From Flavobacterium hungaricum (GTDB lineage Bacteria > Bacteroidota > Bacteroidia > Flavobacteriales > Flavobacteriaceae): a stretch of DNA of 64,000 bases. The stretch spans positions 1,116,001 through 1,180,000 of the forward strand of contig NZ_PRDM01000002.1 of assembly GCF_015182285.1 (NCBI RefSeq), read 5' to 3'. This document shows, in pieces, positions 1-64,000 of this stretch. Within the stretch, counting starts at the first letter, position 1, and each line of letters starts with the position of its first letter. The position numbers were made by a program, and so were the translations under genes. The notes under the pieces are model-generated. The model did no database searches. It was given only the letters and a program-made list of their open reading frames with translations, and was not told the origin of the DNA.

Positions 1-497
1 CTTCTAATATTGATACCTGTATTTCTTGGATTTGAAGAATAAAGTTGTACTGAAGGAACTAATTCTTTAATACGATTCACATTAAAAGCTCCTGTTTGTT
101 CTGCTTGTTTTCCTGTAATTACAGAAATAGCAATAGGCACATCCTGAACTTTTTCGATTCTTCTTCTTGAAGAAACAACAACTTCAATAAGTTCATTTTC
201 TTCTTTAAGAGCAACTTGAATTGGATTTACCGGAATGGCAGTTAATTCAATTTCAGTTGTTTTATAACCAACGTATTGAATCAAAAGAGTCAATGGTAAT
301 CTTCCTTTAGAATCAATTACAAATTTACCGCTGTTGTCTGTAATCGCGCTGTTAGTAGTTCCTTTAATCACCACGTTTACGGCTTCTAAAGGTATATTTT
401 CGCTTGTTGTAACTACGCCTTCAACGTTTTGCGCAAATGAAATAGAGAAAGTTAAAAAGAATAATAGTGTAAAGATATTTTTTATAGATGTTTTCAT
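1..497 (-). CDS. TonB-dependent outer-membrane receptor, N-terminal part (cut by window edge)
   Basis: Translating the minus strand from the ATG at 497 gives an open frame to the window edge (165 complete codons). It starts with a signal peptide ending in SFAQ, continues with a carboxypeptidase-regulatory-like beta-sandwich of about 75 residues (pattern GVV...PLEAVNVVIKGT...TDNSGKF...YVGYKT), and then enters the TonB plug (IPIAISVITG-like segment, then ELVPSVQLYSSNPRNTGINIR). Such receptors take up substrates across the outer membrane using TonB energy. The substrate cannot be told from this part. The upstream Rrf2 regulator and Cys-ended small ORF suggest a link to sulfur or cysteine supply, which is inference. 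The barrel lies outside the window. Confidence 0.93.
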   Translation of the reverse strand, partial: MKTSIKNIFTLLFFLTFSISFAQNVEGVVTTSENIPLEAVNVVIKGTTNSAITDNSGKFVIDSKGRLPLTLLIQYVGYKTTEIELTAIPVNPIQVALKEENELIEVVVSSRRRIEKVQDVPIAISVITGKQAEQTGAFNVNRIKELVPSVQLYSSNPRNTGINIR

Positions 498-549
498 TTT
501 TATATTAAGTATATGTGATTAGTAGAATTTAAAATTATTTTTTTTAAAA

Positions 550-657
550 TCAACACATACACATTACAAATGAATTGCTTTTAACAGCTGCTAAAAGTCT
601 TGTTTGTTTGTTTTGCAAAATTTTTGATACACCAGATGGACTAAAATGTACTTTCAT
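550..657 (-). CDS. 35-aa putative leader peptide ending Met-Cys-Met-Cys
   Basis: A small ORF of 35 codons starts at ATG 657 and stops at TGA 550-552. It begins MKVHFSPSGVSK and ends SFVMCMC. It lies between the Rrf2-type regulator and the TonB receptor, 52 bases before the receptor start, and behind a TATATTTG promoter box. The closing Cys codons, position and size fit a cysteine-sensing leader peptide: ribosomes stalling at Cys codons when Cys-tRNA is scarce would change expression of the downstream genes. No clear intrinsic terminator is visible between this ORF and the receptor, so any mechanism could be translational or Rho-dependent. It could also be a small protein in its own right. Function is inferred. 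Confidence 0.6.
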   Translation of the reverse strand: MKVHFSPSGVSKILQNKQTRLLAAVKSNSFVMCMC

Positions 658-695
658 GTTAAAACTTTTGTAAATGGTTAGTTAAATATTTTGTG

Positions 696-733
696 CAAAT
701 ATAAATATTAATTCTATCGATTTACTAGGAATT
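696..733 (-). promoter_or_regulatory. Promoter and possible Rrf2 operator before the MCMC leader ORF
   Basis: On the minus strand TATATTTG (703-696) matches the Bacteroidota -7 box TAnnTTTG and sits 38 bases before the leader ATG. Just upstream, 710-733 has inverted ends AATTC...GAATT around a 14-base core. This is where a regulator covering the -33 region would bind. No good -33 TTTG is seen. The operator role is a guess from position next to the Rrf2 gene. Confidence 0.4.
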
Positions 734-746
734 AAAAAATATTTTT

Positions 747-1160
747 TTATTTTTTTACTAATGAGGCGATTGTGATGCCCTCCATAGCTTTTAAAGTTTT
801 GTCACGAATAAGCATTAAACCGTGGCGCAGACTGCATTCGTCCTCGGTTTTGCAATCAGAGCAAGGTTCGTAGAAGTTCAAAGAAGCACAAGGTAAAAGT
901 GCAATTGCACCGTCAAATAATCGGTGAATTTCTGCTAGAGTAATATCATTTTTTGATTTTATCAGATAATAACCGCCAAATTTTCCCTGCTTACTGCTAA
1001 CAAAACGACCGCGTTTTAGATCTAGTAAAATCTGTTCTAAAAACTTTTTAGGAATATTGGCTCCGTCAGCAATTTCTATCGTTCTAGAAATGTGATTTTC
1101 GTCTTGTTCTGCTAAATAAAGTAAGGCCTTAAGGGCGTATTTTGCTTTATGTGATAACAT
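747..1160 (-). CDS. Rrf2-family transcriptional regulator
   Basis: A 137-residue protein with the Rrf2 winged-helix pattern: MLSHKAKYALKALLYLA at the start, then a recognition region with IPKKFLEQILLDLKR and the wing GKFGGYYL. Cysteines at about 91, 100, 103 and 109 form the C-terminal cluster that in IscR/NsrR-type members binds an Fe-S cluster and in others senses thiols or cysteine. It is transcribed in the same direction as the MCMC leader ORF and TonB receptor that follow it, with an 89-base gap that holds its own promoter box. In Bacteroidota such regulators often sit by sulfur-assimilation genes; that this one does is inference because the window ends first. Confidence 0.88.
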   Translation of the reverse strand: MLSHKAKYALKALLYLAEQDENHISRTIEIADGANIPKKFLEQILLDLKRGRFVSSKQGKFGGYYLIKSKNDITLAEIHRLFDGAIALLPCASLNFYEPCSDCKTEDECSLRHGLMLIRDKTLKAMEGITIASLVKK

Positions 1161-1243
1161 CTATATTGAATTGTAAATTGTAAAAGTAAGATTTTTTAAA
1201 CTTGAAACCTAAAACAAAGAAAACTTGAAACAAAATTATTGTT

Positions 1244-2062
1244 TTACCAGCTGCCTCCAGAGCCTCCTCCAGAGAACCCGCCGCCGCCAAATCCACCGCC
1301 GAAACCGCCTCCGCCACCAGATGATCCGCCTCCAAAACCTCCGAAACCGCCGCCGCCGCTTCTTCCAAGATTACTTAAAATAATAACATCAAGAAGACTT
1401 GGTCCGCCGCCACTGCTGTTTCCAGAGTTACCGCCTCCGCGTTTGTTTCTAGAAAGTAAAATCAATATGATGACAATAATTACGATAAAAGGCAGGATAG
1501 GAAAACTTTGTCCTTTACTTTTTTTGCGTTCGCTCTTGTATTTGCCTTTAAAAACATCAAATAAGGCATCGGCACCTTTATCTAATCCTTTATAATAACT
1601 TCCTGCTTTAAACTCAGGAATAATAATATTTCGGGTTATCTCACCGCCAATTCCCGCAGTCAGCCTGTCTTCTAAACCATAACCAGGCGAAATCCAGATT
1701 TTTCTTTCGGTTTTGGCCAATAAAATCAAAACGCCGTTATCTTCTTTTGCCTGACCGATTCCCCATTCCTGCGCCCATTTTGGCGTAAGGATTCCGATGT
1801 CTTCTCCTTTTAAACTTTCGATAGTAATAACGACAATTTGAGTTGAGGTTGAGTCAGAATAACGAACTAGTTTTTCTTCCAGCTGCGTTTTTTCAGAAGC
1901 ACTCAAAACATTCGCGTAATCGTAAACAGAAGTCTGAAAACTTGGTTTTTTCGGAATATCAAATTGTGCAAAAACACTTGAAAAGGTAAAAAAAGCGATT
2001 AACAGAAAGGATAATTGAAAGATTCCTTTAGAATTGAAAGTTTTAAGAGTGGAAATTTTCAT
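1244..2062 (-). CDS. TPM-domain (YgcG-like) membrane protein with Gly-rich tail
   Basis: A 272-residue protein. An N-terminal signal peptide ends near VFAQ, followed by a TPM domain at about residues 40-165 (VYDYANVLS, QIVVITIESLKGEDI, WGIGQAKEDNGVLILLAK, GYGLEDRLT), a transmembrane segment near 192-210, and a C-terminal tail almost entirely Gly and Ser ending in GGSW. This is the usual YgcG layout. The family is envelope-anchored with no settled biochemical role, and is commonly paired with LemA, as here. It starts three bases after the stop of the preceding TPM gene, so the two are co-transcribed and probably translationally coupled. Confidence 0.9.
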   Translation of the reverse strand: MKISTLKTFNSKGIFQLSFLLIAFFTFSSVFAQFDIPKKPSFQTSVYDYANVLSASEKTQLEEKLVRYSDSTSTQIVVITIESLKGEDIGILTPKWAQEWGIGQAKEDNGVLILLAKTERKIWISPGYGLEDRLTAGIGGEITRNIIIPEFKAGSYYKGLDKGADALFDVFKGKYKSERKKSKGQSFPILPFIVIIVIILILLSRNKRGGGNSGNSSGGGPSLLDVIILSNLGRSGGGGFGGFGGGSSGGGGGFGGGFGGGGFSGGGSGGSW

Positions 2063-2065
2063 TAG

Positions 2066-2503
2066 TTATCCTTTAGAGATTTCATTAGATAATTCGTTTA
2101 CATCATCTTCAGATGAAGGGAAATATTTTTTCAATTGTTCACCGGCATTTAAAATCCCATCAACAATTCCTTGTTTAAATTTTCCCGCTTTAAAATGGCT
2201 GGTCATAATATCTTTGGTACAATCCCAAAAATCGTTAGAAACCAAATCATTAATTCCTTTGTCACCGCAGATCACAAAGTTTTTATCATCAACTGCAAAA
2301 TAGAGTAATACTCCATTTTTAAGACTTGTTTCATCCATTCGCAATTCATGAAAAACTTCTAAAGCTCGATCATAAGGAGCTTTAGAAGTTGTTTTTTCTA
2401 TATGTACTCTAATTTCGCCAGAAGTATTTGTTTCGGCTACGCGGATAGCTTCAACAATTTCTTGTTCTTCTTCTTTCGTTAAAAAATCTTCTACTTTTGA
2501 CAT
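2066..2503 (-). CDS. TPM-domain protein, short form
   Basis: A 145-residue protein consisting of little more than one TPM domain (INTSGEIRVHIEKTT-like strand, YDRALEVFHELRMDETSLKNGVLLYFAVDDK, then DKGINDLV). It lacks the signal peptide, membrane helix and Gly tail of its neighbour, so it may act in the cytoplasm or be held by partners. It lies between lemA and the long TPM gene, all on the minus strand with short gaps, forming a lemA-TPM-TPM operon. The specific activity is unknown. Confidence 0.88.
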   Translation of the reverse strand: MSKVEDFLTKEEEQEIVEAIRVAETNTSGEIRVHIEKTTSKAPYDRALEVFHELRMDETSLKNGVLLYFAVDDKNFVICGDKGINDLVSNDFWDCTKDIMTSHFKAGKFKQGIVDGILNAGEQLKKYFPSSEDDVNELSNEISKG

Positions 2504-2559
2504 GACTGATTTTAGAGTTTAGAGGGTTGATTTTAGATGTAACGTCTAAAATTTTTTTC

Positions 2560-3144
2560 TTAGAATTTTACTTCAACTGGTTTATCTGCTCCAGTAGAAG
2601 CTTCAAAATATGGTTTTTCTTTGTATTCACTCAAGAACCAATTGTTAGGAATCTTTAACACATAACCATTGTAAACTTGAACAGACTCATTAAAACGAGT
2701 TCTTGCAGTAAGAATCTGGTTTTCAGTACTTGCTAATTCGTCTTGTAATTTTAAGAAATTCTCGTTTGCTTTTAAAGTTGGATATTGTTCAACAGAAACC
2801 AATAATCTTGATAATGATGAAGATACACCGCTTTGCGCCTGATTAAATTCTTTTAATTGCTCAGGAGTTACGTTACTTGGATCAATTGTTACCGAAGTAG
2901 CTTTTGCACGAGCTTCTATTACTGCTGTTAAAGTCCCTTTTTCAAAATCTGCAGCGCCTTTTACCGTGTTTACTAAGTTCCCGATAAGATCGTTACGTCT
3001 TTGGTAAGCTGTTTGAACATTTCCCCATTCTTTATTTACTGCTTGACTGTGCTGTAATGCAGTGTTTTTAATTCCAATTGACCAAAAAGCAATTATCGCA
3101 ATCAGTGCAACAATAATTCCTACAGGGATTAACCATTTTTTCAT
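2560..3144 (-). CDS. lemA: LemA family protein
   Basis: A 194-residue protein of the usual LemA length. It has a single N-terminal membrane helix (KKWLIPVGIIVALIAIIAFW) followed by the long helical bundle: WGNVQTAYQRRNDLIGNLVNTVKGAA, then the helix ending QYPTLKANENFLKLQDELASTENQI, and YNGYVLKIPNNWF near the end, which is characteristic. The family sits in the inner membrane with a mostly periplasmic or cytoplasmic helical domain. Its role is unclear. It leads the lemA-TPM-TPM cluster. Confidence 0.95.
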   Translation of the reverse strand: MKKWLIPVGIIVALIAIIAFWSIGIKNTALQHSQAVNKEWGNVQTAYQRRNDLIGNLVNTVKGAADFEKGTLTAVIEARAKATSVTIDPSNVTPEQLKEFNQAQSGVSSSLSRLLVSVEQYPTLKANENFLKLQDELASTENQILTARTRFNESVQVYNGYVLKIPNNWFLSEYKEKPYFEASTGADKPVEVKF

Positions 3145-3177
3145 ATTAGTTTAATTTAAGTTTATTTCAATTTTTAA

Positions 3178-3510
3178 TTACAATTCGTTTTTGATGTCGT
3201 TTAATTGTGTTTTTATGGATTCTAATTTACGGATTATTTCGAATTTATCTAATGTTTTCTTCTGACCTTCCTTTAAGTGAATTTTAGCTCCCTCGAGTGT
3301 AAAGCCTCTTTCTTTTACCAAATGATAAATCAGCTGTAAATTAGTAATATCATCCGGCGTGAACATCCTGTTTCCTTTGGCATTTTTTTTCGGTTTCAGG
3401 ATATCAAATTCACTGTCCCAAAATCGTATTAATGATGCATTGACATTAAAAGCTTTGGCAACTTCGCCAATGCTGTAATATCTTTTGTCTTTGGAAAGTT
3501 CAATATGCAT
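3178..3510 (-). CDS. MerR-family transcriptional regulator (small)
   Basis: A 110-residue protein with an N-terminal MerR helix-turn-helix: YYSIGEVAKAFNVNASLIRFWDSEF, then the wing LKPKKNAKGNRMFTPDDI and a helix with LVKERGFTLEGAKIHL. After residue 85 only a short coiled dimerisation helix remains, with no effector domain and no metal-binding cysteines. This small form is common in Bacteroidota. It is followed at 33 bases by lemA and preceded at 49 bases by the M23 peptidase gene, all on the minus strand, so it could control envelope genes. The target is unknown. Confidence 0.9.
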   Translation of the reverse strand: MHIELSKDKRYYSIGEVAKAFNVNASLIRFWDSEFDILKPKKNAKGNRMFTPDDITNLQLIYHLVKERGFTLEGAKIHLKEGQKKTLDKFEIIRKLESIKTQLNDIKNEL

Positions 3511-3559
3511 GATTTGTTTTTTTCTTATTTATTTCAAAATTACTATTTTTTTAACAATA

Positions 3560-4537
3560 CTAATCTAATGATTGATTTTCTTGGTTTGCCATTTGTGAAA
3601 TTGCAATATATTCTACAGCCGAAATATTTCCGTAATAAAAATTCAACGGATTGACTACTTTTCCATCTTTATGCACTTCGTAATGACAATGCGGTCCTTC
3701 AGATCTTCCTGTGCTTCCTACATAACCAATTACATCGCCGCGTTTTACTTTCTGCCCAGGACGACAATTGTATTTGCTCAAATGCGCGTACAAACTTTCG
3801 TATCCAAAACCATGCCTGATTACAACATGATTTCCGTAGCCAGAAGCCGTATTATCGGCTCTTTCTACTACGCCGTCGCCAGTGGCATAAATCGGAGCGC
3901 CGGTGTTGGCCGTAAAATCCATCCCGTTGTGCATTTTTCGCACTTTCGTGAAAGGGTCAATACGGTACCCGAAACCAGAAGCAACACGTTTCAAATTCTC
4001 ATTCTGCACCGGCTGGATTGCCGGAATGGCTAATAACAAATTCTCTTTAGCTCCAGCTAATTTTAAAATTTCATCCAGAGATTTAGACTGAATGGCTAAC
4101 TGCTTAGAAAGTTTGTCAACTCTTTTAGTCGTGTTTAATACCAGCTGCGAATTATTGTATCCTTCCAGTGCTTTGTATCTTTCAGGATTTCTGAAACCGG
4201 CTTTTCTAATAGAATCTGGAATTTCTGTTTTATTAAAATAAACGCGGTAAATATTATTGTCTCTTTCTTCTAAGGCGTCTGCTGCTTCATCAATTGCGTC
4301 TAGTTTTTTATTTAAAATAGCATATTGCAGTTTTAAATTTTCAATTTCACGTGCTTGTAAACGATCTTTGGGAGTTTCAAAATAAGGAGTGTTAATCAAT
4401 AATACAAAAACTAAAAAACCGAACAACGCCGAAGCTACTAAAAACAGTAATGCATAACCTATTTTTATTCTTTTTCTGGTTTTTATTTTCGTATAAGCCA
4501 GATTTTCTGAGTCGTAATAATATTTTACTTTCGCCAT
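3560..4537 (-). CDS. M23/LytM-type peptidoglycan endopeptidase, membrane anchored
   Basis: A 325-residue protein with a short cytoplasmic N-terminus, one membrane helix at about 27-50, a coiled-coil stretch (ENLKLQYAILNKKLDAIDEAADALEERD region) and a C-terminal LytM domain at about 185-300. The zinc site is visible: HNGMDF (H-x3-D) and the GPHCHYEV motif (H-x-H), with the YAHLSK segment between. It probably cleaves peptide cross-links during growth or division, or, like EnvC/NlpD, activates amidases; since the metal ligands are intact, direct activity is likely. A minus-strand TAAATTTG box at 4585-4592 is a candidate promoter. Confidence 0.94.
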   Translation of the reverse strand: MAKVKYYYDSENLAYTKIKTRKRIKIGYALLFLVASALFGFLVFVLLINTPYFETPKDRLQAREIENLKLQYAILNKKLDAIDEAADALEERDNNIYRVYFNKTEIPDSIRKAGFRNPERYKALEGYNNSQLVLNTTKRVDKLSKQLAIQSKSLDEILKLAGAKENLLLAIPAIQPVQNENLKRVASGFGYRIDPFTKVRKMHNGMDFTANTGAPIYATGDGVVERADNTASGYGNHVVIRHGFGYESLYAHLSKYNCRPGQKVKRGDVIGYVGSTGRSEGPHCHYEVHKDGKVVNPLNFYYGNISAVEYIAISQMANQENQSLD

Positions 4538-4584
4538 ATTTTAAAATACCCTATTTTTGCAGCTTGTAAAAACTAGTTAGTCGA

Positions 4585-4592
4585 CAAATTTA
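4585..4592 (-). promoter_or_regulatory. Candidate promoter -7 box for the M23 peptidase gene
   Basis: Minus-strand TAAATTTG matches TAnnTTTG and lies 48 bases before the M23 ATG. On the plus strand a TATTTTTG at 4552-4559 could likewise serve alaS with a long leader; this is weaker. Confidence 0.4.
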
Positions 4593-4783
4593 CTAAATGT
4601 TACGGTCGTTAACTGCTTTTTTTCAAGATTAAAATAATTAGATAATTGAGTCAATTAGATAATTAGATAATGAATAAAGTAAATGATTTATTGCTTAGAC
4701 TATGAGTTTTTCAATTTAAATTTTCTAATTCTCACATTATCAAATTGGCAAATTAATAAAAGATACATTTTCTTAATTACAAT

Positions 4784-7432
4784 ATGAAATCACAAGACGT
4801 ACGTAAACAATTTCTAGACTTTTTTAAAAGCAATGGGCACTTAATTGTTCCATCGGCTCCTATCGTCCTTAAAGACGATCCAACTCTTATGTTCAATAAC
4901 TCGGGAATGGCCCAGTTTAAAGAATTTTTCTTAGGGAATGGAACTCCAAAAAGTAAAAGAATAGCCGATACGCAAAAATGTCTTCGTGTTTCAGGAAAAC
5001 ATAACGACCTTGAAGATGTAGGTTTTGACACCTATCACCATACGATGTTTGAGATGCTTGGAAACTGGTCTTTTGGAGATTATTTCAAAAAAGAAGCCAT
5101 CAATTGGGCTTGGCAGTTACTGACAGAAGTTTATAAAATTCCAAAAGAAAATCTGTATGTTTCGGTTTTTGAAGGAAGTAAAGAAGATAATGTTCCTTTT
5201 GATCAGGAAGCTTGGGATATCTGGAAAACATTAATTGATGAAGACCGAATTATCCTTGGAAACAAAAAAGATAATTTCTGGGAAATGGGAGATCAGGGAC
5301 CATGCGGACCTTGTTCTGAAATTCACGTTGATTTACGTCCGGAAGCTGAAAAAGCATTAGTTACAGGGAAAAGTCTGGTAAACAACGATCACCCGCAGGT
5401 AGTTGAAATCTGGAATAATGTATTCATGGAATTCAACCGTAAAGCAGATGGATCTTTGGAAAAACTTCCGGCACAACACGTTGATACCGGAATGGGATTT
5501 GAGCGTTTGTGTATGGCTTTGCAAGGAAAAACATCCAATTATGATACGGATGTTTTTACACCGCTTATCGAAAAAGTGGAGCAGATTACAGGTTTAAAAT
5601 ATACTCCAAACGATGTCACTCTGAGCGGAGTCGAAGAGTCAGAAGAACAAGATAAAACTAATATTGCGATTCGTGTAGTGGTAGATCACGTTCGTGCGGT
5701 TGCGTTTGCAATTGCCGACGGACAATTACCATCAAACACAGGAGCTGGTTATGTAATACGCAGAATTTTGCGTCGTGCTATTCGTTACGGATTTACATTT
5801 TTAGGCACAAAAGAGCCTTTTATTAACAAATTGGTTGAGGTTTTAGCAAACCAAATGGGCGAGTTTTTCCCAGAGATCAAATCGCAGCAGCAATTGGTTA
5901 CCAACGTAATTCGCGAAGAAGAAGCTTCTTTCTTAAGAACATTAGATCAAGGACTGCAGTTGTTAGAGAATGTTGTGAATGAAACTTCTGGAAAAGAGGT
6001 TTCTGGAGCTAAAGTTTTTGAATTGTATGATACTTTTGGTTTCCCGAAAGATTTAACAGCTTTGATTCTAAAGGAAAAAGGATTCTTTTTTAATGAAGAA
6101 GAATTTGAAGTTGAATTACAAAAACAAAAAGCACGTTCCCGCGCTGCTTCTGAAGTTTCTACAGAAGACTGGAATGTTTTAATTCCTGGAAATGTAGAAA
6201 CATTTGTAGGTTATGATAAAACTGAAAATGAAGTAAAAATTACGCGTATCAGAAAAGTAGATTCTAAAAAAGACGGTATTTTGTACCAAATCGTTTTAGA
6301 TAATACGCCATTTTATCCAGAAGGAGGAGGACAAGTTGGTGATAAAGGAACGTTGGTTTCTGCAAACGAAACAATTGAAATTATTGATACGAAGAAAGAA
6401 AACAACTTAATTCTGCATTTTGCAAAACAACTTCCAGAAAATATTGAAGCAGGTTTTGCTGCAAAAGTAAATACCGATTTAAGAACATCGACTTCAAAAA
6501 ATCACTCGGCTACGCACTTGATGCATTTGGCTTTGAGAAACATTTTGGGAACTCACGTAGAACAAAAAGGTTCATTGGTAAATCCAAATTACTTACGTTT
6601 TGACTTTTCTCATTTCAGTAAAGTTTCTGATGATGAAATTAAGCAGGTAGAAGCTTCTGTTAACGCTCAAATCGAAGCGCAGCTGCAATTGGTAGAACAC
6701 AGAAACATTCCGATTAAAGAAGCTTTAGATAAAGGCGCAATGGCTTTATTCGGCGAAAAATACGGAGACAATGTCCGTATGATTGAGTTTGGAGAAAGTA
6801 AAGAATTATGCGGTGGTATTCACGTAAAAAATACCTCAGACATCTGGCATTTCAAAATCATTTCTGAAGGTGCTGTAGCGGCAGGAATTCGTCGTATTGA
6901 AGCGATTACTGGTGATGCAGTTAAGAACTTCTATGTAAGTCAGGAAAATACATTAGCAGAGATAAAAGAAACACTAAAAAATCCGCAGGATATTTTAAAA
7001 TCGGTTGCATCACTTCAAGATGATAATGTAAAATTGAAGAAACAAGTGGAGCAGTTGTTAAAAGAAAAAGTAAATGCTTTAAAATCTGTTTTAGAAAATG
7101 ATTTCCAAGAAGTAAACGGCGTAAATTTCCTTGCAAAACAAGTAGATTTAAGCATGGCTTCGACTAAAGATTTAGCACAGGCAATTGGAAGTTCTAAACC
7201 AAACGCATTTGTTTTCTTAGCTTCTATTGAAGACGGTCAGCCAAATATTCACTGCTACATCACAAAAGAATTAGCAGCAGCAAAAGGTTTAAACGCGAAT
7301 GCAGTGATTAAAGAATTAGGGAAATACATCGACGGAAATGGAGGAGGACAGCCTTTCTTCGCTTCTGGAAAAGGTAAAAACGCTGATGGAATTGCTGAGG
7401 CTTTGGCTAAAGCAATTGAATTTTTGAATTAA
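4784..7432 (+). CDS. alaS: Alanyl-tRNA synthetase
   Basis: An 882-residue protein with the full AlaRS layout. The class II catalytic core is at the start ([34 protein letters not shown]), then the tRNA-recognition region ([15 protein letters not shown]), the editing domain with its zinc-site motifs (HSATHLMH and CGGIHVKNT), and a C-terminal oligomerisation domain rich in Gly near the end ([14 protein letters not shown]). It charges tRNA-Ala and removes mischarged Ser and Gly. Residues near 277-289 ([10 protein letters not shown]) are encoded by a sequence that matches a widespread intergenic REP element; see the separate entry. It is a stand-alone gene flanked by repeat-rich spacers. Confidence 0.98.
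5614..5640 (+). repeat. REP-like palindromic sequence inside the alaS reading frame
   Basis: The sequence TGTCACTCTGAGCGGAGTCG, followed by AAGAGTC, has pairing ends (ACTCT...AGAGT) and is a close variant of the palindrome TGTCACCCTGAGCGGAGTCG that I know as a common intergenic repeat in flavobacterial and other genomes. Here it is translated in frame as about VTLSGVEES, between the catalytic and tRNA-recognition parts of AlaRS. The resemblance is from memory of such repeats; no search was run. Confidence 0.55.
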
Positions 7433-7482
7433 AGATACTAAGGGTCTAAGGTTCTAAGTTGCTAAGATTCTAAGATTTTAAA
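7433..7482 (+). repeat. Degenerate period-8 tandem repeat (CTAAGNNN), copy 1
   Basis: Directly after the alaS stop, CTAAG recurs every 8 bases: CTAAGGGT, CTAAGGTT, CTAAGTTG, CTAAGATT, CTAAGATT-like. The same octamer in the opposite orientation fills 7801-7905. Function unknown. Confidence 0.75.
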
Positions 7483-7496
7483 ATTATAGATAAAGT

Positions 7497-7532
7497 AAAC
7501 CCGACAGGCTTTTAAAACCTGTCGGGTTTTGT
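7497..7532. terminator. Hairpin AAACCCGACAGG / CCTGTCGGGTTT after alaS
   Basis: Perfect 12-bp arms around a 9-base loop, followed by T residues; an intrinsic terminator for alaS. Nearly the same hairpin occurs at 40662-40695, so it belongs to a repeated terminator-like element. Confidence 0.85.
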
Positions 7533-7560
7533 GTTTATATATTTATTTTTTCTCATTTTA

Positions 7561-7660
7561 TGTCATTTCGACGAAGGAGAAATCTCCGCGAGAAGCTCGA
7601 CAAAGATTGGATTCAAATTGCGGAGTTACTTGCGGAGATTTCTCCTTCGTCGAAATGACA
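7561..7660. repeat. 100-bp MITE-like palindromic element, copy 1
   Basis: The element has perfect 29-bp inverted ends at 7561-7589 and 7632-7660, beginning TGTCATTTCGACGAAGGAGA, around a 42-base centre. A second copy (99 bp, ends identical over 27 bp) is at 21259-21357. No ORF, and no clear target-site duplication. Non-autonomous, intergenic; likely mobilised in trans or spread as a REP-type unit. Confidence 0.85.
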
Positions 7661-7719
7661 AATAGTAGGTTTGTTAGGTTCTCTTAATAAAAAACTCAAA
7701 TCAATAGCAGGTTAAAAGA

Positions 7720-7759
7720 AAAGGCTTTAGCCAAACTATTACGTTTGGCTAAAGCCTTT
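7720..7759. repeat. Perfect 17-bp hairpin AAAGGCTTTAGCCAAAC
   Basis: Arms 7720-7736 and 7743-7759 pair perfectly around a 6-base loop. T-runs beyond the arms are short, so it may be a palindromic repeat rather than a true terminator. It is one of four separate structured elements in the alaS-ABC spacer (7433-7908). Confidence 0.75.
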
Positions 7760-7800
7760 CAGCTTTATTTATAATGCATCCAGCTAAACCTGGACACTAT

Positions 7801-7905
7801 TCAAAACTTAGTATCTCAGAAACTTAGCAATTTAGCAACTTAGAATCTCAGAAACTTAGAATCTTAGCAGCTTAGAACCTTAGTAACTCAGCAACTCAGA
7901 ACCTT
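7801..7905. repeat. Degenerate period-8 tandem repeat, copy 2 (about 13 units)
   Basis: Successive octamers AACTTAGT, ATCTCAGA, AACTTAGC, AATTTAGC, AACTTAGA, ATCTCAGA and so on run to just before the ABC transporter stop. The strand is the reverse of copy 1, so read from each neighbouring gene's 3' end the motif is CTAAGNNN after alaS and, on the other strand, again CTAAG after the position where the ABC gene ends. Confidence 0.8.
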
Positions 7906-7908
7906 CAA

Positions 7909-9654
7909 TTACTTTCTTTCCCCAATCTGCTGACGCCACATAGCGTAATACAAGCCTTTCTCAACGATCAAATCCTCGTGTTTACCCTGCTCGATGATTT
8001 TACCTTGCTCTAAAACAAAGATTCTATCAGCATGCATTACGGTAGATAATCGGTGAGCGATTAAAACTGTAATTCTATTTTTATCTGAAATATTTCGGAT
8101 TGTAGCGTTAATTTCTTCTTCGGTAATAGAATCCAAAGCAGAGGTCGCTTCATCAAAAATCAATAAATTCGGATTTCTTAAAATGGCCCTTGCGATTGAT
8201 AAACGTTGTTTTTCACCGCCAGAAACTTTAATACCGCCTTCACCGATTGTGGTGTTTAAACCGTCTTCGGCACGCTTAAGAAGTTTGTCGCAGCTTGCTC
8301 GTTTTAAGGCATCGTATAAATCTTCGTCGGTTGCGTTTGGTTTTACGAAAAGTAAATTTTCTCGAATAGTTCCAGAAAACAATTGTGCATCCTGAGTTAC
8401 AAAACCAAGCTGCTTTCTTAAATCAAGTAAATCAATTTCGGTAGAATCGATATCATTGTATAAAATTTCTCCTTCTGCCGGAGTATACAATCCAACCAAG
8501 AGTTTTACCAAAGTTGTTTTTCCAGATCCAGAAGGACCAACAAAAGCGACAGTTTGTCCCTGTTTGATTTCGAAATTGATATTTTCGACCGCTTTAAATT
8601 TTGCTGTTCTGTGCTGAAAACTCACATTAGAAAAAAGTAATTTCTGAATGGCACCAACATGTTTTGGCGTTTTCGGACGAAATTCTTTTGGAGCGTTCAA
8701 TAAGTTTCTGAAATTTTCCATAGAAACTTTTGTTTCGTTCAAAGCAATAATAAAATTCCCTAATTCTTGTAAAGGACCGAAAATGAAGAACGTAAAAAAT
8801 ACCATCGTCAATAAATCACCAACAATGATTTTTCCTCCAAACAAGAAATAATACAATGCAAAAACAACACAAGTTCTTAAAAAGTGAACCGTTGTTCCCT
8901 GAATAAAACTTAAACTTCTGATAAAACGAATTTTTTCTAATTCTAATTGCAGGATTTTAAAGGTATTTAAATTCAAACGCTTTTCTTCCTGATACGTTAA
9001 TCCGAGACTTTTTACGAGTTCAATGTTTCGCAAACTTTCTGTTGTAGAACCCGCCAAAGCATTAGTTTGATTCACAATTTTTCGAGAAACGATTTTAATC
9101 TTTTTACCCAAATATAAACTCACCAAAGCAATAATAGGCGCTGTAACTAAAAAGATAATTGAAATACGTAAATCAATTCGGGCTACATAGACAATGACGA
9201 AAATGAATCCGATAATAGTTTGAAAAATTAATGAAATCGAAAGTGTAATTAGTTTCTCCGAATCAATTCGAACTTTGGTCAATTTACTTAAAGTTTCGCC
9301 GCTTCGCTGGTCTTCAAATTCAGCATACGGAAGATCAAGCGATTTTTTGATTCCGTCAGTATACATCTGTGCCCCAGTGCGCTGAATGACAACATTAGTA
9401 AAATAATCCTGAAAGTTTTTGGTAATTCTGGAGATCATTGCAGCACCAAGCGAAAGCCCAAGCCAAAAAGCCAGTGATTTGATAAAACCCATTTCGTTTC
9501 CTTTGTATTTTGCCAGGCCGACACCGCAGTCCTGCATTAATTTTCCTGTAATTACAGAGTCTGACAAACTGAAACAAATGTTGATCGTAGCCATAATCAA
9601 AGCAAAAAACAACAACATTTTATGTTTGATGATGTAGGTATATAATAATTTCAT
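7909..9654 (-). CDS. ABC-type exporter, fused membrane and ATPase domains
   Basis: A 581-residue half-transporter. Six membrane helices occupy about residues 1-310, starting MKLLYTYIIKHKMLLFFALI. The ATPase domain has Walker A GPSGSGKTT, Q-loop TQDAQLFSG, signature VSGGEKQRLSIARA, Walker B LLIFDEATSALDS and the switch His in LIAHRLS. Such proteins work as dimers exporting lipids, peptides or drugs; the substrate is not evident. The frame is open further upstream, but a promoter box TACTTTTG on the minus strand (9688-9681) lies 27 bases before ATG 9654, inside that extension, so I chose 9654. Confidence 0.93.
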   Translation of the reverse strand: MKLLYTYIIKHKMLLFFALIMATINICFSLSDSVITGKLMQDCGVGLAKYKGNEMGFIKSLAFWLGLSLGAAMISRITKNFQDYFTNVVIQRTGAQMYTDGIKKSLDLPYAEFEDQRSGETLSKLTKVRIDSEKLITLSISLIFQTIIGFIFVIVYVARIDLRISIIFLVTAPIIALVSLYLGKKIKIVSRKIVNQTNALAGSTTESLRNIELVKSLGLTYQEEKRLNLNTFKILQLELEKIRFIRSLSFIQGTTVHFLRTCVVFALYYFLFGGKIIVGDLLTMVFFTFFIFGPLQELGNFIIALNETKVSMENFRNLLNAPKEFRPKTPKHVGAIQKLLFSNVSFQHRTAKFKAVENINFEIKQGQTVAFVGPSGSGKTTLVKLLVGLYTPAEGEILYNDIDSTEIDLLDLRKQLGFVTQDAQLFSGTIRENLLFVKPNATDEDLYDALKRASCDKLLKRAEDGLNTTIGEGGIKVSGGEKQRLSIARAILRNPNLLIFDEATSALDSITEEEINATIRNISDKNRITVLIAHRLSTVMHADRIFVLEQGKIIEQGKHEDLIVEKGLYYAMWRQQIGERK

Positions 9655-9680
9655 ATAAGTTTTTAGAAAAATGGAAGATG

Positions 9681-9688
9681 CAAAAGTA
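9681..9688 (-). promoter_or_regulatory. Promoter -7 box TACTTTTG for the ABC exporter
   Basis: Matches TAnnTTTG on the minus strand, 27 bases before ATG 9654. It decides the start choice because a longer ORF would run through it. Confidence 0.55.
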
Positions 9689-9842
9689 AGGAATTGTTTT
9701 AGTTTGTGATTATGTTTTTTGTTATTAAAAATGTAATTTTTTAACGCTGTTAAGTTCCAGTAAAAGTTGATAATTATTTGTTTTTCTATAAAAGATATTT
9801 TTTTAAATGTAGCATTTAAAACAGAAAAACTATTTGCTTGTA

Positions 9843-9888
9843 ATGAGGAATCCCGTAAGGTTATTGTTTTTGCTTGCATTACGTTTGC
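9843..9888 (+). promoter_or_regulatory. 46-bp conserved box with promoter, copy 1
   Basis: This block matches 10821-10866 at 44 of 46 bases and ends in the -7 box TACGTTTG (9880-9887), 36 bases before the first lipoprotein ATG. The upstream part (GGAATCCCGTAAGGTTATTG) replaces a normal -33 region and may be an activator or repressor site. Confidence 0.7.
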
Positions 9889-9923
9889 TTAAATAACAAA
9901 AACAAATTTAATACCATAACAAA

Positions 9924-10661
9924 ATGAAAAAAATTTTATGTCTTTTTGGAGCTTTGACTCTAGTGTTGACTTCTTGTTCTAGTGATGATTCTTCTTCAGA
10001 ATCAAGTGATAATGTTTTACTAAAAAAAACAATTATCACAAATTCTGACGGAGAGAAAACTACGATTAATTATAAATACGATGGTAATAAAATAGTAAGC
10101 GCAATAGATGATTCTGGAGATTCGAATATGTATTACACTTATACAGGAGATCTAATTACTAAAATAGAATACAAATATCCTGACGGAACAATTGATCAAA
10201 TAAATACTTATTCTTATAATGCAGAAGGTAAATTAACAACTTTTTTAAGAGTCGATCCAGAAATGGATTGGGGAAATAAAGAAGTTTATACTTATAACAC
10301 AGATGGTACAATTACTGCTCAAGCATATTCAGGTGATTCTAAAACTCAAACACTGAAAGGAACGGTTAATACCATTAAATTTATAAACGGAGAAGTTAGC
10401 GAGATAGTAAGTGCAGCAAGCTGGGAAAATCATAAATACACTTATGATGATAAAAATAATCCTGAAAAAAATATTTTAGGAATGGATAAGATTGCATTTG
10501 TTGACGGAGAAGCAAATGGAGTTAAATTTAACATTTTAACAGATACATCAGAAGGTGATTTATGGACAAATAGCACCTTTACTTATAATGATAAAGGATA
10601 TCCAACTAAAGAAGTTGATAAAGGATCTGATAGTTTAGGTACTAGTGAGTATTTCTATTAA
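9924..10661 (+). CDS. Putative lipoprotein, YD-repeat-like, paralogue A
   Basis: A 245-residue protein with lipoprotein signal MKKILCLFGALTLVLTSCSS; the acylated Cys is about residue 18, followed by the acidic Ser-rich linker SSDDSSSES that in Bacteroidota favours export to the cell surface. The body has short beta repeats with Tyr-Thr-Tyr and DG turns (YKYDGNKIVSA, YTYTGDLITKIEY, YSYNAEGKLTTF, YTYNTDGTITAQ, FTYNDKGYPTKE) resembling RHS/YD-type strands. No catalytic motif seen. It is a tandem duplicate of the next gene, sharing both the signal region and the 46-bp upstream box. Function unknown. Confidence 0.85.
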   Translation: MKKILCLFGALTLVLTSCSSDDSSSESSDNVLLKKTIITNSDGEKTTINYKYDGNKIVSAIDDSGDSNMYYTYTGDLITKIEYKYPDGTIDQINTYSYNAEGKLTTFLRVDPEMDWGNKEVYTYNTDGTITAQAYSGDSKTQTLKGTVNTIKFINGEVSEIVSAASWENHKYTYDDKNNPEKNILGMDKIAFVDGEANGVKFNILTDTSEGDLWTNSTFTYNDKGYPTKEVDKGSDSLGTSEYFY

Positions 10662-10681
10662 AAAAAAATCTTTATTTCTAC

Positions 10682-10708
10682 AAGCCAGATTATGTCTGGC
10701 TTTTTTTT
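10682..10708 (+). terminator. Intrinsic terminator after lipoprotein A
   Basis: Arms AAGCCAGA and TCTGGCTT around a 5-base loop, followed by a T-run, 20 bases after the stop. So each paralogue is its own transcription unit. Confidence 0.85.
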
Positions 10709-10820
10709 GTTATTTAAAAATGTAATTTTTACTAATTTACATAATTTAACTAAAATATTTTTAATTAAATCACTGGTTATTATTCTTTTAAGTGGTGTGC
10801 GGGTTAAATTATATATTGTG

Positions 10821-10866
10821 ATGCGGAATCCCGTAAGGTTATTGTTTTTGGTTGCATTACGTTTGC
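10821..10866 (+). promoter_or_regulatory. 46-bp conserved box with promoter, copy 2
   Basis: Second copy of the box at 9843-9888 with two substitutions. The -7 box TACGTTTG is at 10858-10865, 28 bases before the ATG of lipoprotein B. Flanking spacer sequence is not conserved, which suggests the box itself is under selection. Confidence 0.7.
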
Positions 10867-10893
10867 AGCATTAATATTTAACATCAAAACAAA

Positions 10894-11691
10894 ATGAAAA
10901 AATTTTTATGCCTTTTCGCTGCATTAGCTTTATCTCTAAACTCTTGTTCAAGTGATGACAGCAGCTCTGAAGGAGGATCTTCTGCAACAGCTTTGCCATC
11001 AAAAATTACGCTGACAACTGTTGAAAACGGAAAATCAGGATCTCTTGATTATACCTTTACTTATGACGGAAACAAATTGAAACAAATTTCACTTTCTGAC
11101 GCTTCAAAATACGTTTACACTTACACTGGAGAGGTTATCACTAAAGTAGAATATTTTAGATCAAGTGTTTTAGTTTCTACAGACGTTTACGCATACGAGA
11201 ATAGCAAATTAGTTTCTAAAATTACTACACAAGCTTTTGGTTCTACAATTCAGGATAAATTGACATTTGTGTACAATGCCAACGGAACAGTAAATGCAAA
11301 TCTGTCTCAGATAGAAGACAGAGTAGAAACTAAATACGATACTACAACTCTTTATACATTTGCAAATGGAAATATCGTTTCTACTGAATATTATGATGGT
11401 CTAAAAGAAAAAATCACCAATACATTTGACGATAAAAAAAGCCCATTTGTTAATATTACAGGTTTAAAACTTTTATTAGATTTAGCTCAAGTTGACAGTG
11501 ATGATTTTCAATTTGATTTTCATTCTGGAAATAATGCATTGACTAGCGTAACAGTAAATTATGATGAAGACGGAAAAGCTGTTCAAACTGTAAGTACAGA
11601 CTATAAAAACAAATACAATGCTAATAATTTCGTAAGTGAAGTATTTGCTGGAGATGCTAATGACTCTTTCAAAATTCAAATTACTTACTAA
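10894..11691 (+). CDS. Putative lipoprotein, YD-repeat-like, paralogue B
   Basis: A 265-residue protein with signal MKKFLCLFAALALSLNSCSS and a SSDDSSSEGG linker after the Cys. It contains the same strand motifs as paralogue A (FTYDGNKLKQI, YTYTGEVITKVEYF, YAYENSKLVSK, FVYNANGTVNA, VNYDEDGKAV). The two align along most of their length with clear divergence, so the duplication is not recent although the upstream box has been kept. Probably surface or periplasmic. Function unknown. Confidence 0.85.
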   Translation: MKKFLCLFAALALSLNSCSSDDSSSEGGSSATALPSKITLTTVENGKSGSLDYTFTYDGNKLKQISLSDASKYVYTYTGEVITKVEYFRSSVLVSTDVYAYENSKLVSKITTQAFGSTIQDKLTFVYNANGTVNANLSQIEDRVETKYDTTTLYTFANGNIVSTEYYDGLKEKITNTFDDKKSPFVNITGLKLLLDLAQVDSDDFQFDFHSGNNALTSVTVNYDEDGKAVQTVSTDYKNKYNANNFVSEVFAGDANDSFKIQITY

Positions 11692-11711
11692 TAATTAGTA
11701 AAATACTTTTT

Positions 11712-11753
11712 AAAAATCCTCATAATCTGTTTTTGATTATGAGGATTTTTTTT
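11712..11753. terminator. Strong intrinsic terminator after lipoprotein B
   Basis: 16-bp perfect arms (AAAAATCCTCATAATC with its complement) around a 7-base loop, plus a T-run. It lies between lipoprotein B and the GSCFA gene and argues against the TTG start at 11755 for the latter. Confidence 0.9.
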
Positions 11754-11793
11754 ATTGCTGAAAAATCGTGAAATTCGTGTTCAAATAAAAAGT

Positions 11794-12750
11794 ATGCAAT
11801 TCAGAACACAAATTCCTATTCAGAAAAGTAAAACTCCAATCGATTATAATTCGAAAGTACTTTCTATTGGTTCCTGTTTTGCAGAAAATATGGCGGAGAA
11901 ATTCGATTATTTTAAATTTCAGAACGAGACCAATCCGTTTGGAATAGTTTTTAATCCCGTTTCGATTGAGAAGATTATTCAGAGAGTAATTCATCAGGAA
12001 TTTTATCAAGAGAAAGATGTGTTTTTTCACAACGAGCGCTGGCATAGTTTTGAAGTACATTCAGACTTAAGTAATGCCGATCGTCAAGAACTTTTAGAAT
12101 CTTTAAATAAAGCCGTTCAGGAAACGCATAGACAACTAAAAGAAGCAACGCATATCATTATTACCTACGGAACTTCGTGGGTTTATAGAAGCTTAGAAAT
12201 TGATGAAATTGTCGCCAACTGCCATAAAGTGCCTCAAAAGCAGTTTTCAAAAGAATTATTATCAACAGAAACAATTCAGAAAAGCATTCAAAACACAATT
12301 GATTTAATTCAGACTTTAAATCCAAATATCCATTTCATTTTTACGATTTCTCCCGTACGTCACATTAAAGACGGTTTTGTCGAAAATCAATTAAGCAAAT
12401 CGCATTTATTTGCAGCCTTGCATTCTAATCTAAAATCTAAAATCAACAATCAACAATTATATTACTTTCCCTCATACGAAATCATGATGGATGAGCTTCG
12501 TGATTATCGTTTTTATAATGAAGATATGCTGCATCCAAATCAGATTGCGATCGATTATATCTGGAAACTTTTCAGTGAAAATTATATTTCAGAAAACAGT
12601 ATTTCTACAATGAAAGAAGTAGATGAAATTCAGAAAAGCCTTCGTCATAGAAGTTTCAATCCAGAATCAGAACAACACGAGAAATTCCTTCAAAAATTGC
12701 GACAGAAAATAGAAATTTTAAGTGCAAAACTGCCTCATATAAAATTTTAG
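11794..12750 (+). CDS. GSCFA-domain protein
   Basis: A 318-residue protein starting MQFRTQIPIQKSK, with the family-defining motif SIGSCFAENMAEKF at about residue 26-39, a central YGTSWVYR strand, ISPVRHIKDGF, and DMLHPNQIAIDYIW near residue 250, which resembles the Asp-x-x-His end of SGNH/GDSL hydrolases. The family is probably an esterase/acyl-hydrolase relative, but its substrate is not established. The ATG at 11794 is preferred over the upstream TTG because that abuts the preceding terminator. It is a single gene with a spacer before tamB. Confidence 0.9.
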   Translation: MQFRTQIPIQKSKTPIDYNSKVLSIGSCFAENMAEKFDYFKFQNETNPFGIVFNPVSIEKIIQRVIHQEFYQEKDVFFHNERWHSFEVHSDLSNADRQELLESLNKAVQETHRQLKEATHIIITYGTSWVYRSLEIDEIVANCHKVPQKQFSKELLSTETIQKSIQNTIDLIQTLNPNIHFIFTISPVRHIKDGFVENQLSKSHLFAALHSNLKSKINNQQLYYFPSYEIMMDELRDYRFYNEDMLHPNQIAIDYIWKLFSENYISENSISTMKEVDEIQKSLRHRSFNPESEQHEKFLQKLRQKIEILSAKLPHIKF

Positions 12751-12959
12751 CGATTTCAATATTTTGTTCTTTCACCATCATTGGTTACAAAAAGCTTTGT
12801 GCCACAGCTTCTTTGTGGCATAAAAGAACCAATTTGCAGTAAAATTTTAGAATAATCCCCCGAAATTATGTAAATTGTTAAGGTTTAAATTTTACATTTT
12901 TGTAAAATGTATAATCCTGCTTTTTTCAGAAGCAATCAAATCCTGTATTTAATTGACGT

Positions 12960-15900
12960 ATGAATAAGAAAACGACTCATTTTCTAAAAAAAACATTGCG
13001 TGTACTTTTATGGTGCGTCGTTTCTATAATTGCACTTTTATTACTTCTTATCATTTTAATTCAGGTTCCGTCGGTTCAAAATTTTGTCAAAGACAAGGCA
13101 ATAACCTATCTGCATAACAAAATTAAAACTAAAGTTTCTTTAGATCATATCTCTATTAAATTTCCAAAAGATGTAGTTCTGGAAGGGTTTTATTTTGAAG
13201 ACCAGAAAAAAGATACACTGCTGGCGGGTAAAAGGCTGGAAGTAGATGTCGATCTGTTTAAATTGATAAGCAGTGAACTCGAAATCAATTCTGTTATTTT
13301 AGAAAATACTACTGCCAATATCTCTAGAAACAAAGAAGGCGTTTTTAACTTTGATTACATCATAAAAGCTTTTGAATCTAAAGAACCAAAAGTTGAAGAT
13401 CCAGACAGTAAGCCTTTTAAAATCTCAGTCGTAAAAGTAAATCTCGACCAAATCAATTTTAATTTTAAAGATGATTATTCTAAAAATGATATTCGGGTAA
13501 AACTGACTCATTTTGATACCAAGTTTAATAAATTCGATCTGGATCAAATGAATTTTGATATTCCGAATATTGCCTTAGACGGATTAAAAGTCGTTTTAAA
13601 TCAAGATGTTGTAGAGAAAATCGCAGAAGTTTCTATTAAAACAGTTGATACTGTTTCGAAACGGCCGGATTTTAAATTAAAATTAGGAAAAATTGCATTA
13701 TCAAAAATTGATATAGCTTATGATAATAAAGATTCCAGATTAGATTCTGGAATAAAATTAGGAAACTTAAATTTAGCAGTAAATGAAATCGATCTTACAA
13801 AACAGCTTTTGGATTTTGATACTTTTGAAGTTAAAAATCTTAAAGGAAATCTACGTCTGGGTGCAAAAGATAAGCAGATCCAGGCACCAAGCCTCGACAC
13901 CACAGCCATAAAACAAGCGGGATGGAAAGTAAAACTCAATCAAGTTGATTTAGAAAATATTGCGTTCCAATTTGACGATATGCAGTCAAAACCTGCGGCA
14001 AAAGGAATTGATTATGCGCACATGGATTTGAGTAAATTCAACTTTGAGGCCGAAAAGCTCTATTATTCAAGCGATACCATTTCGGGAAATATTAAAACGT
14101 TGACTGTAAATGATAAAAGCGGTCTTCAGATTCAATCCCTTAAAACCGAATTCTTTTACGGGCCCAAAAATGCTTCTTTGCACAATCTGTATTTAAGAAC
14201 TCCTCAGACACTCGTTCAAGATAAAATTGACGTGAAATATGCTTCTCTGGAGGCGCTTAAAAAAGATTTAGGTAATCTGAGTTTAGATGCCAATTTAAAA
14301 CAATCTAAAATCGGTTTTAAAGATATTCTTCTTTTTGTGCCTGATTTGCAAAAACAAAATCCTTTTAAAAGCAATCCCAATGCAGTTTTGAGTTTGAATG
14401 CAAAAGTAAAAGGAAAAGTAAAAGATTTAAATATTGCGCAGTTTGAAATGAGTGGTATCGGAACGACAAGAGTTTCCCTTTCGGGGAAAATCAAAGGACT
14501 TCCTGATGCGCAAAAATCGTATTTCGATTTAAATATTAAAAAACTTTCCAGTACTTCAAAAGATATCAATTCGTTTGTGCCGGCAGGAACAATTCCGAAG
14601 AACATTGAGATTCCGTCACAAATTAGTTTGACAGGAAAGTTCAAAGGTTCTGTGCAGAATTTCAATACCAACTTAGCTTTAAACAGTAGTTTTGGAAATG
14701 CAAAAGTGGATGCGCTTTTTGATCAGCGCATTAAAAAAAGAGAGAAATACGACGCAACGGTTTATTTATTAGATTTCGATTTAGGCCGATTAATCAAAAA
14801 CGATTCTATCGGAAAAATTACGCTTAAAGCGAAAGTAAAAGGAACAGGTTTAGATCCAAAAACGGCAAATGCAGCGATTGATGGTTTGGTTAAGAAAGCC
14901 GTTTTTAATCGATATGAATACAAAGATTTAGCTTTAAAAGGCAGTATAGAAAACGGTTCTTTTGCAGTGCAATCTGGAATGAAAGACCCGAATCTTAAAT
15001 TTGAATTAACAGCCAGCGGCGATACAAAAGATAAATATCCGTCAGTAAAACTAAAACTGAATTTGGATATTGCCGATTTAGAAAAATTAAATCTGCACGC
15101 GGGACCAATGAAATTGCGTGGTAATGTAGATGCAGATATTGCCAACAGCAATCCGGATTTCTTAAATGGGAAAGTGTTTCTTTCGAACATTCAAATTTTA
15201 AAAGAAGCAGAACCAATCGTTTTAGACTCGATTCGCGTTGTGGCTTTTGCCGATAAAGACAGCAATTCGATTAAAATTTCGTCGCAGTTTTTAAAAGCAG
15301 AGGTGGTCGGAAAATACAAACTGACGACTTTGGCCAATTCAATTCAAAATTCATTATCAAAATATATTGAGCTGCAGAATCCAAAAGTAAACGCGGAGTC
15401 GGATGAACAAAGATTAGCATTTACATTAAAAGTAGACAACGATCCGATATTGTTTAAATTATTGCCAAAACTTACCGGTTTAGAGCCTTTTACAATAACG
15501 GGGAATTATAATAATAAAACCGATTCTCTGGCTGTAAAAGGAACAATTCCGCGCATTGTTTATGCTGAAAATACCATTTCTGATGCCAAAATAAATATCG
15601 AAGCCAAAGAAAATGCGTTAGAATATTTGGTTTCTGTGGCCGGCATCGAAAGCGGTTCGCTTAGAATTCCGTTTACTAGTCTGTCTGGAAACGTTCAGAA
15701 TAATATTTTGACTTATGCGCTGGAAGTAAAAGATGCGAAAGAAAAACAGCAATACTATATCGCCGGAAATTTGAACCATGAAAATGCTAAAAACATTTTT
15801 AAAATTGATGCAGAATCTTTTGTCTTGAATTATGATAAATGGAGCATTGATCCCGAAAACGCCGTTGAATTTGGAGATAAACGACTTTACATCAATAAAT

Positions 15901-18071
15901 TTTATTTGGATAATGCAGGGAATCAATTAAAAATACAATCGGAAGGAACTGAAAATAATGCGCCCCTCAAAGTGGAGTTTGTAAACTTCAACATTGAAAC
16001 CATTATGAATATCGTTAAAAAGGACGAGAAATTAATGCAGGGTTTGATAAACGGTTCTGCTTTGGTAGAAAACGTAATGACAAGTCCAACATTCACTTCA
16101 GATTTAAAAATTGATGATTTTACTTTTAAAGGAGAAAAAGTCGGTGATCTAGAAGTAAAAGTAGACAATAAAACGGCCAATACGCTTGCAGCAAATGTGG
16201 TATTAAGTGACGAAGGAAACGATCTGAAACTTACAGGAGATTATCAGCTCGATGCCGGAAATTTTGATTTGGATTTAGTTATTAATAAGCTGAACATCAA
16301 AAGTATTCAAGGCTTTAGTATGGACAATATCAAAGAAGGAAGCGGCTATTTGTCAGGGAATTTTAAAGTTACTGGAAATACTGCAGCGCCAAAGGTTAAC
16401 GGTGAATTAAACTTTAACGATGCTGCTTTTAGAGTAACGCAGCTCAATTCGTATTTTAAAGTTAAACAAGAAAAAATTGCCATCAATAACGGTACTATTT
16501 CATTTGATAAATTCTCACTTTTAGACGAAAATGATAACGAATTATTTGTAGACGGCGATATTAAGACACCTGATTTTAAAGCGTATAATTTTAATTTATT
16601 AGTACAAGCTAATGATTTTAGAGCTATAAATTCTAAAGCAGCAGACAATGATTTGTTTTACGGAGATTTATTTTTAGATACCAAATTAAATATCAAAGGA
16701 AATCTGGATGCTCCAGTAGTTGACGGAACAATCAAAATCAATAAAGAAACTAAGTTCTCTGTGGTATTGCCGCAATCAGATCCGTCAATTGCTGATCGTG
16801 ATGGAATTGTAGAGTTTGTCGATGAAGATAATATGTATCTCAAACAAACTGTTGAGATGCAGAATCAGCTCAATCAATCGGAATTGAAAGGAATGAACGT
16901 AAATGTAGCCATTACCATCGACAAAGAAGCCGAACTGAATTTGATTATAGACAAAGGAAATGGGGATTATCTGAGATTGAAAGGAGAAGCAGAACTAGTA
17001 GGCGGAATTGATCAATCGGGTAAAACAACTTTGACGGGGAAATATGAGTTTAATGAAGGTGCGTACGAAATGAATTTCAACGGAATCAAAAGAAAATTTG
17101 ACCTTCAGAAAGGAAGTTTCATAACGTGGAACGGCGAACCGACCTTAGCAAATGTAAATATTACGGCTATTTATAAAGTAAATACAGCTCCAATAGATTT
17201 AGTAGGAAGCCAGCTTCCAACTAATGATTCGGCAAAAAGAAATGTGTACAAACAAAAGCTTCCTTTTCAGACTTTATTGAAAATGAATGGTGAATTAATG
17301 AAACCTGAGATTTCTTTTGGAATTGTATTGCCTGACGGAAATTACGACGTTTCTTCTGATGTGGTAGAGACGACTCAAGCCAAATTAAAACAGTTGGAAC
17401 AAGATCCTGCAGAATTAAATAAACAGGTTTTTGCACTCTTGTTATTAAACCGATTTGTGGGCGAAAATCCTTTTGCGAGTGAAAGCGGCGGTACAAGTGC
17501 AGAAACCTTAGCGAGACAGAGTGTGAGTAAAATACTTTCGCAGCAATTAAATAATTTGGCGGGCGAACTTATTACCGGTTTTGAAGTGAATTTTGATTTA
17601 GAATCTACAGAAGATTATACTTCTGGAAACATGCAAAATCGTACAGACTTGAATGTAGAAGTTTCTAAAAGATTATTAGACGACCGATTGAAAGTAACCG
17701 TTGGAAGTAGTTTTGGCGTAGAAGGGAATGAGCGTGCTAATGAAGAAAGTACTAACATTGCCGGTGACGTTGCGCTGGATTACCAATTGACAAAAGACGG
17801 ACGTTATGTAGTCCGCGCTTACAGAAAAAATCAGTATCAGGTTGCCGTTGAAGGTCAGGTGGTAGAGACAGGTGTTGGTTTTATCATCACGATGAGTTAC
17901 AATAAATTCAGAGAGCTCTTTCATCGTACCGAAGCTGAAAAAGAATTGATTAAAGAAGAAAAAATCCGAAAAGAGAAAGAAAAGCAGAAAAAGAAAGAGG
18001 AGAAGGAAAAAGAACAACTGCAGGAAAATAAGGAAGAAAACAAAATTGAAGGAAATGAGCAAAAAACATAA
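12960..18071 (+). CDS. tamB: TamB-like translocation/assembly module protein
   Basis: A 1703-residue protein: an N-terminal signal anchor at about 12-34 (LLWCVVSIIALLLLLIILI), then AsmA/DUF748-like beta repeats, and the C-terminal TamB/DUF490 domain (GKYEFNEGAYEMNFNGIKRKF, TDLNVEVSKRLLDDRLKVTVG, YRKNQYQVAVEGQVVETGVGF). The end (about 1660-1703) is a Lys/Glu-rich charged tail. TamB spans the periplasm as a long beta groove and works with a TamA/BamA-type barrel in outer-membrane protein or phospholipid delivery. The next gene, overlapping by 17 bases, is that barrel. Confidence 0.95.
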   Translation: MNKKTTHFLKKTLRVLLWCVVSIIALLLLLIILIQVPSVQNFVKDKAITYLHNKIKTKVSLDHISIKFPKDVVLEGFYFEDQKKDTLLAGKRLEVDVDLFKLISSELEINSVILENTTANISRNKEGVFNFDYIIKAFESKEPKVEDPDSKPFKISVVKVNLDQINFNFKDDYSKNDIRVKLTHFDTKFNKFDLDQMNFDIPNIALDGLKVVLNQDVVEKIAEVSIKTVDTVSKRPDFKLKLGKIALSKIDIAYDNKDSRLDSGIKLGNLNLAVNEIDLTKQLLDFDTFEVKNLKGNLRLGAKDKQIQAPSLDTTAIKQAGWKVKLNQVDLENIAFQFDDMQSKPAAKGIDYAHMDLSKFNFEAEKLYYSSDTISGNIKTLTVNDKSGLQIQSLKTEFFYGPKNASLHNLYLRTPQTLVQDKIDVKYASLEALKKDLGNLSLDANLKQSKIGFKDILLFVPDLQKQNPFKSNPNAVLSLNAKVKGKVKDLNIAQFEMSGIGTTRVSLSGKIKGLPDAQKSYFDLNIKKLSSTSKDINSFVPAGTIPKNIEIPSQISLTGKFKGSVQNFNTNLALNSSFGNAKVDALFDQRIKKREKYDATVYLLDFDLGRLIKNDSIGKITLKAKVKGTGLDPKTANAAIDGLVKKAVFNRYEYKDLALKGSIENGSFAVQSGMKDPNLKFELTASGDTKDKYPSVKLKLNLDIADLEKLNLHAGPMKLRGNVDADIANSNPDFLNGKVFLSNIQILKEAEPIVLDSIRVVAFADKDSNSIKISSQFLKAEVVGKYKLTTLANSIQNSLSKYIELQNPKVNAESDEQRLAFTLKVDNDPILFKLLPKLTGLEPFTITGNYNNKTDSLAVKGTIPRIVYAENTISDAKINIEAKENALEYLVSVAGIESGSLRIPFTSLSGNVQNNILTYALEVKDAKEKQQYYIAGNLNHENAKNIFKIDAESFVLNYDKWSIDPENAVEFGDKRLYINKFYLDNAGNQLKIQSEGTENNAPLKVEFVNFNIETIMNIVKKDEKLMQGLINGSALVENVMTSPTFTSDLKIDDFTFKGEKVGDLEVKVDNKTANTLAANVVLSDEGNDLKLTGDYQLDAGNFDLDLVINKLNIKSIQGFSMDNIKEGSGYLSGNFKVTGNTAAPKVNGELNFNDAAFRVTQLNSYFKVKQEKIAINNGTISFDKFSLLDENDNELFVDGDIKTPDFKAYNFNLLVQANDFRAINSKAADNDLFYGDLFLDTKLNIKGNLDAPVVDGTIKINKETKFSVVLPQSDPSIADRDGIVEFVDEDNMYLKQTVEMQNQLNQSELKGMNVNVAITIDKEAELNLIIDKGNGDYLRLKGEAELVGGIDQSGKTTLTGKYEFNEGAYEMNFNGIKRKFDLQKGSFITWNGEPTLANVNITAIYKVNTAPIDLVGSQLPTNDSAKRNVYKQKLPFQTLLKMNGELMKPEISFGIVLPDGNYDVSSDVVETTQAKLKQLEQDPAELNKQVFALLLLNRFVGENPFASESGGTSAETLARQSVSKILSQQLNNLAGELITGFEVNFDLESTEDYTSGNMQNRTDLNVEVSKRLLDDRLKVTVGSSFGVEGNERANEESTNIAGDVALDYQLTKDGRYVVRAYRKNQYQVAVEGQVVETGVGFIITMSYNKFRELFHRTEAEKELIKEEKIRKEKEKQKKKEEKEKEQLQENKEENKIEGNEQKT

Positions 18072-20373
18072 TCATACAACAAACTATTTTACAAAGTGTG
18101 TGGCACTGTTTTCCTTGTTTTTTATTTTAGGATGCAGTAACACGAAATATCTTCCAGAAGGTGATTTTTTGTATGTTGGAGGTTCTGTAAAGGTGAAAGA
18201 TTCGATTATCAAAAAGAAAGACAGAAAAGCGCTGGAAACGGAATTGGAAGGTCTATTGCGCCCAAAACCTAATAAATCGTTCTTAGGATTGCGCCCAAAA
18301 TTATGGTTTTACAATATTGCGGGCGAACCCAAAAAACAAAAGGGATTAAGATATTGGCTGAAAAATAAGGTTGGAGAAGAACCTGTACTTTTCAGCAAAG
18401 TCGATTTGGATTACAATGCATCGGTTTTACGAAATTATACCGAAAACAAAGGCTTTTTCAAAACCCGTGTCAGCGCCGATTCTACTGTTAGAAACAAAAG
18501 GGCAACGGCAGAATATGTGGTAACGCCAAGGAAACAATACATCATAAAAAGCGTGACTTTTCCGGACGATTCGCTAAAAATGTCGAAAATTATAGGACGT
18601 TCGAGTCGAAGAAGTCTGCTGAAAGTAGGAAAACCGTATGATTTGGATTTAATCAAAGCAGAAAGAGAACGTATCGATGCGAGATTAAAAGAAAAAGGAT
18701 ATTATTATTTTAATCCCGATTATCTTCTGGCACAGGTCGACAGCAGTAAAGGCGATCATGAAGTTAAAATTAAAATTGTAATCAAAAACGAAACGCCGGC
18801 AAAAGCCCTGAGAGCTTATACCATTAATAATATATTTGTCTATCCTAATTATTCTCTGGCAAACGATACCATGGTTTACAGACAGAGAGATATTGTAAAA
18901 TATAAAGATTTTACGATAATTGATACCGCAGATACTTTTAAACCAAGAGTTTTTGACCGAACAATTTACTTTAAAAAAGGCGATTTATACAATAGAAAAG
19001 ATCATAATTTAACGCTCAATAGATTTGTCAATCTCGGAACCTTCAGTTTTGTTAAAAACGAATTCAAACCTTCTGACAGTATCGATAATGCTTTAGATTC
19101 GTACTACTTTCTAACACTTTTGCCAAAGAAATTCATTCGTGTTGAGGTTTTAGGAAAAACCAATTCAGCTAGTTATACCGGAACCGAGATAAACCTGAAT
19201 TGGAACAACAGAAACTTTTTTAGAGGGGCAGAATTATTTACTGCTTCTGTTTTTGGAGGAGCCGATTTTCAGCTTGGCGGACCTAATAAAGGGAGAAACA
19301 TTTATAAACTTGGAGGCGAAGTTAGTCTGACTTGGCCGAGATTTATCACGCCTTTTAATATTGAAGGAAACAGCGAATTTGTGCCCAGAACCAAAGCAAC
19401 GCTTCGTTACGAATATCAAAAAAGAACACAATTGTATGCATTAAATTCGTTTAATACATCGTTTGGTTATTTGTGGAAAGAAAACATTCGTAAAGAACAT
19501 CAATTAAATGTGATTGATGTGACGTATGTGAGTCCGAATCATGTAACTCCAGAATACCAGCAGGATATTGATGAAGATCCAGCCCTAGGCAGAGTAATAG
19601 AAAAACAATTAATTTTTGGACCAACCTACAATTATACGTATACCAATACGATGCAGAAACGCCGAAAAAACACGATCTATTTTAATGGTGAATTAGATTT
19701 GGCGGGAAATATCACGGGTTTGGTTACAGGTGCAGATTATAAAAAAGATAATGTAAAAACAATTTTCGATGTTCCATTTAGCCAATATGTAAAAATCAGA
19801 ACCGATTTTAGGCATTATTTAAAATTGGGAAAAGAAAGCGAATTAGCCAGCAGATTAATTGTAGGTGCAGGATTTGCATATGGGAATTCGAAAACCCTGC
19901 CAACGTCCAAACAATTTGTGGTGGGGGGAACCAATAGTATTCGAGCTTTTAGAGCAAGAACTTTAGGGCCTGGAAGTTATGTTATTCCGCCGCAAACAAA
20001 TCTCACTTACACGCCTGATCAATCTGCAGATTTAAAATTGGAATTCAATACCGAATATCGTGCTAAACTTTTTAGTATCGTACGAGGAGCTGTCTTTTTT
20101 GATGCAGGAAATATTTGGCTCTTAAACGCGGATCCCGATAAACCAGGTGCCGAAATTTCAAAAGATTTTATGAAAGAAATTGCAATTGGTGCAGGAGTAG
20201 GTTTGCGTTTTGATTTGTCTTTCTTAATTTTAAGAACAGACTTAGCAATCCCGCTTAGAAATCCTGCGTTGCCAGACGGACAAAGATGGTTAATCGATAA
20301 AATTGATTTTGGAAATGGTGCTTGGAGAAAAGACAATCTGATTCTGAATATTGCGATTGGATATCCGTTTTAA
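18055..20373 (+). CDS. TamA/BamA-family outer-membrane barrel, lipoprotein form
   Basis: A 772-residue protein with a lipoprotein signal (ALFSLFFILGCSN; Cys at about 27) and NTKYLPEGDFLYVGG after it, a form typical of Bacteroidota. POTRA-like regions follow (DLDYNASVLRNYTENKGFF, ERIDARLKEKGYYYFNPDYLL) and then the Omp85 barrel, with the conserved loop VVGGTNSIRAFRARTLGPG and the ending ILNIAIGYPF. It starts at the ATG inside the end of tamB; the longer frame would use TTG 18046. With TamB it forms the translocation and assembly module. Confidence 0.94.
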   Translation: MSKKHNHTTNYFTKCVALFSLFFILGCSNTKYLPEGDFLYVGGSVKVKDSIIKKKDRKALETELEGLLRPKPNKSFLGLRPKLWFYNIAGEPKKQKGLRYWLKNKVGEEPVLFSKVDLDYNASVLRNYTENKGFFKTRVSADSTVRNKRATAEYVVTPRKQYIIKSVTFPDDSLKMSKIIGRSSRRSLLKVGKPYDLDLIKAERERIDARLKEKGYYYFNPDYLLAQVDSSKGDHEVKIKIVIKNETPAKALRAYTINNIFVYPNYSLANDTMVYRQRDIVKYKDFTIIDTADTFKPRVFDRTIYFKKGDLYNRKDHNLTLNRFVNLGTFSFVKNEFKPSDSIDNALDSYYFLTLLPKKFIRVEVLGKTNSASYTGTEINLNWNNRNFFRGAELFTASVFGGADFQLGGPNKGRNIYKLGGEVSLTWPRFITPFNIEGNSEFVPRTKATLRYEYQKRTQLYALNSFNTSFGYLWKENIRKEHQLNVIDVTYVSPNHVTPEYQQDIDEDPALGRVIEKQLIFGPTYNYTYTNTMQKRRKNTIYFNGELDLAGNITGLVTGADYKKDNVKTIFDVPFSQYVKIRTDFRHYLKLGKESELASRLIVGAGFAYGNSKTLPTSKQFVVGGTNSIRAFRARTLGPGSYVIPPQTNLTYTPDQSADLKLEFNTEYRAKLFSIVRGAVFFDAGNIWLLNADPDKPGAEISKDFMKEIAIGAGVGLRFDLSFLILRTDLAIPLRNPALPDGQRWLIDKIDFGNGAWRKDNLILNIAIGYPF

Positions 20374-20383
20374 GTTTTTTAAT

Positions 20384-20515
20384 TTTTTCGCCGCGAATTC
20401 ACGAATTAGCTCAATTCACAGTTTGCTAAATTTTAATTTCACGAATTTGAATTTGTGAAATTAAATATATTTATCTCAAAGAGGTTAGCGAAAATTCGTG
20501 AATTCGTGGCGAAAA
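20384..20515. repeat. Composite palindromic repeat (GAATTCACGAATT family)
   Basis: Outer arms 20384-20407 and 20493-20515 pair with one mismatch (TTCGCCGCGAATTCACGAATT). Inside, AATTTCAC...GTGAAATT forms a second hairpin at about 20433-20464. A degenerate relative lies at 26228-26306. Intergenic, no ORF; it may also stop transcription from tamA. Confidence 0.75.
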
Positions 20516-20578
20516 GAAAAAAATCATGGCGAAAGATCTCAGAAAAAAGAGCTAAATTGGTCTAAAATATTTTAGAGA

Positions 20579-21208
20579 ATGCAAAACTTGATCAAAAGAA
20601 TTATAGGTGTTGGTGTTATTGTTTTACTCATTGTGCTCGCTTTTAAGTATTGCGAATTCAAGAAAAGTGATGATTCTGATATCGAATACAATACCAATTT
20701 AATTCAACAGCAGATTCTTAACGTAGGAAAACTGGTGGTGACCGAAGGACATTTCTCTGAAGTGGTGACGTATAAAAACCAGCAGAAGTATTTTCTGGAT
20801 ATGCTTTCATTTGAAAAGAAAGCGCTCATTGTAGTCAATGCCGATGTAACAGTTGCTTACGATTTACACCAAATGAAATACGATATCGACGAAAAAAACA
20901 AAACAATCACGATTTTAAATATTCCGAAAGAAGAAATTAAAATCAATCCCGATATTAAGTTTTATGATGTTGAACAAAGTAAACTGAATCCGTTTACGGG
21001 TGATGATTATAATAAAATCAACAAATCGGTAAAAGCCAATCTGGCCAAGAAAATCGAAAAATCTTCACTTAAAACAAATGCGCAAAACAGACTTATCAGT
21101 GAATTGTCTAAGATTCTAATCCTTACAAATTCAATGGGCTGGAAACTGCAATATAATGGCAAAACTATTGAATCTGAGAAAGAGTTTACTGAAGATTTGA
21201 AGCTTTAA
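20579..21208 (+). CDS. DUF4230 domain protein
   Basis: A 209-residue protein with one N-terminal membrane helix (VGVIVLLIVLAFKYC), followed by the DUF4230 fold: LVVTEGHFSEVVTYKNQQKY, then KALIVVNADVTVAYDLHQMKYDID, and a C-terminal helix with NAQNRLISELSKILILTNSMGW. The family is membrane-anchored with an extracytoplasmic domain and no assigned activity. It stands alone between two palindromic repeats. Confidence 0.88.
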   Translation: MQNLIKRIIGVGVIVLLIVLAFKYCEFKKSDDSDIEYNTNLIQQQILNVGKLVVTEGHFSEVVTYKNQQKYFLDMLSFEKKALIVVNADVTVAYDLHQMKYDIDEKNKTITILNIPKEEIKINPDIKFYDVEQSKLNPFTGDDYNKINKSVKANLAKKIEKSSLKTNAQNRLISELSKILILTNSMGWKLQYNGKTIESEKEFTEDLKL

Positions 21209-21258
21209 GTTACTCCGCCATGAAGGCGCTAATACACTAAGTTTTTTTTCCTCATTAT

Positions 21259-21357
21259 TGTCATTTCGACGAAGGAGAAATCTCCACAAGTAGCTCCACA
21301 AAGTTTTTACAATCTTTGTGGAATTGTCGCGGAGATTTCTCCTTCGTCGAAATGACA
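21259..21357. repeat. MITE-like palindromic element, copy 2
   Basis: 99-bp partner of 7561-7660. The 27-bp inverted ends are identical in both copies; the centre differs except for a shared GCTC(G/C)ACAAAG stretch. Lies between the DUF4230 gene and phhA in a tail-to-tail spacer. Confidence 0.85.
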
Positions 21358-21427
21358 ACTGTAAGTAACTTTTAATTGTCGAAAATAAAAAAATCTTTGT
21401 GTCTTAGCACCTTCGCAGCAAAAAAAA

Positions 21428-23182
21428 CTAAACTTTCGCAGCAGAAAAAATCAAATCCAAACCGCCAGAAATTAAATGAGAAACTTCAGGGCGTTTTTCT
21501 TTTAATTGCTCTAAATATGAAACAACTTCTTGTAAAAGGGCATCAGAAGAATCTTTTAAAAGCTCCGCAATTTCAACAGAAAGCAGCCAATCGTTGGTAT
21601 GATTTTCTTTTAATTTATGAAAGATGTTTTGAAGTGCTGCAGTTGACTTTTTATTTATACGAATTTCACGAACAGCAGCGTACAGATTTTCCAATTCGTC
21701 ACGTTCCTCTGTGTGTTTTGTTTTAATGGTCTGTGTAGTTGGGACATTGTTGATCAAATCAAAACTATTGACATCGGCAGGCCCAGAAAAAGCAGAAACT
21801 ACTTTTTTACCAATGGCCATATCATAATTACCCCATTCTGGCTGAAACAAAATCGTTTCGCCATGCGTTACGGTACAATTTCTAAAACTAATCAGGATAA
21901 TTTCTCCGTGCAGGTTTCTAGAACCTGTGATAATTTCACCTTCAACAATAATATTGCCTTCAAACTCCAGTTTTACCGTTTCATTTTCGACAATGCTATA
22001 AGCTTGTAAATCCTTCGGACTCATATCTTCGATAGCCAGATTAAAACCTTTCAATTTCCCAATCGGACTTCCAAATCCATGCGGATGCGTTAACGTTCCG
22101 TGCCCTACCAGTTCTTTTTCTCGGTAAGCCAAAGCCGTTTTTCCCGTAGTCTGAATATAAACCGGTTTATGATCTTCTTCAATAACATTTGTAAAAACAC
22201 CAGAAATTTGTAAACCTGTACTCAATTCAATTGTTCCCAAAGCATTGGATTGAATCAATTTCTGAATTCCAGAAAGTCCTCCAGTTCTCAGAGCCATTTT
22301 ATTAGCAAATTCTTCCAGAATCAAACTCAAATAAGAGAAGGTCGGAGTAACATACAATTGCGGTTGTAACTGCGTAATATCAAAATTTTGATTCGCAGCA
22401 GTAATATCGTAAGGAATTTTCTTGACGTTATCTGTCATGCACCAGGCACTTTCACCAATAGAAGAAAGTAATCCGGCACCGTATATTTTTGGATTTTCAA
22501 CCGTTCCGATTAAACCGTATTCGACTGTCCACCAATGTAAATTACGAATCTGTGCCATTTCAGACAATTCGCCCATATTATTTTGTAAATCGGCAACCGC
22601 TTTTTCTGCTTCTTCTATTTTTTCCTGCGGTGTATCTTCGGCTTCTTTCAAAATAGAAAGCAGTCGAATTGCCTCATACATCTGGTAATCTTTGTGAGAC
22701 GAAATCGCTTTACAGCCAATTTCTCCAAAACGTCTTAAATATTCTGCATATTCAGGATTAGCAATTATAGGAGCGTGGCCGGCACCTTCGTGAATAATAT
22801 CGGGTGCGGGTGTATATTCGATATGTTCCAGCTGACGGATATCTGAAGCGATAACCAAAACATTATAAGCCTGAAATTCCATAAAAGCATTTGGCGGAAT
22901 AAATCCGTCTACTGCAACAGCAGCCCATCCAATTTCGCTTAAAATGCGATTCATGCCGTACATACTCGGGATAGAATCAACTTCGATTCCCGTTTTCTTT
23001 AGTCCATCCAAATAAGAACTGTGTGCGACTTTAGACAGGTAATCTACGTTTTTGCGCATCACATAGCGCCAAACGGCCTGATTAATCGGACTGTAGTCAC
23101 TATAATCTTGCGGCTTAATAAATTGCTTTAAATGTTTTGGCAATCGATCTAATAGCGGATTAGTTTCAATATTTGGATTCAT
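21428..23182 (-). CDS. phhA: Aromatic amino acid hydroxylase with long C-terminal extension
   Basis: A 584-residue protein. The catalytic domain, about 1-310, has the iron ligands in HEGAGH (His131, His136) and Glu221 in HWWTVEYGL. It also has PDIIHE and YGAGLLSSIGE, as in pterin-dependent phenylalanine/tyrosine hydroxylases. Typical bacterial enzymes are 260-300 residues; here about 260 more follow (from about 325 to 584), without a motif I recognise, including a beta-rich segment and a helical end. This long form is known in Bacteroidota. It probably makes Tyr from Phe. No pterin gene is nearby. Confidence 0.9.
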   Translation of the reverse strand: MNPNIETNPLLDRLPKHLKQFIKPQDYSDYSPINQAVWRYVMRKNVDYLSKVAHSSYLDGLKKTGIEVDSIPSMYGMNRILSEIGWAAVAVDGFIPPNAFMEFQAYNVLVIASDIRQLEHIEYTPAPDIIHEGAGHAPIIANPEYAEYLRRFGEIGCKAISSHKDYQMYEAIRLLSILKEAEDTPQEKIEEAEKAVADLQNNMGELSEMAQIRNLHWWTVEYGLIGTVENPKIYGAGLLSSIGESAWCMTDNVKKIPYDITAANQNFDITQLQPQLYVTPTFSYLSLILEEFANKMALRTGGLSGIQKLIQSNALGTIELSTGLQISGVFTNVIEEDHKPVYIQTTGKTALAYREKELVGHGTLTHPHGFGSPIGKLKGFNLAIEDMSPKDLQAYSIVENETVKLEFEGNIIVEGEIITGSRNLHGEIILISFRNCTVTHGETILFQPEWGNYDMAIGKKVVSAFSGPADVNSFDLINNVPTTQTIKTKHTEERDELENLYAAVREIRINKKSTAALQNIFHKLKENHTNDWLLSVEIAELLKDSSDALLQEVVSYLEQLKEKRPEVSHLISGGLDLIFSAAKV

Positions 23183-23412
23183 TTCGAAAACGTTGTAGAT
23201 TAAAATGTAAAATTACGAATTTCAAGTGCTAAAATAAATTTTTTCTAAATAGATTTTTAAAAATAAGATCGTTTTCTTGCGCAATCTTTAATTTGAAGAC
23301 TTTGGTATAAAAAACATCTTGATAATTTTTCTTTATCTATTAATGCTAAATATTTCTTGCAAGAAAATGGTTAGTTTTACACCTGCTGTCATTTCAGATC
23401 CAATACATAATT

Positions 23413-24495
23413 ATGAAAGTTATTTTAATCGTTTTAGTCCTAGTCATTCTGATTGTTTTAGGTTTTAGATATTTGTTTTTTAAAATCGGGAAACCTGTAA
23501 ATTTAGAAGTATCGAATTCTTATTTTCATCATTACAGAAAAAGTATAATCGTTTATTCTCCAATGGGAAATTGGTTTGAATTAGGTTATTTTGAGTTAGA
23601 TGCAGATGTTGCTACTTTTCAGCCTTTAAATGTTGATTTTGGGAAAGATAAAAATAATATTTTCTGGAAAGGAAGAAAGCAGCTGGTTGATTATGATACT
23701 TTTGAAGTTGAAGATTTTTATCTCATTAAAGACAAAAATCATGTTTACAGTCGGGATGGCAGAAACTTTAACGAGTTAGAAATAATCAAAGATGCTGATC
23801 CTAAAACATATCAGTTGCTAGATCCGTCGATTACAGATTACCGACGTTATTATTGGTTTAAAGACGCTCATTCTGTTTATTATAAAAATAAAAGAATCAC
23901 TGTAAGTCCAAAAACTTTTAGGCCTTTAAACGACACAATTGCTGTTGATGCTGATTTTATTTATGCAGTTCTCAACTTTAGAGGAGAAGGAGCGAAAATG
24001 ATTGAGGTTGATGAGGTGGTCCAAAAACACAAAATGATTGAAGGCGAAATTCATGCTATAAACGAAACGTACGCTAGAATTGGTAATTCAGTCGTTTCTG
24101 CTTTTACAAAAGCGGAGTTTGAAATCAACACTTTTGATGCTATTACAGTAATCCGTGAAATTGATTATTGGCGAATTATAGTGAATAATCTATTGATTGA
24201 TAAAGGTGTAATCTATCCCGAAATTGATGCGGAAAGTTTTGAATCATTACGATATGATTTTTCAAAAGACAAAAACGGCGTTTATTATAACTTCAAAAAA
24301 ATTGCTGGAGCAGATTCTTCAAACTTCGAAATTCTTTCAGATCAATATTCTAAAGATAAGCAAAATGTGTATTTTGAAGATGTGATTTTAAAAGGAGCAG
24401 ATGCCGAAAAATTCAAATTCTCGTCAGAATATAAAAAATGGGAAGACGGCAAAAATCAATATAAAAATGGACAAATTATAGCATCTACAAAATAA
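23413..24495 (+). CDS. DKNYY-family protein
   Basis: A 360-residue protein with one N-terminal membrane helix (LIVLVLVILIVLGFRYLFF) and several repeats of the DKNYY pattern: KDKNNIFWKGRK, IKDKNHVYSRDGR, FKDAHSVYYKNKRI, SKDKNGVYYNFKKIAG, SKDKQNVYFEDVILKG, each followed by an AD.xxF segment. The repeats are about 25-60 residues apart. The protein is probably anchored in the inner membrane with the repeats outside. Function unknown; widespread in Bacteroidota. Confidence 0.85.
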   Translation: MKVILIVLVLVILIVLGFRYLFFKIGKPVNLEVSNSYFHHYRKSIIVYSPMGNWFELGYFELDADVATFQPLNVDFGKDKNNIFWKGRKQLVDYDTFEVEDFYLIKDKNHVYSRDGRNFNELEIIKDADPKTYQLLDPSITDYRRYYWFKDAHSVYYKNKRITVSPKTFRPLNDTIAVDADFIYAVLNFRGEGAKMIEVDEVVQKHKMIEGEIHAINETYARIGNSVVSAFTKAEFEINTFDAITVIREIDYWRIIVNNLLIDKGVIYPEIDAESFESLRYDFSKDKNGVYYNFKKIAGADSSNFEILSDQYSKDKQNVYFEDVILKGADAEKFKFSSEYKKWEDGKNQYKNGQIIASTK

Positions 24496-24506
24496 AAGTA
24501 TTGCTT

Positions 24507-24890
24507 TTATAATCCCTGATTTCTAAAATATTCAATTTTATGGCTGAACATAAACGCCATATTGGTCGCGCGCATTTTAGCTTCTTCGGTAATTGGGCCG
24601 GCAAATTGAGCATCGATTGTTGAATTAAAAATAGCAATCCAGCGATCAAAATGCGTCTTATCTACAGGCAGTTGTTTGTGCGGCGGAAAAGGGGTTCCAG
24701 AATAAGCGCGGACATCAAATAAAATGGTCTGCCAGAAATTGTACATTTTTTGTAAATGCGGTTCCCATCGGTCTTGCAGTTTATCGTTAAATATAGGCCC
24801 GATAAGGTCATCTTTTCTTACGTTACCGTAAAAAGTATCAACCATTTGTTTAATGTCTTCTATAGTGGTTATATCTTTAAGAGCTGTCAT
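24507..24890 (-). CDS. Group III truncated haemoglobin
   Basis: A 127-residue globin starting MTALKDITTIEDIKQMVDTFYGNV, with group III features: FYGNVRKDDLIGPIF, then HLQKMYNFWQTILF, PPHKQLPVDKTHFDRWIAIF (haem-binding F helix region) and SHKIEYF at the end. It probably binds oxygen, NO or sulfide at haem. A minus-strand TACTTTTG at 24922-24915 is a promoter box, so the longer TTG start inside it is unlikely. Tail-to-tail with the DKNYY gene, separated by only 11 bases. Confidence 0.92.
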   Translation of the reverse strand: MTALKDITTIEDIKQMVDTFYGNVRKDDLIGPIFNDKLQDRWEPHLQKMYNFWQTILFDVRAYSGTPFPPHKQLPVDKTHFDRWIAIFNSTIDAQFAGPITEEAKMRATNMAFMFSHKIEYFRNQGL

Positions 24891-24914
24891 TTTCTTTAGG
24901 AATAAAATTGAATG

Positions 24915-24922
24915 CAAAAGTA
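24915..24922 (-). promoter_or_regulatory. Promoter -7 box TACTTTTG of the globin gene
   Basis: Matches TAnnTTTG, 25 bases before ATG 24890. It overlaps the alternative TTG start and so supports the shorter protein. Confidence 0.55.
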
Positions 24923-24968
24923 CGATAACTTTTTTTTGGCTGGCTGATATTTATCATAATCAAATTGT

Positions 24969-26216
24969 CTAGCCAATCAATTGTGTAAACAAATCCTGAT
25001 TGTCGTTTAGGTATTGAAATTCAAATCCGTTTTGTGTCATATTGAGTTTGATTGACATGATATCATTTTTGTTTTTCAATTCTAACCCCACAACAACAGA
25101 GCCTACTTCGCGGTTGTTTTTTTTATGAAACTGAAAATAAGTGATGTCATCATCGGGTCCTAAAATGTTATTTACAAACTCTTTTAAAGCACCAGGACGC
25201 TGTGGGAACTGAATCATAAAGTAGTGCATTAGTCCTTCATACAATAAAGAACGTTCTTTAATTTCTGCCGTTCTTTCAATATCATTATTACTGCCGCTTA
25301 CAACACAGACTACAGTTTTGCCTTTTATTTTATCTTTATAAAAATCCAAAGCAGCAATGGTTAATGCGCCAGCTGGTTCAACGACCATTGCTTCTTCATT
25401 ATACAATCTCAAAATAGTAGTGCAGACTTTACCTTCGGGAACCAAAATAATATCGTGAAGATTCTGTTTACAGATTTCAAAAGTTGTGTCGCCGACTTGT
25501 TTTACAGCAGCACCGTCAACAAATTTATCAATGGTTTTTAAAGGCGTGTTTTTGTTTTCTTCAATCGAAGTTTTCATAGACGGTGCACCTTTTGGTTCAA
25601 CGCCGATAATTTTAGTATGCGGACTTAAATGTTTGAATACTTCAGAAAGGCCAGAAGCAAGTCCGCCGCCGCCAATCGGTACAAAAACGTAATCAATAGG
25701 TTCTTTATAACTTTCTAAAATTTCCAAACCTACAGTTCCTTGACCTGCAATTACTTTTTCATCATCAAAAGGATGAATAAAAGTTTTATGGTTTTTAATG
25801 GCATCCGCAGTTGCAGAGGCGTAGGCATCATCAAAGGTATCTCCGGTAAGCACAATTTCGACAAACGATTTTCCAAATAACTGAACTTGTTTTACTTTTT
25901 GTTTTGGAGTTGTTTTGGGCATGTAAATTTTGCCTTGAATCTGAAGTAAACTGCAGGAATATGCAACGCCTTGCGCGTGATTTCCGGCACTTGCGCATAC
26001 AATTCCGTTTGCTTTTTCTTTTTCGTTTAACGAAGAAATCTTATTGTAAGCACCTCTAATCTTGTACGAACGTACAATCTGTAAATCTTCCCGTTTCAAT
26101 AAAATGGTTGATTTGAATTCGTCTGAAAGATTTAAATTTTGGGTCAAAGGCGTTGCAGCAACTACACTTTCGAGCTGCTTTTTTGCATTAAGTACTTCGT
26201 TAAATAAACTCATCAT
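24969..26216 (-). CDS. ilvA: Threonine ammonia-lyase (threonine dehydratase)
   Basis: A 415-residue fold-type II PLP enzyme. The cofactor Lys is in RSYKIRGAYNK (about 52), the phosphate-binding loop is SAGNHAQGVAYS and the Gly loop is IGGGGLASGL. A C-terminal ACT-like domain (about 325-415; FMIQFPQRPGALKEFVNNILG) suggests feedback control. It converts Thr to 2-oxobutanoate, the first step to Ile. The ATG at 26216 was chosen; the longer frame begins with TTG inside a repeat. It sits downstream of an Ile-rich leader ORF and terminator, so it is probably attenuated by Ile supply. Confidence 0.95.
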   Translation of the reverse strand: MMSLFNEVLNAKKQLESVVAATPLTQNLNLSDEFKSTILLKREDLQIVRSYKIRGAYNKISSLNEKEKANGIVCASAGNHAQGVAYSCSLLQIQGKIYMPKTTPKQKVKQVQLFGKSFVEIVLTGDTFDDAYASATADAIKNHKTFIHPFDDEKVIAGQGTVGLEILESYKEPIDYVFVPIGGGGLASGLSEVFKHLSPHTKIIGVEPKGAPSMKTSIEENKNTPLKTIDKFVDGAAVKQVGDTTFEICKQNLHDIILVPEGKVCTTILRLYNEEAMVVEPAGALTIAALDFYKDKIKGKTVVCVVSGSNNDIERTAEIKERSLLYEGLMHYFMIQFPQRPGALKEFVNNILGPDDDITYFQFHKKNNREVGSVVVGLELKNKNDIMSIKLNMTQNGFEFQYLNDNQDLFTQLIG

Positions 26217-26227
26217 GTTTTGTTTTT

Positions 26228-26306
26228 TTGCCAAGAATTACACGAATTGAAACTAATTTTATTCTCTTGGAAAAAACAATTCGTGCTAATTGGTGCAATT
26301 CGTGGC
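26228..26306. repeat. Degenerate palindromic repeat (GCCAMGAATTNCACGAATT family)
   Basis: GCCAAGAATTACACGAATTG on one side and AATTGGTGCAATTCGTGGC on the other form an imperfect inverted repeat, related to 20384-20515. It lies between the ilv attenuator and the ilvA start. Confidence 0.6.
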
Positions 26307-26333
26307 TATTTTAAAATCTTTTTTAAAATAAAA

Positions 26334-26353
26334 AACCTCCCAATTGGGAGGTT
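26334..26353 (-). terminator. ilv attenuator terminator hairpin
   Basis: The 20-base perfect palindrome AACCTCCCAATTGGGAGGTT is followed on the minus strand by TTTTATTTT. It stands 41 bases after the Ile-leader stop and 118 bases before ilvA, the order expected of an attenuator. Confidence 0.85.
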
Positions 26354-26394
26354 TCTATAAATTATATTTTACTTACTTATATAACACCTCGCCA

Positions 26395-26454
26395 TTACTG
26401 CTGAATTGCAATAATGCTGCTAATAGCGATAATAATGTTAGTAGAATTAGTCAT
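26395..26454 (-). CDS. Ile-rich leader peptide of ilvA
   Basis: A 19-codon ORF from ATG 26454 to TAA 26395-26397 encodes MTNSTNIIIAISSIIAIQQ. Seven of 19 residues are Ile, with no Leu or Val. A TACATTTG promoter box lies at 26480-26473, about 19 bases upstream, and a strong terminator hairpin follows before ilvA. This is the classic arrangement for transcription attenuation by charged tRNA: Ile shortage would stall the ribosome and favour an antiterminator. The antiterminator pairing was not worked out. It is too short for normal gene finding. Confidence 0.85.
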   Translation of the reverse strand: MTNSTNIIIAISSIIAIQQ

Positions 26455-26472
26455 TTTTTCTTGATTGAAAAA

Positions 26473-26480
26473 CAAATGTA
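26473..26480 (-). promoter_or_regulatory. Promoter -7 box TACATTTG for leader and ilvA
   Basis: Exact match to TAnnTTTG on the minus strand, just before the Ile leader ATG. The box follows the stop of the DUF4136 gene by a few bases, so the -33 region lies within that gene's end. Confidence 0.6.
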
Positions 26481-26487
26481 CTTAAAA

Positions 26488-27027
26488 TTATTTTTTTACA
26501 GGCGGGTATTGCGCTAAAATTTTGTTTACAAACTCTGCTACTTTTTGATCTTTTTTATCAATATTTCGTGTCAAAGTACCTTGACCTTCACCTTGCCAGA
26601 TCATTTCTTTCTTTTTAGCATCGATTAAATCAATATACAAAGTTCCTTCTGTAGAAGTAGAAACCGTAGTTTGATTACCTCCATACATCATCCAAGGATT
26701 CCATCCCCATCCCCAGCCGTAACCCCAGCCGGCGCTGAATTGGTTTACATTTACCTGCTCTCTCGATTTGGTAAAAATATTGATTAATAAATCTGGGTTT
26801 TCACTTTTAGTCAACCCTTTGGCCTGCATTTCATTGTCAATTGCATGCAGGATTCTTCGTTTATCTAAATCGGAAATTTCAACCTTATCAATTCCGGGCT
26901 TAAAGAAAGCATACGTTTTATAAGGCGCAAAATCTACATTTTTATCGTAGTCAGAATATACCGTAACACTGCTGCAGGAAGCAAGTACCAAAAGCAAAAA
27001 GACAGGAATTAGTTTGAAAGTTCTCAT
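26488..27027 (-). CDS. DUF4136 lipoprotein
   Basis: A 179-residue protein with lipoprotein signal MRTFKLIPVFLLLVLASCSS (Cys about 18) and the DUF4136 pattern SDYDKNVDFAPYKTYAFF, then LDKRRILHAIDNEMQAKGL, a Trp/Gly-rich loop (GWGYGWGWGWNPW) and GTLYIDLIDAKKKEMIWQGEG. The family is a periplasmic or outer-membrane lipoprotein of unknown role. It starts 27 bases after hutU's stop on the same strand, but the link may be only positional. Confidence 0.9.
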   Translation of the reverse strand: MRTFKLIPVFLLLVLASCSSVTVYSDYDKNVDFAPYKTYAFFKPGIDKVEISDLDKRRILHAIDNEMQAKGLTKSENPDLLINIFTKSREQVNVNQFSAGWGYGWGWGWNPWMMYGGNQTTVSTSTEGTLYIDLIDAKKKEMIWQGEGQGTLTRNIDKKDQKVAEFVNKILAQYPPVKK

Positions 27028-27054
27028 ATTATTAAAAATTAAGTGTTCTTGTTG

Positions 27055-29031
27055 TTAAAGTAAACTCTCGTCAACAAAGTTGGGTAAAGTTACCTTTAGT
27101 AAAGGCTCTACGTCCATTGCTCTTTTTATGGCAAAAACAGCACCTTCATTTCGAGCCCAGCTTCTTCTTGAAATTCCGTTGTTAACATCCCAGAAAAGCA
27201 TTGATGCTAAACGTTTTGAAGCCTCTTTAGAACCATCAAGAACCATACCAAACCCGCCGTTTATGACCTCTCCCCAGCCAACTCCGCCGCCGTTATGGAT
27301 TGATACCCAGGTTGCTCCTCTAAAACTGTCTCCAATTACGTTATGAATGGCCATATCGGCTGTAAAACGAGATCCGTCATAGATATTTGAAGTTTCTCTG
27401 TACGGAGAATCTGTACCCGAAACATCGTGATGATCGCGCCCTAAAACCACAGCTCCGATTTCGCCTTTTGCAATTGCCTGATTAAAAGCTTCAGCAATTT
27501 TAACTCTTCCTTCCGCATCAGCATAAAGAATTCGGGCTTGCGAACCTACAACGAGTTTGTTTTCCTGTGCGCCTTTTATCCATTTAATATTGTCCTGCAT
27601 TTGCTGCTGAATTTCGTCTGGAGCCGTTTTTGCCATTTCTTCTAATACTTGAATGGCAATTGCATCCGTTCTTAATAAATCTTCAGGTTTTCCAGAGGTA
27701 CAAACCCAGCGGAAAGGACCAAATCCGTAATCGAAACACATTGGTCCCATAATATCCTGAACGTAACTCGGATATTTAAAATCGATATTGTTTGCTGCCA
27801 TGACAGCTGCGCCTGCGCGTGAAGCTTCTAGTAAAAAGGCATTTCCGTAATCAAAAAAGTAAGTTCCTTTTGCCGTGTGTTTGTTAATTGCATCGGCATG
27901 TCTGCGAAGGCTTTCCTGAACTTTTTCTTTGAATAACTCCGGATTTTCAGCCATCATTTTGTTGGCATCTTCAAATGAAATTCCAACCGGATAATAACCG
28001 CCTGCCCACGGATTATGTAAGGAAGTCTGGTCTGAGCCTAAATCAATTTTGATATTTTCTTTATCAAAACATTCCCAAACATCAACTACATTTCCTAGAT
28101 AAGCAATAGAAACGGTTTCTTTATTGGCTTTCGCCGAGTTAACTCTCTTAACCAATTCTTCGGTAGAAGTTACAATTTCATTAATCCAGCCTTGTTCGTG
28201 GCGAATTTTGGTAATTTTTGGATTTACTTCGGCGCAGACCGTAATACAGCCGGCAATATTTCCTGCTTTTGGCTGTGCGCCGGACATACCGCCCAAACCA
28301 GAAGTTACAAAAAGATTTCCTTCAGGATTAAGTTTTATTTTTCTAAAACCATTCAAAACTGTAATCGTAGTTCCGTGTACAATTCCCTGCGGGCCAATGT
28401 ACATATAACTTCCCGCAGTCATTTGTCCGTATTGCGAAACTCCCAAAGCATTCATTTTTTCCCAATCGTCAGGTTTAGAATAATTAGGGATCACCATTCC
28501 GTTTGTTACCACAACTCTTGGCGCTTCTTTGTGTGATGGAAATAATCCCATCGGATGCCCTGAGTACATTGTTAAAGTCTGCTCATCTGTCATTTCAGAC
28601 AAATACTGCATTGTCAATAAATATTGTGCCCAGTTCTGAAAAACAGCACCGTTTCCGCCATAAGTGATCAACTCATGCGGATGCTGCGCGACAGCATAAT
28701 CCAGATTGTTCTGAATCATGTGCATAATCGCTTTTGCCTGCAATGATTTTCCCGGATATTCATCAATTGGTCTTGCGTACATTTTATAATCTGGACGAAG
28801 ACGGTACATGTAAATACGCCCGTAAGTCTCTAATTCTTCTGAAAATTCAGGAATTAGTTCGGCGTGGTGTTTTGGATCGAAATAACGCAAAGCATTTTTC
28901 AGTGCCAGTTTTTTTTCTTCTGCCGAAAGAATTTCTTTTCGTTTCGGAGCATGATTAATAGCGGGATCGTAAACCTGCTTTGGCGGTAATATAGAAGGAA
29001 TTCCTTGTTGTATTTGTTCTTTGAAAGTCAT
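27055..29031 (-). CDS. hutU: Urocanate hydratase
   Basis: A 658-residue protein of the longer urocanase form. Visible family segments include ITYGGNGAVFQNWAQYLL, YSGHPMGLFPSH, YMYIGPQGIVHGTT, the NAD-region GGMSGAQPKAGNIAGC, and near the end ATWVSIHNGGGVGWGEVINGGFGM followed by NNGISRRSWARNEGA. It hydrates urocanate to imidazolone propionate in histidine breakdown, with tightly bound NAD. No other hut gene is in the window, so the pathway is split on the chromosome. Confidence 0.95.
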   Translation of the reverse strand: MTFKEQIQQGIPSILPPKQVYDPAINHAPKRKEILSAEEKKLALKNALRYFDPKHHAELIPEFSEELETYGRIYMYRLRPDYKMYARPIDEYPGKSLQAKAIMHMIQNNLDYAVAQHPHELITYGGNGAVFQNWAQYLLTMQYLSEMTDEQTLTMYSGHPMGLFPSHKEAPRVVVTNGMVIPNYSKPDDWEKMNALGVSQYGQMTAGSYMYIGPQGIVHGTTITVLNGFRKIKLNPEGNLFVTSGLGGMSGAQPKAGNIAGCITVCAEVNPKITKIRHEQGWINEIVTSTEELVKRVNSAKANKETVSIAYLGNVVDVWECFDKENIKIDLGSDQTSLHNPWAGGYYPVGISFEDANKMMAENPELFKEKVQESLRRHADAINKHTAKGTYFFDYGNAFLLEASRAGAAVMAANNIDFKYPSYVQDIMGPMCFDYGFGPFRWVCTSGKPEDLLRTDAIAIQVLEEMAKTAPDEIQQQMQDNIKWIKGAQENKLVVGSQARILYADAEGRVKIAEAFNQAIAKGEIGAVVLGRDHHDVSGTDSPYRETSNIYDGSRFTADMAIHNVIGDSFRGATWVSIHNGGGVGWGEVINGGFGMVLDGSKEASKRLASMLFWDVNNGISRRSWARNEGAVFAIKRAMDVEPLLKVTLPNFVDESLL

Positions 29032-29035
29032 TTTT

Positions 29036-29098
29036 TAAGATGCTAAGTTGCTTTTTTTAAAGTTCTAAGTTACTAAGAATCTAAGTTTCTAAGATTTT
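29036..29098 (+). repeat. Degenerate period-8 repeat (CTAAGNNN), copy 3
   Basis: Directly upstream of the hutU start: CTAAGTTG, a T-rich slip, then CTAAGTTA, CTAAGAAT, CTAAGTTT, CTAAGATT. Here the repeat faces a gene's 5' end, unlike copies 1 and 2. Confidence 0.7.
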
Positions 29099-29141
29099 AT
29101 TCAATAATCTATTATGAAAGTAAGTAACTTGTTTTATAATT

Positions 29142-29343
29142 GTGTCGCCCCGCTGGGGCTTAAATGTGCATGATAATTTTATTTCTATAAATATTTCGCT
29201 CCTAACGGAACTTATTTAGTATTTAAATTCGCATTACAATTTTATTTCGCTTCAAATGGAAACAGCAATAAGCCTTGGAAAGGCGAAATATTTATAGGAA
29301 ATTATAGTCATCAAAACAAAAGCTCCATAGGAGCGAAATGTCC
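29142..29343. repeat. REP-type palindromic cluster in the hutU/dehydrogenase spacer
   Basis: The 505-bp spacer 29032-29536 has no gene. It holds GCCCCGCTGGGGC (29147-29159), TTTCGCTCCTAACGGA (29195-29210) with its near complement CTCCATAGGAGCGAAATG (29323-29340), and the inverted pair TTTCTATAAATATTTCGC / GCGAAATATTTATAGGAAA. Together these form a nested palindromic cluster. The GCTCC...GGAGC units resemble REP sequences common in this lineage. No RAYT-type transposase is in the window. Confidence 0.75.
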
Positions 29344-29536
29344 ATGAAAATTCGAAAAAAATGATTATCTCATTTTAAAATGGACACATTTCATAATTTA
29401 AAAAAAACTATGGATAACGAATATCCGACCTATGATAGGATTTGTGGATTTTAATCCTAAATTTTCTTGAGCGGATATCCATGTAAATATTTTAGATTTT
29501 AGACTTAGATTTTAAATTGGAATTTGGAATTTGATT

Positions 29537-30511
29537 CTAAAAATAAACTTCCTCATTAACACAAAAAGGCATTTTTTTATTCTCAAAAAGCGCAATTATA
29601 TTTTGTGCTGCACAAACTGCCATTCCGTTCCTGGCTTCGTAAGTTGCAGAACCAATATGCGGCAATATACAACAATTTGAAAGTGATAATAGGGGATTGT
29701 CTGGCTTCATGGGTTCCGGATTGGTAACGTCAAGTCCGGCACCCCAGATTATATCATTTGTCAAGGCATCAAACAAATCATTTTCATTATGAAATTTTCC
29801 TCTTGCGGTATTGATAAAAATGGAATTGCGTTTCATTTTTGCAAAAGCATTTTTATTGAATAGTTCGTTATTTTCTTCGCTGTAATTAGAATGAATACTT
29901 AAAACATCACTTTGTGAAAGTAAAGTTTCAAAATCTACATACGCAGCGTCCAGTTCTTTTTCGGCATTTTCATTCTGAGAGCGATTGTGGTAAATAATGT
30001 TCATTCCAAAAGCGGCTTTGCATTTTTGGGCCATTTCAAAACCAATTCTTCCCAAACCAAATATTCCGAGTGTTTTCCCGTAAAGTTCCTGTCCTAAATT
30101 GGCTAGCGCATTAAAACTTCCCCAATCGCCATTTATAATTCTTTTATGATTGAAAAATGATTTTCGGGCAACACTCTGCATTAGTAAAAAAGCAACATCA
30201 GACGTTGCTCTGCTTAAAACATCGGGTGTATTTCCAACAGGAATATTTCGCTTAGTCGCAGATTCCATATTAACAGAATCAAAACCTACAGAAAACAGAG
30301 CGATGCCTTTTAAATTTGGACACTGATTAAAAAAATCTTCGTCCAGATTGTTAGAACCTACATTTAGAAGAGCATCATGCTGTTGACAGAATTTTATTAA
30401 TTCGGCTCTGGATAAAACATTCTCGGTGGGATTTAGGGTAAACTGAATGCCTTTTTCCTGAAGTAATGCAATGCCGGCTTCGGGTATATTTTTATTTATA
30501 AAAACGTTCAT
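29537..30511 (-). CDS. D-2-hydroxyacid dehydrogenase
   Basis: A 324-residue NAD(P)-dependent dehydrogenase. The Rossmann motif GIFGLGRIGFEMAQ is at about 150, the catalytic Arg in NTARGKFHNENDLFDAL, and the catalytic His in ILPHIGSATYEAR near 280, with Glu in the NPEPMKPDNPL region. After the Rossmann strand, YHNRSQ suggests Arg/Ser contact with NADPH, as in glyoxylate/hydroxypyruvate reductases. The exact substrate is open. It is not in an operon with hutU given the long repeat-filled spacer. Confidence 0.9.
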   Translation of the reverse strand: MNVFINKNIPEAGIALLQEKGIQFTLNPTENVLSRAELIKFCQQHDALLNVGSNNLDEDFFNQCPNLKGIALFSVGFDSVNMESATKRNIPVGNTPDVLSRATSDVAFLLMQSVARKSFFNHKRIINGDWGSFNALANLGQELYGKTLGIFGLGRIGFEMAQKCKAAFGMNIIYHNRSQNENAEKELDAAYVDFETLLSQSDVLSIHSNYSEENNELFNKNAFAKMKRNSIFINTARGKFHNENDLFDALTNDIIWGAGLDVTNPEPMKPDNPLLSLSNCCILPHIGSATYEARNGMAVCAAQNIIALFENKKMPFCVNEEVYF

Positions 30512-30659
30512 TTTGTTTATATTTTTAGATGTTAGATTCTTGGACTTCTTAGATTTTTTTGAAGTTAAAAATCATATCTATCTTTAGTGAGGTTAGTTTA
30601 ATTTAAAATTCACTTTCAATAATTATCTAATTATTAAATTGGTACATTTTCTAATTGGA

Positions 30660-30836
30660 TTATTTCTTAATCCGGCCTGTTTTTTTATCGTATCCGTACG
30701 GACAGTGACGACAGCCGCTTTTACAGCAATAACCACGTTTTAAATGGTGTTTTTCGGTAAAGCATTTGTAACCTTCGGGCGTATAGTAAAAATCTTCGCC
30801 TTCGATTAATTTATTTTCATTACTTTGCTCTTTCAT
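30660..30836 (-). CDS. DUF5522 small Cys-rich protein
   Basis: A 58-codon ORF from ATG 30836 to TAA 30660-30662. It starts MKEQSNENKLIEGEDFYYTP and has the cluster GYCCKSGCRHCPYGYD (Cys at 37, 38, 42, 45, plus Cys25), which defines the DUF5522 family. The Cys pattern suggests metal binding. No function is known. It lies head-to-head with the next operon. Confidence 0.88.
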   Translation of the reverse strand: MKEQSNENKLIEGEDFYYTPEGYKCFTEKHHLKRGYCCKSGCRHCPYGYDKKTGRIKK

Positions 30837-30952
30837 AAATCTGCTTCGCGTTCATTTTTGTGATAAAGTATAATCAAAAAACAATTATTCTGATTATGAT
30901 TTTATTGAAATTGAACAATTTTATAGTTACAAATTTATAAATTTTACAGCCA

Positions 30953-31288
30953 ATGTTTCTGATTGTTGCCAAATATTTAATTCCGAAAGGTTATCGAGGA
31001 ATGGCTGTTTTTCCGTTTGTATTAATGAAATATGATTTTGATAAAACTAATAAAGTCTTTGTAAATCATGAAAAAATACATTTGAGACAGCAGTTTGAGA
31101 TGTTAATTCTTCCGTTTTTTATTTGGTATGTTTTAGAGTTTTTTATTCGTTTAGTGCAATATAAAAACAAAGATCTGGCTTATCGAAATATTAGTTTTGA
31201 AAGAGAAGCTTATGCAAATGAGAACGATTACAATTATTTGAAAAACCGATCGTTATTTCAGTTTTTAAAATATATTAAAGCAAAATGA
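30953..31288 (+). CDS. Small membrane protein with HExxH-like motif
   Basis: A 111-residue protein beginning MFLIVAKYLIPKGYRGMAVF. It contains VNHEKIHLRQQFEM near residues 40-50, an HExxH zinc-peptidase motif, followed by a hydrophobic helix (LILPFFIWYVLEFFIRL) and SFEREAYANENDYNYL, where the Glu may be the third ligand. This resembles the core of M48/M56-type membrane peptidases, cut down to a minimum. It overlaps the next gene by the ATGA arrangement, so they are co-translated. Peptidase activity is inferred. Confidence 0.75.
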   Translation: MFLIVAKYLIPKGYRGMAVFPFVLMKYDFDKTNKVFVNHEKIHLRQQFEMLILPFFIWYVLEFFIRLVQYKNKDLAYRNISFEREAYANENDYNYLKNRSLFQFLKYIKAK

Positions 31289-32190
31289 AAATCTTAAACC
31301 AACAGATTCCAATCACTTTTCAGAATGGTATTTCTTTAACTATAAAACGAGAAGATCAAAATCATCCGTTTATTTCTGGAAACAAATTACGAAAATTAAA
31401 ATACAATTTACTTCAGGCTAAAGCCGAAAATAAAAAAACATTACTGACTTTTGGAGGTGCATTTTCAAACCATATTGCGGCCACTGCTTATGCGGGAAAA
31501 GAACAGGGTTTTAAGACTATTGGAGTCATTCGCGGAGACGAACTTTTAGATAAAATTGAAGAAAATCCAACGCTGAAATTTGCTCAGGAAAACGGAATGC
31601 AATTTGACTTTGTTTCCAGGGAAGATTATCGTTTAAAAACAGAAATTTCATTTATAGAAAAGCTGAGAGCCAAATTCGGCGATTTTTATCTGGTTCCGGA
31701 AGGCGGCACAAATGAATTGGCCGTAAAAGGCTGCAAAGAGATTTTGACCAATGAAGATTCTATTTTTGATTACGTTTGCTGTGCTGTGGGAACCGGCGGC
31801 ACAATTTCTGGATTAATTAATAGTGCATTGCCAAATCAGAAGATTTTAGGCTTTCCTGCGTTAAAAGGTGACTTTTTACAAGAGGAAATTCGTATTTTTG
31901 CAAAAAAAGATAACTGGAATTTAATTTCTGACTATCATTTTGGAGGTTATGGCAAGGTAAATTTAGAATTAATTGAATTTATTAATACTTTTTTTGACCA
32001 AACAAATGTTCCATTAGATCCAATTTATACAGGAAAGATGGTTTTTGGCGTTATAGATTTGATACACAAAAATTATTTTCCTGCTAACACAAAAATTTTA
32101 CTCATTCATACCGGCGGACTGCAGGGAATTGAAGGAATGAATTTGAAATTGAAGCAGAAGAAATTACCAATACTTAAAAGTAATGATTAA
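31285..32190 (+). CDS. PLP enzyme: ACC deaminase / D-cysteine desulfhydrase family
   Basis: A 301-residue fold-type II PLP enzyme. The cofactor Lys is in HPFISGNKLRKLKYNLL at about 36, the substrate loop is GGAFSNHIAATAYAG, the phosphate loop CAVGTGGTISGL, and the end LLIHTGGLQGIEGM. Family members remove sulfide from D-cysteine or deaminate aminocyclopropane carboxylate; the former is more likely in bacteria like this. It is the middle gene of a coupled set: it overlaps the preceding gene by 4 bases and the following one by 8. Confidence 0.9.
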   Translation: MKILNQQIPITFQNGISLTIKREDQNHPFISGNKLRKLKYNLLQAKAENKKTLLTFGGAFSNHIAATAYAGKEQGFKTIGVIRGDELLDKIEENPTLKFAQENGMQFDFVSREDYRLKTEISFIEKLRAKFGDFYLVPEGGTNELAVKGCKEILTNEDSIFDYVCCAVGTGGTISGLINSALPNQKILGFPALKGDFLQEEIRIFAKKDNWNLISDYHFGGYGKVNLELIEFINTFFDQTNVPLDPIYTGKMVFGVIDLIHKNYFPANTKILLIHTGGLQGIEGMNLKLKQKKLPILKSND

Positions 32191-33085
32191 AAAAATTGTA
32201 TTACTTCTCGTAATATTAGCATTAGCAAGCTGTTCTTCCAGTAAGCCTGCAATCGCGACGACTAAAAAAGCGGCTGCTGTACAGAGGCCGAGAGTTGCAT
32301 CCACCAAAAAATCAACTCCTGTAAAACCAATTGGTAAAAATTACCCTTCTACAAATAATACAACAGAGGTTATTCAGTCTACTTCCAAAACCACTGTAAC
32401 CATCGATTTGATCAATAATTATGTTTTGCAGTACAAAGATATTGCTGTTGGAAACATGAAAACCTACGGAATTCCGGCAAGTATCATTTTGGCGCAGGGA
32501 ATTTTAGAATCAGGGGCGGGAAGAGGAGATTTAGCATTAGAAGCAAATAATCATTTCGGAATAAAATGTCATAAAGACTGGCTTGGTGAAAGTGTTCGTC
32601 ATGATGATGACTCGGCTCAGGAATGTTTTAGAAAATATCCTCACGCATCAGAATCGTATAGAGATCACGCTTTGTTTTTGGTTGGAAAAAAAAGATACGA
32701 ATCACTTTTTACCTATGAAAAAGATGATTATAAGGCTTGGGCAAAAGGCTTAAGAGCTTGTGGTTACGCAACAGATCCTAATTATCCCGATAAATTAATC
32801 AGTTATATTGAGCGTTATAACCTGCATCAATACGATTGTCAGGTTACAGGAAAAACGTATGTTGCGATTAACAAAACGGCACCGGCTAGAAGTTCATCTT
32901 CAGCTGTAAATTCTGATCCAAAAATAAATATGAATCCATATGATCCGAATTTATATGAAGTTCAAAAAGGCGATACGCTTTACTCAATTTCAAAGAAATT
33001 CAATTTACTAGTTGATGATTTAAAAAGAATAAATAATCTAAGTGATAACGCGATTTCGATCGGACAGAGGCTGAAGGTGAAGTAA
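32183..33085 (+). CDS. Glucosaminidase (FlgJ-like) lipoprotein with LysM domain
   Basis: A 300-residue protein with lipoprotein signal (VILALASCSSS; Cys about 16) and a Lys/Thr-rich linker. A glucosaminidase domain at about 75-220 has ASIILAQGILESGAGRGDLA with the catalytic Glu, NNHFGIKCH and YPDKLISYIERYNL. A C-terminal LysM follows at about 255-300 (YEVQKGDTLYSISKKFNLL). It trims peptidoglycan glycan strands, held by the lipid anchor and LysM. It overlaps the PLP enzyme gene, although the functions are not obviously linked. Confidence 0.93.
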   Translation: MIKKIVLLLVILALASCSSSKPAIATTKKAAAVQRPRVASTKKSTPVKPIGKNYPSTNNTTEVIQSTSKTTVTIDLINNYVLQYKDIAVGNMKTYGIPASIILAQGILESGAGRGDLALEANNHFGIKCHKDWLGESVRHDDDSAQECFRKYPHASESYRDHALFLVGKKRYESLFTYEKDDYKAWAKGLRACGYATDPNYPDKLISYIERYNLHQYDCQVTGKTYVAINKTAPARSSSSAVNSDPKINMNPYDPNLYEVQKGDTLYSISKKFNLLVDDLKRINNLSDNAISIGQRLKVK

Positions 33086-33131
33086 GTTTTTTAGTTTTTA
33101 GTTTCAGCGGCAGTTTTCAGTTATGTGTAAT

Positions 33132-33383
33132 ATGAAAAAGAAAGTTTTAGTACTAATTGCTGCTTTTGCAACAGTTTTAATTATCAGGCTCTTTTTTGGA
33201 GTTTACGAGCATGATGAGTTTGCAGAAAGCCATCTTTTTGTAAAACATCGCCCAACCTGGAAATGGAAATTTTATTCTCCTCAGGGAATGTCAGATACAA
33301 AAATCGAAGAACTTTCGGAAGAAAAACAAACAGAGCAAAAATATTTTAATGAGTTTATAAGAGATCAGGGCCTAAGTAGGTAA
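33132..33383 (+). CDS. Small membrane-anchored protein
   Basis: An 83-residue protein, [23 protein letters not shown] at the start forming one membrane helix, then a polar domain with [20 protein letters not shown] and a Lys/Glu-rich end. No family recognised. The frame also has an ATG three codons upstream (33123). Its position just before hemL with a 34-base AT-rich gap suggests co-transcription. Function unknown. Confidence 0.7.
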
Positions 33384-33417
33384 TCTAAAATCTAAACTCA
33401 AAAATCTAAAATCAAAA

Positions 33418-34704
33418 ATGATATATAAAAGAAGTAGTCAGCTTTTTGCTGAAGCAGAAAAAGTAATTCCGGGAGGTGTAAATTCTCCAGTAAGAGCATT
33501 TAAAGCGGTAGGAGGAACTCCGATTTTTGTAAAAAGTGCTAAAGGTGCTTATTTGTACGACGAAGACGGAAACAAATTAATAGATTATATTAACTCTTGG
33601 GGGCCAATGGTTTTGGGTCATGCTTACCAGCCTGTTGTAGACGCTGTTATTGAAAAAGCAAAACTAGGAACTTCATTTGGAATGCCTACTGAGTTGGAAA
33701 CAGAAATTGCAGCTTTGGCCGTTTCTATGGTTCCGAATATTGATAAAATTCGTTTTGTAAATTCGGGTACAGAAGCATGTATGAGTGCGATTCGTCTGGC
33801 TCGCGGGTTTACAAAAAGAGATAAAATCATCAAATTTGCAGGTTGTTATCACGGTCATTCTGATTCCTTTTTGATTCAGGCCGGAAGTGGTGCGGTAACT
33901 TTTGGAGCTCCAAACAGTCCAGGAGTTACAGAAGGAACTGCAAAAGATACTTTATTAGCGAAATACAATGATTTAGAAAATGTAAAAACTTTAATAGAAG
34001 CTAATAAAGGAGAAATTGCGGCCATTATTATTGAGCCTGTTGCTGGAAATATGGGCTGTATTCCGCCTCAAAAAGGATTCTTGCAAGGTTTAAGAGATTT
34101 GTGTTCTGCAAACGGAATTCTTTTAATTTTTGATGAGGTAATGACTGGTTTCCGTTTAGCAAAAGGCGGTGTTCAGGAATTATTTAATATTGACGCCGAT
34201 ATTGTTACTTTCGGAAAAGTAATCGGGGGCGGACTTCCGGTTGGAGCTTTTGCAGCACGTGAAGAAATCATGAATCATTTGGCACCTCTTGGGCCCGTTT
34301 ATCAGGCAGGGACTTTATCAGGAAATCCGTTGGCAATGGCGGCTGGATTGGCAATGTTACAAGCTTTAAATAATGATGCGGCAATCTTTACCCGTTTAGA
34401 AGAAAAAACAGCTTATTTAGAAGCAGGAATCGACCGAGTTTTAAAAGCGAATAATGTTGTTTTTACGATTAACAGAGTAGGTTCTATGATTTCTGTACAC
34501 TTTGATGCAAATCCTGTTGTTGATTTTCAAACAGCAGCAAAAGGAGATAATGAAACGTTTAAGAAATTCTTTCACGGTCTATTAAATGAGGGTGTTTATA
34601 TTGCGCCATCTGCATACGAAACATGGTTTATTACTGATGCTTTAACGTATGAAGATTTAGATTTTACCATCAATGCAATCGACAAAGTTTCTAAGAATTT
34701 CTAA
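33418..34704 (+). CDS. hemL: Glutamate-1-semialdehyde 2,1-aminomutase
   Basis: A 428-residue class III aminotransferase-fold enzyme. It starts with [25 protein letters not shown], which is characteristic. Further motifs are [27 protein letters not shown], the PLP Lys in [15 protein letters not shown] (about 267) and [16 protein letters not shown]. It makes 5-aminolevulinate for haem and other tetrapyrroles by the C5 route. A hairpin terminator follows at 34732. Confidence 0.97.
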
Positions 34705-34731
34705 AATTAGAACTATATTTTTTTTCAATTT

Positions 34732-34766
34732 AAGGCTCTGTTTTTGTTTAAAACAGAGCCTTTTTT
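34732..34766 (+). terminator. Intrinsic terminator after hemL
   Basis: 13-bp arms AAGGCTCTGTTTT / AAAACAGAGCCTT with a 5-base loop and a T-run. Confidence 0.9.
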
Positions 34767-34845
34767 ATTGCTTTTAGTGAGGAGAGTATCTTAGTTAATG
34801 AAAAGTTAATAAGGCTGTTTTTCTGCTTATCTTTAGAATAAAATT

Positions 34846-34853
34846 TATTTTTG
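34846..34853 (+). promoter_or_regulatory. Promoter -7 box TATTTTTG for the metalloprotease gene
   Basis: Matches TAnnTTTG, 30 bases before the ATG at 34884. The box follows the hemL terminator, so a separate transcription unit begins here. Confidence 0.45.
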
Positions 34854-34883
34854 TTTATCATATCACTATTAAAATAACCGTAA

Positions 34884-37358
34884 ATGAAGAAAATTTACAT
34901 TTTTGCTGCAACGATAGTTTTCACGCTATTGCCCGCAGGCCAATTTGCACAATCAAAAAAAGACAAATCTAAAAAAGGAGAAACTGCTGCAGCACCGCCA
35001 GAAAAAAAAGCAGAATCTTCTATAAAAGATTATAATAAAGTAATTACAAAAGATGCTGTTTCGGACCCAGGTCTTTTTACGGTACATAAAGTAGATAAAA
35101 AGTATTACTTTGAAATCCCAAACAAATATTTGAACAAAGACATGCTTTTGGTAAGCAGAATTGCTAAACTCCCTGCTAATTTGGGCGGTGGTTATGTAAA
35201 TGCAGGATCAGAAACCAATGAACAGCTCATTGTATGGCAGCGTTTTCAGGATAAAATTTTAATTAAATCAAAATCATTTAATGCAGTTGCAAATGATACG
35301 CTTCCGATTAGTATTTCGGTAAAAAATAATAATTACGAGCCGACATTATTTGCTTTTGATATCGCAGCATTTAGTAAGGATTCTGCCAATACAGTAATCG
35401 ATGTAACCAAATTTTACAGCACAGATGTTAAAGCAATCAGCGGTATATCCGCAGAAATGCGCGAAACTTATAAAGTAAAAGGGCTTGATGATTCTAGAAG
35501 TTTCATTAATAGTGTTAAAAGTTTTCCTATGAATATTGAGGTTATTCAGGATATGACGTATAACGCTTTAAAACCTTCTATGCTGGAAGATACCGAGACG
35601 ATTAGCATTCAAATGAATCAATCGATGATTTTACTTCCAGAAGTTCCTATGAAACCCCGAATTGCAGATCCTAGAGTGGGCTGGTTTACTGTGAGTCAAT
35701 ATGATTACGGAAGCAATGAATTGAAATCGGATCTTAAAACTTACATTCGCCGCTGGAGATTAGAACCAAAAGATCCAGAAGCTTATAATAGGGGAGAATT
35801 GACAGAGCCGATAAAACCTATTGTTTATTATTTGGATCCTGCAACGCCAGCAAAACTTAGAAAATACATCAAACAAGGTGTAGAAGAATGGCAGAAAGTT
35901 TTTGAAACAGCAGGTTTTAAAAATGCTATTATCGCAAAAGATGCTCCTACAAAAGAAGAAGACCCCGATTTTAGTCCAGAAGATATTCGTTATTCGGTGA
36001 TTCGATATGTGGCAAGTACAACAAGAAATGCAGTTGGACCAAGTGTTTCTGACCCTAGAACAGGCGAAATTATAGAAAGTGATGTAATATGGTATCACAA
36101 TCATTTACGTTCGTATAGAAACCGTTATTTGCTTGAAACTGGAGCGGCAAACCCATCGGCAAGAACTTTGCAGACAAGCGATGAAGAAATGGGCGAAATG
36201 ATGCGTATGGTAATCGCTCACGAAGTTGGGCATGCATTAGGATTTCCGCATAATATGGGAGCCAGCTGCGCTTTTGATGTTGAAAGTTACAGAAATGGTG
36301 CTTTTACACAAGAAAATGGAATCGCAGCCAGTATAATGGATTATGCACGCTATAATTACATAGCACAGCCTGGAGATCAAAACATTCGTTTTATCCGTAA
36401 AATGGGGGCTTACGATCATTATGCTTTGAATTGGGGATACAGAGTAATTCCGAATGCTAAAACGCCAGAAGACGAGAGAAAAACGCTGGACAAATGGATC
36501 TTGGAAAAAGCGGGAAATCCAGTTTATAAATTTGGAAAACAAAGCAGTGCTTTTGATCCATCTTCGCAGACAGAAGATATTGGAAACAATTCGATGAAAG
36601 CCGGTACTTACGGTATGAAAAACTTAGAATTTGTTGCCAGTCATTTAAGTGAATGGACCAGCAGTGTGACCAATAATTATCAGGATTTAGATGAATTGTA
36701 TAAAGAAATGCTGGATGTTTGGAGCCGTTATGTTGGGCATGTTGTAACCAATGTGGGCGGTGTTTATGAAAATACTAAAAATCCAGACCAGAAAGGAACT
36801 GTTTACGAAGTGGTGCCAAAAGCAAAACAATTAGAGGCTATGAACTGGCTTCAAACTAACGCTTTTGCTTCACCAACCTGGATCGTAAATATTAATGTAC
36901 TTAAAAATACAGATTACGCAGGTTATACAGAGCGTTTTCGAAATATTCAGGTACGTCAATTAAATAATTTAATGAGTCTGGGACGCATTGGGCGATTAAT
37001 GGACAACGAAATTCTGGGTGCCGAAACTTACAAAGCGCTGGATTTCTTTAAGGATCTTCGAAAAGGAATCTGGAAAGAAGCGAACGCAGCAGGAAATGTT
37101 ACTGTTTACAGAAGAAACCTGCAGCGTGCTTATATCGATAGAATGGCATTTTTGATGACAGAAGAAATTAAGCCAAACGACCGATCTACAGCTTATTACA
37201 ATGTATCTCAGTCAGATCTTAGGGCTCTCGTTCGCGGGGAGTTAACTAGTTTAAAAAAGACTTTAACAGCTGCAAAAGCTTTGGGAGGAAATACCGAAAC
37301 CAAATATCATTATGAGGATTGTATTAAAAGAATTGATTTAATATTGAATCCAAAGTAA
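34884..37358 (+). CDS. Zinc-dependent metalloprotease (DUF5117/DUF4953 type)
   Basis: An 824-residue exported protein. Signal peptide MKKIYIFAATIVFTLLPAG to FAQ, a Lys-rich linker, N-terminal DUF5118/5117-like region with LVSRIAKLPANLGGGYVNAGS, then the zinc-binding site HEVGHALGFPHN at about residue 446, followed by SIMDYARYNYIAQPGD (the Met-turn). This is a metzincin-like layout. It probably acts in the periplasm or outside the cell. No sorting domain for type IX secretion is seen at the end. It stands alone between two terminators. Confidence 0.92.
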   Translation: MKKIYIFAATIVFTLLPAGQFAQSKKDKSKKGETAAAPPEKKAESSIKDYNKVITKDAVSDPGLFTVHKVDKKYYFEIPNKYLNKDMLLVSRIAKLPANLGGGYVNAGSETNEQLIVWQRFQDKILIKSKSFNAVANDTLPISISVKNNNYEPTLFAFDIAAFSKDSANTVIDVTKFYSTDVKAISGISAEMRETYKVKGLDDSRSFINSVKSFPMNIEVIQDMTYNALKPSMLEDTETISIQMNQSMILLPEVPMKPRIADPRVGWFTVSQYDYGSNELKSDLKTYIRRWRLEPKDPEAYNRGELTEPIKPIVYYLDPATPAKLRKYIKQGVEEWQKVFETAGFKNAIIAKDAPTKEEDPDFSPEDIRYSVIRYVASTTRNAVGPSVSDPRTGEIIESDVIWYHNHLRSYRNRYLLETGAANPSARTLQTSDEEMGEMMRMVIAHEVGHALGFPHNMGASCAFDVESYRNGAFTQENGIAASIMDYARYNYIAQPGDQNIRFIRKMGAYDHYALNWGYRVIPNAKTPEDERKTLDKWILEKAGNPVYKFGKQSSAFDPSSQTEDIGNNSMKAGTYGMKNLEFVASHLSEWTSSVTNNYQDLDELYKEMLDVWSRYVGHVVTNVGGVYENTKNPDQKGTVYEVVPKAKQLEAMNWLQTNAFASPTWIVNINVLKNTDYAGYTERFRNIQVRQLNNLMSLGRIGRLMDNEILGAETYKALDFFKDLRKGIWKEANAAGNVTVYRRNLQRAYIDRMAFLMTEEIKPNDRSTAYYNVSQSDLRALVRGELTSLKKTLTAAKALGGNTETKYHYEDCIKRIDLILNPK

Positions 37359-37380
37359 TACCAAAGTAACAAGAAACAAA

Positions 37381-37410
37381 AAAGAGGCTTTAAAAGCCTC
37401 TTTTTTGTTT
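37381..37410. terminator. Bidirectional terminator between metalloprotease and DUF4890 genes
   Basis: AGAGGCTTT / AAAGCCTCT arms with a 2-base gap and T-run on the plus side. A close cousin is at 38282-38310 after the paralogue, so the terminator was probably duplicated with the gene. Confidence 0.85.
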
Positions 37411-37419
37411 AAATGAATG

Positions 37420-38157
37420 TTATTTTTTATCTTTTTTATGCTCCTTCATTTTGTCTTTGTGCTCTTTTTGAAGTGCGGTCCATTTTTTATATTGATCTGT
37501 ATTTAAAATAGATTTCATTTTAGCATCAGCTGCTTTGTGATCTTCTTCCATTTGTTTTTTCATGGCTTTTCTTTCAGCTTCAGTTGGTTTTGCATCACCT
37601 CTGCTTTTTTTAAGCATTGCCATTTTGGTACTTCTTTCAGATAAAAGCTCGCTCACTTGTTTTTGCTGATCCGCATTTAAATTTAAATCTGTTGTTAATT
37701 TTTGCAAATGTGCAGCGTTACGTTCTTCCGGGTTTTTAAAGTCACCTTTATGATTTCTTTTACCATGATGTCCTTTGTGTTCTTTTTTAAGGGCCGTCCA
37801 TTTTGCATATTGATCAGCATTTAAAATCGCTTTTACTTTTGCATCGTTAGCTTCTTTTTCAGCAGTCATTTGTTTTTTAAAAGCTTCTCTTTCGGTATCA
37901 GTAGGTTTTGTTTTACTGTCTTTTCTGGTTTCTTTGAATTTTTGTTCTTTAGCAGTTCTTTCAGCCAAAAGTTGTTTAAATTGTTCTTGTTGTTTTTTAT
38001 CTAAACTTAATTCAGAAGTTAATTTTTGTAAACGCTTTTCGTTACGTTGTTCTGGAGTTAAATGTTCTTTTTGGGCATGTGATGTTTTTTGGCTCACATC
38101 TTGTGCAAAACTTACTATTCCAACGAATAATAAAGCAGCAATAAATAATTTTTTCAT
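37420..38157 (-). CDS. DUF4890 (LTxxQ/Spy-like) periplasmic protein, two-repeat
   Basis: A 245-residue protein with signal MKKLFIAALLFVGIVSFAQ and two copies of a roughly 110-residue unit. Each begins with a (T/A)PEQRNEKRLQKLT or PEERNAAHLQKLT helix, then SLDKKQQEQFKQLLAERTAK / NLNADQQKQVSELLSERSTK, and ends DAKxKxILNxDQYxKWTALxKEH. The helical, Lys-rich repeats with LTPEQ recall Spy/CpxP chaperones. The ATG at 38157 is used; the longer frame begins at TTG. Confidence 0.9.
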   Translation of the reverse strand: MKKLFIAALLFVGIVSFAQDVSQKTSHAQKEHLTPEQRNEKRLQKLTSELSLDKKQQEQFKQLLAERTAKEQKFKETRKDSKTKPTDTEREAFKKQMTAEKEANDAKVKAILNADQYAKWTALKKEHKGHHGKRNHKGDFKNPEERNAAHLQKLTTDLNLNADQQKQVSELLSERSTKMAMLKKSRGDAKPTEAERKAMKKQMEEDHKAADAKMKSILNTDQYKKWTALQKEHKDKMKEHKKDKK

Positions 38158-38281
38158 TTTTCGTTTTTTTTTAAGGTTATAGCAATTAGACTTCAATGAT
38201 TATACTAAGTTTAATCGAATTGTCAGATTTGTCTTTTATTTAACACAAATTATTAAAGAAAAGCTAATGATTAGAAATAAT

Positions 38282-38310
38282 AAAAAAGAGGCTTCTAAAG
38301 CCTCTTTTTT
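38282..38310. terminator. Terminator after the frameshifted DUF4890 gene
   Basis: 13-bp perfect arms AAAAAAGAGGCTT / AAGCCTCTTTTTT around CTA. Usable on both strands. Confidence 0.88.
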
Positions 38311-38313
38311 GTA

Positions 38314-38726
38314 TTAAATTTTTTCTTTGCGATCTTTGATTTTATCCATCATCTTTTCCTTTTTTTCTTCCTGAAGTGTTTTCCACTTAGTGTATTGGTC
38401 TGGTTTTAAGATTGATTTCATTTTGGCGTCATTCGCAGCAACTTCGTCTTCCATTTGTTTTTTAAAAGCTGCTTTTTCTTCAGCAGTGGTTTTACATTAC
38501 TGTCTTTTCTTTCTTTGCGTGCTTCCTTAAATTGTTCCGCTTTAGCACTTCTTTCTGCTAAAAGCTGTTTTACCTGTGTTTGTTGATTTGCATCTAAACT
38601 TAATTCAGATGTTAATTTTTGCAATTGTTTTTCATTGCGTTGTTCAGGAGTTAAACGTTCTCTTCTTTCTTGTGCAAAACTTGCTATTCCAACAAATAGC
38701 AAAGCAGCAATTAATAATTTTTTCAT
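38314..38726 (-). pseudogene. DUF4890 paralogue with one-base frameshift
   Basis: Starts ATG 38726 with MKKLLIAALLFVGIASFAQ and follows the single-repeat DUF4890 pattern to KERKDSNVKP. Near 38487-38489 one base is missing relative to the two-repeat paralogue: AAACC-ACTGCT should read AAACCNACTGCT. Restoring it gives TAEEKAAFKKQMEDEVAAND, then KMKSILKPDQYTKWKTLQEE, and a stop at 38314-38316, for 137 residues. As it stands the frame ends at 38418 after 102 residues. This could be a real pseudogene or a sequencing error; no slippery run is present. Confidence 0.85.
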
Positions 38727-38914
38727 TTGTAGTTTTTTTAAAGTTATACCAATTAGACTTTTATAAGAGTAATAGGTTTAATTGAAGTTTAAGAATTATA
38801 AATTATTTAACAGTTTGAAAACGAATATCTTAAAATGAAATTAGTTCTTTTAAAAGTACGAATTATTTGCTTATTTTTAGAGTATCAACCAATTATAACT
38901 AAGAAATAGAAAAT

Positions 38915-39940
38915 ATGAACACAGCTGGTAATGTCGAAAATCATAAAATTGCTTTTTTCTCTACACAACCTTATGACAAGGTATTTTTTAATAAATACAA
39001 TACTGATTTTAAATTTAATCTTGATTTTTATGAAACGCAGTTAAATCCGCAGACTGTAGTTTTAATAGAAAATGCCTCTATTGTATGTGTGTTTGTAAAT
39101 GATATTGTAAACGAACAGGTTATAAAACAATTGGCAGACAAGAATATAAAAATTATCGCCTTACGTTGTGCAGGATTTAATAATGTAGATCTAGAAGCTG
39201 CCAAAAAATATGGTATTAAAGTTTGTCGTGTTCCGGCGTATTCACCTCAGGCAGTTGCAGAACACGCCATGGCCATGATTTTAACTTTAAACAGAAAAAC
39301 ACATAAAGCCTATAACAGAGTTCGTGAGCAAAATTTCTCTCTAAACGGATTATTAGGTTTTGATTTGTTCGGAAAAACAGTCGGAATCATCGGAACGGGA
39401 AATATCGGAAAAGCTTTTGCTAAAATTGCATTAGGTTTTGGCTGTAAAGTTCTCGCTTATGATATTGTACAAAATGAGGAGATGAGACACGATGGTGTTT
39501 CTTTTGTTGGTTTAGAAGAAATATTCAAATCAAGCGATATTATTTCCCTTCATTGCCCTTTAAATGATCAAACCAAGCATGTGATCAACAAAACGTCAAT
39601 TTCCTTCATGAAAGACAATGTTATGATTATCAACACCAGTCGCGGCGGATTAATTGAAACTTCGTCGGTTATTGAAGGTTTGAAAGAAGGAAAAATAGCT
39701 TATTTAGGAATTGATGTTTACGAACAAGAAGAAAAATTATTTTTTAGAGATCTTTCAGCAGACATTATTCAGGACGATAATATTCAGCGTTTAATGAGTT
39801 TTCCCAATGTTTTGGTTACCGCACATCAGGCATTTTTTACCAATGAAGCCCTAACCCAGATTGCATTGGTAACTTTCAATAATATAAAATCATTATTGAT
39901 CGAAAATGATATAGAAAATAAGGCAGCGCTGCTGGTTTAA
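38915..39940 (+). CDS. D-lactate dehydrogenase-like 2-hydroxyacid dehydrogenase
   Basis: A 341-residue enzyme of the fermentative D-LDH group: IAFFSTQPYDKVFFNKYN at the start, IIGTGNIGKAFAKIALGFG Rossmann motif at about 155, catalytic Arg in NTSRGGLIETSSVIEGL and GIDVYEQEEKLFF with Glu, then VTAHQAFFTNEALTQIA with the catalytic His. It probably reduces pyruvate to D-lactate with NADH. It is distinct from the other dehydrogenase at 29537. Monocistronic by position. Confidence 0.93.
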   Translation: MNTAGNVENHKIAFFSTQPYDKVFFNKYNTDFKFNLDFYETQLNPQTVVLIENASIVCVFVNDIVNEQVIKQLADKNIKIIALRCAGFNNVDLEAAKKYGIKVCRVPAYSPQAVAEHAMAMILTLNRKTHKAYNRVREQNFSLNGLLGFDLFGKTVGIIGTGNIGKAFAKIALGFGCKVLAYDIVQNEEMRHDGVSFVGLEEIFKSSDIISLHCPLNDQTKHVINKTSISFMKDNVMIINTSRGGLIETSSVIEGLKEGKIAYLGIDVYEQEEKLFFRDLSADIIQDDNIQRLMSFPNVLVTAHQAFFTNEALTQIALVTFNNIKSLLIENDIENKAALLV

Positions 39941-40055
39941 ATTGAATTAGAGCTGCAAACCGGACACGTTTTAAGTCTGCTGGGTGTATGGTGTCGAATA
40001 TTTTTTGTAATTTAATAAGATGAAAAGGAATTTAATGAAATTTAAATCACAAATT

Positions 40056-40655
40056 ATGAAACAGATCATCTGGTTTTTTGCATCAATTGTGCTTTTTTCT
40101 TCTTGTCAAAGTAAAGAGAAAACCAAAGAAAATATTGTAAAGACGATTGCTTTAGATACGTTGTCTAAAACGGTTGCTGGTACAGCGAATTTAAACGAAG
40201 TTCCTGAAAAAGATCATAAAACAGTACAAATGATCAGGGAACAGCTTTTAGTATTACTAAAAAATGATCTGCCTGCAATGAAAAAAGAAGATCGTTTTTT
40301 CTTTTACGATGCTTTTGATTTAAATAACGATAAAAAGGACGACTATTTTGTTGGTTTCTCCAATTCTTATTTCTGCGGCAGCGGCGGCTGTTCGGGTTTT
40401 ATTTTAAATAATGACGGCAGTTTGATCAATAAATTTTCTGTAACCGATTTCCCGATTTTAGTGACAACAACTTCTTCTGAAAAGTTCTACGATCTTTTAA
40501 TGAAAAGCGGCGGATTGTATCATTTGGTCAAAATGAAAGAAGGAAAATATCCGTCCAATCCTTCAATAGAAGAGAAATGGAAAGGAGAGGCTCCAAAAGA
40601 AAGCATTAAAGTTTTGGATATTTATGACAAGAAACTAGAGAAGTATTCTTTTTAA
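40056..40655 (+). CDS. Putative lipoprotein with Asp/Asn-rich loop
   Basis: A 199-residue protein with signal MKQIIWFFASIVLFSSCQSK (Cys about 17). A middle segment FYDAFDLNNDKKDDYFVGFS has the spacing of a calcium-binding DxNxDxxxD loop, as in FG-GAP or EF-hand-like repeats, followed by the Cys/Gly loop YFCGSGGCSGF. Longer frames begin at 40020 or 40035, but the lipoprotein signal fits best from 40056. No named family. Function unknown. Confidence 0.8.
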   Translation: MKQIIWFFASIVLFSSCQSKEKTKENIVKTIALDTLSKTVAGTANLNEVPEKDHKTVQMIREQLLVLLKNDLPAMKKEDRFFFYDAFDLNNDKKDDYFVGFSNSYFCGSGGCSGFILNNDGSLINKFSVTDFPILVTTTSSEKFYDLLMKSGGLYHLVKMKEGKYPSNPSIEEKWKGEAPKESIKVLDIYDKKLEKYSF

Positions 40656-40661
40656 AATAGA

Positions 40662-40695
40662 AAACCCGACAGGTTTTTAAAAACCTGTCGGGTTT
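40662..40695. terminator. Bidirectional terminator hairpin AAACCCGACAGG
   Basis: Palindrome with the same stem as 7497-7530; 40655 (+) and lysS (-) end on either side. The identity of stems at unrelated genes suggests a mobile terminator-like repeat. Confidence 0.85.
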
Positions 40696-40733
40696 GAAAT
40701 ATTATAAATCTAGATTGGAATTTTTAAGAAAAA

Positions 40734-42437
40734 TTACCCCACCAACTCCACAAATTTAAACTCACCATCAACAGCAACTTTAGTCAAGCCATGTTTAGCT
40801 AAGTTTTTCATAGAAGAATCCCATTTTTTACCGCTTAAGTTTGCAGCAACTTTAAGCTGAGCTAATTCCATTTTATTTTCGTTAGCTTTTAATAAAGTAA
40901 TAATTATTTTCTCTTCATCATTTAATTCCACTTGAGCCAATTTTTTCTCCGGACGCATTTGCGGGAACAATAAAACTTCCTGGATAGAAGCGTTGTTTGT
41001 CAAATACATAATCAAACGATCCATTCCAATTCCCATTCCAGAAGTTGGCGGCATACCGTATTCAAGCGCTCTTAAGAAATCTTCGTCGATAACACCATTT
41101 GCTTCATCATCACCTTTTTCAGCCAAACGCATCTGGTCTTCAAAACGCTCACGCTGATCAATTGGATCATTTAATTCAGAATACGCGTTTGCAATTTCTT
41201 TACCGCAAACCATTAATTCAAAACGTTCTGTAAGATCTGGATTGTCTCTGTGTTCTTTACAAAGAGGTGACATTTCTTTAGGATAATCTGTAATGAAAGT
41301 TGGCTGAATATAGTTTCCTTCGCATTTAGCACCGAAAATTTCATCTATTAATTTTCCTTTACCCATTGTTTTGTCAACGTCAATTCCCATTCCTCTTGCA
41401 GCCTCAAACAATTCTTCTTCGGTTTTACCAGAAATATCAAAACCAGTAAAATGTTTAATAGAATCGGTCATGGTAACACGTGCATAAGGCGCTTTAAAAT
41501 TGATTTTATGCTCGCCAAAAGTCACTTCGCTGGTTCCGTTTACGGCAATTGCACAATGCTCAAGCAAGCCTTCTGCAAATTCCATCATCCAGTTGTAGTC
41601 TTTGTAGGCTACATATATTTCCATTGCGGTAAATTCTGGATTGTGCGTTCTGTCCATTCCTTCATTTCTGAAGTTTTTCGAGAATTCATAAACACCTTCA
41701 AAACCACCAACAATTAATCTTTTCAAATACAATTCATTCGCAATACGCATGTAAAGCGGAATGTCAAGCGAATTATGATGCGTAATAAAAGGTCTTGCAG
41801 CAGCTCCACCAGGAATTGATTGTAAAACTGGAGTTTCAACTTCAAGATATCCAGCATCGTTAAAATAACCACGCATTGCAGTATACAACTTCGTACGTTT
41901 GATAAAGTTTTCTTTAACCTGCGGATTAACAGTTAAATCTACATAACGCATTCTGTAACGTAACTCAGGATCTGTAAAAGCATCGTGAACGTTTCCGTCT
42001 ACATCCACTCTTGGTAAAGGCAGCGGACGAAGCGTTTTACTCAAAAAAGTAAATCCGCTGACGCGAACGCATTGCGCACCAACTTGTGTAGTGAACAATT
42101 CACCTTCGACACCAATAAAGTCTCCTAAATCAGTTAATTTTTTAAAAACCGTATTGTACAAAGTTTTATCATCACCTTCACACAAAACATCACGATTTAC
42201 GTACAATTGAATACGTCCTTCGCTATCCTGCAATTCAGCAAAACAAGCTTTACCTTGATCACGAACACTCATTAAACGTCCCGCAACGATAACCTTCTTA
42301 CCTTCTTCAAAAGTTTCCTTTATCTGCTTAGATGTATGATTTACAGGAAAAAGATTTGCTGGATAAGGATTGATTCCTAAGTTGCGTAAGTTCTGAAGTT
42401 TTTCTCTTCTAATGATTTCTTGTTCTGATAATGCCAT
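40734..42437 (-). CDS. lysS: Lysyl-tRNA synthetase, class II, with C-terminal extension
   Basis: A 567-residue enzyme. OB-fold anticodon domain first (VIVAGRLMSVRDQGKACFAELQD), then motif 2 FRNEGMDRTHNPEFTAMEIY and motif 3 GMGIGMDRLIMYL. The usual end (FPQMRPEK) comes near residue 500, about where E. coli LysS stops. About 65 more residues follow (ELNDEEKIIITLLKANENK to FKFVELVG), which resemble a small winged-helix. The promoter box TATCTTTG (42470-42463, minus) is 26 bases before the ATG. Confidence 0.97.
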   Translation of the reverse strand: MALSEQEIIRREKLQNLRNLGINPYPANLFPVNHTSKQIKETFEEGKKVIVAGRLMSVRDQGKACFAELQDSEGRIQLYVNRDVLCEGDDKTLYNTVFKKLTDLGDFIGVEGELFTTQVGAQCVRVSGFTFLSKTLRPLPLPRVDVDGNVHDAFTDPELRYRMRYVDLTVNPQVKENFIKRTKLYTAMRGYFNDAGYLEVETPVLQSIPGGAAARPFITHHNSLDIPLYMRIANELYLKRLIVGGFEGVYEFSKNFRNEGMDRTHNPEFTAMEIYVAYKDYNWMMEFAEGLLEHCAIAVNGTSEVTFGEHKINFKAPYARVTMTDSIKHFTGFDISGKTEEELFEAARGMGIDVDKTMGKGKLIDEIFGAKCEGNYIQPTFITDYPKEMSPLCKEHRDNPDLTERFELMVCGKEIANAYSELNDPIDQRERFEDQMRLAEKGDDEANGVIDEDFLRALEYGMPPTSGMGIGMDRLIMYLTNNASIQEVLLFPQMRPEKKLAQVELNDEEKIIITLLKANENKMELAQLKVAANLSGKKWDSSMKNLAKHGLTKVAVDGEFKFVELVG

Positions 42438-42462
42438 TTTGTGCTTTATTTTTTTAAGTGCG

Positions 42463-42470
42463 CAAAGATA
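42463..42470 (-). promoter_or_regulatory. Promoter -7 box TATCTTTG of lysS
   Basis: Matches TAnnTTTG on the minus strand, 26 bases before the start codon. Confidence 0.5.
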
Positions 42471-42545
42471 AAAAAAAGAATGCAGAATTTAGGATGCAGT
42501 TTTTAGATTTTTTGCAGCACCAATTTATTGTATTTCAATGACGTT

Positions 42546-42618
42546 CAGTCCCGCTATCCGCATGTATCTTTTCCTCCCTAAAGAAGGGAGAAAAAGGATA
42601 CCGCTTCTATCGGGGCTG
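42546..42618. repeat. Imperfect palindromic repeat (CCCGCTATCCG / CGGGGCTG)
   Basis: CAGTCCCGCTATCCGC at the left is an imperfect complement of GCTTCTATCGGGGCTG at the right, with a central hairpin CTCCCTAAAGAAGGGAG. It resembles an intergenic repeat type seen in other flavobacteria. It lies in the spacer between lysS and the three-lipoprotein set. Confidence 0.65.
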
Positions 42619-42670
42619 GATTAGAGGTTTTTGTTTTCAAAAGAAGTTATAGTAAGGATGTTTAGAAAAT

Positions 42671-42711
42671 AGTAATCTTAGTATCTTAGCTTCTTAGAAA
42701 CTTAGAATTCT
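42671..42711. repeat. Degenerate period-8 repeat, copy 4
   Basis: ATCTTAGT, ATCTTAGC, TTCTTAGA, AACTTAGA just before the first lipoprotein gene of the triplet. Confidence 0.65.
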
Positions 42712-42721
42712 ATCCTGATAA

Positions 42722-43447
42722 ATGAAATACGTATCAATTTTTTTACTCCTGATTTTTTTCGCAAGCTGTCAAATTACAGAAACGATTACAATTAATCCGG
42801 ACGGAAGCGGTGCTATAGAAGTTGAACAGCTTCGTGATGAAAACGGTTATATGCAAATTGCCGGACAAGAATATTCTAAAGAAAATATATTTGAGGATAC
42901 TACTTATGTCTTTAAAGAATATATAGACAAATACAATGAGAATTTCAGAAAATATCTGCCAGAAGAAAAAAAGTTGTTTCAAAAATATACTAATGTAAAA
43001 GTGCATCTCAAAAAGAGTTCTTTCGAAAAAGAATTCAAAACTACATTATCACTGCATTTTGATCAAGTTTCAGAAATTCCAGATTTATACAAAACAGAAA
43101 ATTATGCTTCAGATATAGAGCATAATTATGCACTAACTGCAGAAAATCATTATTATGTCATCCATTACTATTTTGACGGAAAAATTTTCAAACGCAGTGT
43201 TTCAATTACGAATACAGCTGAATTCGAAAATGCAAAAAAGCAGTCAGAAGAATTTGAATCTCAATATGGTTTGTTGAATCTTACGCAGCATTATATATTA
43301 AAGTATCATTTTCCTAGAAAAATACAATCATGTTCCAATCCAAAAGCATTCATTAGCTCAGACAAAAAAACGTTGGACTTAGAATTCAAACTTTCTGATT
43401 TTTCACGCGATCCACAAATTACTAATATGGAAGTTGTTTTAGAATAA
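42722..43447 (+). CDS. Lipoprotein triplet, member 1
   Basis: A 241-residue protein with lipoprotein signal MKYVSIFLLLIFFASCQ (Cys 16). It is followed at once by TETITINPDGSGAIEVEQ, the mark of this set, and ends with YILKYHFPRKIQSCSNPKAF, SDKKTLDLEFKLSDF. The two next genes share this start (x-ITIN-x-D/NG-x-G) and end (YHFPKKIK). It is the most divergent of the three. Function unknown; probably an outer-membrane or periplasmic beta-rich protein. Confidence 0.85.
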   Translation: MKYVSIFLLLIFFASCQITETITINPDGSGAIEVEQLRDENGYMQIAGQEYSKENIFEDTTYVFKEYIDKYNENFRKYLPEEKKLFQKYTNVKVHLKKSSFEKEFKTTLSLHFDQVSEIPDLYKTENYASDIEHNYALTAENHYYVIHYYFDGKIFKRSVSITNTAEFENAKKQSEEFESQYGLLNLTQHYILKYHFPRKIQSCSNPKAFISSDKKTLDLEFKLSDFSRDPQITNMEVVLE

Positions 43448-43511
43448 AAATTCTGAATAGTTTTTAAAACAAAGTACCTTCGTCGCTCCATCAACTTAAA
43501 ATCAAAAAAAT

Positions 43512-44312
43512 ATGAAAAAAACATTACTTTGTTTTCTTATAGTACTATGTATGTCAAGCTGTATGCTAAAAGAAAAAATGATTATCAATGAAGATGGATC
43601 TGGAACTTTTTCTTACGGATTTGATATGTCACCGATGTTTAAACTCGGAATGAAAAAAACAGATTCTACAAAAATTAATAAAGTAGTAGATACTTCATTT
43701 ACTTTTAAAGAAGTATTTGCTAAAATACAAGACAGCATCTCTAAGTTGCCAAATGCAGATAAAGAAAAAATGGCGATGCTGGAGAAAGAAAAAGAAAAAT
43801 TAAAAATTCTGGAAAATTTTAAAGTCAGCATAAAAATTAATGAAGAAAAGCAACAGTTTGAGTATAACATGGCATTTGATTTTCCAAGTACAATGGGCGC
43901 ACAAAAGCTTGCAACGCCAGCAGAAAGTTTAGAAGCACTTGCCGCTGCAGATAAAAAGCGATTAGGAGCTTTCAGTGCGATGCCAAAACCAGAAGAAAAG
44001 TCGAGCGCATCTATCTTCTATGACGGTAAAGTTTTTATCAAGACGGTAATATCTTCTGAAAAAGATAAAAAGGTTAAAAAGAAAAAGGAAAAAAAGGAAA
44101 AAAGTGATGATCCATTCTCAAAAAAAATGGACGATATGCTCAAAGAGTGTAAGTATATTGCTGAGTATCATTTTCCGAAGAAGATTAAAACCGTCTCAAT
44201 CAAAAATGCTGTAATAGCAGCAGATAGAAAAAGTTTTACTGTAGAAGTTCCGTTAGAAAATATGCAGGAAAGTAGTGTGGATTTTGGTTTTAAAGTAGAG
44301 TTCGAGCAATAA
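43512..44312 (+). CDS. Lipoprotein triplet, member 2
   Basis: A 266-residue protein with signal MKKTLLCFLIVLCMSSCML (Cys 17), then KEKMIINEDGSGTFSYGFDMS, the shared TSFTFKEVFAKIQDSISKLP segment, and a C-terminal YIAEYHFPKKIKTVSIKNA. A Lys-rich insert (KKVKKKKEKKEKSDD) distinguishes it. The middle segment is nearly the same as in member 3 (STFTFKQVFADKKDSIAKLS), so 2 and 3 are closest. Function unknown. Confidence 0.86.
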   Translation: MKKTLLCFLIVLCMSSCMLKEKMIINEDGSGTFSYGFDMSPMFKLGMKKTDSTKINKVVDTSFTFKEVFAKIQDSISKLPNADKEKMAMLEKEKEKLKILENFKVSIKINEEKQQFEYNMAFDFPSTMGAQKLATPAESLEALAAADKKRLGAFSAMPKPEEKSSASIFYDGKVFIKTVISSEKDKKVKKKKEKKEKSDDPFSKKMDDMLKECKYIAEYHFPKKIKTVSIKNAVIAADRKSFTVEVPLENMQESSVDFGFKVEFEQ

Positions 44313-44354
44313 TTGGAGATTTCCTATAAAGCTTATTTTTAAAATTAGTCTTTG

Positions 44355-44362
44355 TATCTTTG
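44355..44362 (+). promoter_or_regulatory. Promoter -7 box TATCTTTG before lipoprotein 3 and lipB
   Basis: Matches TAnnTTTG, 18 bases before the ATG at 44380. It would drive lipoprotein 3 plus lipB. Confidence 0.45.
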
Positions 44363-44379
44363 ATAAAAAATATACTAAG

Positions 44380-45138
44380 ATGAAATTATATAAACTGCTT
44401 TGTTTTTCTTTTTTAATAACAGCCTTAACAAGCTGCACTTTTACTGAGAACATTACTATTAATGAAAATGGAACAGGAAAATTTTCTGTAGACATGGATG
44501 GTTCGGCTTTAATGGAAATGGCGGGTGACCAAATAGGAAACCAAATGGGAGCGACTGCCAAAAAAGACATCGATTCTACTTTTACTTTTAAACAAGTATT
44601 TGCCGATAAAAAGGATAGTATTGCTAAGTTGTCTCCAGAAGCACAAAAAGAAATTAAAAAGCTGGAAAATTTTGTGGTGACGACTAAAATGAGTTCTGAG
44701 AAAAAACAATTTTTTTTAACCATGGCTACCGATTTTAAAAATGTAAATGAACTGCAGGATATTTTGCAAACAGCAAGTGTCTTACAGAAATTAGAGGGTG
44801 GTGCAAATGCAAATCCGCTAAGCAGTGGTTTGGGAAATAATAACAGTAAATTGAGTTATAGCTATAATGGAAAGAAATTTACTCGTAAAGCAGTTATTGA
44901 TCAGCAGAAATTGGCAGAAAAGAAAAAAGACTCGACAGGCGCAGGTGATATGTCCAAAATGATGTTTGCCTCTTCTAGCTATGTGGTCAAATATCATTTC
45001 CCGAAAAAAATAAAGAAAGTTTCGAATCCAAATGCATTATTCAGCGACGATCGAAAAACAATGACCATACAATATACTTTTACGGATTATATGGAGAATC
45101 CAGACAAACTTAACTTTGAAGTTGAGTTTGAAAAATAA
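44380..45138 (+). CDS. Lipoprotein triplet, member 3
   Basis: A 252-residue protein with signal MKLYKLLCFSFLITALTSCT (Cys 19), then ENITINENGTGKFSVDMDGSA, the shared FTFKQVFADKKDSIAKL segment, and the end YVVKYHFPKKIKKVSNPNALFSDDRKTMTIQYTF. Its stop TAA overlaps the lipB start (TAATG), so the two are translationally coupled. Function unknown, but it is co-expressed with lipoyl attachment. Confidence 0.86.
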   Translation: MKLYKLLCFSFLITALTSCTFTENITINENGTGKFSVDMDGSALMEMAGDQIGNQMGATAKKDIDSTFTFKQVFADKKDSIAKLSPEAQKEIKKLENFVVTTKMSSEKKQFFLTMATDFKNVNELQDILQTASVLQKLEGGANANPLSSGLGNNNSKLSYSYNGKKFTRKAVIDQQKLAEKKKDSTGAGDMSKMMFASSSYVVKYHFPKKIKKVSNPNALFSDDRKTMTIQYTFTDYMENPDKLNFEVEFEK

Positions 45139-45842
45139 TGACGATGAATAAAAAAATTCAGCTTCAAGATTTAGGAAGCAAAGATTATAAAGAGACTTGG
45201 GATTACCAAGAAGAGCTTTTTAAAGACATAGTCGATTTAAAAATTAAAAACAGAAGAGAAGAGCTTGAATTAGAAACACCCAATTATCTTTTATTTGTAG
45301 AACATCCTCATGTGTATACTTTAGGTAAAAGCGGTGATTTTGAAAATCTGCTCTTAAATGAAAAGCAACTTGAGGCTAAAGGTGCTTCATTTTACAAAAT
45401 TAATAGAGGAGGAGATATTACCTATCACGGACCGGGACAAATTGTAGGTTATCCTATTCTTGATTTAGAAAATTTCTTTACAGATATACATAAGTATTTA
45501 CGATTTCTAGAAGAGTCTATTATTCTTACCTTAGAGGAGTACGGATTAAAATGCGGACGAAGCGAAGGTGAAACAGGAGTTTGGCTGGATGTCGGAACTC
45601 CATTTGCACGCAAAATTTGTGCATTGGGCGTTCGTGCTTCTCGTTGGGTTACCATGCACGGCTTTGCTTTAAATGTAAATGTAGATCTAGGATATTTTGA
45701 TAACATTATTCCCTGTGGTATTCGGGGAAAAGGGGTGACTTCTTTAAATGTAGAACTAGGAGTAGATAAAGTTGATGAAAATGAGGTAAAATCAAAAATC
45801 TTAAAACACTTATCGCAATTAATGGAAGCAGAAATTCTATAA
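45138..45842 (+). CDS. lipB: Octanoyltransferase LipB
   Basis: A 234-residue protein with the LipB pattern: LFVEHPHVYTLGKSG, INRGGDITYHGPGQIVGYPI, the catalytic Lys in RKICALGVRASRWVTMHG and catalytic Cys in IIPCGIRGKGVTSL. It moves octanoyl groups from acyl carrier protein to lipoate-dependent enzymes. ATG 45138 overlaps the preceding stop; ATG 45144 is also possible. A hairpin terminator follows at 45878. Confidence 0.96.
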   Translation: MTMNKKIQLQDLGSKDYKETWDYQEELFKDIVDLKIKNRREELELETPNYLLFVEHPHVYTLGKSGDFENLLLNEKQLEAKGASFYKINRGGDITYHGPGQIVGYPILDLENFFTDIHKYLRFLEESIILTLEEYGLKCGRSEGETGVWLDVGTPFARKICALGVRASRWVTMHGFALNVNVDLGYFDNIIPCGIRGKGVTSLNVELGVDKVDENEVKSKILKHLSQLMEAEIL

Positions 45843-46551
45843 TGTGATTTAAAAAAGACATAGAAAAATAATAAGTGAAAGCTGAAAGAACTGTTGTGGT
45901 TTTTTCAGCTTTTTTTGGTTATTTGAATAATGAATTTTGATTGTGAAAAATATAAAGATGCTTAAAAGTCAATAAGAATGTCTTTTTTGAGTCTCATTAA
46001 ACGCTCAATTTTTTAGATTATTGTCCCTTTTTGATATTTTTTTTCTTTGGAAAAAGCAGTGCCTCACTTTTTTTATAAAATTTATTCATAAAATACTTAG
46101 TAAAATAAGTCTTCCTTTTGCTCGCATAGTGCCATAAATACTGTAAAAACGCTCATTTTTGTTTAATTTTAAGGTCCTTAATAAAAAAAAAAGCTTTTAC
46201 GTTTTTTGATTGGATTATGTGTTGAAATATTTCGATTTTGGATTTGTATTTTATGAATAATTCAATAAAATCAACTTATTTTGAAATTATGGCAAATTGT
46301 GCGGCAGGTTTTTGGATAGTAAATAATTTAAGAAGATTTTAAGTTAAATGCCCGTTATTCCTTGTGATTACAGGAAAACAAAAAAAGAGTAAGATTTTTG
46401 AGAAATGTGTTTTTTTATTGGTAAAAAAATACAATTTATTAATCAAGTGTTAAACTGCTATTAAAGAATTACAACTTTTATATTGAAAAATGTTTGTTAT
46501 TTTAAGAAATAATTAAGATGTTTGCGATCTACTAATTCAAAATAAATTAAA
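45843..46551 (+). other. 709-bp AT-rich spacer before susC
   Basis: Contains the lipB terminator and then about 630 bases of very AT-rich DNA with homopolymer runs. I see no tRNA, riboswitch or convincing gene; a 29-codon ORF at 46253-46342 looks like chance. TGTTTG-type near-matches to the -7 box lie at about 46491 and 46521 but none is exact. The length suggests a long 5' leader or several regulator sites for the SusC gene. Confidence 0.6.
45878..45916 (+). terminator. Intrinsic terminator after lipB
   Basis: Arms AAAGCTGAAA / TTTCAGCTTT around a 15-base loop, then a T-run. Confidence 0.75.
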
Positions 46552-49500
46552 ATGAAATTAAAATTTAAATGGATTTTTACGCTATTTATAGCGTTATCTA
46601 TGCAGTTTTCTTTCGCTCAAGAGAGAACTGTGACTGGTACGGTATCTGATAAGACAGGTGCTATCCCAGGAGTAAACGTTTCTGTTAAAGGAACAAAAAC
46701 TTCTACTCATACTGATTTTGACGGTAGTTATTCAGTAAAAGCAAAAACAGGAGATGTTTTAGTTTTCTCATACGTTGGTATGTCAAACAAACAAGTTACT
46801 GTAGGAACTTCAAATTCTATTAGTGTGGTATTAGAATCAGAAGCTCAATTAATGAACGAAGTAGTTGTAGTAGGTTACGGTGTTCAGAAAAGAAAAGAGG
46901 TTACAGGTTCTATCTCTAAGATTGCTGGAAAAGACATCGCTAACTTAGTTACTCCATCTTTTGAAGGTGTTTTGGCTGGTAGAGCTGCTGGTGTTCAGGT
47001 TTTAACAAACAGTGGTATTATTGGTGGTGCTCCAAAAATTAGAATTAGAGGTATTGCATCTATTTCAGGATTAACTGAGCCATTAATCGTAGTAGATGGT
47101 GTTCCAATTTTTTCTGGAGATATTGGTGGTGTTTCTGCTACAAATGGTTTAGCAGATATCAATCCAGATGATATTGAATCTTTTGACGTTTTAAAAGATG
47201 GTGCTTCAACAGCTATTTATGGTTCTAGAGCAGCTAATGGTGTAATCTTAATTACAACAAAAAGCGGTAAAAAAGGAACTCTAAAAGTAACTTATTCAAG
47301 TGTTTTTGGTGTTGCAAGTGCATCTAAAAAGTATAGTTTACTACAAACACCTGATTTTATTACTATTGCTAATGAAAAGAGAACAAATTCAGGTTTAGCT
47401 CCATGGGCAGCTGGAACTACATATAATACAGATTGGCAAAGTGCTGTTTTGAGAGATGCTCCACAAATGACACATAATCTTAATTTTAGTGGTGGTTCTG
47501 ATAAAACTAAATATTATTTGTCTTTAGGTTACACAGATCAAGAGGGTATCAATCTAGCTAACAGTATGAATAGATTTTCTATCAGAGCTAATATTGATCA
47601 AGAAGTTAATAAATGGTTGTCTATTGGTACTAATTTAACTGTTAGTAGAACAGAATATAATGGTTTAAATACTAATAGTAATGGTCTTTCTGGAAATATT
47701 TTTAATACTATCAGACAATTACCAAATACGCCTATTTATGATGCAAGTAACCCAACAGGATACAATTTAACGTTGCCATTAACAACTAACGTTGTAGGTA
47801 AATGGGATAATGCTACTGTTCAAAGTGAAGGTATTTCAAATATTATTTATATCCTAGATCACAATATTTATAAATCAAAAACTCAAAGAACATTGGCGAG
47901 TGTTTTTGCAAATGCAAAAATTACTTCAGATTTGAGCTATAAATTACAAGTAAGTTCTGATAATGCTATTACTACAGGTTTTCAATATTGGAACCCAGTT
48001 CACGGTGATGGAGCAGGTAGAAACGGTTACTTGTATAATGATGTAACTGATTTACAAAGATGGAACTGGCAAAATATTTTAAACTACAAACATACTTTTG
48101 CTGAAAATCATAATTTAGGTGTTACTGCGGTTGCCGAATACCAAAAAACACAAACTAAAGTATCTTGGGGTTCTGGATCTGATTTATTAAGTGATTTCTA
48201 TGATAAAAACTTAGTAACTAATTCATATACTACTAAAGATTCTGGAGGAGGAATTACTGAAAAAGGTATTATTTCTTATTTAGGACGTGTAAGTTATAAC
48301 TATAAAGAAAAATATTTCCTTCAAGGATCTATCAGACGTGATGGAATTTCACAATTCGAATCAGATGTTAGATACAACAATTTCCCTGGAGTTTCTGCAG
48401 GTTGGACTGTTTCTAAGGAAAGTTTCATGGAAGGAATTAACAATGTAGTTTCTGATTTTAAAATTAGAGCATCTTATTCTGAAGTAGGAAACGTAGATGT
48501 ATTAGGTGGAGCTGCTTATCCTTCAAAAGGTTTAACAATTAGTTCTCCATACGGTTCATTAAATGGTATTGGATATTCTCAATTTGGAAATAGTTTATTA
48601 CAATGGGAAACAAGTAAAAAAATTGACTATGGTGTTGATTTAGGTTTCTTAAACAATCGTTTAACTTTAGGTTTTGATTACTTTAAGAATGATATCGACG
48701 GTTTAGTTTTAGCTGCTCCAGTAGCACCTTCATTAGGTATTCCAGGTAGTGTAATCAACAGTAACGTTGGTAAAATGTTCAACGAAGGATATGAATTTTC
48801 TGCGGCTTTTAAAGCTATCAATACTCAGAATTTTTCTTGGGACGTTGCTGCTAACTTGACGCTTGCTAAAAATGAGGTAACTCAATTGCCAAGTGGTGAT
48901 ATTATTGGTGGATCTTATACAACAGATACTAATATTGCTCCAAATATTATTATTAGAAAAGGAGAATCAATTAACTCTCTTTACGGATTTGAATACTACG
49001 GAGTAAACAAAGCTAATGGTAATCCAATTTACTACAAAGCTGATGGTACTTTAGTACAAGGAAATTTACCAGGTTCTACATATTCTGTGTATGATGCTGC
49101 AAATCCTGCTGATGTAAGTAAAGGTGCAACGCTAACAAATTCAGACAAGAAAATATTAGGAAACACACTTCCTAAATATTACGGATCATTCTCATCAACC
49201 ATGAAGTACAAAAATATTGATTTCGGTTTTATGTTTAGATTCAGTGGAGGTAATAAAGTTTTTAACTCTACAAGAAGAGAATTAATGACTCAAACTTTGA
49301 GTAATAACGGAACTGAGATCTTAGGAAGATGGCAGAGTGTTGATAATCCTGGAGACGGATGGACACCAAGATTATATGCTAGTACAAACAACACAACAAA
49401 CTTAAATGGTAGTGCGACTTCTCGTTTTGTTGAAAAAGGAGATTTTATTTCACTTGATAATATCAGCATAGGTTATTCTTTACCAAGATTAATATTAGAT

Positions 49501-49662
49501 AAAATCGGAGTTGATACATTCAGACTTTTTGTACAAGCTCAAAATATTTGGTTAATCTCTGATTATAAAGGTATTAATCCTGAAATGGAAACGGCTGGTG
49601 TGGATATTAATGGAACTCCACGTTCTAAAGTAGTATCAATGGGAATAAATGTAAGTTTATAA
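46552..49662 (+). CDS. SusC/RagA-family TonB-linked outer-membrane protein
   Basis: A 1036-residue protein: signal MKLKFKWIFTLFIALSMQF to SFAQ, a carboxypeptidase-like regulatory domain (VTGTVSDKTGAIPGVNVSVKGTKTST), TonB box and linker (MNEVVVVGYGVQKRKEVTGSIS), plug with GRAAGVQVLTNSG, IRIRGIASI and PLIVVDGVPI, and a barrel to the final Leu. It imports oligosaccharides or peptides together with the SusD protein nine bases downstream. Codons are biased to GGT/GCT/AAC-type choices like those of tuf, which suggests high expression. No hydrolase or regulator gene is adjacent. Confidence 0.97.
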   Translation: MKLKFKWIFTLFIALSMQFSFAQERTVTGTVSDKTGAIPGVNVSVKGTKTSTHTDFDGSYSVKAKTGDVLVFSYVGMSNKQVTVGTSNSISVVLESEAQLMNEVVVVGYGVQKRKEVTGSISKIAGKDIANLVTPSFEGVLAGRAAGVQVLTNSGIIGGAPKIRIRGIASISGLTEPLIVVDGVPIFSGDIGGVSATNGLADINPDDIESFDVLKDGASTAIYGSRAANGVILITTKSGKKGTLKVTYSSVFGVASASKKYSLLQTPDFITIANEKRTNSGLAPWAAGTTYNTDWQSAVLRDAPQMTHNLNFSGGSDKTKYYLSLGYTDQEGINLANSMNRFSIRANIDQEVNKWLSIGTNLTVSRTEYNGLNTNSNGLSGNIFNTIRQLPNTPIYDASNPTGYNLTLPLTTNVVGKWDNATVQSEGISNIIYILDHNIYKSKTQRTLASVFANAKITSDLSYKLQVSSDNAITTGFQYWNPVHGDGAGRNGYLYNDVTDLQRWNWQNILNYKHTFAENHNLGVTAVAEYQKTQTKVSWGSGSDLLSDFYDKNLVTNSYTTKDSGGGITEKGIISYLGRVSYNYKEKYFLQGSIRRDGISQFESDVRYNNFPGVSAGWTVSKESFMEGINNVVSDFKIRASYSEVGNVDVLGGAAYPSKGLTISSPYGSLNGIGYSQFGNSLLQWETSKKIDYGVDLGFLNNRLTLGFDYFKNDIDGLVLAAPVAPSLGIPGSVINSNVGKMFNEGYEFSAAFKAINTQNFSWDVAANLTLAKNEVTQLPSGDIIGGSYTTDTNIAPNIIIRKGESINSLYGFEYYGVNKANGNPIYYKADGTLVQGNLPGSTYSVYDAANPADVSKGATLTNSDKKILGNTLPKYYGSFSSTMKYKNIDFGFMFRFSGGNKVFNSTRRELMTQTLSNNGTEILGRWQSVDNPGDGWTPRLYASTNNTTNLNGSATSRFVEKGDFISLDNISIGYSLPRLILDKIGVDTFRLFVQAQNIWLISDYKGINPEMETAGVDINGTPRSKVVSMGINVSL

Positions 49663-49671
49663 TAAAGACAT

Positions 49672-51234
49672 ATGAAAAATATAATAAAAACAATTTTGCT
49701 TTCTGCAGTGGTACTCGGGATGGGTTCATGTACAGAAGAAAAAATATTGGATTTAGAACCAATTAATAACATATCTGAAAGTGCTGCATTTTCAACGCCT
49801 TCATTAATTGCTTCATCTATGAATGGAGTATATAATGCAGCTGCAATTGGTCAATATAACTCAACTAGCGCAAACGGTGGTAGAGGTTATATTTGGGGAG
49901 CAGCTTTCGTTGAGCAAGGTGATTGTAGAGGAGAAGATGTTGTTAATACACAAGCATTTTTTCAGATCACTTACGAAGGTAGTTACGATGCTAATACTGC
50001 AAATAATGTTTACTACTGGATTGATGGTTATAGATTAATCAACAGATGTAATCTTATGATTGAAGGTGTTAATGGAGCTGTTGCAAAAGGAATTATTACT
50101 CAGGCTGTTGCTGATGATTATATTGGTCAAGCTAAGTTTTTAAGAGCTATTACTCATTTTGAATTATTAAACTATTTCGCTAGACCTTACAATTTTACTC
50201 CTGGTGCTACTCACCCTGGACTTCCATACAGAGAAGTTGGTGTTAATACTGCTGCCGAAATTGAATCTGAAACAGCAAAACCAAGAAATACAGTTGCTGA
50301 ATGCTACACTAAAATTTTAGCTGATTTAACAGATGCTGAAGCTTTGATAACTTCAAACGGTGTAACTGGAGGTAGAGTAATCGCTAAGGCTACAAAATCT
50401 GCAGCAATTGCTTTTAAAACTAGAGTATATCTTCACCAAAGAGACTGGGCAAACGTTATTGCAGAGGGAACTAAATTAACTGGACGCTATAGCTTAACAG
50501 CTGCTCCAAATGGTCCTTTTGTTTTTGCTTCTAATTTAAATAATACGGAGTCTATTTTCTCAATTCAGCATTCTGCTACTGCTAATCCAACAACAAATGG
50601 TGCATTACCAAGTATGTATAAGCAAAGAGTCTTGATTGCAATTAGTCCAATTATCTGGAGAAATCAATTTTGGTTGGCAGATGATAAGAGAAGACAAGAA
50701 GGTGTTATGATTAATACACCTAGCTCAGGTGCTAAATATTCAAACAAATATACAGATGTAACGAATAATTCAGATGCTGCTCCAGTTATCAGATATGCAG
50801 AAGTACTTCTAAACATGGCAGAAGCTCAGGCTCGTTTATCTAATTTGTCAGGTGCTTTAACGTTATTGAATTCAGTTAGAGATAGATCTTTGGCTACTCC
50901 AGCGACTCAGTCTTATACATCTACATCATTTACGACTAATGCTCAAATGGTGCAGGCTATTATTGCTGAAAGAAGAATCGAATTTCTTGCAGAAGGACGT
51001 AGATGGTCTGATATCCAAAGATTACAAGGGGATGATTTAGCTCCTATTAACGGTGTTCCTGCTAAAGTTGCAAATGGTGTTCCTGCAGCTGCAGATTATA
51101 CTTTAGGTACTCCTTATACTGGTACATTAGCTGTTGCTGCGATCCCTAATACTGATCGTAGAATGTTATGGCCAATACCTCAAGTAGAAAGAAATACTAA
51201 TCCAAATGTTGCTCAAAACGATGGTTGGGAATAA
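49672..51234 (+). CDS. RagB/SusD-family nutrient-binding lipoprotein
   Basis: A 520-residue protein with lipoprotein signal (AVVLGMGSCTEEK; Cys about 20) and SusD features: LEPINNISESAAFSTPSLIASSMNGVYNAA, YIGQAKFLRAITHFELLNYFARPYNF, the end motif EVLLNMAEAQARL followed by ERRIEFLAEGRRWSDIQRL and WPIPQVERNTNPNVAQNDGW. It caps the SusC barrel and binds substrate. A terminator follows. Confidence 0.97.
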   Translation: MKNIIKTILLSAVVLGMGSCTEEKILDLEPINNISESAAFSTPSLIASSMNGVYNAAAIGQYNSTSANGGRGYIWGAAFVEQGDCRGEDVVNTQAFFQITYEGSYDANTANNVYYWIDGYRLINRCNLMIEGVNGAVAKGIITQAVADDYIGQAKFLRAITHFELLNYFARPYNFTPGATHPGLPYREVGVNTAAEIESETAKPRNTVAECYTKILADLTDAEALITSNGVTGGRVIAKATKSAAIAFKTRVYLHQRDWANVIAEGTKLTGRYSLTAAPNGPFVFASNLNNTESIFSIQHSATANPTTNGALPSMYKQRVLIAISPIIWRNQFWLADDKRRQEGVMINTPSSGAKYSNKYTDVTNNSDAAPVIRYAEVLLNMAEAQARLSNLSGALTLLNSVRDRSLATPATQSYTSTSFTTNAQMVQAIIAERRIEFLAEGRRWSDIQRLQGDDLAPINGVPAKVANGVPAAADYTLGTPYTGTLAVAAIPNTDRRMLWPIPQVERNTNPNVAQNDGWE

Positions 51235-51254
51235 TTAGTATTCTATTATAAAGC

Positions 51255-51287
51255 AAAGCCCTCAATTTTAAATTGAGGGCTTTTTTT
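51255..51287. terminator. Terminator between susD and rnhB
   Basis: 14-bp arms AAAGCCCTCAATTT / AAATTGAGGGCTTT plus a T-run on the plus strand. Confidence 0.9.
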
Positions 51288-51316
51288 ATTTAAAATACAA
51301 TTTGTAATTAAAATAA

Positions 51317-51985
51317 TTACAAATCCAAAAAATCAAGTTTTAGTTGTTCCGGCAGCAATCTAAAACTCATTCGGTGGTACTTTGTAGTACCGTATTTTTT
51401 TATGGCTTCGCGATGTTCTATTGTTGGATAGCCTTTGTTTTTTTTCCAATTGTACATCGGAAATTCTTCATGAATCATATCCATATATTCATCACGATAG
51501 GTCTTTGCTAAAACGGATGCCGCGGCAATGCTTAAAAATTTAGAATCGCCTTTTATAATACTTTGGTGCGGAATCGATTTTAAGAGTTCTATTTCTTCCA
51601 AAGAAAATTGTTTTCCGCAGTTGCTTTTTAATCCTAGTTTCGAGTTTAATGATCTATTTCCGTCTACAATAATGAATTCTGGTGTATGACTTAATTTTAA
51701 AATGCACTCCTGCATTCCTTTCATGGAAGCGTTTAGAATGTTTATTTCGTCGATTTCATCTGGGTATAGATGTGTAACGGAGTGGGTTAAAGCTTGCTCT
51801 TCGATAATTGGTTTCAGAAGAAATCTAGTTTTCTCAGATAATTGTTTACTGTCGTTAAGTAGTGCATGCGTAAAGTCATGAGGAAGAATTACCGCAGCTG
51901 CAGTAACAGGGCCTGCGAGACATCCTCGTCCAGCCTCATCGGTTCCTGATTCTAAAACAAAACCTGAAAAATTGGATAAAAGCAT
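51317..51985 (-). CDS. rnhB: Ribonuclease HII
   Basis: A 222-residue enzyme with [14 protein letters not shown] at the start (catalytic Asp and Glu), [17 protein letters not shown] and [17 protein letters not shown] with the further acidic residues. It removes RNA from RNA-DNA hybrids and misincorporated ribonucleotides. The longer frame starts at TTG 52009, which falls within a TATATTTG promoter box (52014-52007), so ATG 51985 is right. Confidence 0.95.
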
Positions 51986-52006
51986 TGTATTGTTATTTTT
52001 GAATTG

Positions 52007-52014
52007 CAAATATA
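52007..52014 (-). promoter_or_regulatory. Promoter -7 box TATATTTG of rnhB
   Basis: Matches TAnnTTTG, 22 bases before ATG 51985; excludes the upstream TTG start. Confidence 0.6.
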
Positions 52015-52258
52015 ATTAAGGAACTATAAAGTATGTAGATTTTATTTTTAGGCTTATATTTTTTTGCACTGTTAGATAATAAATTATTTCGAAAAATGTT
52101 TAGATGAAGTATAATAAACAAGAAAGTTAGAAGATTAAAAAATAAAAGCTGGCAGTCAGTCAAGTTTCCTTCTTGAGTTTTTGTAGCAGTTTAATAATTG
52201 CTATTGAAAAAAAAGTTAATACTTACAGATACTTTTTTATTTATATGCGATTATCTTT

Positions 52259-52266
52259 TACCTTTG
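52259..52266 (+). promoter_or_regulatory. Promoter -7 box TACCTTTG of the porin gene
   Basis: Matches TAnnTTTG, 42 bases before the ATG at 52309. The 323-base spacer 51986-52308 between the divergent rnhB and porin genes holds this box and the rnhB box but no gene. Confidence 0.55.
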
Positions 52267-52308
52267 CTCTACAAATTTTATCGAAATAATTATATATAAA
52301 GCCATCAA

Positions 52309-54288
52309 ATGAGAATATTCATTTTTCTATATCTTTTAGTTGTTCCAACTTTATTGTTTTCGCAAGAAAAAAACGCTTCTAAGAATAATTTAGATATGAA
52401 TACAAAATATTCTAGTATAACAGATACAGTAAAAAAGAAAAAAGCAAAAATTGCAACAATCGATCAGTATCAAATTATTACGCTAGAACACGATACTACT
52501 TATGTAGATACATCGTTAACCCTAAAAAGTGCTTACAAACAAAATCATCTTAGGAAAGATACTTTCGGACTATTGCCATTTTCTAATATAGGACAGACTT
52601 ATAATACACTTCAATATAGTTTGACTAGTTTTTCGCCTTATCCTGAAATTGGTTTTAAAGGAAAACATTTTAATTATATGGAGGCTGATGAGATTCGTTA
52701 TTATTCAGCTGCAACTCCATTAACAGAATTATTTTTTAATACTACTATTAATAAAGGACAAAATGTAGATTCGTTTCTTACATTGAATGTTTCAAAAAAT
52801 CTTAATTTTTCAATTGCTTATAAAGGTTTAAGGTCTGAGGGTGATTACATCAATCAATTAGTAAGTGCTGGAAATTTTAGATTTACAACGAGCTATGCTA
52901 CCACAGATAGAAGATACGCAATAAATGCGCATTATACTTACCAAGATATTTTGAATGAGGAGAATGGAGGTATCACAACGACTTCGGATTTTGAAAGTGA
53001 TAATAAAGATTATAAAAACCGCCAGAGATTACAGGTCTTTTTGACTGATGCAGAGTCTTTTTTAAAGGGTAGACGTTTGTTTTTTGATCATGCTTTTAGA
53101 ATAAATCCAAGAAATGCTTCTAATAATTTATACGTAACTCATCAATTGAATTACGAAAATAAATTTTATGAGTACAAACAGCCTACCGTAACATCTTCAA
53201 TTAAAACTGCGACGAATACTTTGCAAGTACAGCGTTTTGGAGATTCTTACTTGACAAGTAATATTAATGATCAGACTAGATTTGAGAAACTCTATAATAG
53301 AGTTGGTCTCACCTACGAAAACACACTCTTAGGGAAGTTTAACTTTTTTATTGATGATTACAGGTCAAATTATGAATACAATCGTATAATTGTATTTGCT
53401 CCTGATAGTATTATTCCAAATCATTTGTATTTACAGATTAATAATTTTGGAGCTCAATACGAATATCAAAAAAATAAATGGAACGGACGTTTTTTCTATT
53501 CAAGATCAATTACAAATCAATCGCTTTCAGATCTTGATGCAAAATTAAGATATAATTTGAATGACAAAATTAAGTTTGATTTTAGATACCGAAACATTAA
53601 CAAACTGCCTAATAACAATTATAATTTGTATCAAAGCAGCTGGGTGGCGTATAACTGGGCAAACAATTTCAAAAACGAAAAAATTAATTCCTTAAGTGCC
53701 GAAGTATTGACACCATGGGTTAATCTGCAAGCGCACTATTCTGTTTTAAAAGATCATCTATACTTTAGAGATAAAACAACAGCTACACAGAAAGATAGTT
53801 TGATTCAGATTATAGAGCCTGCACAATATGGCAATGCAATTAATTATTTAGAAATAAAAGCAAACAAGGAATTTAAATTTGGCAAATTTGCATTAGACAA
53901 CACTTTCCTGTATCAAAAAGTAGATCAGTCAGATTTGATATTAAATGTTCCAGATTTTGTTACTAGGAATACATTGTATTATTCAACCTACTTTTTTAAG
54001 AAAGCGTTGTATATTCAAACTGGATTTACTTTTAATTATTTTACCAAATATTACGGAGACAGCTATAATCCTGTAGTCTCAGAATTTTTTGTGCAGACCG
54101 ATAAGAAAATTGGAGATTTTGCAACTTTTGATTTTTTTGTAAATGCTAGAATTCGCCAGACGAGATTTTATTTGAAAGCAGAACATTTTAATGCTGCTTT
54201 TTCGCAGAGTAATTATTATTCAGATCCTAATAATCCGTATCGTGATTTTGTGATTCGATTTGGTTTGGTTTGGAATTTCTTCCAATAA
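52309..54288 (+). CDS. Putative porin (outer-membrane beta barrel)
   Basis: A 659-residue protein with signal MRIFIFLYLLVVPTLLFSQ and a barrel-like body of alternating aromatic strands. Conserved family segments include FGLLPFSNIGQTYNTLQYS, SPYPEIGFKGKHFNYM, YYSAATPLTELFFNTT and FRINPRNASNNLYVTHQLNY. The end VIRFGLVWNFFQ closes with Phe as outer-membrane barrels do. The family is annotated as putative porin in Bacteroidota; pore activity is not shown. The next gene begins 43 bases later. Confidence 0.88.
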   Translation: MRIFIFLYLLVVPTLLFSQEKNASKNNLDMNTKYSSITDTVKKKKAKIATIDQYQIITLEHDTTYVDTSLTLKSAYKQNHLRKDTFGLLPFSNIGQTYNTLQYSLTSFSPYPEIGFKGKHFNYMEADEIRYYSAATPLTELFFNTTINKGQNVDSFLTLNVSKNLNFSIAYKGLRSEGDYINQLVSAGNFRFTTSYATTDRRYAINAHYTYQDILNEENGGITTTSDFESDNKDYKNRQRLQVFLTDAESFLKGRRLFFDHAFRINPRNASNNLYVTHQLNYENKFYEYKQPTVTSSIKTATNTLQVQRFGDSYLTSNINDQTRFEKLYNRVGLTYENTLLGKFNFFIDDYRSNYEYNRIIVFAPDSIIPNHLYLQINNFGAQYEYQKNKWNGRFFYSRSITNQSLSDLDAKLRYNLNDKIKFDFRYRNINKLPNNNYNLYQSSWVAYNWANNFKNEKINSLSAEVLTPWVNLQAHYSVLKDHLYFRDKTTATQKDSLIQIIEPAQYGNAINYLEIKANKEFKFGKFALDNTFLYQKVDQSDLILNVPDFVTRNTLYYSTYFFKKALYIQTGFTFNYFTKYYGDSYNPVVSEFFVQTDKKIGDFATFDFFVNARIRQTRFYLKAEHFNAAFSQSNYYSDPNNPYRDFVIRFGLVWNFFQ

Positions 54289-54331
54289 AACCGATTATGA
54301 CTTTTAGACCAAATTCAAAATTTAAATAAAA

Positions 54332-55693
54332 ATGGACTTTTCAAAAAATATTTTAGAGACAATTGGGAATACACCTTTGGTGAAGCTCAATAAAATTGTT
54401 GCAGAAATCGATGCTTTAGTATTGGCAAAAGTCGAAACTTTTAATCCAGGGAATTCTGTAAAAGACAGAATGGCCGTAAAAATGATTGAGGACGCAGAAG
54501 CTGACGGCAGATTAAAACCTGGAGGAACAATTATCGAGGGTACTTCTGGTAACACGGGAATGGGATTGGCTCTGGTGGCTATTATTAAAGGATACAAATT
54601 AATATGTGTAATCTCAGATAAGCAGTCTAAAGAAAAAATGGATATTCTTCGCGCAGTTGGTGCGAAGGTTGTAGTTTGCCCGACTGATGTTGAGCCGACG
54701 GATCCAAGATCTTATTATTCGGTTTCAAAGCGTTTGGCAGAAGAAACTCCCAATTCATGGTACGTTAATCAATACGATAATTTGTCGAATTCATTGGCTC
54801 ATTATGAACAAACTGGTCCAGAAATTTGGAAACAAACAGAAGGGAAAATTACACATTTTGTCGTTGGAGTGGGAACAGGAGGAACCATTTCGGGAGTTGG
54901 AAAATATCTGAAAGAGAAAAACCCAAATATCAAAATTTGGGGAATTGATACTTATGGTTCTGTTTTTAAAAAATATCATGAAACTGGTATTTTTGATGAA
55001 AACGAAATTTACTCTTATATAACAGAAGGAATAGGAGAAGATATTTTACCAAAAAATGTTGATTTTTCTCTTATCGATGGATTTACTAAAGTGACGGATA
55101 AAGACGCTGCAGTATATACTAGAAAAATAGCTTTGGAAGAGGCAATTTTTGTTGGTAACTCTGCCGGAGCATGTATCAAAGGTTTGCTGCAGTTAAAAGA
55201 ACATTTTAAACCAGATGATGTTGTTGTGGTTCTTTTTCACGATTCGGGAAGTCGTTATGTCGGAAAAATGTTTAATGACGATTGGATGCGTGAGCGTGGT
55301 TTTCTAGAAGAAAATGTAACAAAAGCTGAAGACGTTATAAAAGACCATATTGATAAAGAATTAATTGTTGTTAGAACTGAAGAATTGGTTTCACATGCTA
55401 TTGAAAGAATGAGAAAATATAAAATCTCTCAAATTCCGGTAGTTGATATTAATGGTTTTGTAGGTTCTGTTGACGAAACAGATTTATTCAGAAGTTATGT
55501 TGCTGATAAAAATGTTGCCGAAAAACCAATTAAAGAGGTGATGGGAAAACCTTTTCCAATTGTGAAATTGGGTACGCCGATTGAAGAAGTTTCGAAACTT
55601 TTTACAAAAGAAAACGATGCTGTTTTGGTTGATTTACAAAATGGACATCATCATATTATTACAAAATACGATATCATTGGGTCGATAAAATAA
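54332..55693 (+). CDS. Cystathionine beta-synthase / cysteine synthase-type enzyme with CBS pair
   Basis: A 453-residue PLP enzyme. The catalytic core, about 1-320, has ETIGNTPLVKLN, the PLP Lys44 in PGNSVKDRMAVKMI, the loop EGTSGNTGMGLA and VGVGTGGTISGVGKYL. A tandem CBS domain pair follows (about 335-453; ELVSHAIERMRKYKISQIPVVD and FTKENDAVLVDLQNGHHHIITK). Mammalian-type cystathionine synthases share this layout, whereas CysK/CysM lack CBS domains. The CBS pair probably binds an adenosyl ligand for control. No haem site at the N-terminus. Confidence 0.92.
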   Translation: MDFSKNILETIGNTPLVKLNKIVAEIDALVLAKVETFNPGNSVKDRMAVKMIEDAEADGRLKPGGTIIEGTSGNTGMGLALVAIIKGYKLICVISDKQSKEKMDILRAVGAKVVVCPTDVEPTDPRSYYSVSKRLAEETPNSWYVNQYDNLSNSLAHYEQTGPEIWKQTEGKITHFVVGVGTGGTISGVGKYLKEKNPNIKIWGIDTYGSVFKKYHETGIFDENEIYSYITEGIGEDILPKNVDFSLIDGFTKVTDKDAAVYTRKIALEEAIFVGNSAGACIKGLLQLKEHFKPDDVVVVLFHDSGSRYVGKMFNDDWMRERGFLEENVTKAEDVIKDHIDKELIVVRTEELVSHAIERMRKYKISQIPVVDINGFVGSVDETDLFRSYVADKNVAEKPIKEVMGKPFPIVKLGTPIEEVSKLFTKENDAVLVDLQNGHHHIITKYDIIGSIK

Positions 55694-55710
55694 AGACCAT
55701 ATTAACTCTT

Positions 55711-55755
55711 AAAAAGCCATAATTGTTTTATAAAAGTTCATTTATGGCTTTTTTT
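55711..55755 (+). terminator. Intrinsic terminator after the CBS-type gene
   Basis: Arms AAAAAGCCATAA / TTATGGCTTTTT around a 19-base loop, then a T-run. Confidence 0.8.
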
Positions 55756-55881
55756 ATGCTTTATTATCAAATTTGTTTTAGTTTTTATTTTAAGAATTAA
55801 GGTCTATAAAATATTTTATTTGTAAGATTTTATTTAATTTATTTTGTATTTTTATTTTTTAAAATTCAAAAGCCTAATACA

Positions 55882-57150
55882 ATGAGAGAAGATTTTATTC
55901 ATTATCTCTGGAGATTTAAAAAATTTGACACAACAAATTTACGAACAACTCAGAACGAGCCAATTACCATTATAAGATCTGGAGATTATTTAGAACTTTC
56001 GGGGCCGGATTTTTTTAATGCACAGCTGATAATTGGGAATCAAAAATGGGCTGGAAATGTTGAAATTCATACAAAAGCATCTGATTGGTACAATCATTTT
56101 CATGAAAAGGATAAAGCTTATGAAAATGTAATTCTGCATGTGGTTTGGGAAAATGATTCAACCATTTTTAGGAGGAATAACACTGAAATTCCTGTTTTAG
56201 TTTTAAAAAATTATGTATCAAAAGACATTATTTCCTCTTACAATTCTTTACTGGTTGCAAAGACTTGGATTTTTTGCGAAAAAGAACTTTCTCAAATAGA
56301 CAATTTTACTTTTAAAAACTGGCAGGAAAGATTGTTTTTTGAACGATTGGAGCGAAAATCTCAATTTGTAAAAGAATTGCTTTTAGAACTTGAGAATGAT
56401 TGGGAAGCAGTTCTTTTTTGTTTATTGGCGAAGAATTTTGGTTTAAATACAAATGGAAATTCGTTTTTACAGATCGCTAAAGCAATTCCTTTTTCGATTA
56501 TAAGAAAAGAAAGTTTTGAGCTGGGAAATTTAGAAGCATTATTATTAGGTACTGCTGGATTATTAGAAAAAGACTATCAAGATGTCTACTGTATCGATTT
56601 AAAAATTCGCTACTTTTATTTGGTTGACAAGTATAAGATTTCAAAAGCATATGTTGATAATGTTGAATTCTTCAAGCATCGGCCAGATAATTTCCCGACG
56701 ATTAGACTTTCGCAGCTTGCAAATTTATATCATACAGAACAGCATTTGTTTTCTAAGATAATTCATTTGAATTCCGCTCAAAAAGTTTATGAAACGATTA
56801 AAGTTTCGGCTGGTCTTTATTGGCAGACCCACTATCAATTTGATAAAGAGAGTTCTTTTAAGTCAAAGTTTTTGTCCAAATCTTTTTTAGATTTGATAAT
56901 TATCAATACTATAATTCCAATTCAATTTACTTATGCGAATACCATTGGTGAGTCTATTTCAGAAAATCTGATTTCATTTATGATGGGAGTTACTTCAGAA
57001 AAAAATGCCATTTTAGATAAGTTTGAATCTTTTGGCATTTCATCAGAAAATGCTTTTGAATCGCAGTCTCTTTTAGAGCTTAAGAATGAATATTGTAATA
57101 AAAAAGGCTGTTTAAAATGTGCCGTTGGAATGAATCTGCTTAAGGGATAA
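55882..57150 (+). CDS. DUF2851 family protein
   Basis: A 422-residue protein starting MREDFIHYLWRFKKFDTTNL, with the family's SGPDFFNAQLIIGNQKWAGNVEIHTKASDWYNH and ILHVVWENDS segments near residues 38-110. These conserved His/Asp/Glu/Lys residues look like a nuclease-fold active site, which is inference. The C-terminus ends in CNKKGCLKCAVGMNLL with a Cys triplet. Common in Bacteroidota; no role assigned. Followed by the PspC-like gene at 48 bases. Confidence 0.88.
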   Translation: MREDFIHYLWRFKKFDTTNLRTTQNEPITIIRSGDYLELSGPDFFNAQLIIGNQKWAGNVEIHTKASDWYNHFHEKDKAYENVILHVVWENDSTIFRRNNTEIPVLVLKNYVSKDIISSYNSLLVAKTWIFCEKELSQIDNFTFKNWQERLFFERLERKSQFVKELLLELENDWEAVLFCLLAKNFGLNTNGNSFLQIAKAIPFSIIRKESFELGNLEALLLGTAGLLEKDYQDVYCIDLKIRYFYLVDKYKISKAYVDNVEFFKHRPDNFPTIRLSQLANLYHTEQHLFSKIIHLNSAQKVYETIKVSAGLYWQTHYQFDKESSFKSKFLSKSFLDLIIINTIIPIQFTYANTIGESISENLISFMMGVTSEKNAILDKFESFGISSENAFESQSLLELKNEYCNKKGCLKCAVGMNLLKG

Positions 57151-57198
57151 ATTTTGTTTTAGATTTTGTACTTTTGCTTTAAACCCTTTAAAAATTAA

Positions 57199-57429
57199 AT
57201 GATGTCGGCAATTTTAAGATTAAAGTTCTTTTTTGAAAAATACGGCTTTCATGTATCTTCTAGATTGGCAGATAAACTTGGTATGCGGGTCACAAGTGTA
57301 CGATTGTTTTTTATTTACATTTCGTTTGTAACCGCAGGATTGGGTTTTGGGGTATATCTAACATTAGCATTTTGGATAAGACTTAAAGATTTAATAAGAT
57401 CAAAAAGAACCTCTGTGTTTGATTTATAA
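57199..57429 (+). CDS. PspC-like small membrane protein
   Basis: A 76-residue protein with a PspC-domain pattern at about 18-66: VSSRLADKLGMRVTSVRLFF, then a hydrophobic helix YISFVTAGLGFGVYLTLAFW and the basic end IRLKDLIRSKRTS. It is shorter than full PspC proteins and lacks the usual GVCGG start, so it may be a partial relative. A TACTTTTG box at 57169-57176 is a possible promoter. Confidence 0.78.
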   Translation: MMSAILRLKFFFEKYGFHVSSRLADKLGMRVTSVRLFFIYISFVTAGLGFGVYLTLAFWIRLKDLIRSKRTSVFDL

Positions 57430-57430
57430 A

Positions 57431-57459
57431 AAAAGCTCCAAATTTAATTTGGAGCTTTT
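57431..57459. terminator. Bidirectional terminator between PspC-like and permease genes
   Basis: 14-bp perfect arms AAAAGCTCCAAATT / AATTTGGAGCTTTT with a one-base loop. Confidence 0.85.
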
Positions 57460-57469
57460 CTATGAAAAT

Positions 57470-58939
57470 TTATTCTTCAATTCTGTCATTATTAAGTCGA
57501 GATCTTTTCTTGCTGTATCCAAAATATACAAGAATACCAATTGCAAGCCAGCCTAAAGATAATAATTGAGCATCTATACTTAAATTAATAATAAGGTAAG
57601 TGTTAATTGCAATTCCTAATACAGCAATAACAGGTAATGCAGGAACTTTAAAGGTTCTGTTTAATCCAGGTTGTTTAACTCTTAAGATCCAGACAGCGAT
57701 ACAAACCATTGTAAAAGCAAACAAAGTTCCAAAACTTGTCATATCAGCTAATTTGTTAATTGGTGTAAAAGCTGCTACTGTTGCAATAATTCCGCCCAAA
57801 ATCATTAGGTTCGTTTTTGGAGTTCCCGAAACAGGATTTACTTTAGAGAAAACAGGAGGAATTAATCCATCTTTAGACATTCCTAAGAAAATTCTAGATT
57901 GACCCATAATCATTACCATTAATACAGAAACTAAACCAATAGTGGCAGCTACAGTAATAATAGAACCAGCCCATCCTTGTCCTGCAATATCAAAGGCATA
58001 AGCAACTGGCGCTTTAATTGCTTCAGGATATTTTCCTAGAGGATTAAAATCTTGATAATTCATCATTCCCGTTAATACTAATGAAACAAGAATATATAAA
58101 GTTGTACAAATTAGTAATGACGCAATAATAGCAAAAGGAACATCTTTTTTAGGATTGATTGCTTCTCCAGCTTGAGTAGAAACAGCGTCAAAACCTACAT
58201 AGGCAAAGAAAATAGCTGCTGCCCCAGAGATGATACCGCTTATTCCGTAAGCATTATGTGTAGTCTCTTTTTCAATAATTTGAGTTGCATCTGGAATAAA
58301 TGGATACCAATTTGAAGTTTTGATAAAAAACAGACCCGCAACAATTACGAAAATTACAGCAGAAACTTTAAGGATTACGATAGCATTATTAGCTTTTGCG
58401 GCACTTTTCGTTCCTCTTATTAGTAATGAAATAACTAAAATTACAATAAGGAAAGCAGGAAGATTCATAGAAAAACCTTCTCCTGTGTAACTTGCAGGAT
58501 CTGTTGTAAGCCAGTCAGGAAGATGAATGCCAAATATTTTGAGTAATTTATTAAAATAACCAGACCAAGAAACGGCGACGGTCATAGATCCCATAGCATA
58601 TTCGAGAATAAGTCCCCAGCCAATTATCCAGGCAAAAATTTCCCCAATTGTACCGTAAGCATATGCGTAAGCAGATCCTTCAACAGGCAGAATTGATGCA
58701 AATTCAGAATAACAAAGAGCAGCAAATACACAGGCAATACCTGCGATAATAAAAGAAATTGCTAATGCTGGACCAGCGTGATAATAAGCTCCAGTTCCGG
58801 TAAGTACAAAGATTCCTCCACCAATAATGGCACCTACTCCAATCGCAGTAAGGCTCCATTTTCCTAAAACCCTCTTTAAATCACTTTTTTTCATATCTGC
58901 TTCAAAAGCAGATATTGGTTTAACTCTCATTATTGACAT
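57470..58939 (-). CDS. APC-superfamily amino acid permease
   Basis: A 489-residue membrane protein with about 12-13 helices. The substrate-binding motif GVGAIIGGGIFVLTGTGAYYH is near residue 35; FVGFDAVSTQAGEAINPKKDVP after helix 6 and GMSKDGLIPPVFSKVNP are typical of the cationic amino acid transporter branch. The end is a short basic tail. It takes up or exchanges amino acids; the exact one is not clear. The promoter has TTTG and TACATTTG 22 bases apart. Confidence 0.93.
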   Translation of the reverse strand: MSIMRVKPISAFEADMKKSDLKRVLGKWSLTAIGVGAIIGGGIFVLTGTGAYYHAGPALAISFIIAGIACVFAALCYSEFASILPVEGSAYAYAYGTIGEIFAWIIGWGLILEYAMGSMTVAVSWSGYFNKLLKIFGIHLPDWLTTDPASYTGEGFSMNLPAFLIVILVISLLIRGTKSAAKANNAIVILKVSAVIFVIVAGLFFIKTSNWYPFIPDATQIIEKETTHNAYGISGIISGAAAIFFAYVGFDAVSTQAGEAINPKKDVPFAIIASLLICTTLYILVSLVLTGMMNYQDFNPLGKYPEAIKAPVAYAFDIAGQGWAGSIITVAATIGLVSVLMVMIMGQSRIFLGMSKDGLIPPVFSKVNPVSGTPKTNLMILGGIIATVAAFTPINKLADMTSFGTLFAFTMVCIAVWILRVKQPGLNRTFKVPALPVIAVLGIAINTYLIINLSIDAQLLSLGWLAIGILVYFGYSKKRSRLNNDRIEE

Positions 58940-58971
58940 ACTATAAATATTGGTTTATTGTTATTAAGCTC

Positions 58972-59005
58972 CAAATGTATTGTTTTTTGTAAAAAATAAA
59001 AACAA
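58972..59005 (-). promoter_or_regulatory. Promoter of the permease gene
   Basis: On the minus strand, TTTG then a 22-base gap then TACATTTG (58979-58972), a full fit to the Bacteroidota -33/-7 pattern, 33 bases before the ATG. Confidence 0.6.
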
Positions 59006-59211
59006 ATATTTCTTTTTAAGTTATAAAAGATTAAAAAAAAATGTAAGACTCTCAGGAATTTTTCTTCAAGTGCTGAATTTCATTAAATTAATTGGGCTTT
59101 TGTAATGGAATAGATAATTTGTAATTAAGCAAGTATTTTTAATAAAATTCTTAATAAATTTATCGATTTTAATAGATAGTAAGTATTCAATAAAAATTTT
59201 ATTTTTTGATA

Positions 59212-60096
59212 ATGAATTTTAAACAAATAAAACGTTACTTTTTATTTACAAAGCAACAGCAAACAGGAATTTTAGTTCTTTTTGTAATTATCGTTTTACT
59301 GCAGTTTTTTTATTTTTTTTCGGATTTCAAAATACCGCCGCACAATAATCCAGAAGAAACAAAGTGGATGGCTTTGCAGGCAGAAATTGATATTATGAAA
59401 TTAGATAAAAATAAAGAAGTAAAAAAAGTTTATTTGTTTAATCCCAATTATATAACAGATTATAAAGGGTATAAACTTGGGATGTCAACCGTAGAAATTG
59501 ATCGTCTCTTGGCTTTTAGGAAAGAAAATAAATTTATTAATTCTGCTGAAGAGTTTCAAAAAGTAACTAAAATTTCGGATTCTTTATTAGCAGTTATCGC
59601 GCCCTTGTTTAAATTTCCCGATTGGGTTAAAAATGATAAATTTAATCAAGAGAAAGAGAAACGAAATTATAGTAGTACTTCTAAAGTAGAAAAAATTACA
59701 ATTTTGAATCTTAATGAAGCAAGTCAAGAAGATTTAATAAAAATATACGGAATTGGAGAGGGACTTTCGAAACGAATATTAAAGCAAAAAGAAGTTTTGG
59801 GCTGCTTTGTGTCTATGGAACAATTAAATGATGTGTGGGGACTTTCTCCAGAAGTTATTACAGAGTTGAATAACCATTTTAAGGTAATTCCAAATGATAA
59901 CATTAAAAAAATTAATGTTAATGAAGCCTCTTTAAAAGAGCTCAGTCAGTTTCCGTATTTTAATTACGGATTAGCAAAACAAATTGTTACTACGCGAAGT
60001 ATGGAAGGAAATTTCGCTAATATTGAAGAATTAATAAAAATTAAAGGTTTTCCTGTTGAAAAAGCAAGAATAATTAGTTTATATTTGAAGTTATAA
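59212..60096 (+). CDS. Helix-hairpin-helix protein, ComEA-like, with membrane anchor
   Basis: A 294-residue protein with one N-terminal helix (GILVLFVIIVLLQFFYFFS) and three HhH-type repeats: VYLFNPNYITDYKGYKLGMS, ITILNLNEASQEDLIKIYGIGEGLSKRIL, and KKINVNEASLKELSQFPYFNYGLAKQIV. The second repeat carries the consensus GIGEGLSKRI. ComEA proteins bind DNA outside the cell for uptake; the same fold is widespread in Bacteroidota without proof of that role. ATG 59212 is used instead of TTG 59206. The next gene starts nine bases later. Confidence 0.88.
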   Translation: MNFKQIKRYFLFTKQQQTGILVLFVIIVLLQFFYFFSDFKIPPHNNPEETKWMALQAEIDIMKLDKNKEVKKVYLFNPNYITDYKGYKLGMSTVEIDRLLAFRKENKFINSAEEFQKVTKISDSLLAVIAPLFKFPDWVKNDKFNQEKEKRNYSSTSKVEKITILNLNEASQEDLIKIYGIGEGLSKRILKQKEVLGCFVSMEQLNDVWGLSPEVITELNNHFKVIPNDNIKKINVNEASLKELSQFPYFNYGLAKQIVTTRSMEGNFANIEELIKIKGFPVEKARIISLYLKL

Positions 60097-60105
60097 AAAT
60101 AGCAT

Positions 60106-61248
60106 ATGAATTTTGAATATAATGAAACGCAGTTGATGATTGCAGAATCTATTAAAGATTTTGCTGAAAAAAATATCAGACCTTATATAATGGACTGGGA
60201 TGAAAACCAAATTTTCCCTACTTCTCTATTTAAACAACTTGGAGAGATGGGATATATGGGGGTTTTAGTACCAGAAGAATATGGCGGTTCTGGATTAGGT
60301 TATCATGAATATATTACAGTAATTGAAGAAATTTCAAAAGTAGATCCTTCAATTGGATTGTCAGTTGCAGCGCATAATTCTTTATGTACGAATCATATTT
60401 TGACTTTTGGGAATGAAGAACAAAAGAAAAAATGGCTTCCTAAACTTGCCATTGCAGAGCATATTGGAGCTTGGGGATTAACGGAGCACAATACAGGATC
60501 TGATGCTGGAGGTATGAATACTACTGCTGTTAAAGATGGAGATCACTGGATTGTAAATGGTGCAAAAAACTTTATAACACATGCAATTTCTGGAGATATA
60601 GCCGTCGTGATTGTTCGAACAGGCGAAAAAGGAGATTCTAAAGGGATGACTGCATTTGTTTTTGAAAAAGGAATGCCTGGATTTACATCAGGAAAAAAAG
60701 AAAATAAATTAGGAATGCGTGCCAGCGAAACAGCCGAATTAGTTTTTGATAATTGTCGAGTGCCGGATGCTAATAGGTTAGGAGAAGTGGGGCAAGGATT
60801 TATTCAAGCTATGAAAATACTAGACGGCGGGCGTATATCAATTGGTGCAATGTCGTTAGGTGTAGCTAAAGGTGCTTATAATGCAGCGCTAAAATATTCT
60901 AAAGAAAGACATCAGTTTGGTCAGTCTATAAGTAATTTTCAAGCTATTGCCTTCAAATTATCGGATATGGCTACTGAAATTGAGGCTTCTGAACTATTGT
61001 TACATAAAGCGGCATTCTTAAAAGAGCAGCATAAACCAGTGACTTTGAGCGGGGCTATGGCAAAAATGTATGCTTCTGAAGCTTGTGTTAAAATCGCAAA
61101 TGATGCTGTTCAGATTCATGGAGGATACGGTTTTACAAAAGATTATCCAGTAGAAAAATTTTATCGTGATGCTAAATTGTGTACTATTGGTGAAGGTACT
61201 ACCGAAATACAAAAGCTGGTTATTTCTAGAAATTTATTGAAAGAATAA
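60106..61248 (+). CDS. Acyl-CoA dehydrogenase
   Basis: A 380-residue flavoenzyme. Motifs are GLTEHNTGSDAGGMNTTAVKDG for FAD, WIVNGAKNFITH, the substrate motif GRISIGAMSLG, RHQFGQSISNFQAIAFKLSDM, and the catalytic Glu in LCTIGEGTTEIQKLVISRNLL. Butyryl-CoA-type enzymes have this position of the base. It oxidises fatty-acyl-CoA to enoyl-CoA, passing electrons to electron-transfer flavoprotein. The gene follows the HhH gene directly. Confidence 0.95.
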   Translation: MNFEYNETQLMIAESIKDFAEKNIRPYIMDWDENQIFPTSLFKQLGEMGYMGVLVPEEYGGSGLGYHEYITVIEEISKVDPSIGLSVAAHNSLCTNHILTFGNEEQKKKWLPKLAIAEHIGAWGLTEHNTGSDAGGMNTTAVKDGDHWIVNGAKNFITHAISGDIAVVIVRTGEKGDSKGMTAFVFEKGMPGFTSGKKENKLGMRASETAELVFDNCRVPDANRLGEVGQGFIQAMKILDGGRISIGAMSLGVAKGAYNAALKYSKERHQFGQSISNFQAIAFKLSDMATEIEASELLLHKAAFLKEQHKPVTLSGAMAKMYASEACVKIANDAVQIHGGYGFTKDYPVEKFYRDAKLCTIGEGTTEIQKLVISRNLLKE

Positions 61249-61343
61249 TAACAAGGAATAAATAATAGCTGTCATAAATCTATTTGTCTTTTCTTTTTTC
61301 TAAAAAAAAACAAATTTATAGTTTCTAATTCATAATTAATATA

Positions 61344-61351
61344 TACATTTG
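61344..61351 (+). promoter_or_regulatory. Promoter -7 box TACATTTG of rpsU
   Basis: Exact TAnnTTTG, 29 bases before the ATG. A leader of only about 20-25 bases holds the Shine-Dalgarno. Confidence 0.65.
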
Positions 61352-61362
61352 CAGCCTTAACG

Positions 61363-61372
61363 AGAGGAGGTG
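61363..61372 (+). promoter_or_regulatory. Extended Shine-Dalgarno of rpsU (AGAGGAGGTG)
   Basis: AGGAGGTG pairs over eight bases with the 3' end of 16S rRNA, ten bases before ATG 61381. None of the other starts I examined in the window has such a site. In Flavobacterium johnsoniae, bS21 is known to help hide the anti-SD in the ribosome, and rpsU is reported to be autoregulated through its SD; this site fits that. Confidence 0.85.
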
Positions 61373-61380
61373 TCTATATT

Positions 61381-61575
61381 ATGTTAATTATACCAATTAA
61401 AGACGGAGAAAATATCGATAGAGCATTAAAGCGCTATAAAAGAAAATTTGATAAAACAGGAACTGTTCGTCAATTAAGAGCACGTACTGCTTTTATTAAG
61501 CCTTCTGTTATCAAAAGAGCTCAAATTCAAAAAGCGGCTTACATTCAAGGCTTGAAAGATAGTTTAGAAAGTTAG
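61381..61575 (+). CDS. rpsU: Ribosomal protein bS21
   Basis: A 64-residue basic protein, MLIIPIKDGENIDRALKRYK at the start and GTVRQLRARTAFIKPSVIKR in the middle, of typical bS21 length. It lies on the 30S platform next to the 16S rRNA 3' end. In Bacteroidota it is part of the pocket that blocks the anti-Shine-Dalgarno. It is expressed from its own promoter, with the SD described separately, and ends in a strong terminator before xerC. Confidence 0.97.
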   Translation: MLIIPIKDGENIDRALKRYKRKFDKTGTVRQLRARTAFIKPSVIKRAQIQKAAYIQGLKDSLES

Positions 61576-61596
61576 TAAACGACTTTTTTAAAATAA

Positions 61597-61646
61597 TTAC
61601 CGTTAGTGATCAAAATGTTTTAATTTTGATGCTAACGGTTTTTTTT
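61597..61646 (+). terminator. Intrinsic terminator after rpsU
   Basis: Arms ACCGTTAG / CTAACGGT with an inner stem ATCAAAAT / ATTTTGAT, and an eight-T run. Confidence 0.9.
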
Positions 61647-61664
61647 GTTCTTAATTTTTAAAAT

Positions 61665-62558
61665 ATGAAAACAAATAAAGAGGCTTTTAGTGATTATCTT
61701 CTGCTTGAAAAGAAATACTCGCTTCATACGGCTGAGGCTTATATGGGTGATATTTTGTCTTTTGAGGATTTTTGTAAATCTAATTTCGAACAAGAAGGTA
61801 TTGAACAGGCAGGTTATAGTCAGATAAGGAGTTGGATTGTTGATTTGGTTGATCGAAATGTATTGAATGTTTCTATAAATAGGAAGATGGCGTCTTTGAA
61901 AGCTTTTTATAAATTTCTTTTAAAAACGAAGCAGATTGAAGTTAATCCGATGTTGAAGCATAAATCTTTGAAGACGCCTAAAATAGTTCAAATCCCTTTT
62001 TCTGAAAAAGAGTTAAAAGATTTGCTGGTTCAGATAGATTCTCCTTTGGGTTTTGAAGAGGTTCGTGATAAGCTTATTGTTGAGATGTTTTATATGACAG
62101 GAATGCGTCGAGCGGAATTGATAGGATTGATGGTTAAGAATGTTGATGTTTATTCTGGAGTGGTAAAAGTTTTGGGTAAAAGGAATAAAGAGCGTATAAT
62201 TCCTGTTTTGCCCATTGTTGCAGATCAGCTTGGTTCTTATTTAAAGGAGAGAGAAGCGTTGAATGAGGTGGTGGATTCTGATTATTTTTTTCTTTCCAAA
62301 AAAGGGTTAAAATTAAGCGAATCTTTTGTTTATCGATTAATAAATTCATACTTTAGTAGGGTCTCAGAAAAGGTGAAAAAAAGCCCGCATGTGTTACGGC
62401 ATACTTTTGCTACTCATCTTTTAAATAATGGGGCAGATTTGAATTCGGTTAAAGAATTGTTAGGGCATTCGAGTTTGGCATCGACACAGGTTTATACTCA
62501 TAATAGTTTGGCGGAACTAAAAAAAGTATATAAAGGTGCGCATCCTAGAAATAAGTAA
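61665..62558 (+). CDS. xerC: Tyrosine recombinase XerC
   Basis: A 297-residue recombinase: N-terminal SAM-like domain (FSDYLLLEKKYSLHTAEAYMGDI) and catalytic domain with the Arg in MTGMRRAELIGL, Lys in VKVLGKRNKERIIPVL, His/Arg in SPHVLRHTFATHLLNNGADL, His in LLGHSSLASTQVYTH and the nucleophile Tyr there. It resolves chromosome dimers at dif, with XerD encoded elsewhere. Position between rpsU and hpf matches a common Bacteroidota layout, so it is not a mobile-element integrase. Confidence 0.95.
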   Translation: MKTNKEAFSDYLLLEKKYSLHTAEAYMGDILSFEDFCKSNFEQEGIEQAGYSQIRSWIVDLVDRNVLNVSINRKMASLKAFYKFLLKTKQIEVNPMLKHKSLKTPKIVQIPFSEKELKDLLVQIDSPLGFEEVRDKLIVEMFYMTGMRRAELIGLMVKNVDVYSGVVKVLGKRNKERIIPVLPIVADQLGSYLKEREALNEVVDSDYFFLSKKGLKLSESFVYRLINSYFSRVSEKVKKSPHVLRHTFATHLLNNGADLNSVKELLGHSSLASTQVYTHNSLAELKKVYKGAHPRNK

Positions 62559-62592
62559 TAATTCGAAAATGTTAAATCTTAAAATTTGTATT

Positions 62593-62895
62593 ATGAAGGT
62601 AGATGTTCATGCGGTTAACTTTACTGTTGACAGAAAATTGGTCGATTTTATTCAAGAAAGAATGGGTAAATTAGAAAAATACTATGATCGTGTAGTGTCG
62701 TCTGATGTTTTTTTAAAAGTTGAAAGAACGAGTGATAAGGAGAATAAGATGGTGGAGATAAAGATTAATGTTCCTGGTGACGATTTTTTAGTAAAGAAAC
62801 AGTGTAAAACTTTTGAGGAGGCGGTTGAGCTTTCGGCGGAATCTTTAGAACGTTTACTTGTAAAAAGGAAAGAAAAAATAAGAGCACATATTTAA
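62593..62895 (+). CDS. hpf: Ribosome hibernation factor HPF/RaiA family
   Basis: A 100-residue protein, MKVDVHAVNFTVDRKLVDFIQERMGKLEKYYDRV at the start, then KVERTSDKENKMVEIKINVPGDDFLVKKQCKTFEEAVELSAESLERLLVKRKEK. This is the short HPF form, without the C-terminal dimerisation domain. It binds the 30S decoding site in slow growth. The start at 62593 is preferred over ATG 62569 and a GTG inside the end of xerC, because homologues begin at MKVDV. Confidence 0.93.
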   Translation: MKVDVHAVNFTVDRKLVDFIQERMGKLEKYYDRVVSSDVFLKVERTSDKENKMVEIKINVPGDDFLVKKQCKTFEEAVELSAESLERLLVKRKEKIRAHI

Positions 62896-62917
62896 TTGAA
62901 ATTTTTTTCGAAAAATG

Positions 62918-62948
62918 TTTTGATTAAAAGATAAAATACCTACATTTG
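62918..62948 (+). promoter_or_regulatory. Promoter of the tRNA-tuf operon
   Basis: TTTTG (62918-62922), an 18-base gap, and TACATTTG (62941-62948): the best full -33/-7 match seen in the window. Confidence 0.8.
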
Positions 62949-62950
62949 CA

Positions 62951-62976
62951 GTCCGTTAGAAATAGCGGACTTTTTT
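62951..62976 (+). terminator. Hairpin with U-run directly at the tRNA-operon transcription start
   Basis: GTCCGTTA (62951-62958), loop GAAA, TAGCGGAC (62963-62970), then six T. Eight paired positions with one G-T. It could be the terminator of hpf, or act on the new transcript that starts nearby. Confidence 0.75.
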
Positions 62977-62985
62977 AATGTATTC

Positions 62986-63062
62986 GCCGATGTAGCTCAG
63001 CTGGCTAGAGCAGCTGATTTGTAATCAGCAGGTCGTGGGTTCGAGTCCCTCTATCGGCTCCA
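62986..63062 (+). tRNA. tRNA-Thr (TGT)
   Basis: Acceptor stem GCCGATG pairs with TATCGGC. The anticodon loop TTTGTAA gives anticodon TGT, stem GCTGA/TCAGC, and the T-arm is TCGTGGGTTCGAGTCCC-like. The CCA end is encoded (63060-63062), unlike in the next two tRNAs. Confidence 0.96.
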
Positions 63063-63186
63063 GAAAAGTTTCAAATACGATTTGAAATGTGTTCTTTTAA
63101 AATATTGAAATACAATAATTTGTGTTTAAATTTTAAGGTTTTGGGTTTTGTCTAAAGTCTGGAATTTATAGTCGTGAATTATTAAA

Positions 63187-63267
63187 GGGGAGATACTCAA
63201 GCGGCCAACGAGGGCAGACTGTAAATCTGCTGTGTGAACTTCGCAGGTTCGAATCCTGCTCTCCCCA
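63187..63267 (+). tRNA. tRNA-Tyr (GTA)
   Basis: Acceptor GGGGAGA / TCTCCCC, anticodon stem GCAGA / TCTGC with loop CTGTAAA (anticodon GTA), and a long variable arm (GTGTGAACTTCGC), as class II tRNAs have. No encoded CCA. Confidence 0.95.
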
Positions 63268-63355
63268 CAAAAAAAAAGAAGTTGAGATTTTGGATTGTAG
63301 GTTTTGGATTTAAAATCTGAGATCTAAATTCAAGAATCTGAAATCAGAACTCTCT

Positions 63356-63427
63356 GCCGACTTAGCTCAGGGGTAGAGTGCTTCCTTGGTAAGGAAGAGG
63401 TCACGGGTTCAAATCCCGTAGTTGGCT
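63356..63427 (+). tRNA. tRNA-Thr (GGT)
   Basis: Acceptor GCCGACT / AGTTGGC, anticodon stem CTTCC / GGAAG with loop TTGGTAA (anticodon GGT), and T-arm ACGGGTTCAAATCCCGT. No encoded CCA. Fifty-six bases before tuf. Confidence 0.95.
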
Positions 63428-63482
63428 CAAGTAAGTAGGAAATTGAAAATTAATATATAACTAAGATTAAAAATTAAGTAAA

Positions 63483-64000
63483 ATGGCAAAGGAGAATTTT
63501 AATCGTTCCAAACCGCACTTAAACATAGGTACAATTGGACACGTGGATCACGGAAAAACTACATTAACTGCAGCAATTACAAAAGTATTGTCTGATGCTG
63601 GTTACTGTCAAGCAAAATCGTTTGATCAAATCGATAACGCTCCAGAGGAGAAAGAAAGAGGTATTACTATTAATACATCACACGTAGAGTACGAAACTGC
63701 TAACCGTCACTACGCTCACGTTGACTGTCCAGGTCACGCGGATTACGTAAAGAACATGGTTACTGGTGCTGCTCAAATGGACGGAGCTATCTTAGTAGTT
63801 GCTGCTACAGATGGTCCAATGCCACAAACTCGTGAGCACATCCTTTTAGGTCGTCAGGTTGGTATTCCAAGAATCGTTGTTTTCATGAACAAAGTGGATA
63901 TGGTTGATGATGCTGAGTTGTTAGAGCTTGTTGAAATGGAAATTAGAGATTTATTATCTTTCTACGAATATGATGGAGATAATGGTCCTGTAGTTCAAGG
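63483..64000 (+). CDS. tuf: Elongation factor Tu, N-terminal part (cut by window edge)
   Basis: The plus-strand frame from ATG 63483 stays open to the edge (172 codons). It begins [20 protein letters not shown] and shows the G-motifs: [36 protein letters not shown] and NKVD. EF-Tu brings aminoacyl-tRNA to the ribosome. The Thr-Tyr-Thr tRNAs directly before it are co-transcribed with it. No separate promoter box is seen in the 55-base gap. Confidence 0.97.

Follow-up and report, generated by a model that had tools for sequence, protein, structure and literature searches.

A conserved Cys-ended leader before a TonB-dependent receptor of Flavobacterium: a probable cysteine-sensing translational attenuator behind a presumed Rrf2-type operator

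Between an Rrf2-family regulator gene and a TonB-dependent receptor gene of Flavobacterium hungaricum lies a short open reading frame whose last codons read Met-Cys-Met-Cys, which raises the question of whether translation of these codons controls the receptor and, if so, by what route. The stretch of DNA analysed, hereafter the window, comprises 64,000 nt (contig NZ_PRDM01000002.1, positions 1,116,001 to 1,180,000), and the locus lies at its beginning, with the features below given in window positions.

747..1160, minus strand: Rrf2-family regulator gene, 137 aa, four clustered Cys (Pfam PF02082)
709..734, minus strand: operator-like inverted repeat TAATTCCTAGTAAATCGATAGAATTA (site 1), putative binding site of Rrf2 (conservation 5' of the leader)
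696..703, minus strand: TATATTTG, TAnnTTTG-type -7 promoter box (position 38 nt 5' of the leader ATG)
550..657, minus strand: leader ORF, 35 codons, MKVHFSPSGVSKILQNKQTRLLAAVKSNSFVMCMC-stop, ending VMCMC-stop (ORF reading, conservation in relatives)
549..562, minus strand: hairpin 5' arm, the leader Cys1-Met-Cys2-stop codons (predicted pairing)
509..523, minus strand: hairpin 3' arm (site 2), ending 11 nt 5' of the receptor ATG (near-invariant block, predicted pairing)
1..497, minus strand: TonB-dependent receptor gene, start part, running off the window (PF13715, PF07715, receptor families)

The leader, its neighbours and its conservation

The elements on which the original prediction was built are in place: the 35-codon ORF ending Met-Cys-Met-Cys, the promoter box assigned to it, the receptor downstream, and the Rrf2 neighbour with four clustered Cys. 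The regulator matches the Rrf2 domain with 112 bits (PF02082, E 2.9e-32, cut-off 30; Pfam search of the 747-1160 product), and its Cys group, PCASLNFYEPCSDCKTEDEC, is a cluster shared with the Rrf2 paralog of the genome's own sulfur cluster. Against NCBIfam it scores above the cut-off of rrf2_super and below that of CymR (NF047409, 50.9 vs 195 bits), which rules out the CymR equivalog identity. A TAnnTTTG box lies 34-43 nt 5' of the leader ATG in 73/77 loci. The receptor starts at 497, and its complete 848-aa frame was read in the same genome (L009); the 165-aa part within the window carries the Carboxypeptidase-regulatory-like domain (PF13715), with Plug (PF07715) just below the Pfam cut-off, and the full protein has matches to solved receptors and to families of TonB receptors, the latter under the equivalog or subfamily cut-offs. 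Control had been predicted to extend to whatever follows; beyond position 1 the receptor does continue, but the genes inspected 3' of it in L009 (237 bp, then a 181-aa gene) include no obvious sulfur operon. Between the Rrf2 gene and the next upstream gene (window 1199-1240) there is also a small interspersed repeat, whose copies at several places in the genome are 84-96% identical and often occur in close pairs.

Conservation of the MCMC end had been set as a test on which the idea should stand or fall, and it was borne out from both flanks of the leader. In 150 genomes of the genus, 52 orthologs of the Rrf2 regulator were found (74-100% identical); the receptor is the next gene in 44 of them, and a short ORF with Cys among its last residues occupies the same place in all 44. 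No MCMC-type tail was found at that place in the other eight Rrf2 loci or in two loci of a 52% paralog; two of the loci without such a tail hold other ORFs, an unrelated one of 19 codons ending CFMCPRA-stop (L089) and a distant one ending CKTVC-stop (L101). From the receptor side, named genomes were scanned with an alignment of five receptors, and the best 80 of at least 527 confirmed places were taken, their titles being nearly all Flavobacterium, with a few Flavobacteriaceae, Flavobacteriales or Chitinophagaceae (L228). Among these best 80, a Cys-ended ORF or its visible end precedes the receptor in 79/79 readable loci: 77 were parsed by script, one (L205, with a displaced receptor start) was read by eye, and one (L216) shows only the end of the ORF, at a contig edge. 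The 80th locus, L228, was left out, its sequence being cut before the receptor start.

Rrf2 lies directly upstream in 75 of the same best 80 loci. Three of the remaining five (L164, L216, L228) begin too near the receptor to show it, and in the other two (L220, L221) the receptor and the leader are present and no adjacent Rrf2 gene was found. Because these two loci keep the receptor with its leader, the leader travels with the receptor rather than with Rrf2. Outside the genus, 6 of 299 genomes of the family had a receptor match, and no MCMC leader was found at the orthologous receptors of four of these (L146-L149). The exact MCMC-stop DNA pattern occurs at 43 places in 41/150 genomes, 33 of which are this leader and 10 lie elsewhere, so that the pattern is not exclusive to it. 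In each of the 77 loci parsed by script the reading frame is uninterrupted, with flanking spacers whose lengths are free modulo 3. The leader is a genuine ORF, and its conservation is strong and beyond chance.

A cysteine tail that can pair with the receptor start region

Across 74 distinct leader peptides of 27 to 46 residues, Cys fills 166/592 positions in the last eight residues and 2/1,954 in the remainder. Every peptide has at least one tail Cys and the count runs from one to four, in tails such as MMCMC, MMCMCW, IMCMC, MCICC, MCMCMC and MCMCTC, and also MCSMCR, MMYMCM, MMCMS, MCMWW and MCMCC. Codons of one amino acid, cysteine, are clustered at a fixed place, as in ribosome-mediated amino-acid attenuators. 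The body behaves differently from the tail: in 83 related pairs, 106 of its 461 single-base codon changes are synonymous (0.230 vs 0.215 expected), and its differences are spread over codon positions 1, 2 and 3 as 256, 222 and 258. This near-neutral synonymous share, together with the even codon positions, means that the body is not under selection for its amino acid sequence; it drifts like neutral sequence while frame and tail are kept, as is expected of a leader read for its last codons and not of a functional peptide.

Methionine and cysteine are both soft-metal ligands, and the nascent MCMC peptide might instead sense copper or another soft metal, in the manner of CruR, whose uORF precedes a TonB copper transporter. 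Bordetella does have a copper-sensing uORF ahead of a TonB receptor (PMC9426467); against such a role here stand the variable number and spacing of the tail Cys (one to four; MCSMCR, MMYMCM, MMCMS, MCMWW), the neutral body, the lack of a match to DUF2946 or any other Pfam family, the absence of CXXC and RAPP from the window peptide, and an operator motif that points to sulfur genes (below). We consider metal sensing very unlikely.

What the tail codons do offer is complementarity to the start region of the receptor. UGU-AUG-UGY-(UGG)-stop makes up the 5' arm of a predicted hairpin, running from the G that precedes the first Cys codon through the stop codon, a length matching the footprint expected of a ribosome paused on the first Cys codon. 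Complementary to it is a block 3' of the leader stop, CTACTAATYACATATA, which is nearly invariant in 75 aligned sequences and supplies a 3' arm spanning about -12 to -26 of the receptor start region, within a stop-to-start spacing of 45-59 nt. The window stem has nine pairs (554-562); its TGA-type stop weakens the upper part, and other sequences with a TGA stop likewise lose the upper stem. In F. johnsoniae, according to PMC6847099, start regions are without Shine-Dalgarno sequences and tend to lack structure from -20 to +20, and the authors there discuss bS1 near -12 to -15.

In a sample of 38 sequences (every second of 76), pairing between tail and start region exceeded that of shuffled spacers in 38/38, with a mean of 15.0 pairs vs 4.45 expected. 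When single loci were compared with 1,000 shuffled duplexes each, at most 26 shuffles were as good in 11 of 14 loci (10/1000 for the window), and pairing was weak in the other three (L163, 101/1000; L209, 58/1000; L206, 357/1000). With the structure fixed, 90.6% of 1,049 cells were paired, as compared with at most 56.8% when one arm was slid. Compensatory changes were not above shuffles, a single pair having changed on both sides, in two sequences, and the arms hardly vary. RNAalifold run on the whole alignment gave just five consensus pairs in a different register, and the hairpin structure was for this reason taken from averaged single-sequence pairing probabilities.

The complementarity is in register with the codons, and the two can be set against each other. 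The second position of the Cys1 codon forms a G.U pair in 73/75 sequences and an A-U pair in 2; A would pair better there but reads Tyr. Among the pairs not involving a Cys codon there is a similar wobble pair, where A makes the stop codon TAG, and here A is found in 18/75 (Fisher p 1.6e-4, a nominal value, the sequences being related). A U stands opposite position 2 of the Cys2 codon in 28 sequences, and A occurs at that position in 0/28. Cys is therefore probably kept by codon, and Met in MCMC mainly by base pairing; pairing also accounts for the middle Met codon, which is largely retained although a Cys sensor has no use for it. Leaders of the MetY type carry Val where MCMC has this Met, and the leader may sense Met as well as Cys.

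The attenuator of the original prediction survives in one part and not in another: a Cys-codon leader is there, but it is not of the terminator type, its tail pairing instead with the region where receptor translation starts. No terminator-like site was found between leader and receptor (0 in window 400-800), and the lack of a hairpin followed by a U run in this interval rules out a transcription attenuator with an intrinsic terminator. A search of window 1-1300 against Rfam 15 to E 10 returned seven weak matches, each below its gathering score.

A hairpin containing the leader stop codon could also serve translational coupling, in which the ribosome ending the leader would melt the hairpin, leader translation would promote receptor translation, and Cys limitation would lower it. 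The position of the stop codon inside the 5' arm and the mere 45-59 nt to the receptor start suit this reading; it leaves the concentration of Cys codons in the arm unexplained, and an uptake receptor shut off by Cys shortage would make little physiological sense. We regard coupling as quite unlikely.

The reading that we favour, and consider probable, is a Cys-sensing translational attenuator behind an Rrf2-type operator. RNA polymerase would start at the TATATTTG promoter, probably under repression by the Rrf2 protein encoded next to it, acting on the 709-734 palindrome, and one transcript would carry the short leader ORF followed by the receptor gene. With Cys-tRNA plentiful, the leader would be finished, ribosomes would leave, the hairpin would re-form and the receptor would be poorly translated. 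With Cys-tRNA short, a ribosome would stall at the first or second Cys codon and cover the whole 5' arm, so that the start region would open and the receptor would be made. Rrf2 would thus set transcription, and Cys-tRNA translation.

An operator-like motif shared with sulfur genes

The repressor layer of this scheme is suggested by the palindrome TAATTCCTAGTAAATCGATAGAATTA, which lies just 5' of the -7 box and is conserved upstream of the leader. A profile made from site 1 of 69 loci was run over the genome's own 19.8-kb sulfur cluster (L145), which holds a homoserine dehydrogenase, a homoserine O-acetyltransferase-like gene behind a SAM riboswitch, a Cys/Met PLP enzyme and the Rrf2 paralog, along with two TauE/SafE genes, PAPS-reductase-domain genes, a CysN-type GTPase (by position) and a sulfite reductase. 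The best score, 4.8, fell before a TauE/SafE gene and the second, -8.6, just before the Rrf2 paralog; the next was -19.1. L103 and L104 have similar sites in the interval separating the Rrf2 paralog from cysH, and L088 and L099 have them 5' of a porin-like gene. The two-layer control envisaged at the outset, repressor plus Cys codons, gains support from this recurrence of the palindrome before sulfate-assimilation genes; motif and leaders fit it, and Rrf2, its paralog or both may bind.

A hand-made pattern, built from the window, TauE and Rrf2-paralog sites and matching the first two with zero mismatches by construction, was found at 13 places in the genome of the window vs 6 for the reversed control. 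Independent support for the motif is provided by the 69-locus profile, L256, L259 and the sites in L103 and L104. Six of the 13 places are inside genes and seven outside, three of the seven heading a Cys-bearing leader. A version of the pattern with wrong spacing was dropped, its 24 matches being fewer than the 48 of its reversed control.

The three Cys leaders headed by pattern sites are that of the window (MCMC) and those at C6:133941 and C1:1288700. The C6 site is followed by MKNYSRNMITSFNCSFAMCCMMNHVMKWR, a terminator-like hairpin, a second leader MRTNRNINIMMRCCLRKIPC and a gene of the Glu/Leu dehydrogenase family; the C1 site heads MSNKRSKFNFRKDRMQANMRMCCCCCCCCC, 53 nt before a PhyH gene, and the leader before PhyH in this genome, CCCCCCCCC-stop, has relatives in two other genomes (L280, L294). 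Because the operator-like motif heads three Cys leaders in one genome, the combination of repression and Cys codons is a repeated design and not a single accident.

The wider surroundings of these leaders can be described as follows. On C6 (L267, about 2941-3231), an operator-like site, a Met/Cys-rich leader and a terminator-like hairpin are followed by a second leader ending MMRCCLRKIPC-stop. On C1 (L268, 2219-2311), the leader behind the operator-like site ends in nine Cys codons, 53 nt before the PhyH-family gene, and CDP-alcohol transferase-, GtrA- and DUF4833-family genes come next. On C5 (L145, 2957-3058), a leader ending CVCVC-stop is followed by a terminator-like hairpin and a 66-aa ORF.

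Cys-ended leaders also precede sulfur genes in other genomes: a CVCVC-stop leader and a terminator-like hairpin stand before a Cys/Met PLP enzyme in L237. The CVCVC pattern matched 15/150 genomes at 15 loci, in seven of which (L230, L231, L232, L236, L237, L242, L243) a terminator-like hairpin is followed by a small ORF or a PLP enzyme; the other 8/15 look like chance. A search for five Cys codons plus a stop matched 81/150 genomes and is consequently not specific; among 30 of its loci there are nine small ORFs, four of them outside a longer frame (L278, L280, L287, L291), and L294, a relative of L280 and L291, was scored by the script as inside an upstream-open frame. One of the four, MKIVTNITANTNTTKCCMMCCMQNPAESRMLCCCCC-stop (L278, genome G024), ends CCCCC-stop, 103 nt before a tetrapyrrole methylase gene.

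The receptor itself stands alone at its locus, with no obvious sulfur operon. The motif and the neighbours of orthologous receptors outside the genus point to sulfur (chromate-transporter family and TauE/SafE in L146, O-acetylhomoserine sulfhydrylase in L148), and the receptor may import a sulfur source. Two of the loci outside the genus, both of genus g114, carry a second tRNA-Cys-like element with anticodon GCA (L147 10665-10736, minus strand; L148 1132-1203, plus strand), placed 115 nt 5' of the receptor in L147 and 5' of a sulfhydrylase-receptor pair in L148. The element has U1-A72 followed by C or A, and the standard copy elsewhere in these genomes carries G1-C72 and U73, U73 being the Cys identity base of the tRNA. 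It occurs in 2/6 genomes of g114, precisely the two with the receptor, and may work within the leader by mimicking tRNA-Cys.

Site 2, which forms the 3' arm, is similar to site 1, with the palindrome's right half missing; its score of 2.7 on the site-1 profile is the second-best in the 19-kb own locus (L009). The receptors of L147-L149 have an operator-like site of the CCTAT..ATAGG kind just before their start, with no leader, and in L089 a site-2-like sequence survives where leader tail and receptor are gone. Because of L089, site 2 may act as DNA in its own right; plausibly, an operator close to the receptor start was later recruited as a hairpin arm. Taken further, these observations would favour a function of the nucleic acid alone, in which site 2 would be a second Rrf2 operator, paired with site 1 on the other side of the leader, and the presence of an ORF with Cys codons would be incidental. 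Set against that are the Cys codons kept where A would pair better, the enrichment of Cys in the tails, the frame open in 77/77 script-parsed loci between spacers free modulo 3, and the missing half-palindrome of a site 2 that is complementary to the tail; we hold this alternative to be unlikely. A pure DNA or RNA function, coupling and copper sensing all rank below Cys-codon attenuation. Beside a non-Flavobacterium Rrf2-receptor pair (L146, 2895-2951 of the reversed locus) there is a perfect palindrome, ATTATCCCTACC-AAAT-AGGTAGGGATAAT, accompanied by a TAnnTTTG box and an 18-codon ORF free of Cys (MKSPLTSSLYKQAPIRIR-stop) before the receptor.

From Cys-codon attenuation at the receptor a broader picture can be drawn, whose chances we judge to be evenly balanced: the sulfur regulon of Flavobacterium would be under double control, by Rrf2-type operators and by Cys-ended leaders (MCMC, CVCVC, MCCMM, nine Cys), and the Cys codons before the TonB receptor would at once be the sensor and, as the arm closing a start region free of Shine-Dalgarno sequence, the RNA switch.

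Relation to known leader systems

The principle, leader-peptide attenuation, is known; what is new is the setting, namely Bacteroidota, no Shine-Dalgarno sequence, and a TonB receptor as the target. In the open-licence full texts searched we found no report of a cysteine-sensing leader in Bacteroidota; the nearest is F. psychrophilum, for which PMC9723704 reports signs of attenuation by leader peptides ahead of operons for amino-acid biosynthesis. If true, the present reading would show translation attenuation to be workable in a phylum without Shine-Dalgarno sequences, would give an orphan TonB receptor a likely sulfur-related role, and would make the operator motif with its Cys-ended leader a sequence handle with which the sulfur regulon could be mapped in a large environmental genus.

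In the classic translation attenuators, the erm leaders, a ribosome stalled on the leader releases the following gene's start region from a hairpin. Stalling would act in the same way on the receptor start region, with lack of charged Cys-tRNA as the signal, whereas the erm signal is a drug. For the repressor layer, the closest likeness is CymR, an Rrf2-type protein that in Firmicutes is the master regulator of cysteine metabolism: here too the regulator is of the Rrf2 family, and the shared motif links it to sulfur genes, although it scores 50.9 bits against the CymR cut-off of 195.

The CruR uORF before bfrG is copper-responsive, encodes a DUF2946 protein with CXXC and with RAPP at residues 139-142, and acts through Rho-dependent termination (PMC9426467). 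With that system the present leader shares a Cys-bearing uORF ahead of a TonB-dependent receptor. A CruR/DUF2946 identity is ruled out, the leader peptide matching 0 Pfam families and containing neither CXXC nor RAPP.

Polycysteine short ORFs of mycobacteria were reportedly described by Canestrari et al. in 2020. These ORFs have Cys codons near their end and a proposed Cys-responsive control (PMC13236596 and PMC9094748), and are thus alike in being short, upstream and Cys-ended, with a Cys response proposed. Membership in the mycobacterial class of leaderless polycysteine sORFs was rejected for the window ORF, which shows neither the leaderless start nor the consecutive Cys run. The mycobacterial ORFs are leaderless, whereas the Flavobacterium leader has a box 38 nt before its ATG, if this box is the promoter; and in contrast to their Cys run the window tail reads Cys-Met-Cys, with some relatives ending MCMCC or MCICC. 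The leader described here further differs from the mycobacterial ORFs in belonging to Bacteroidota without Shine-Dalgarno sequences, in having a TonB receptor as its target, and in the Rrf2-like operator that stands in front of it.
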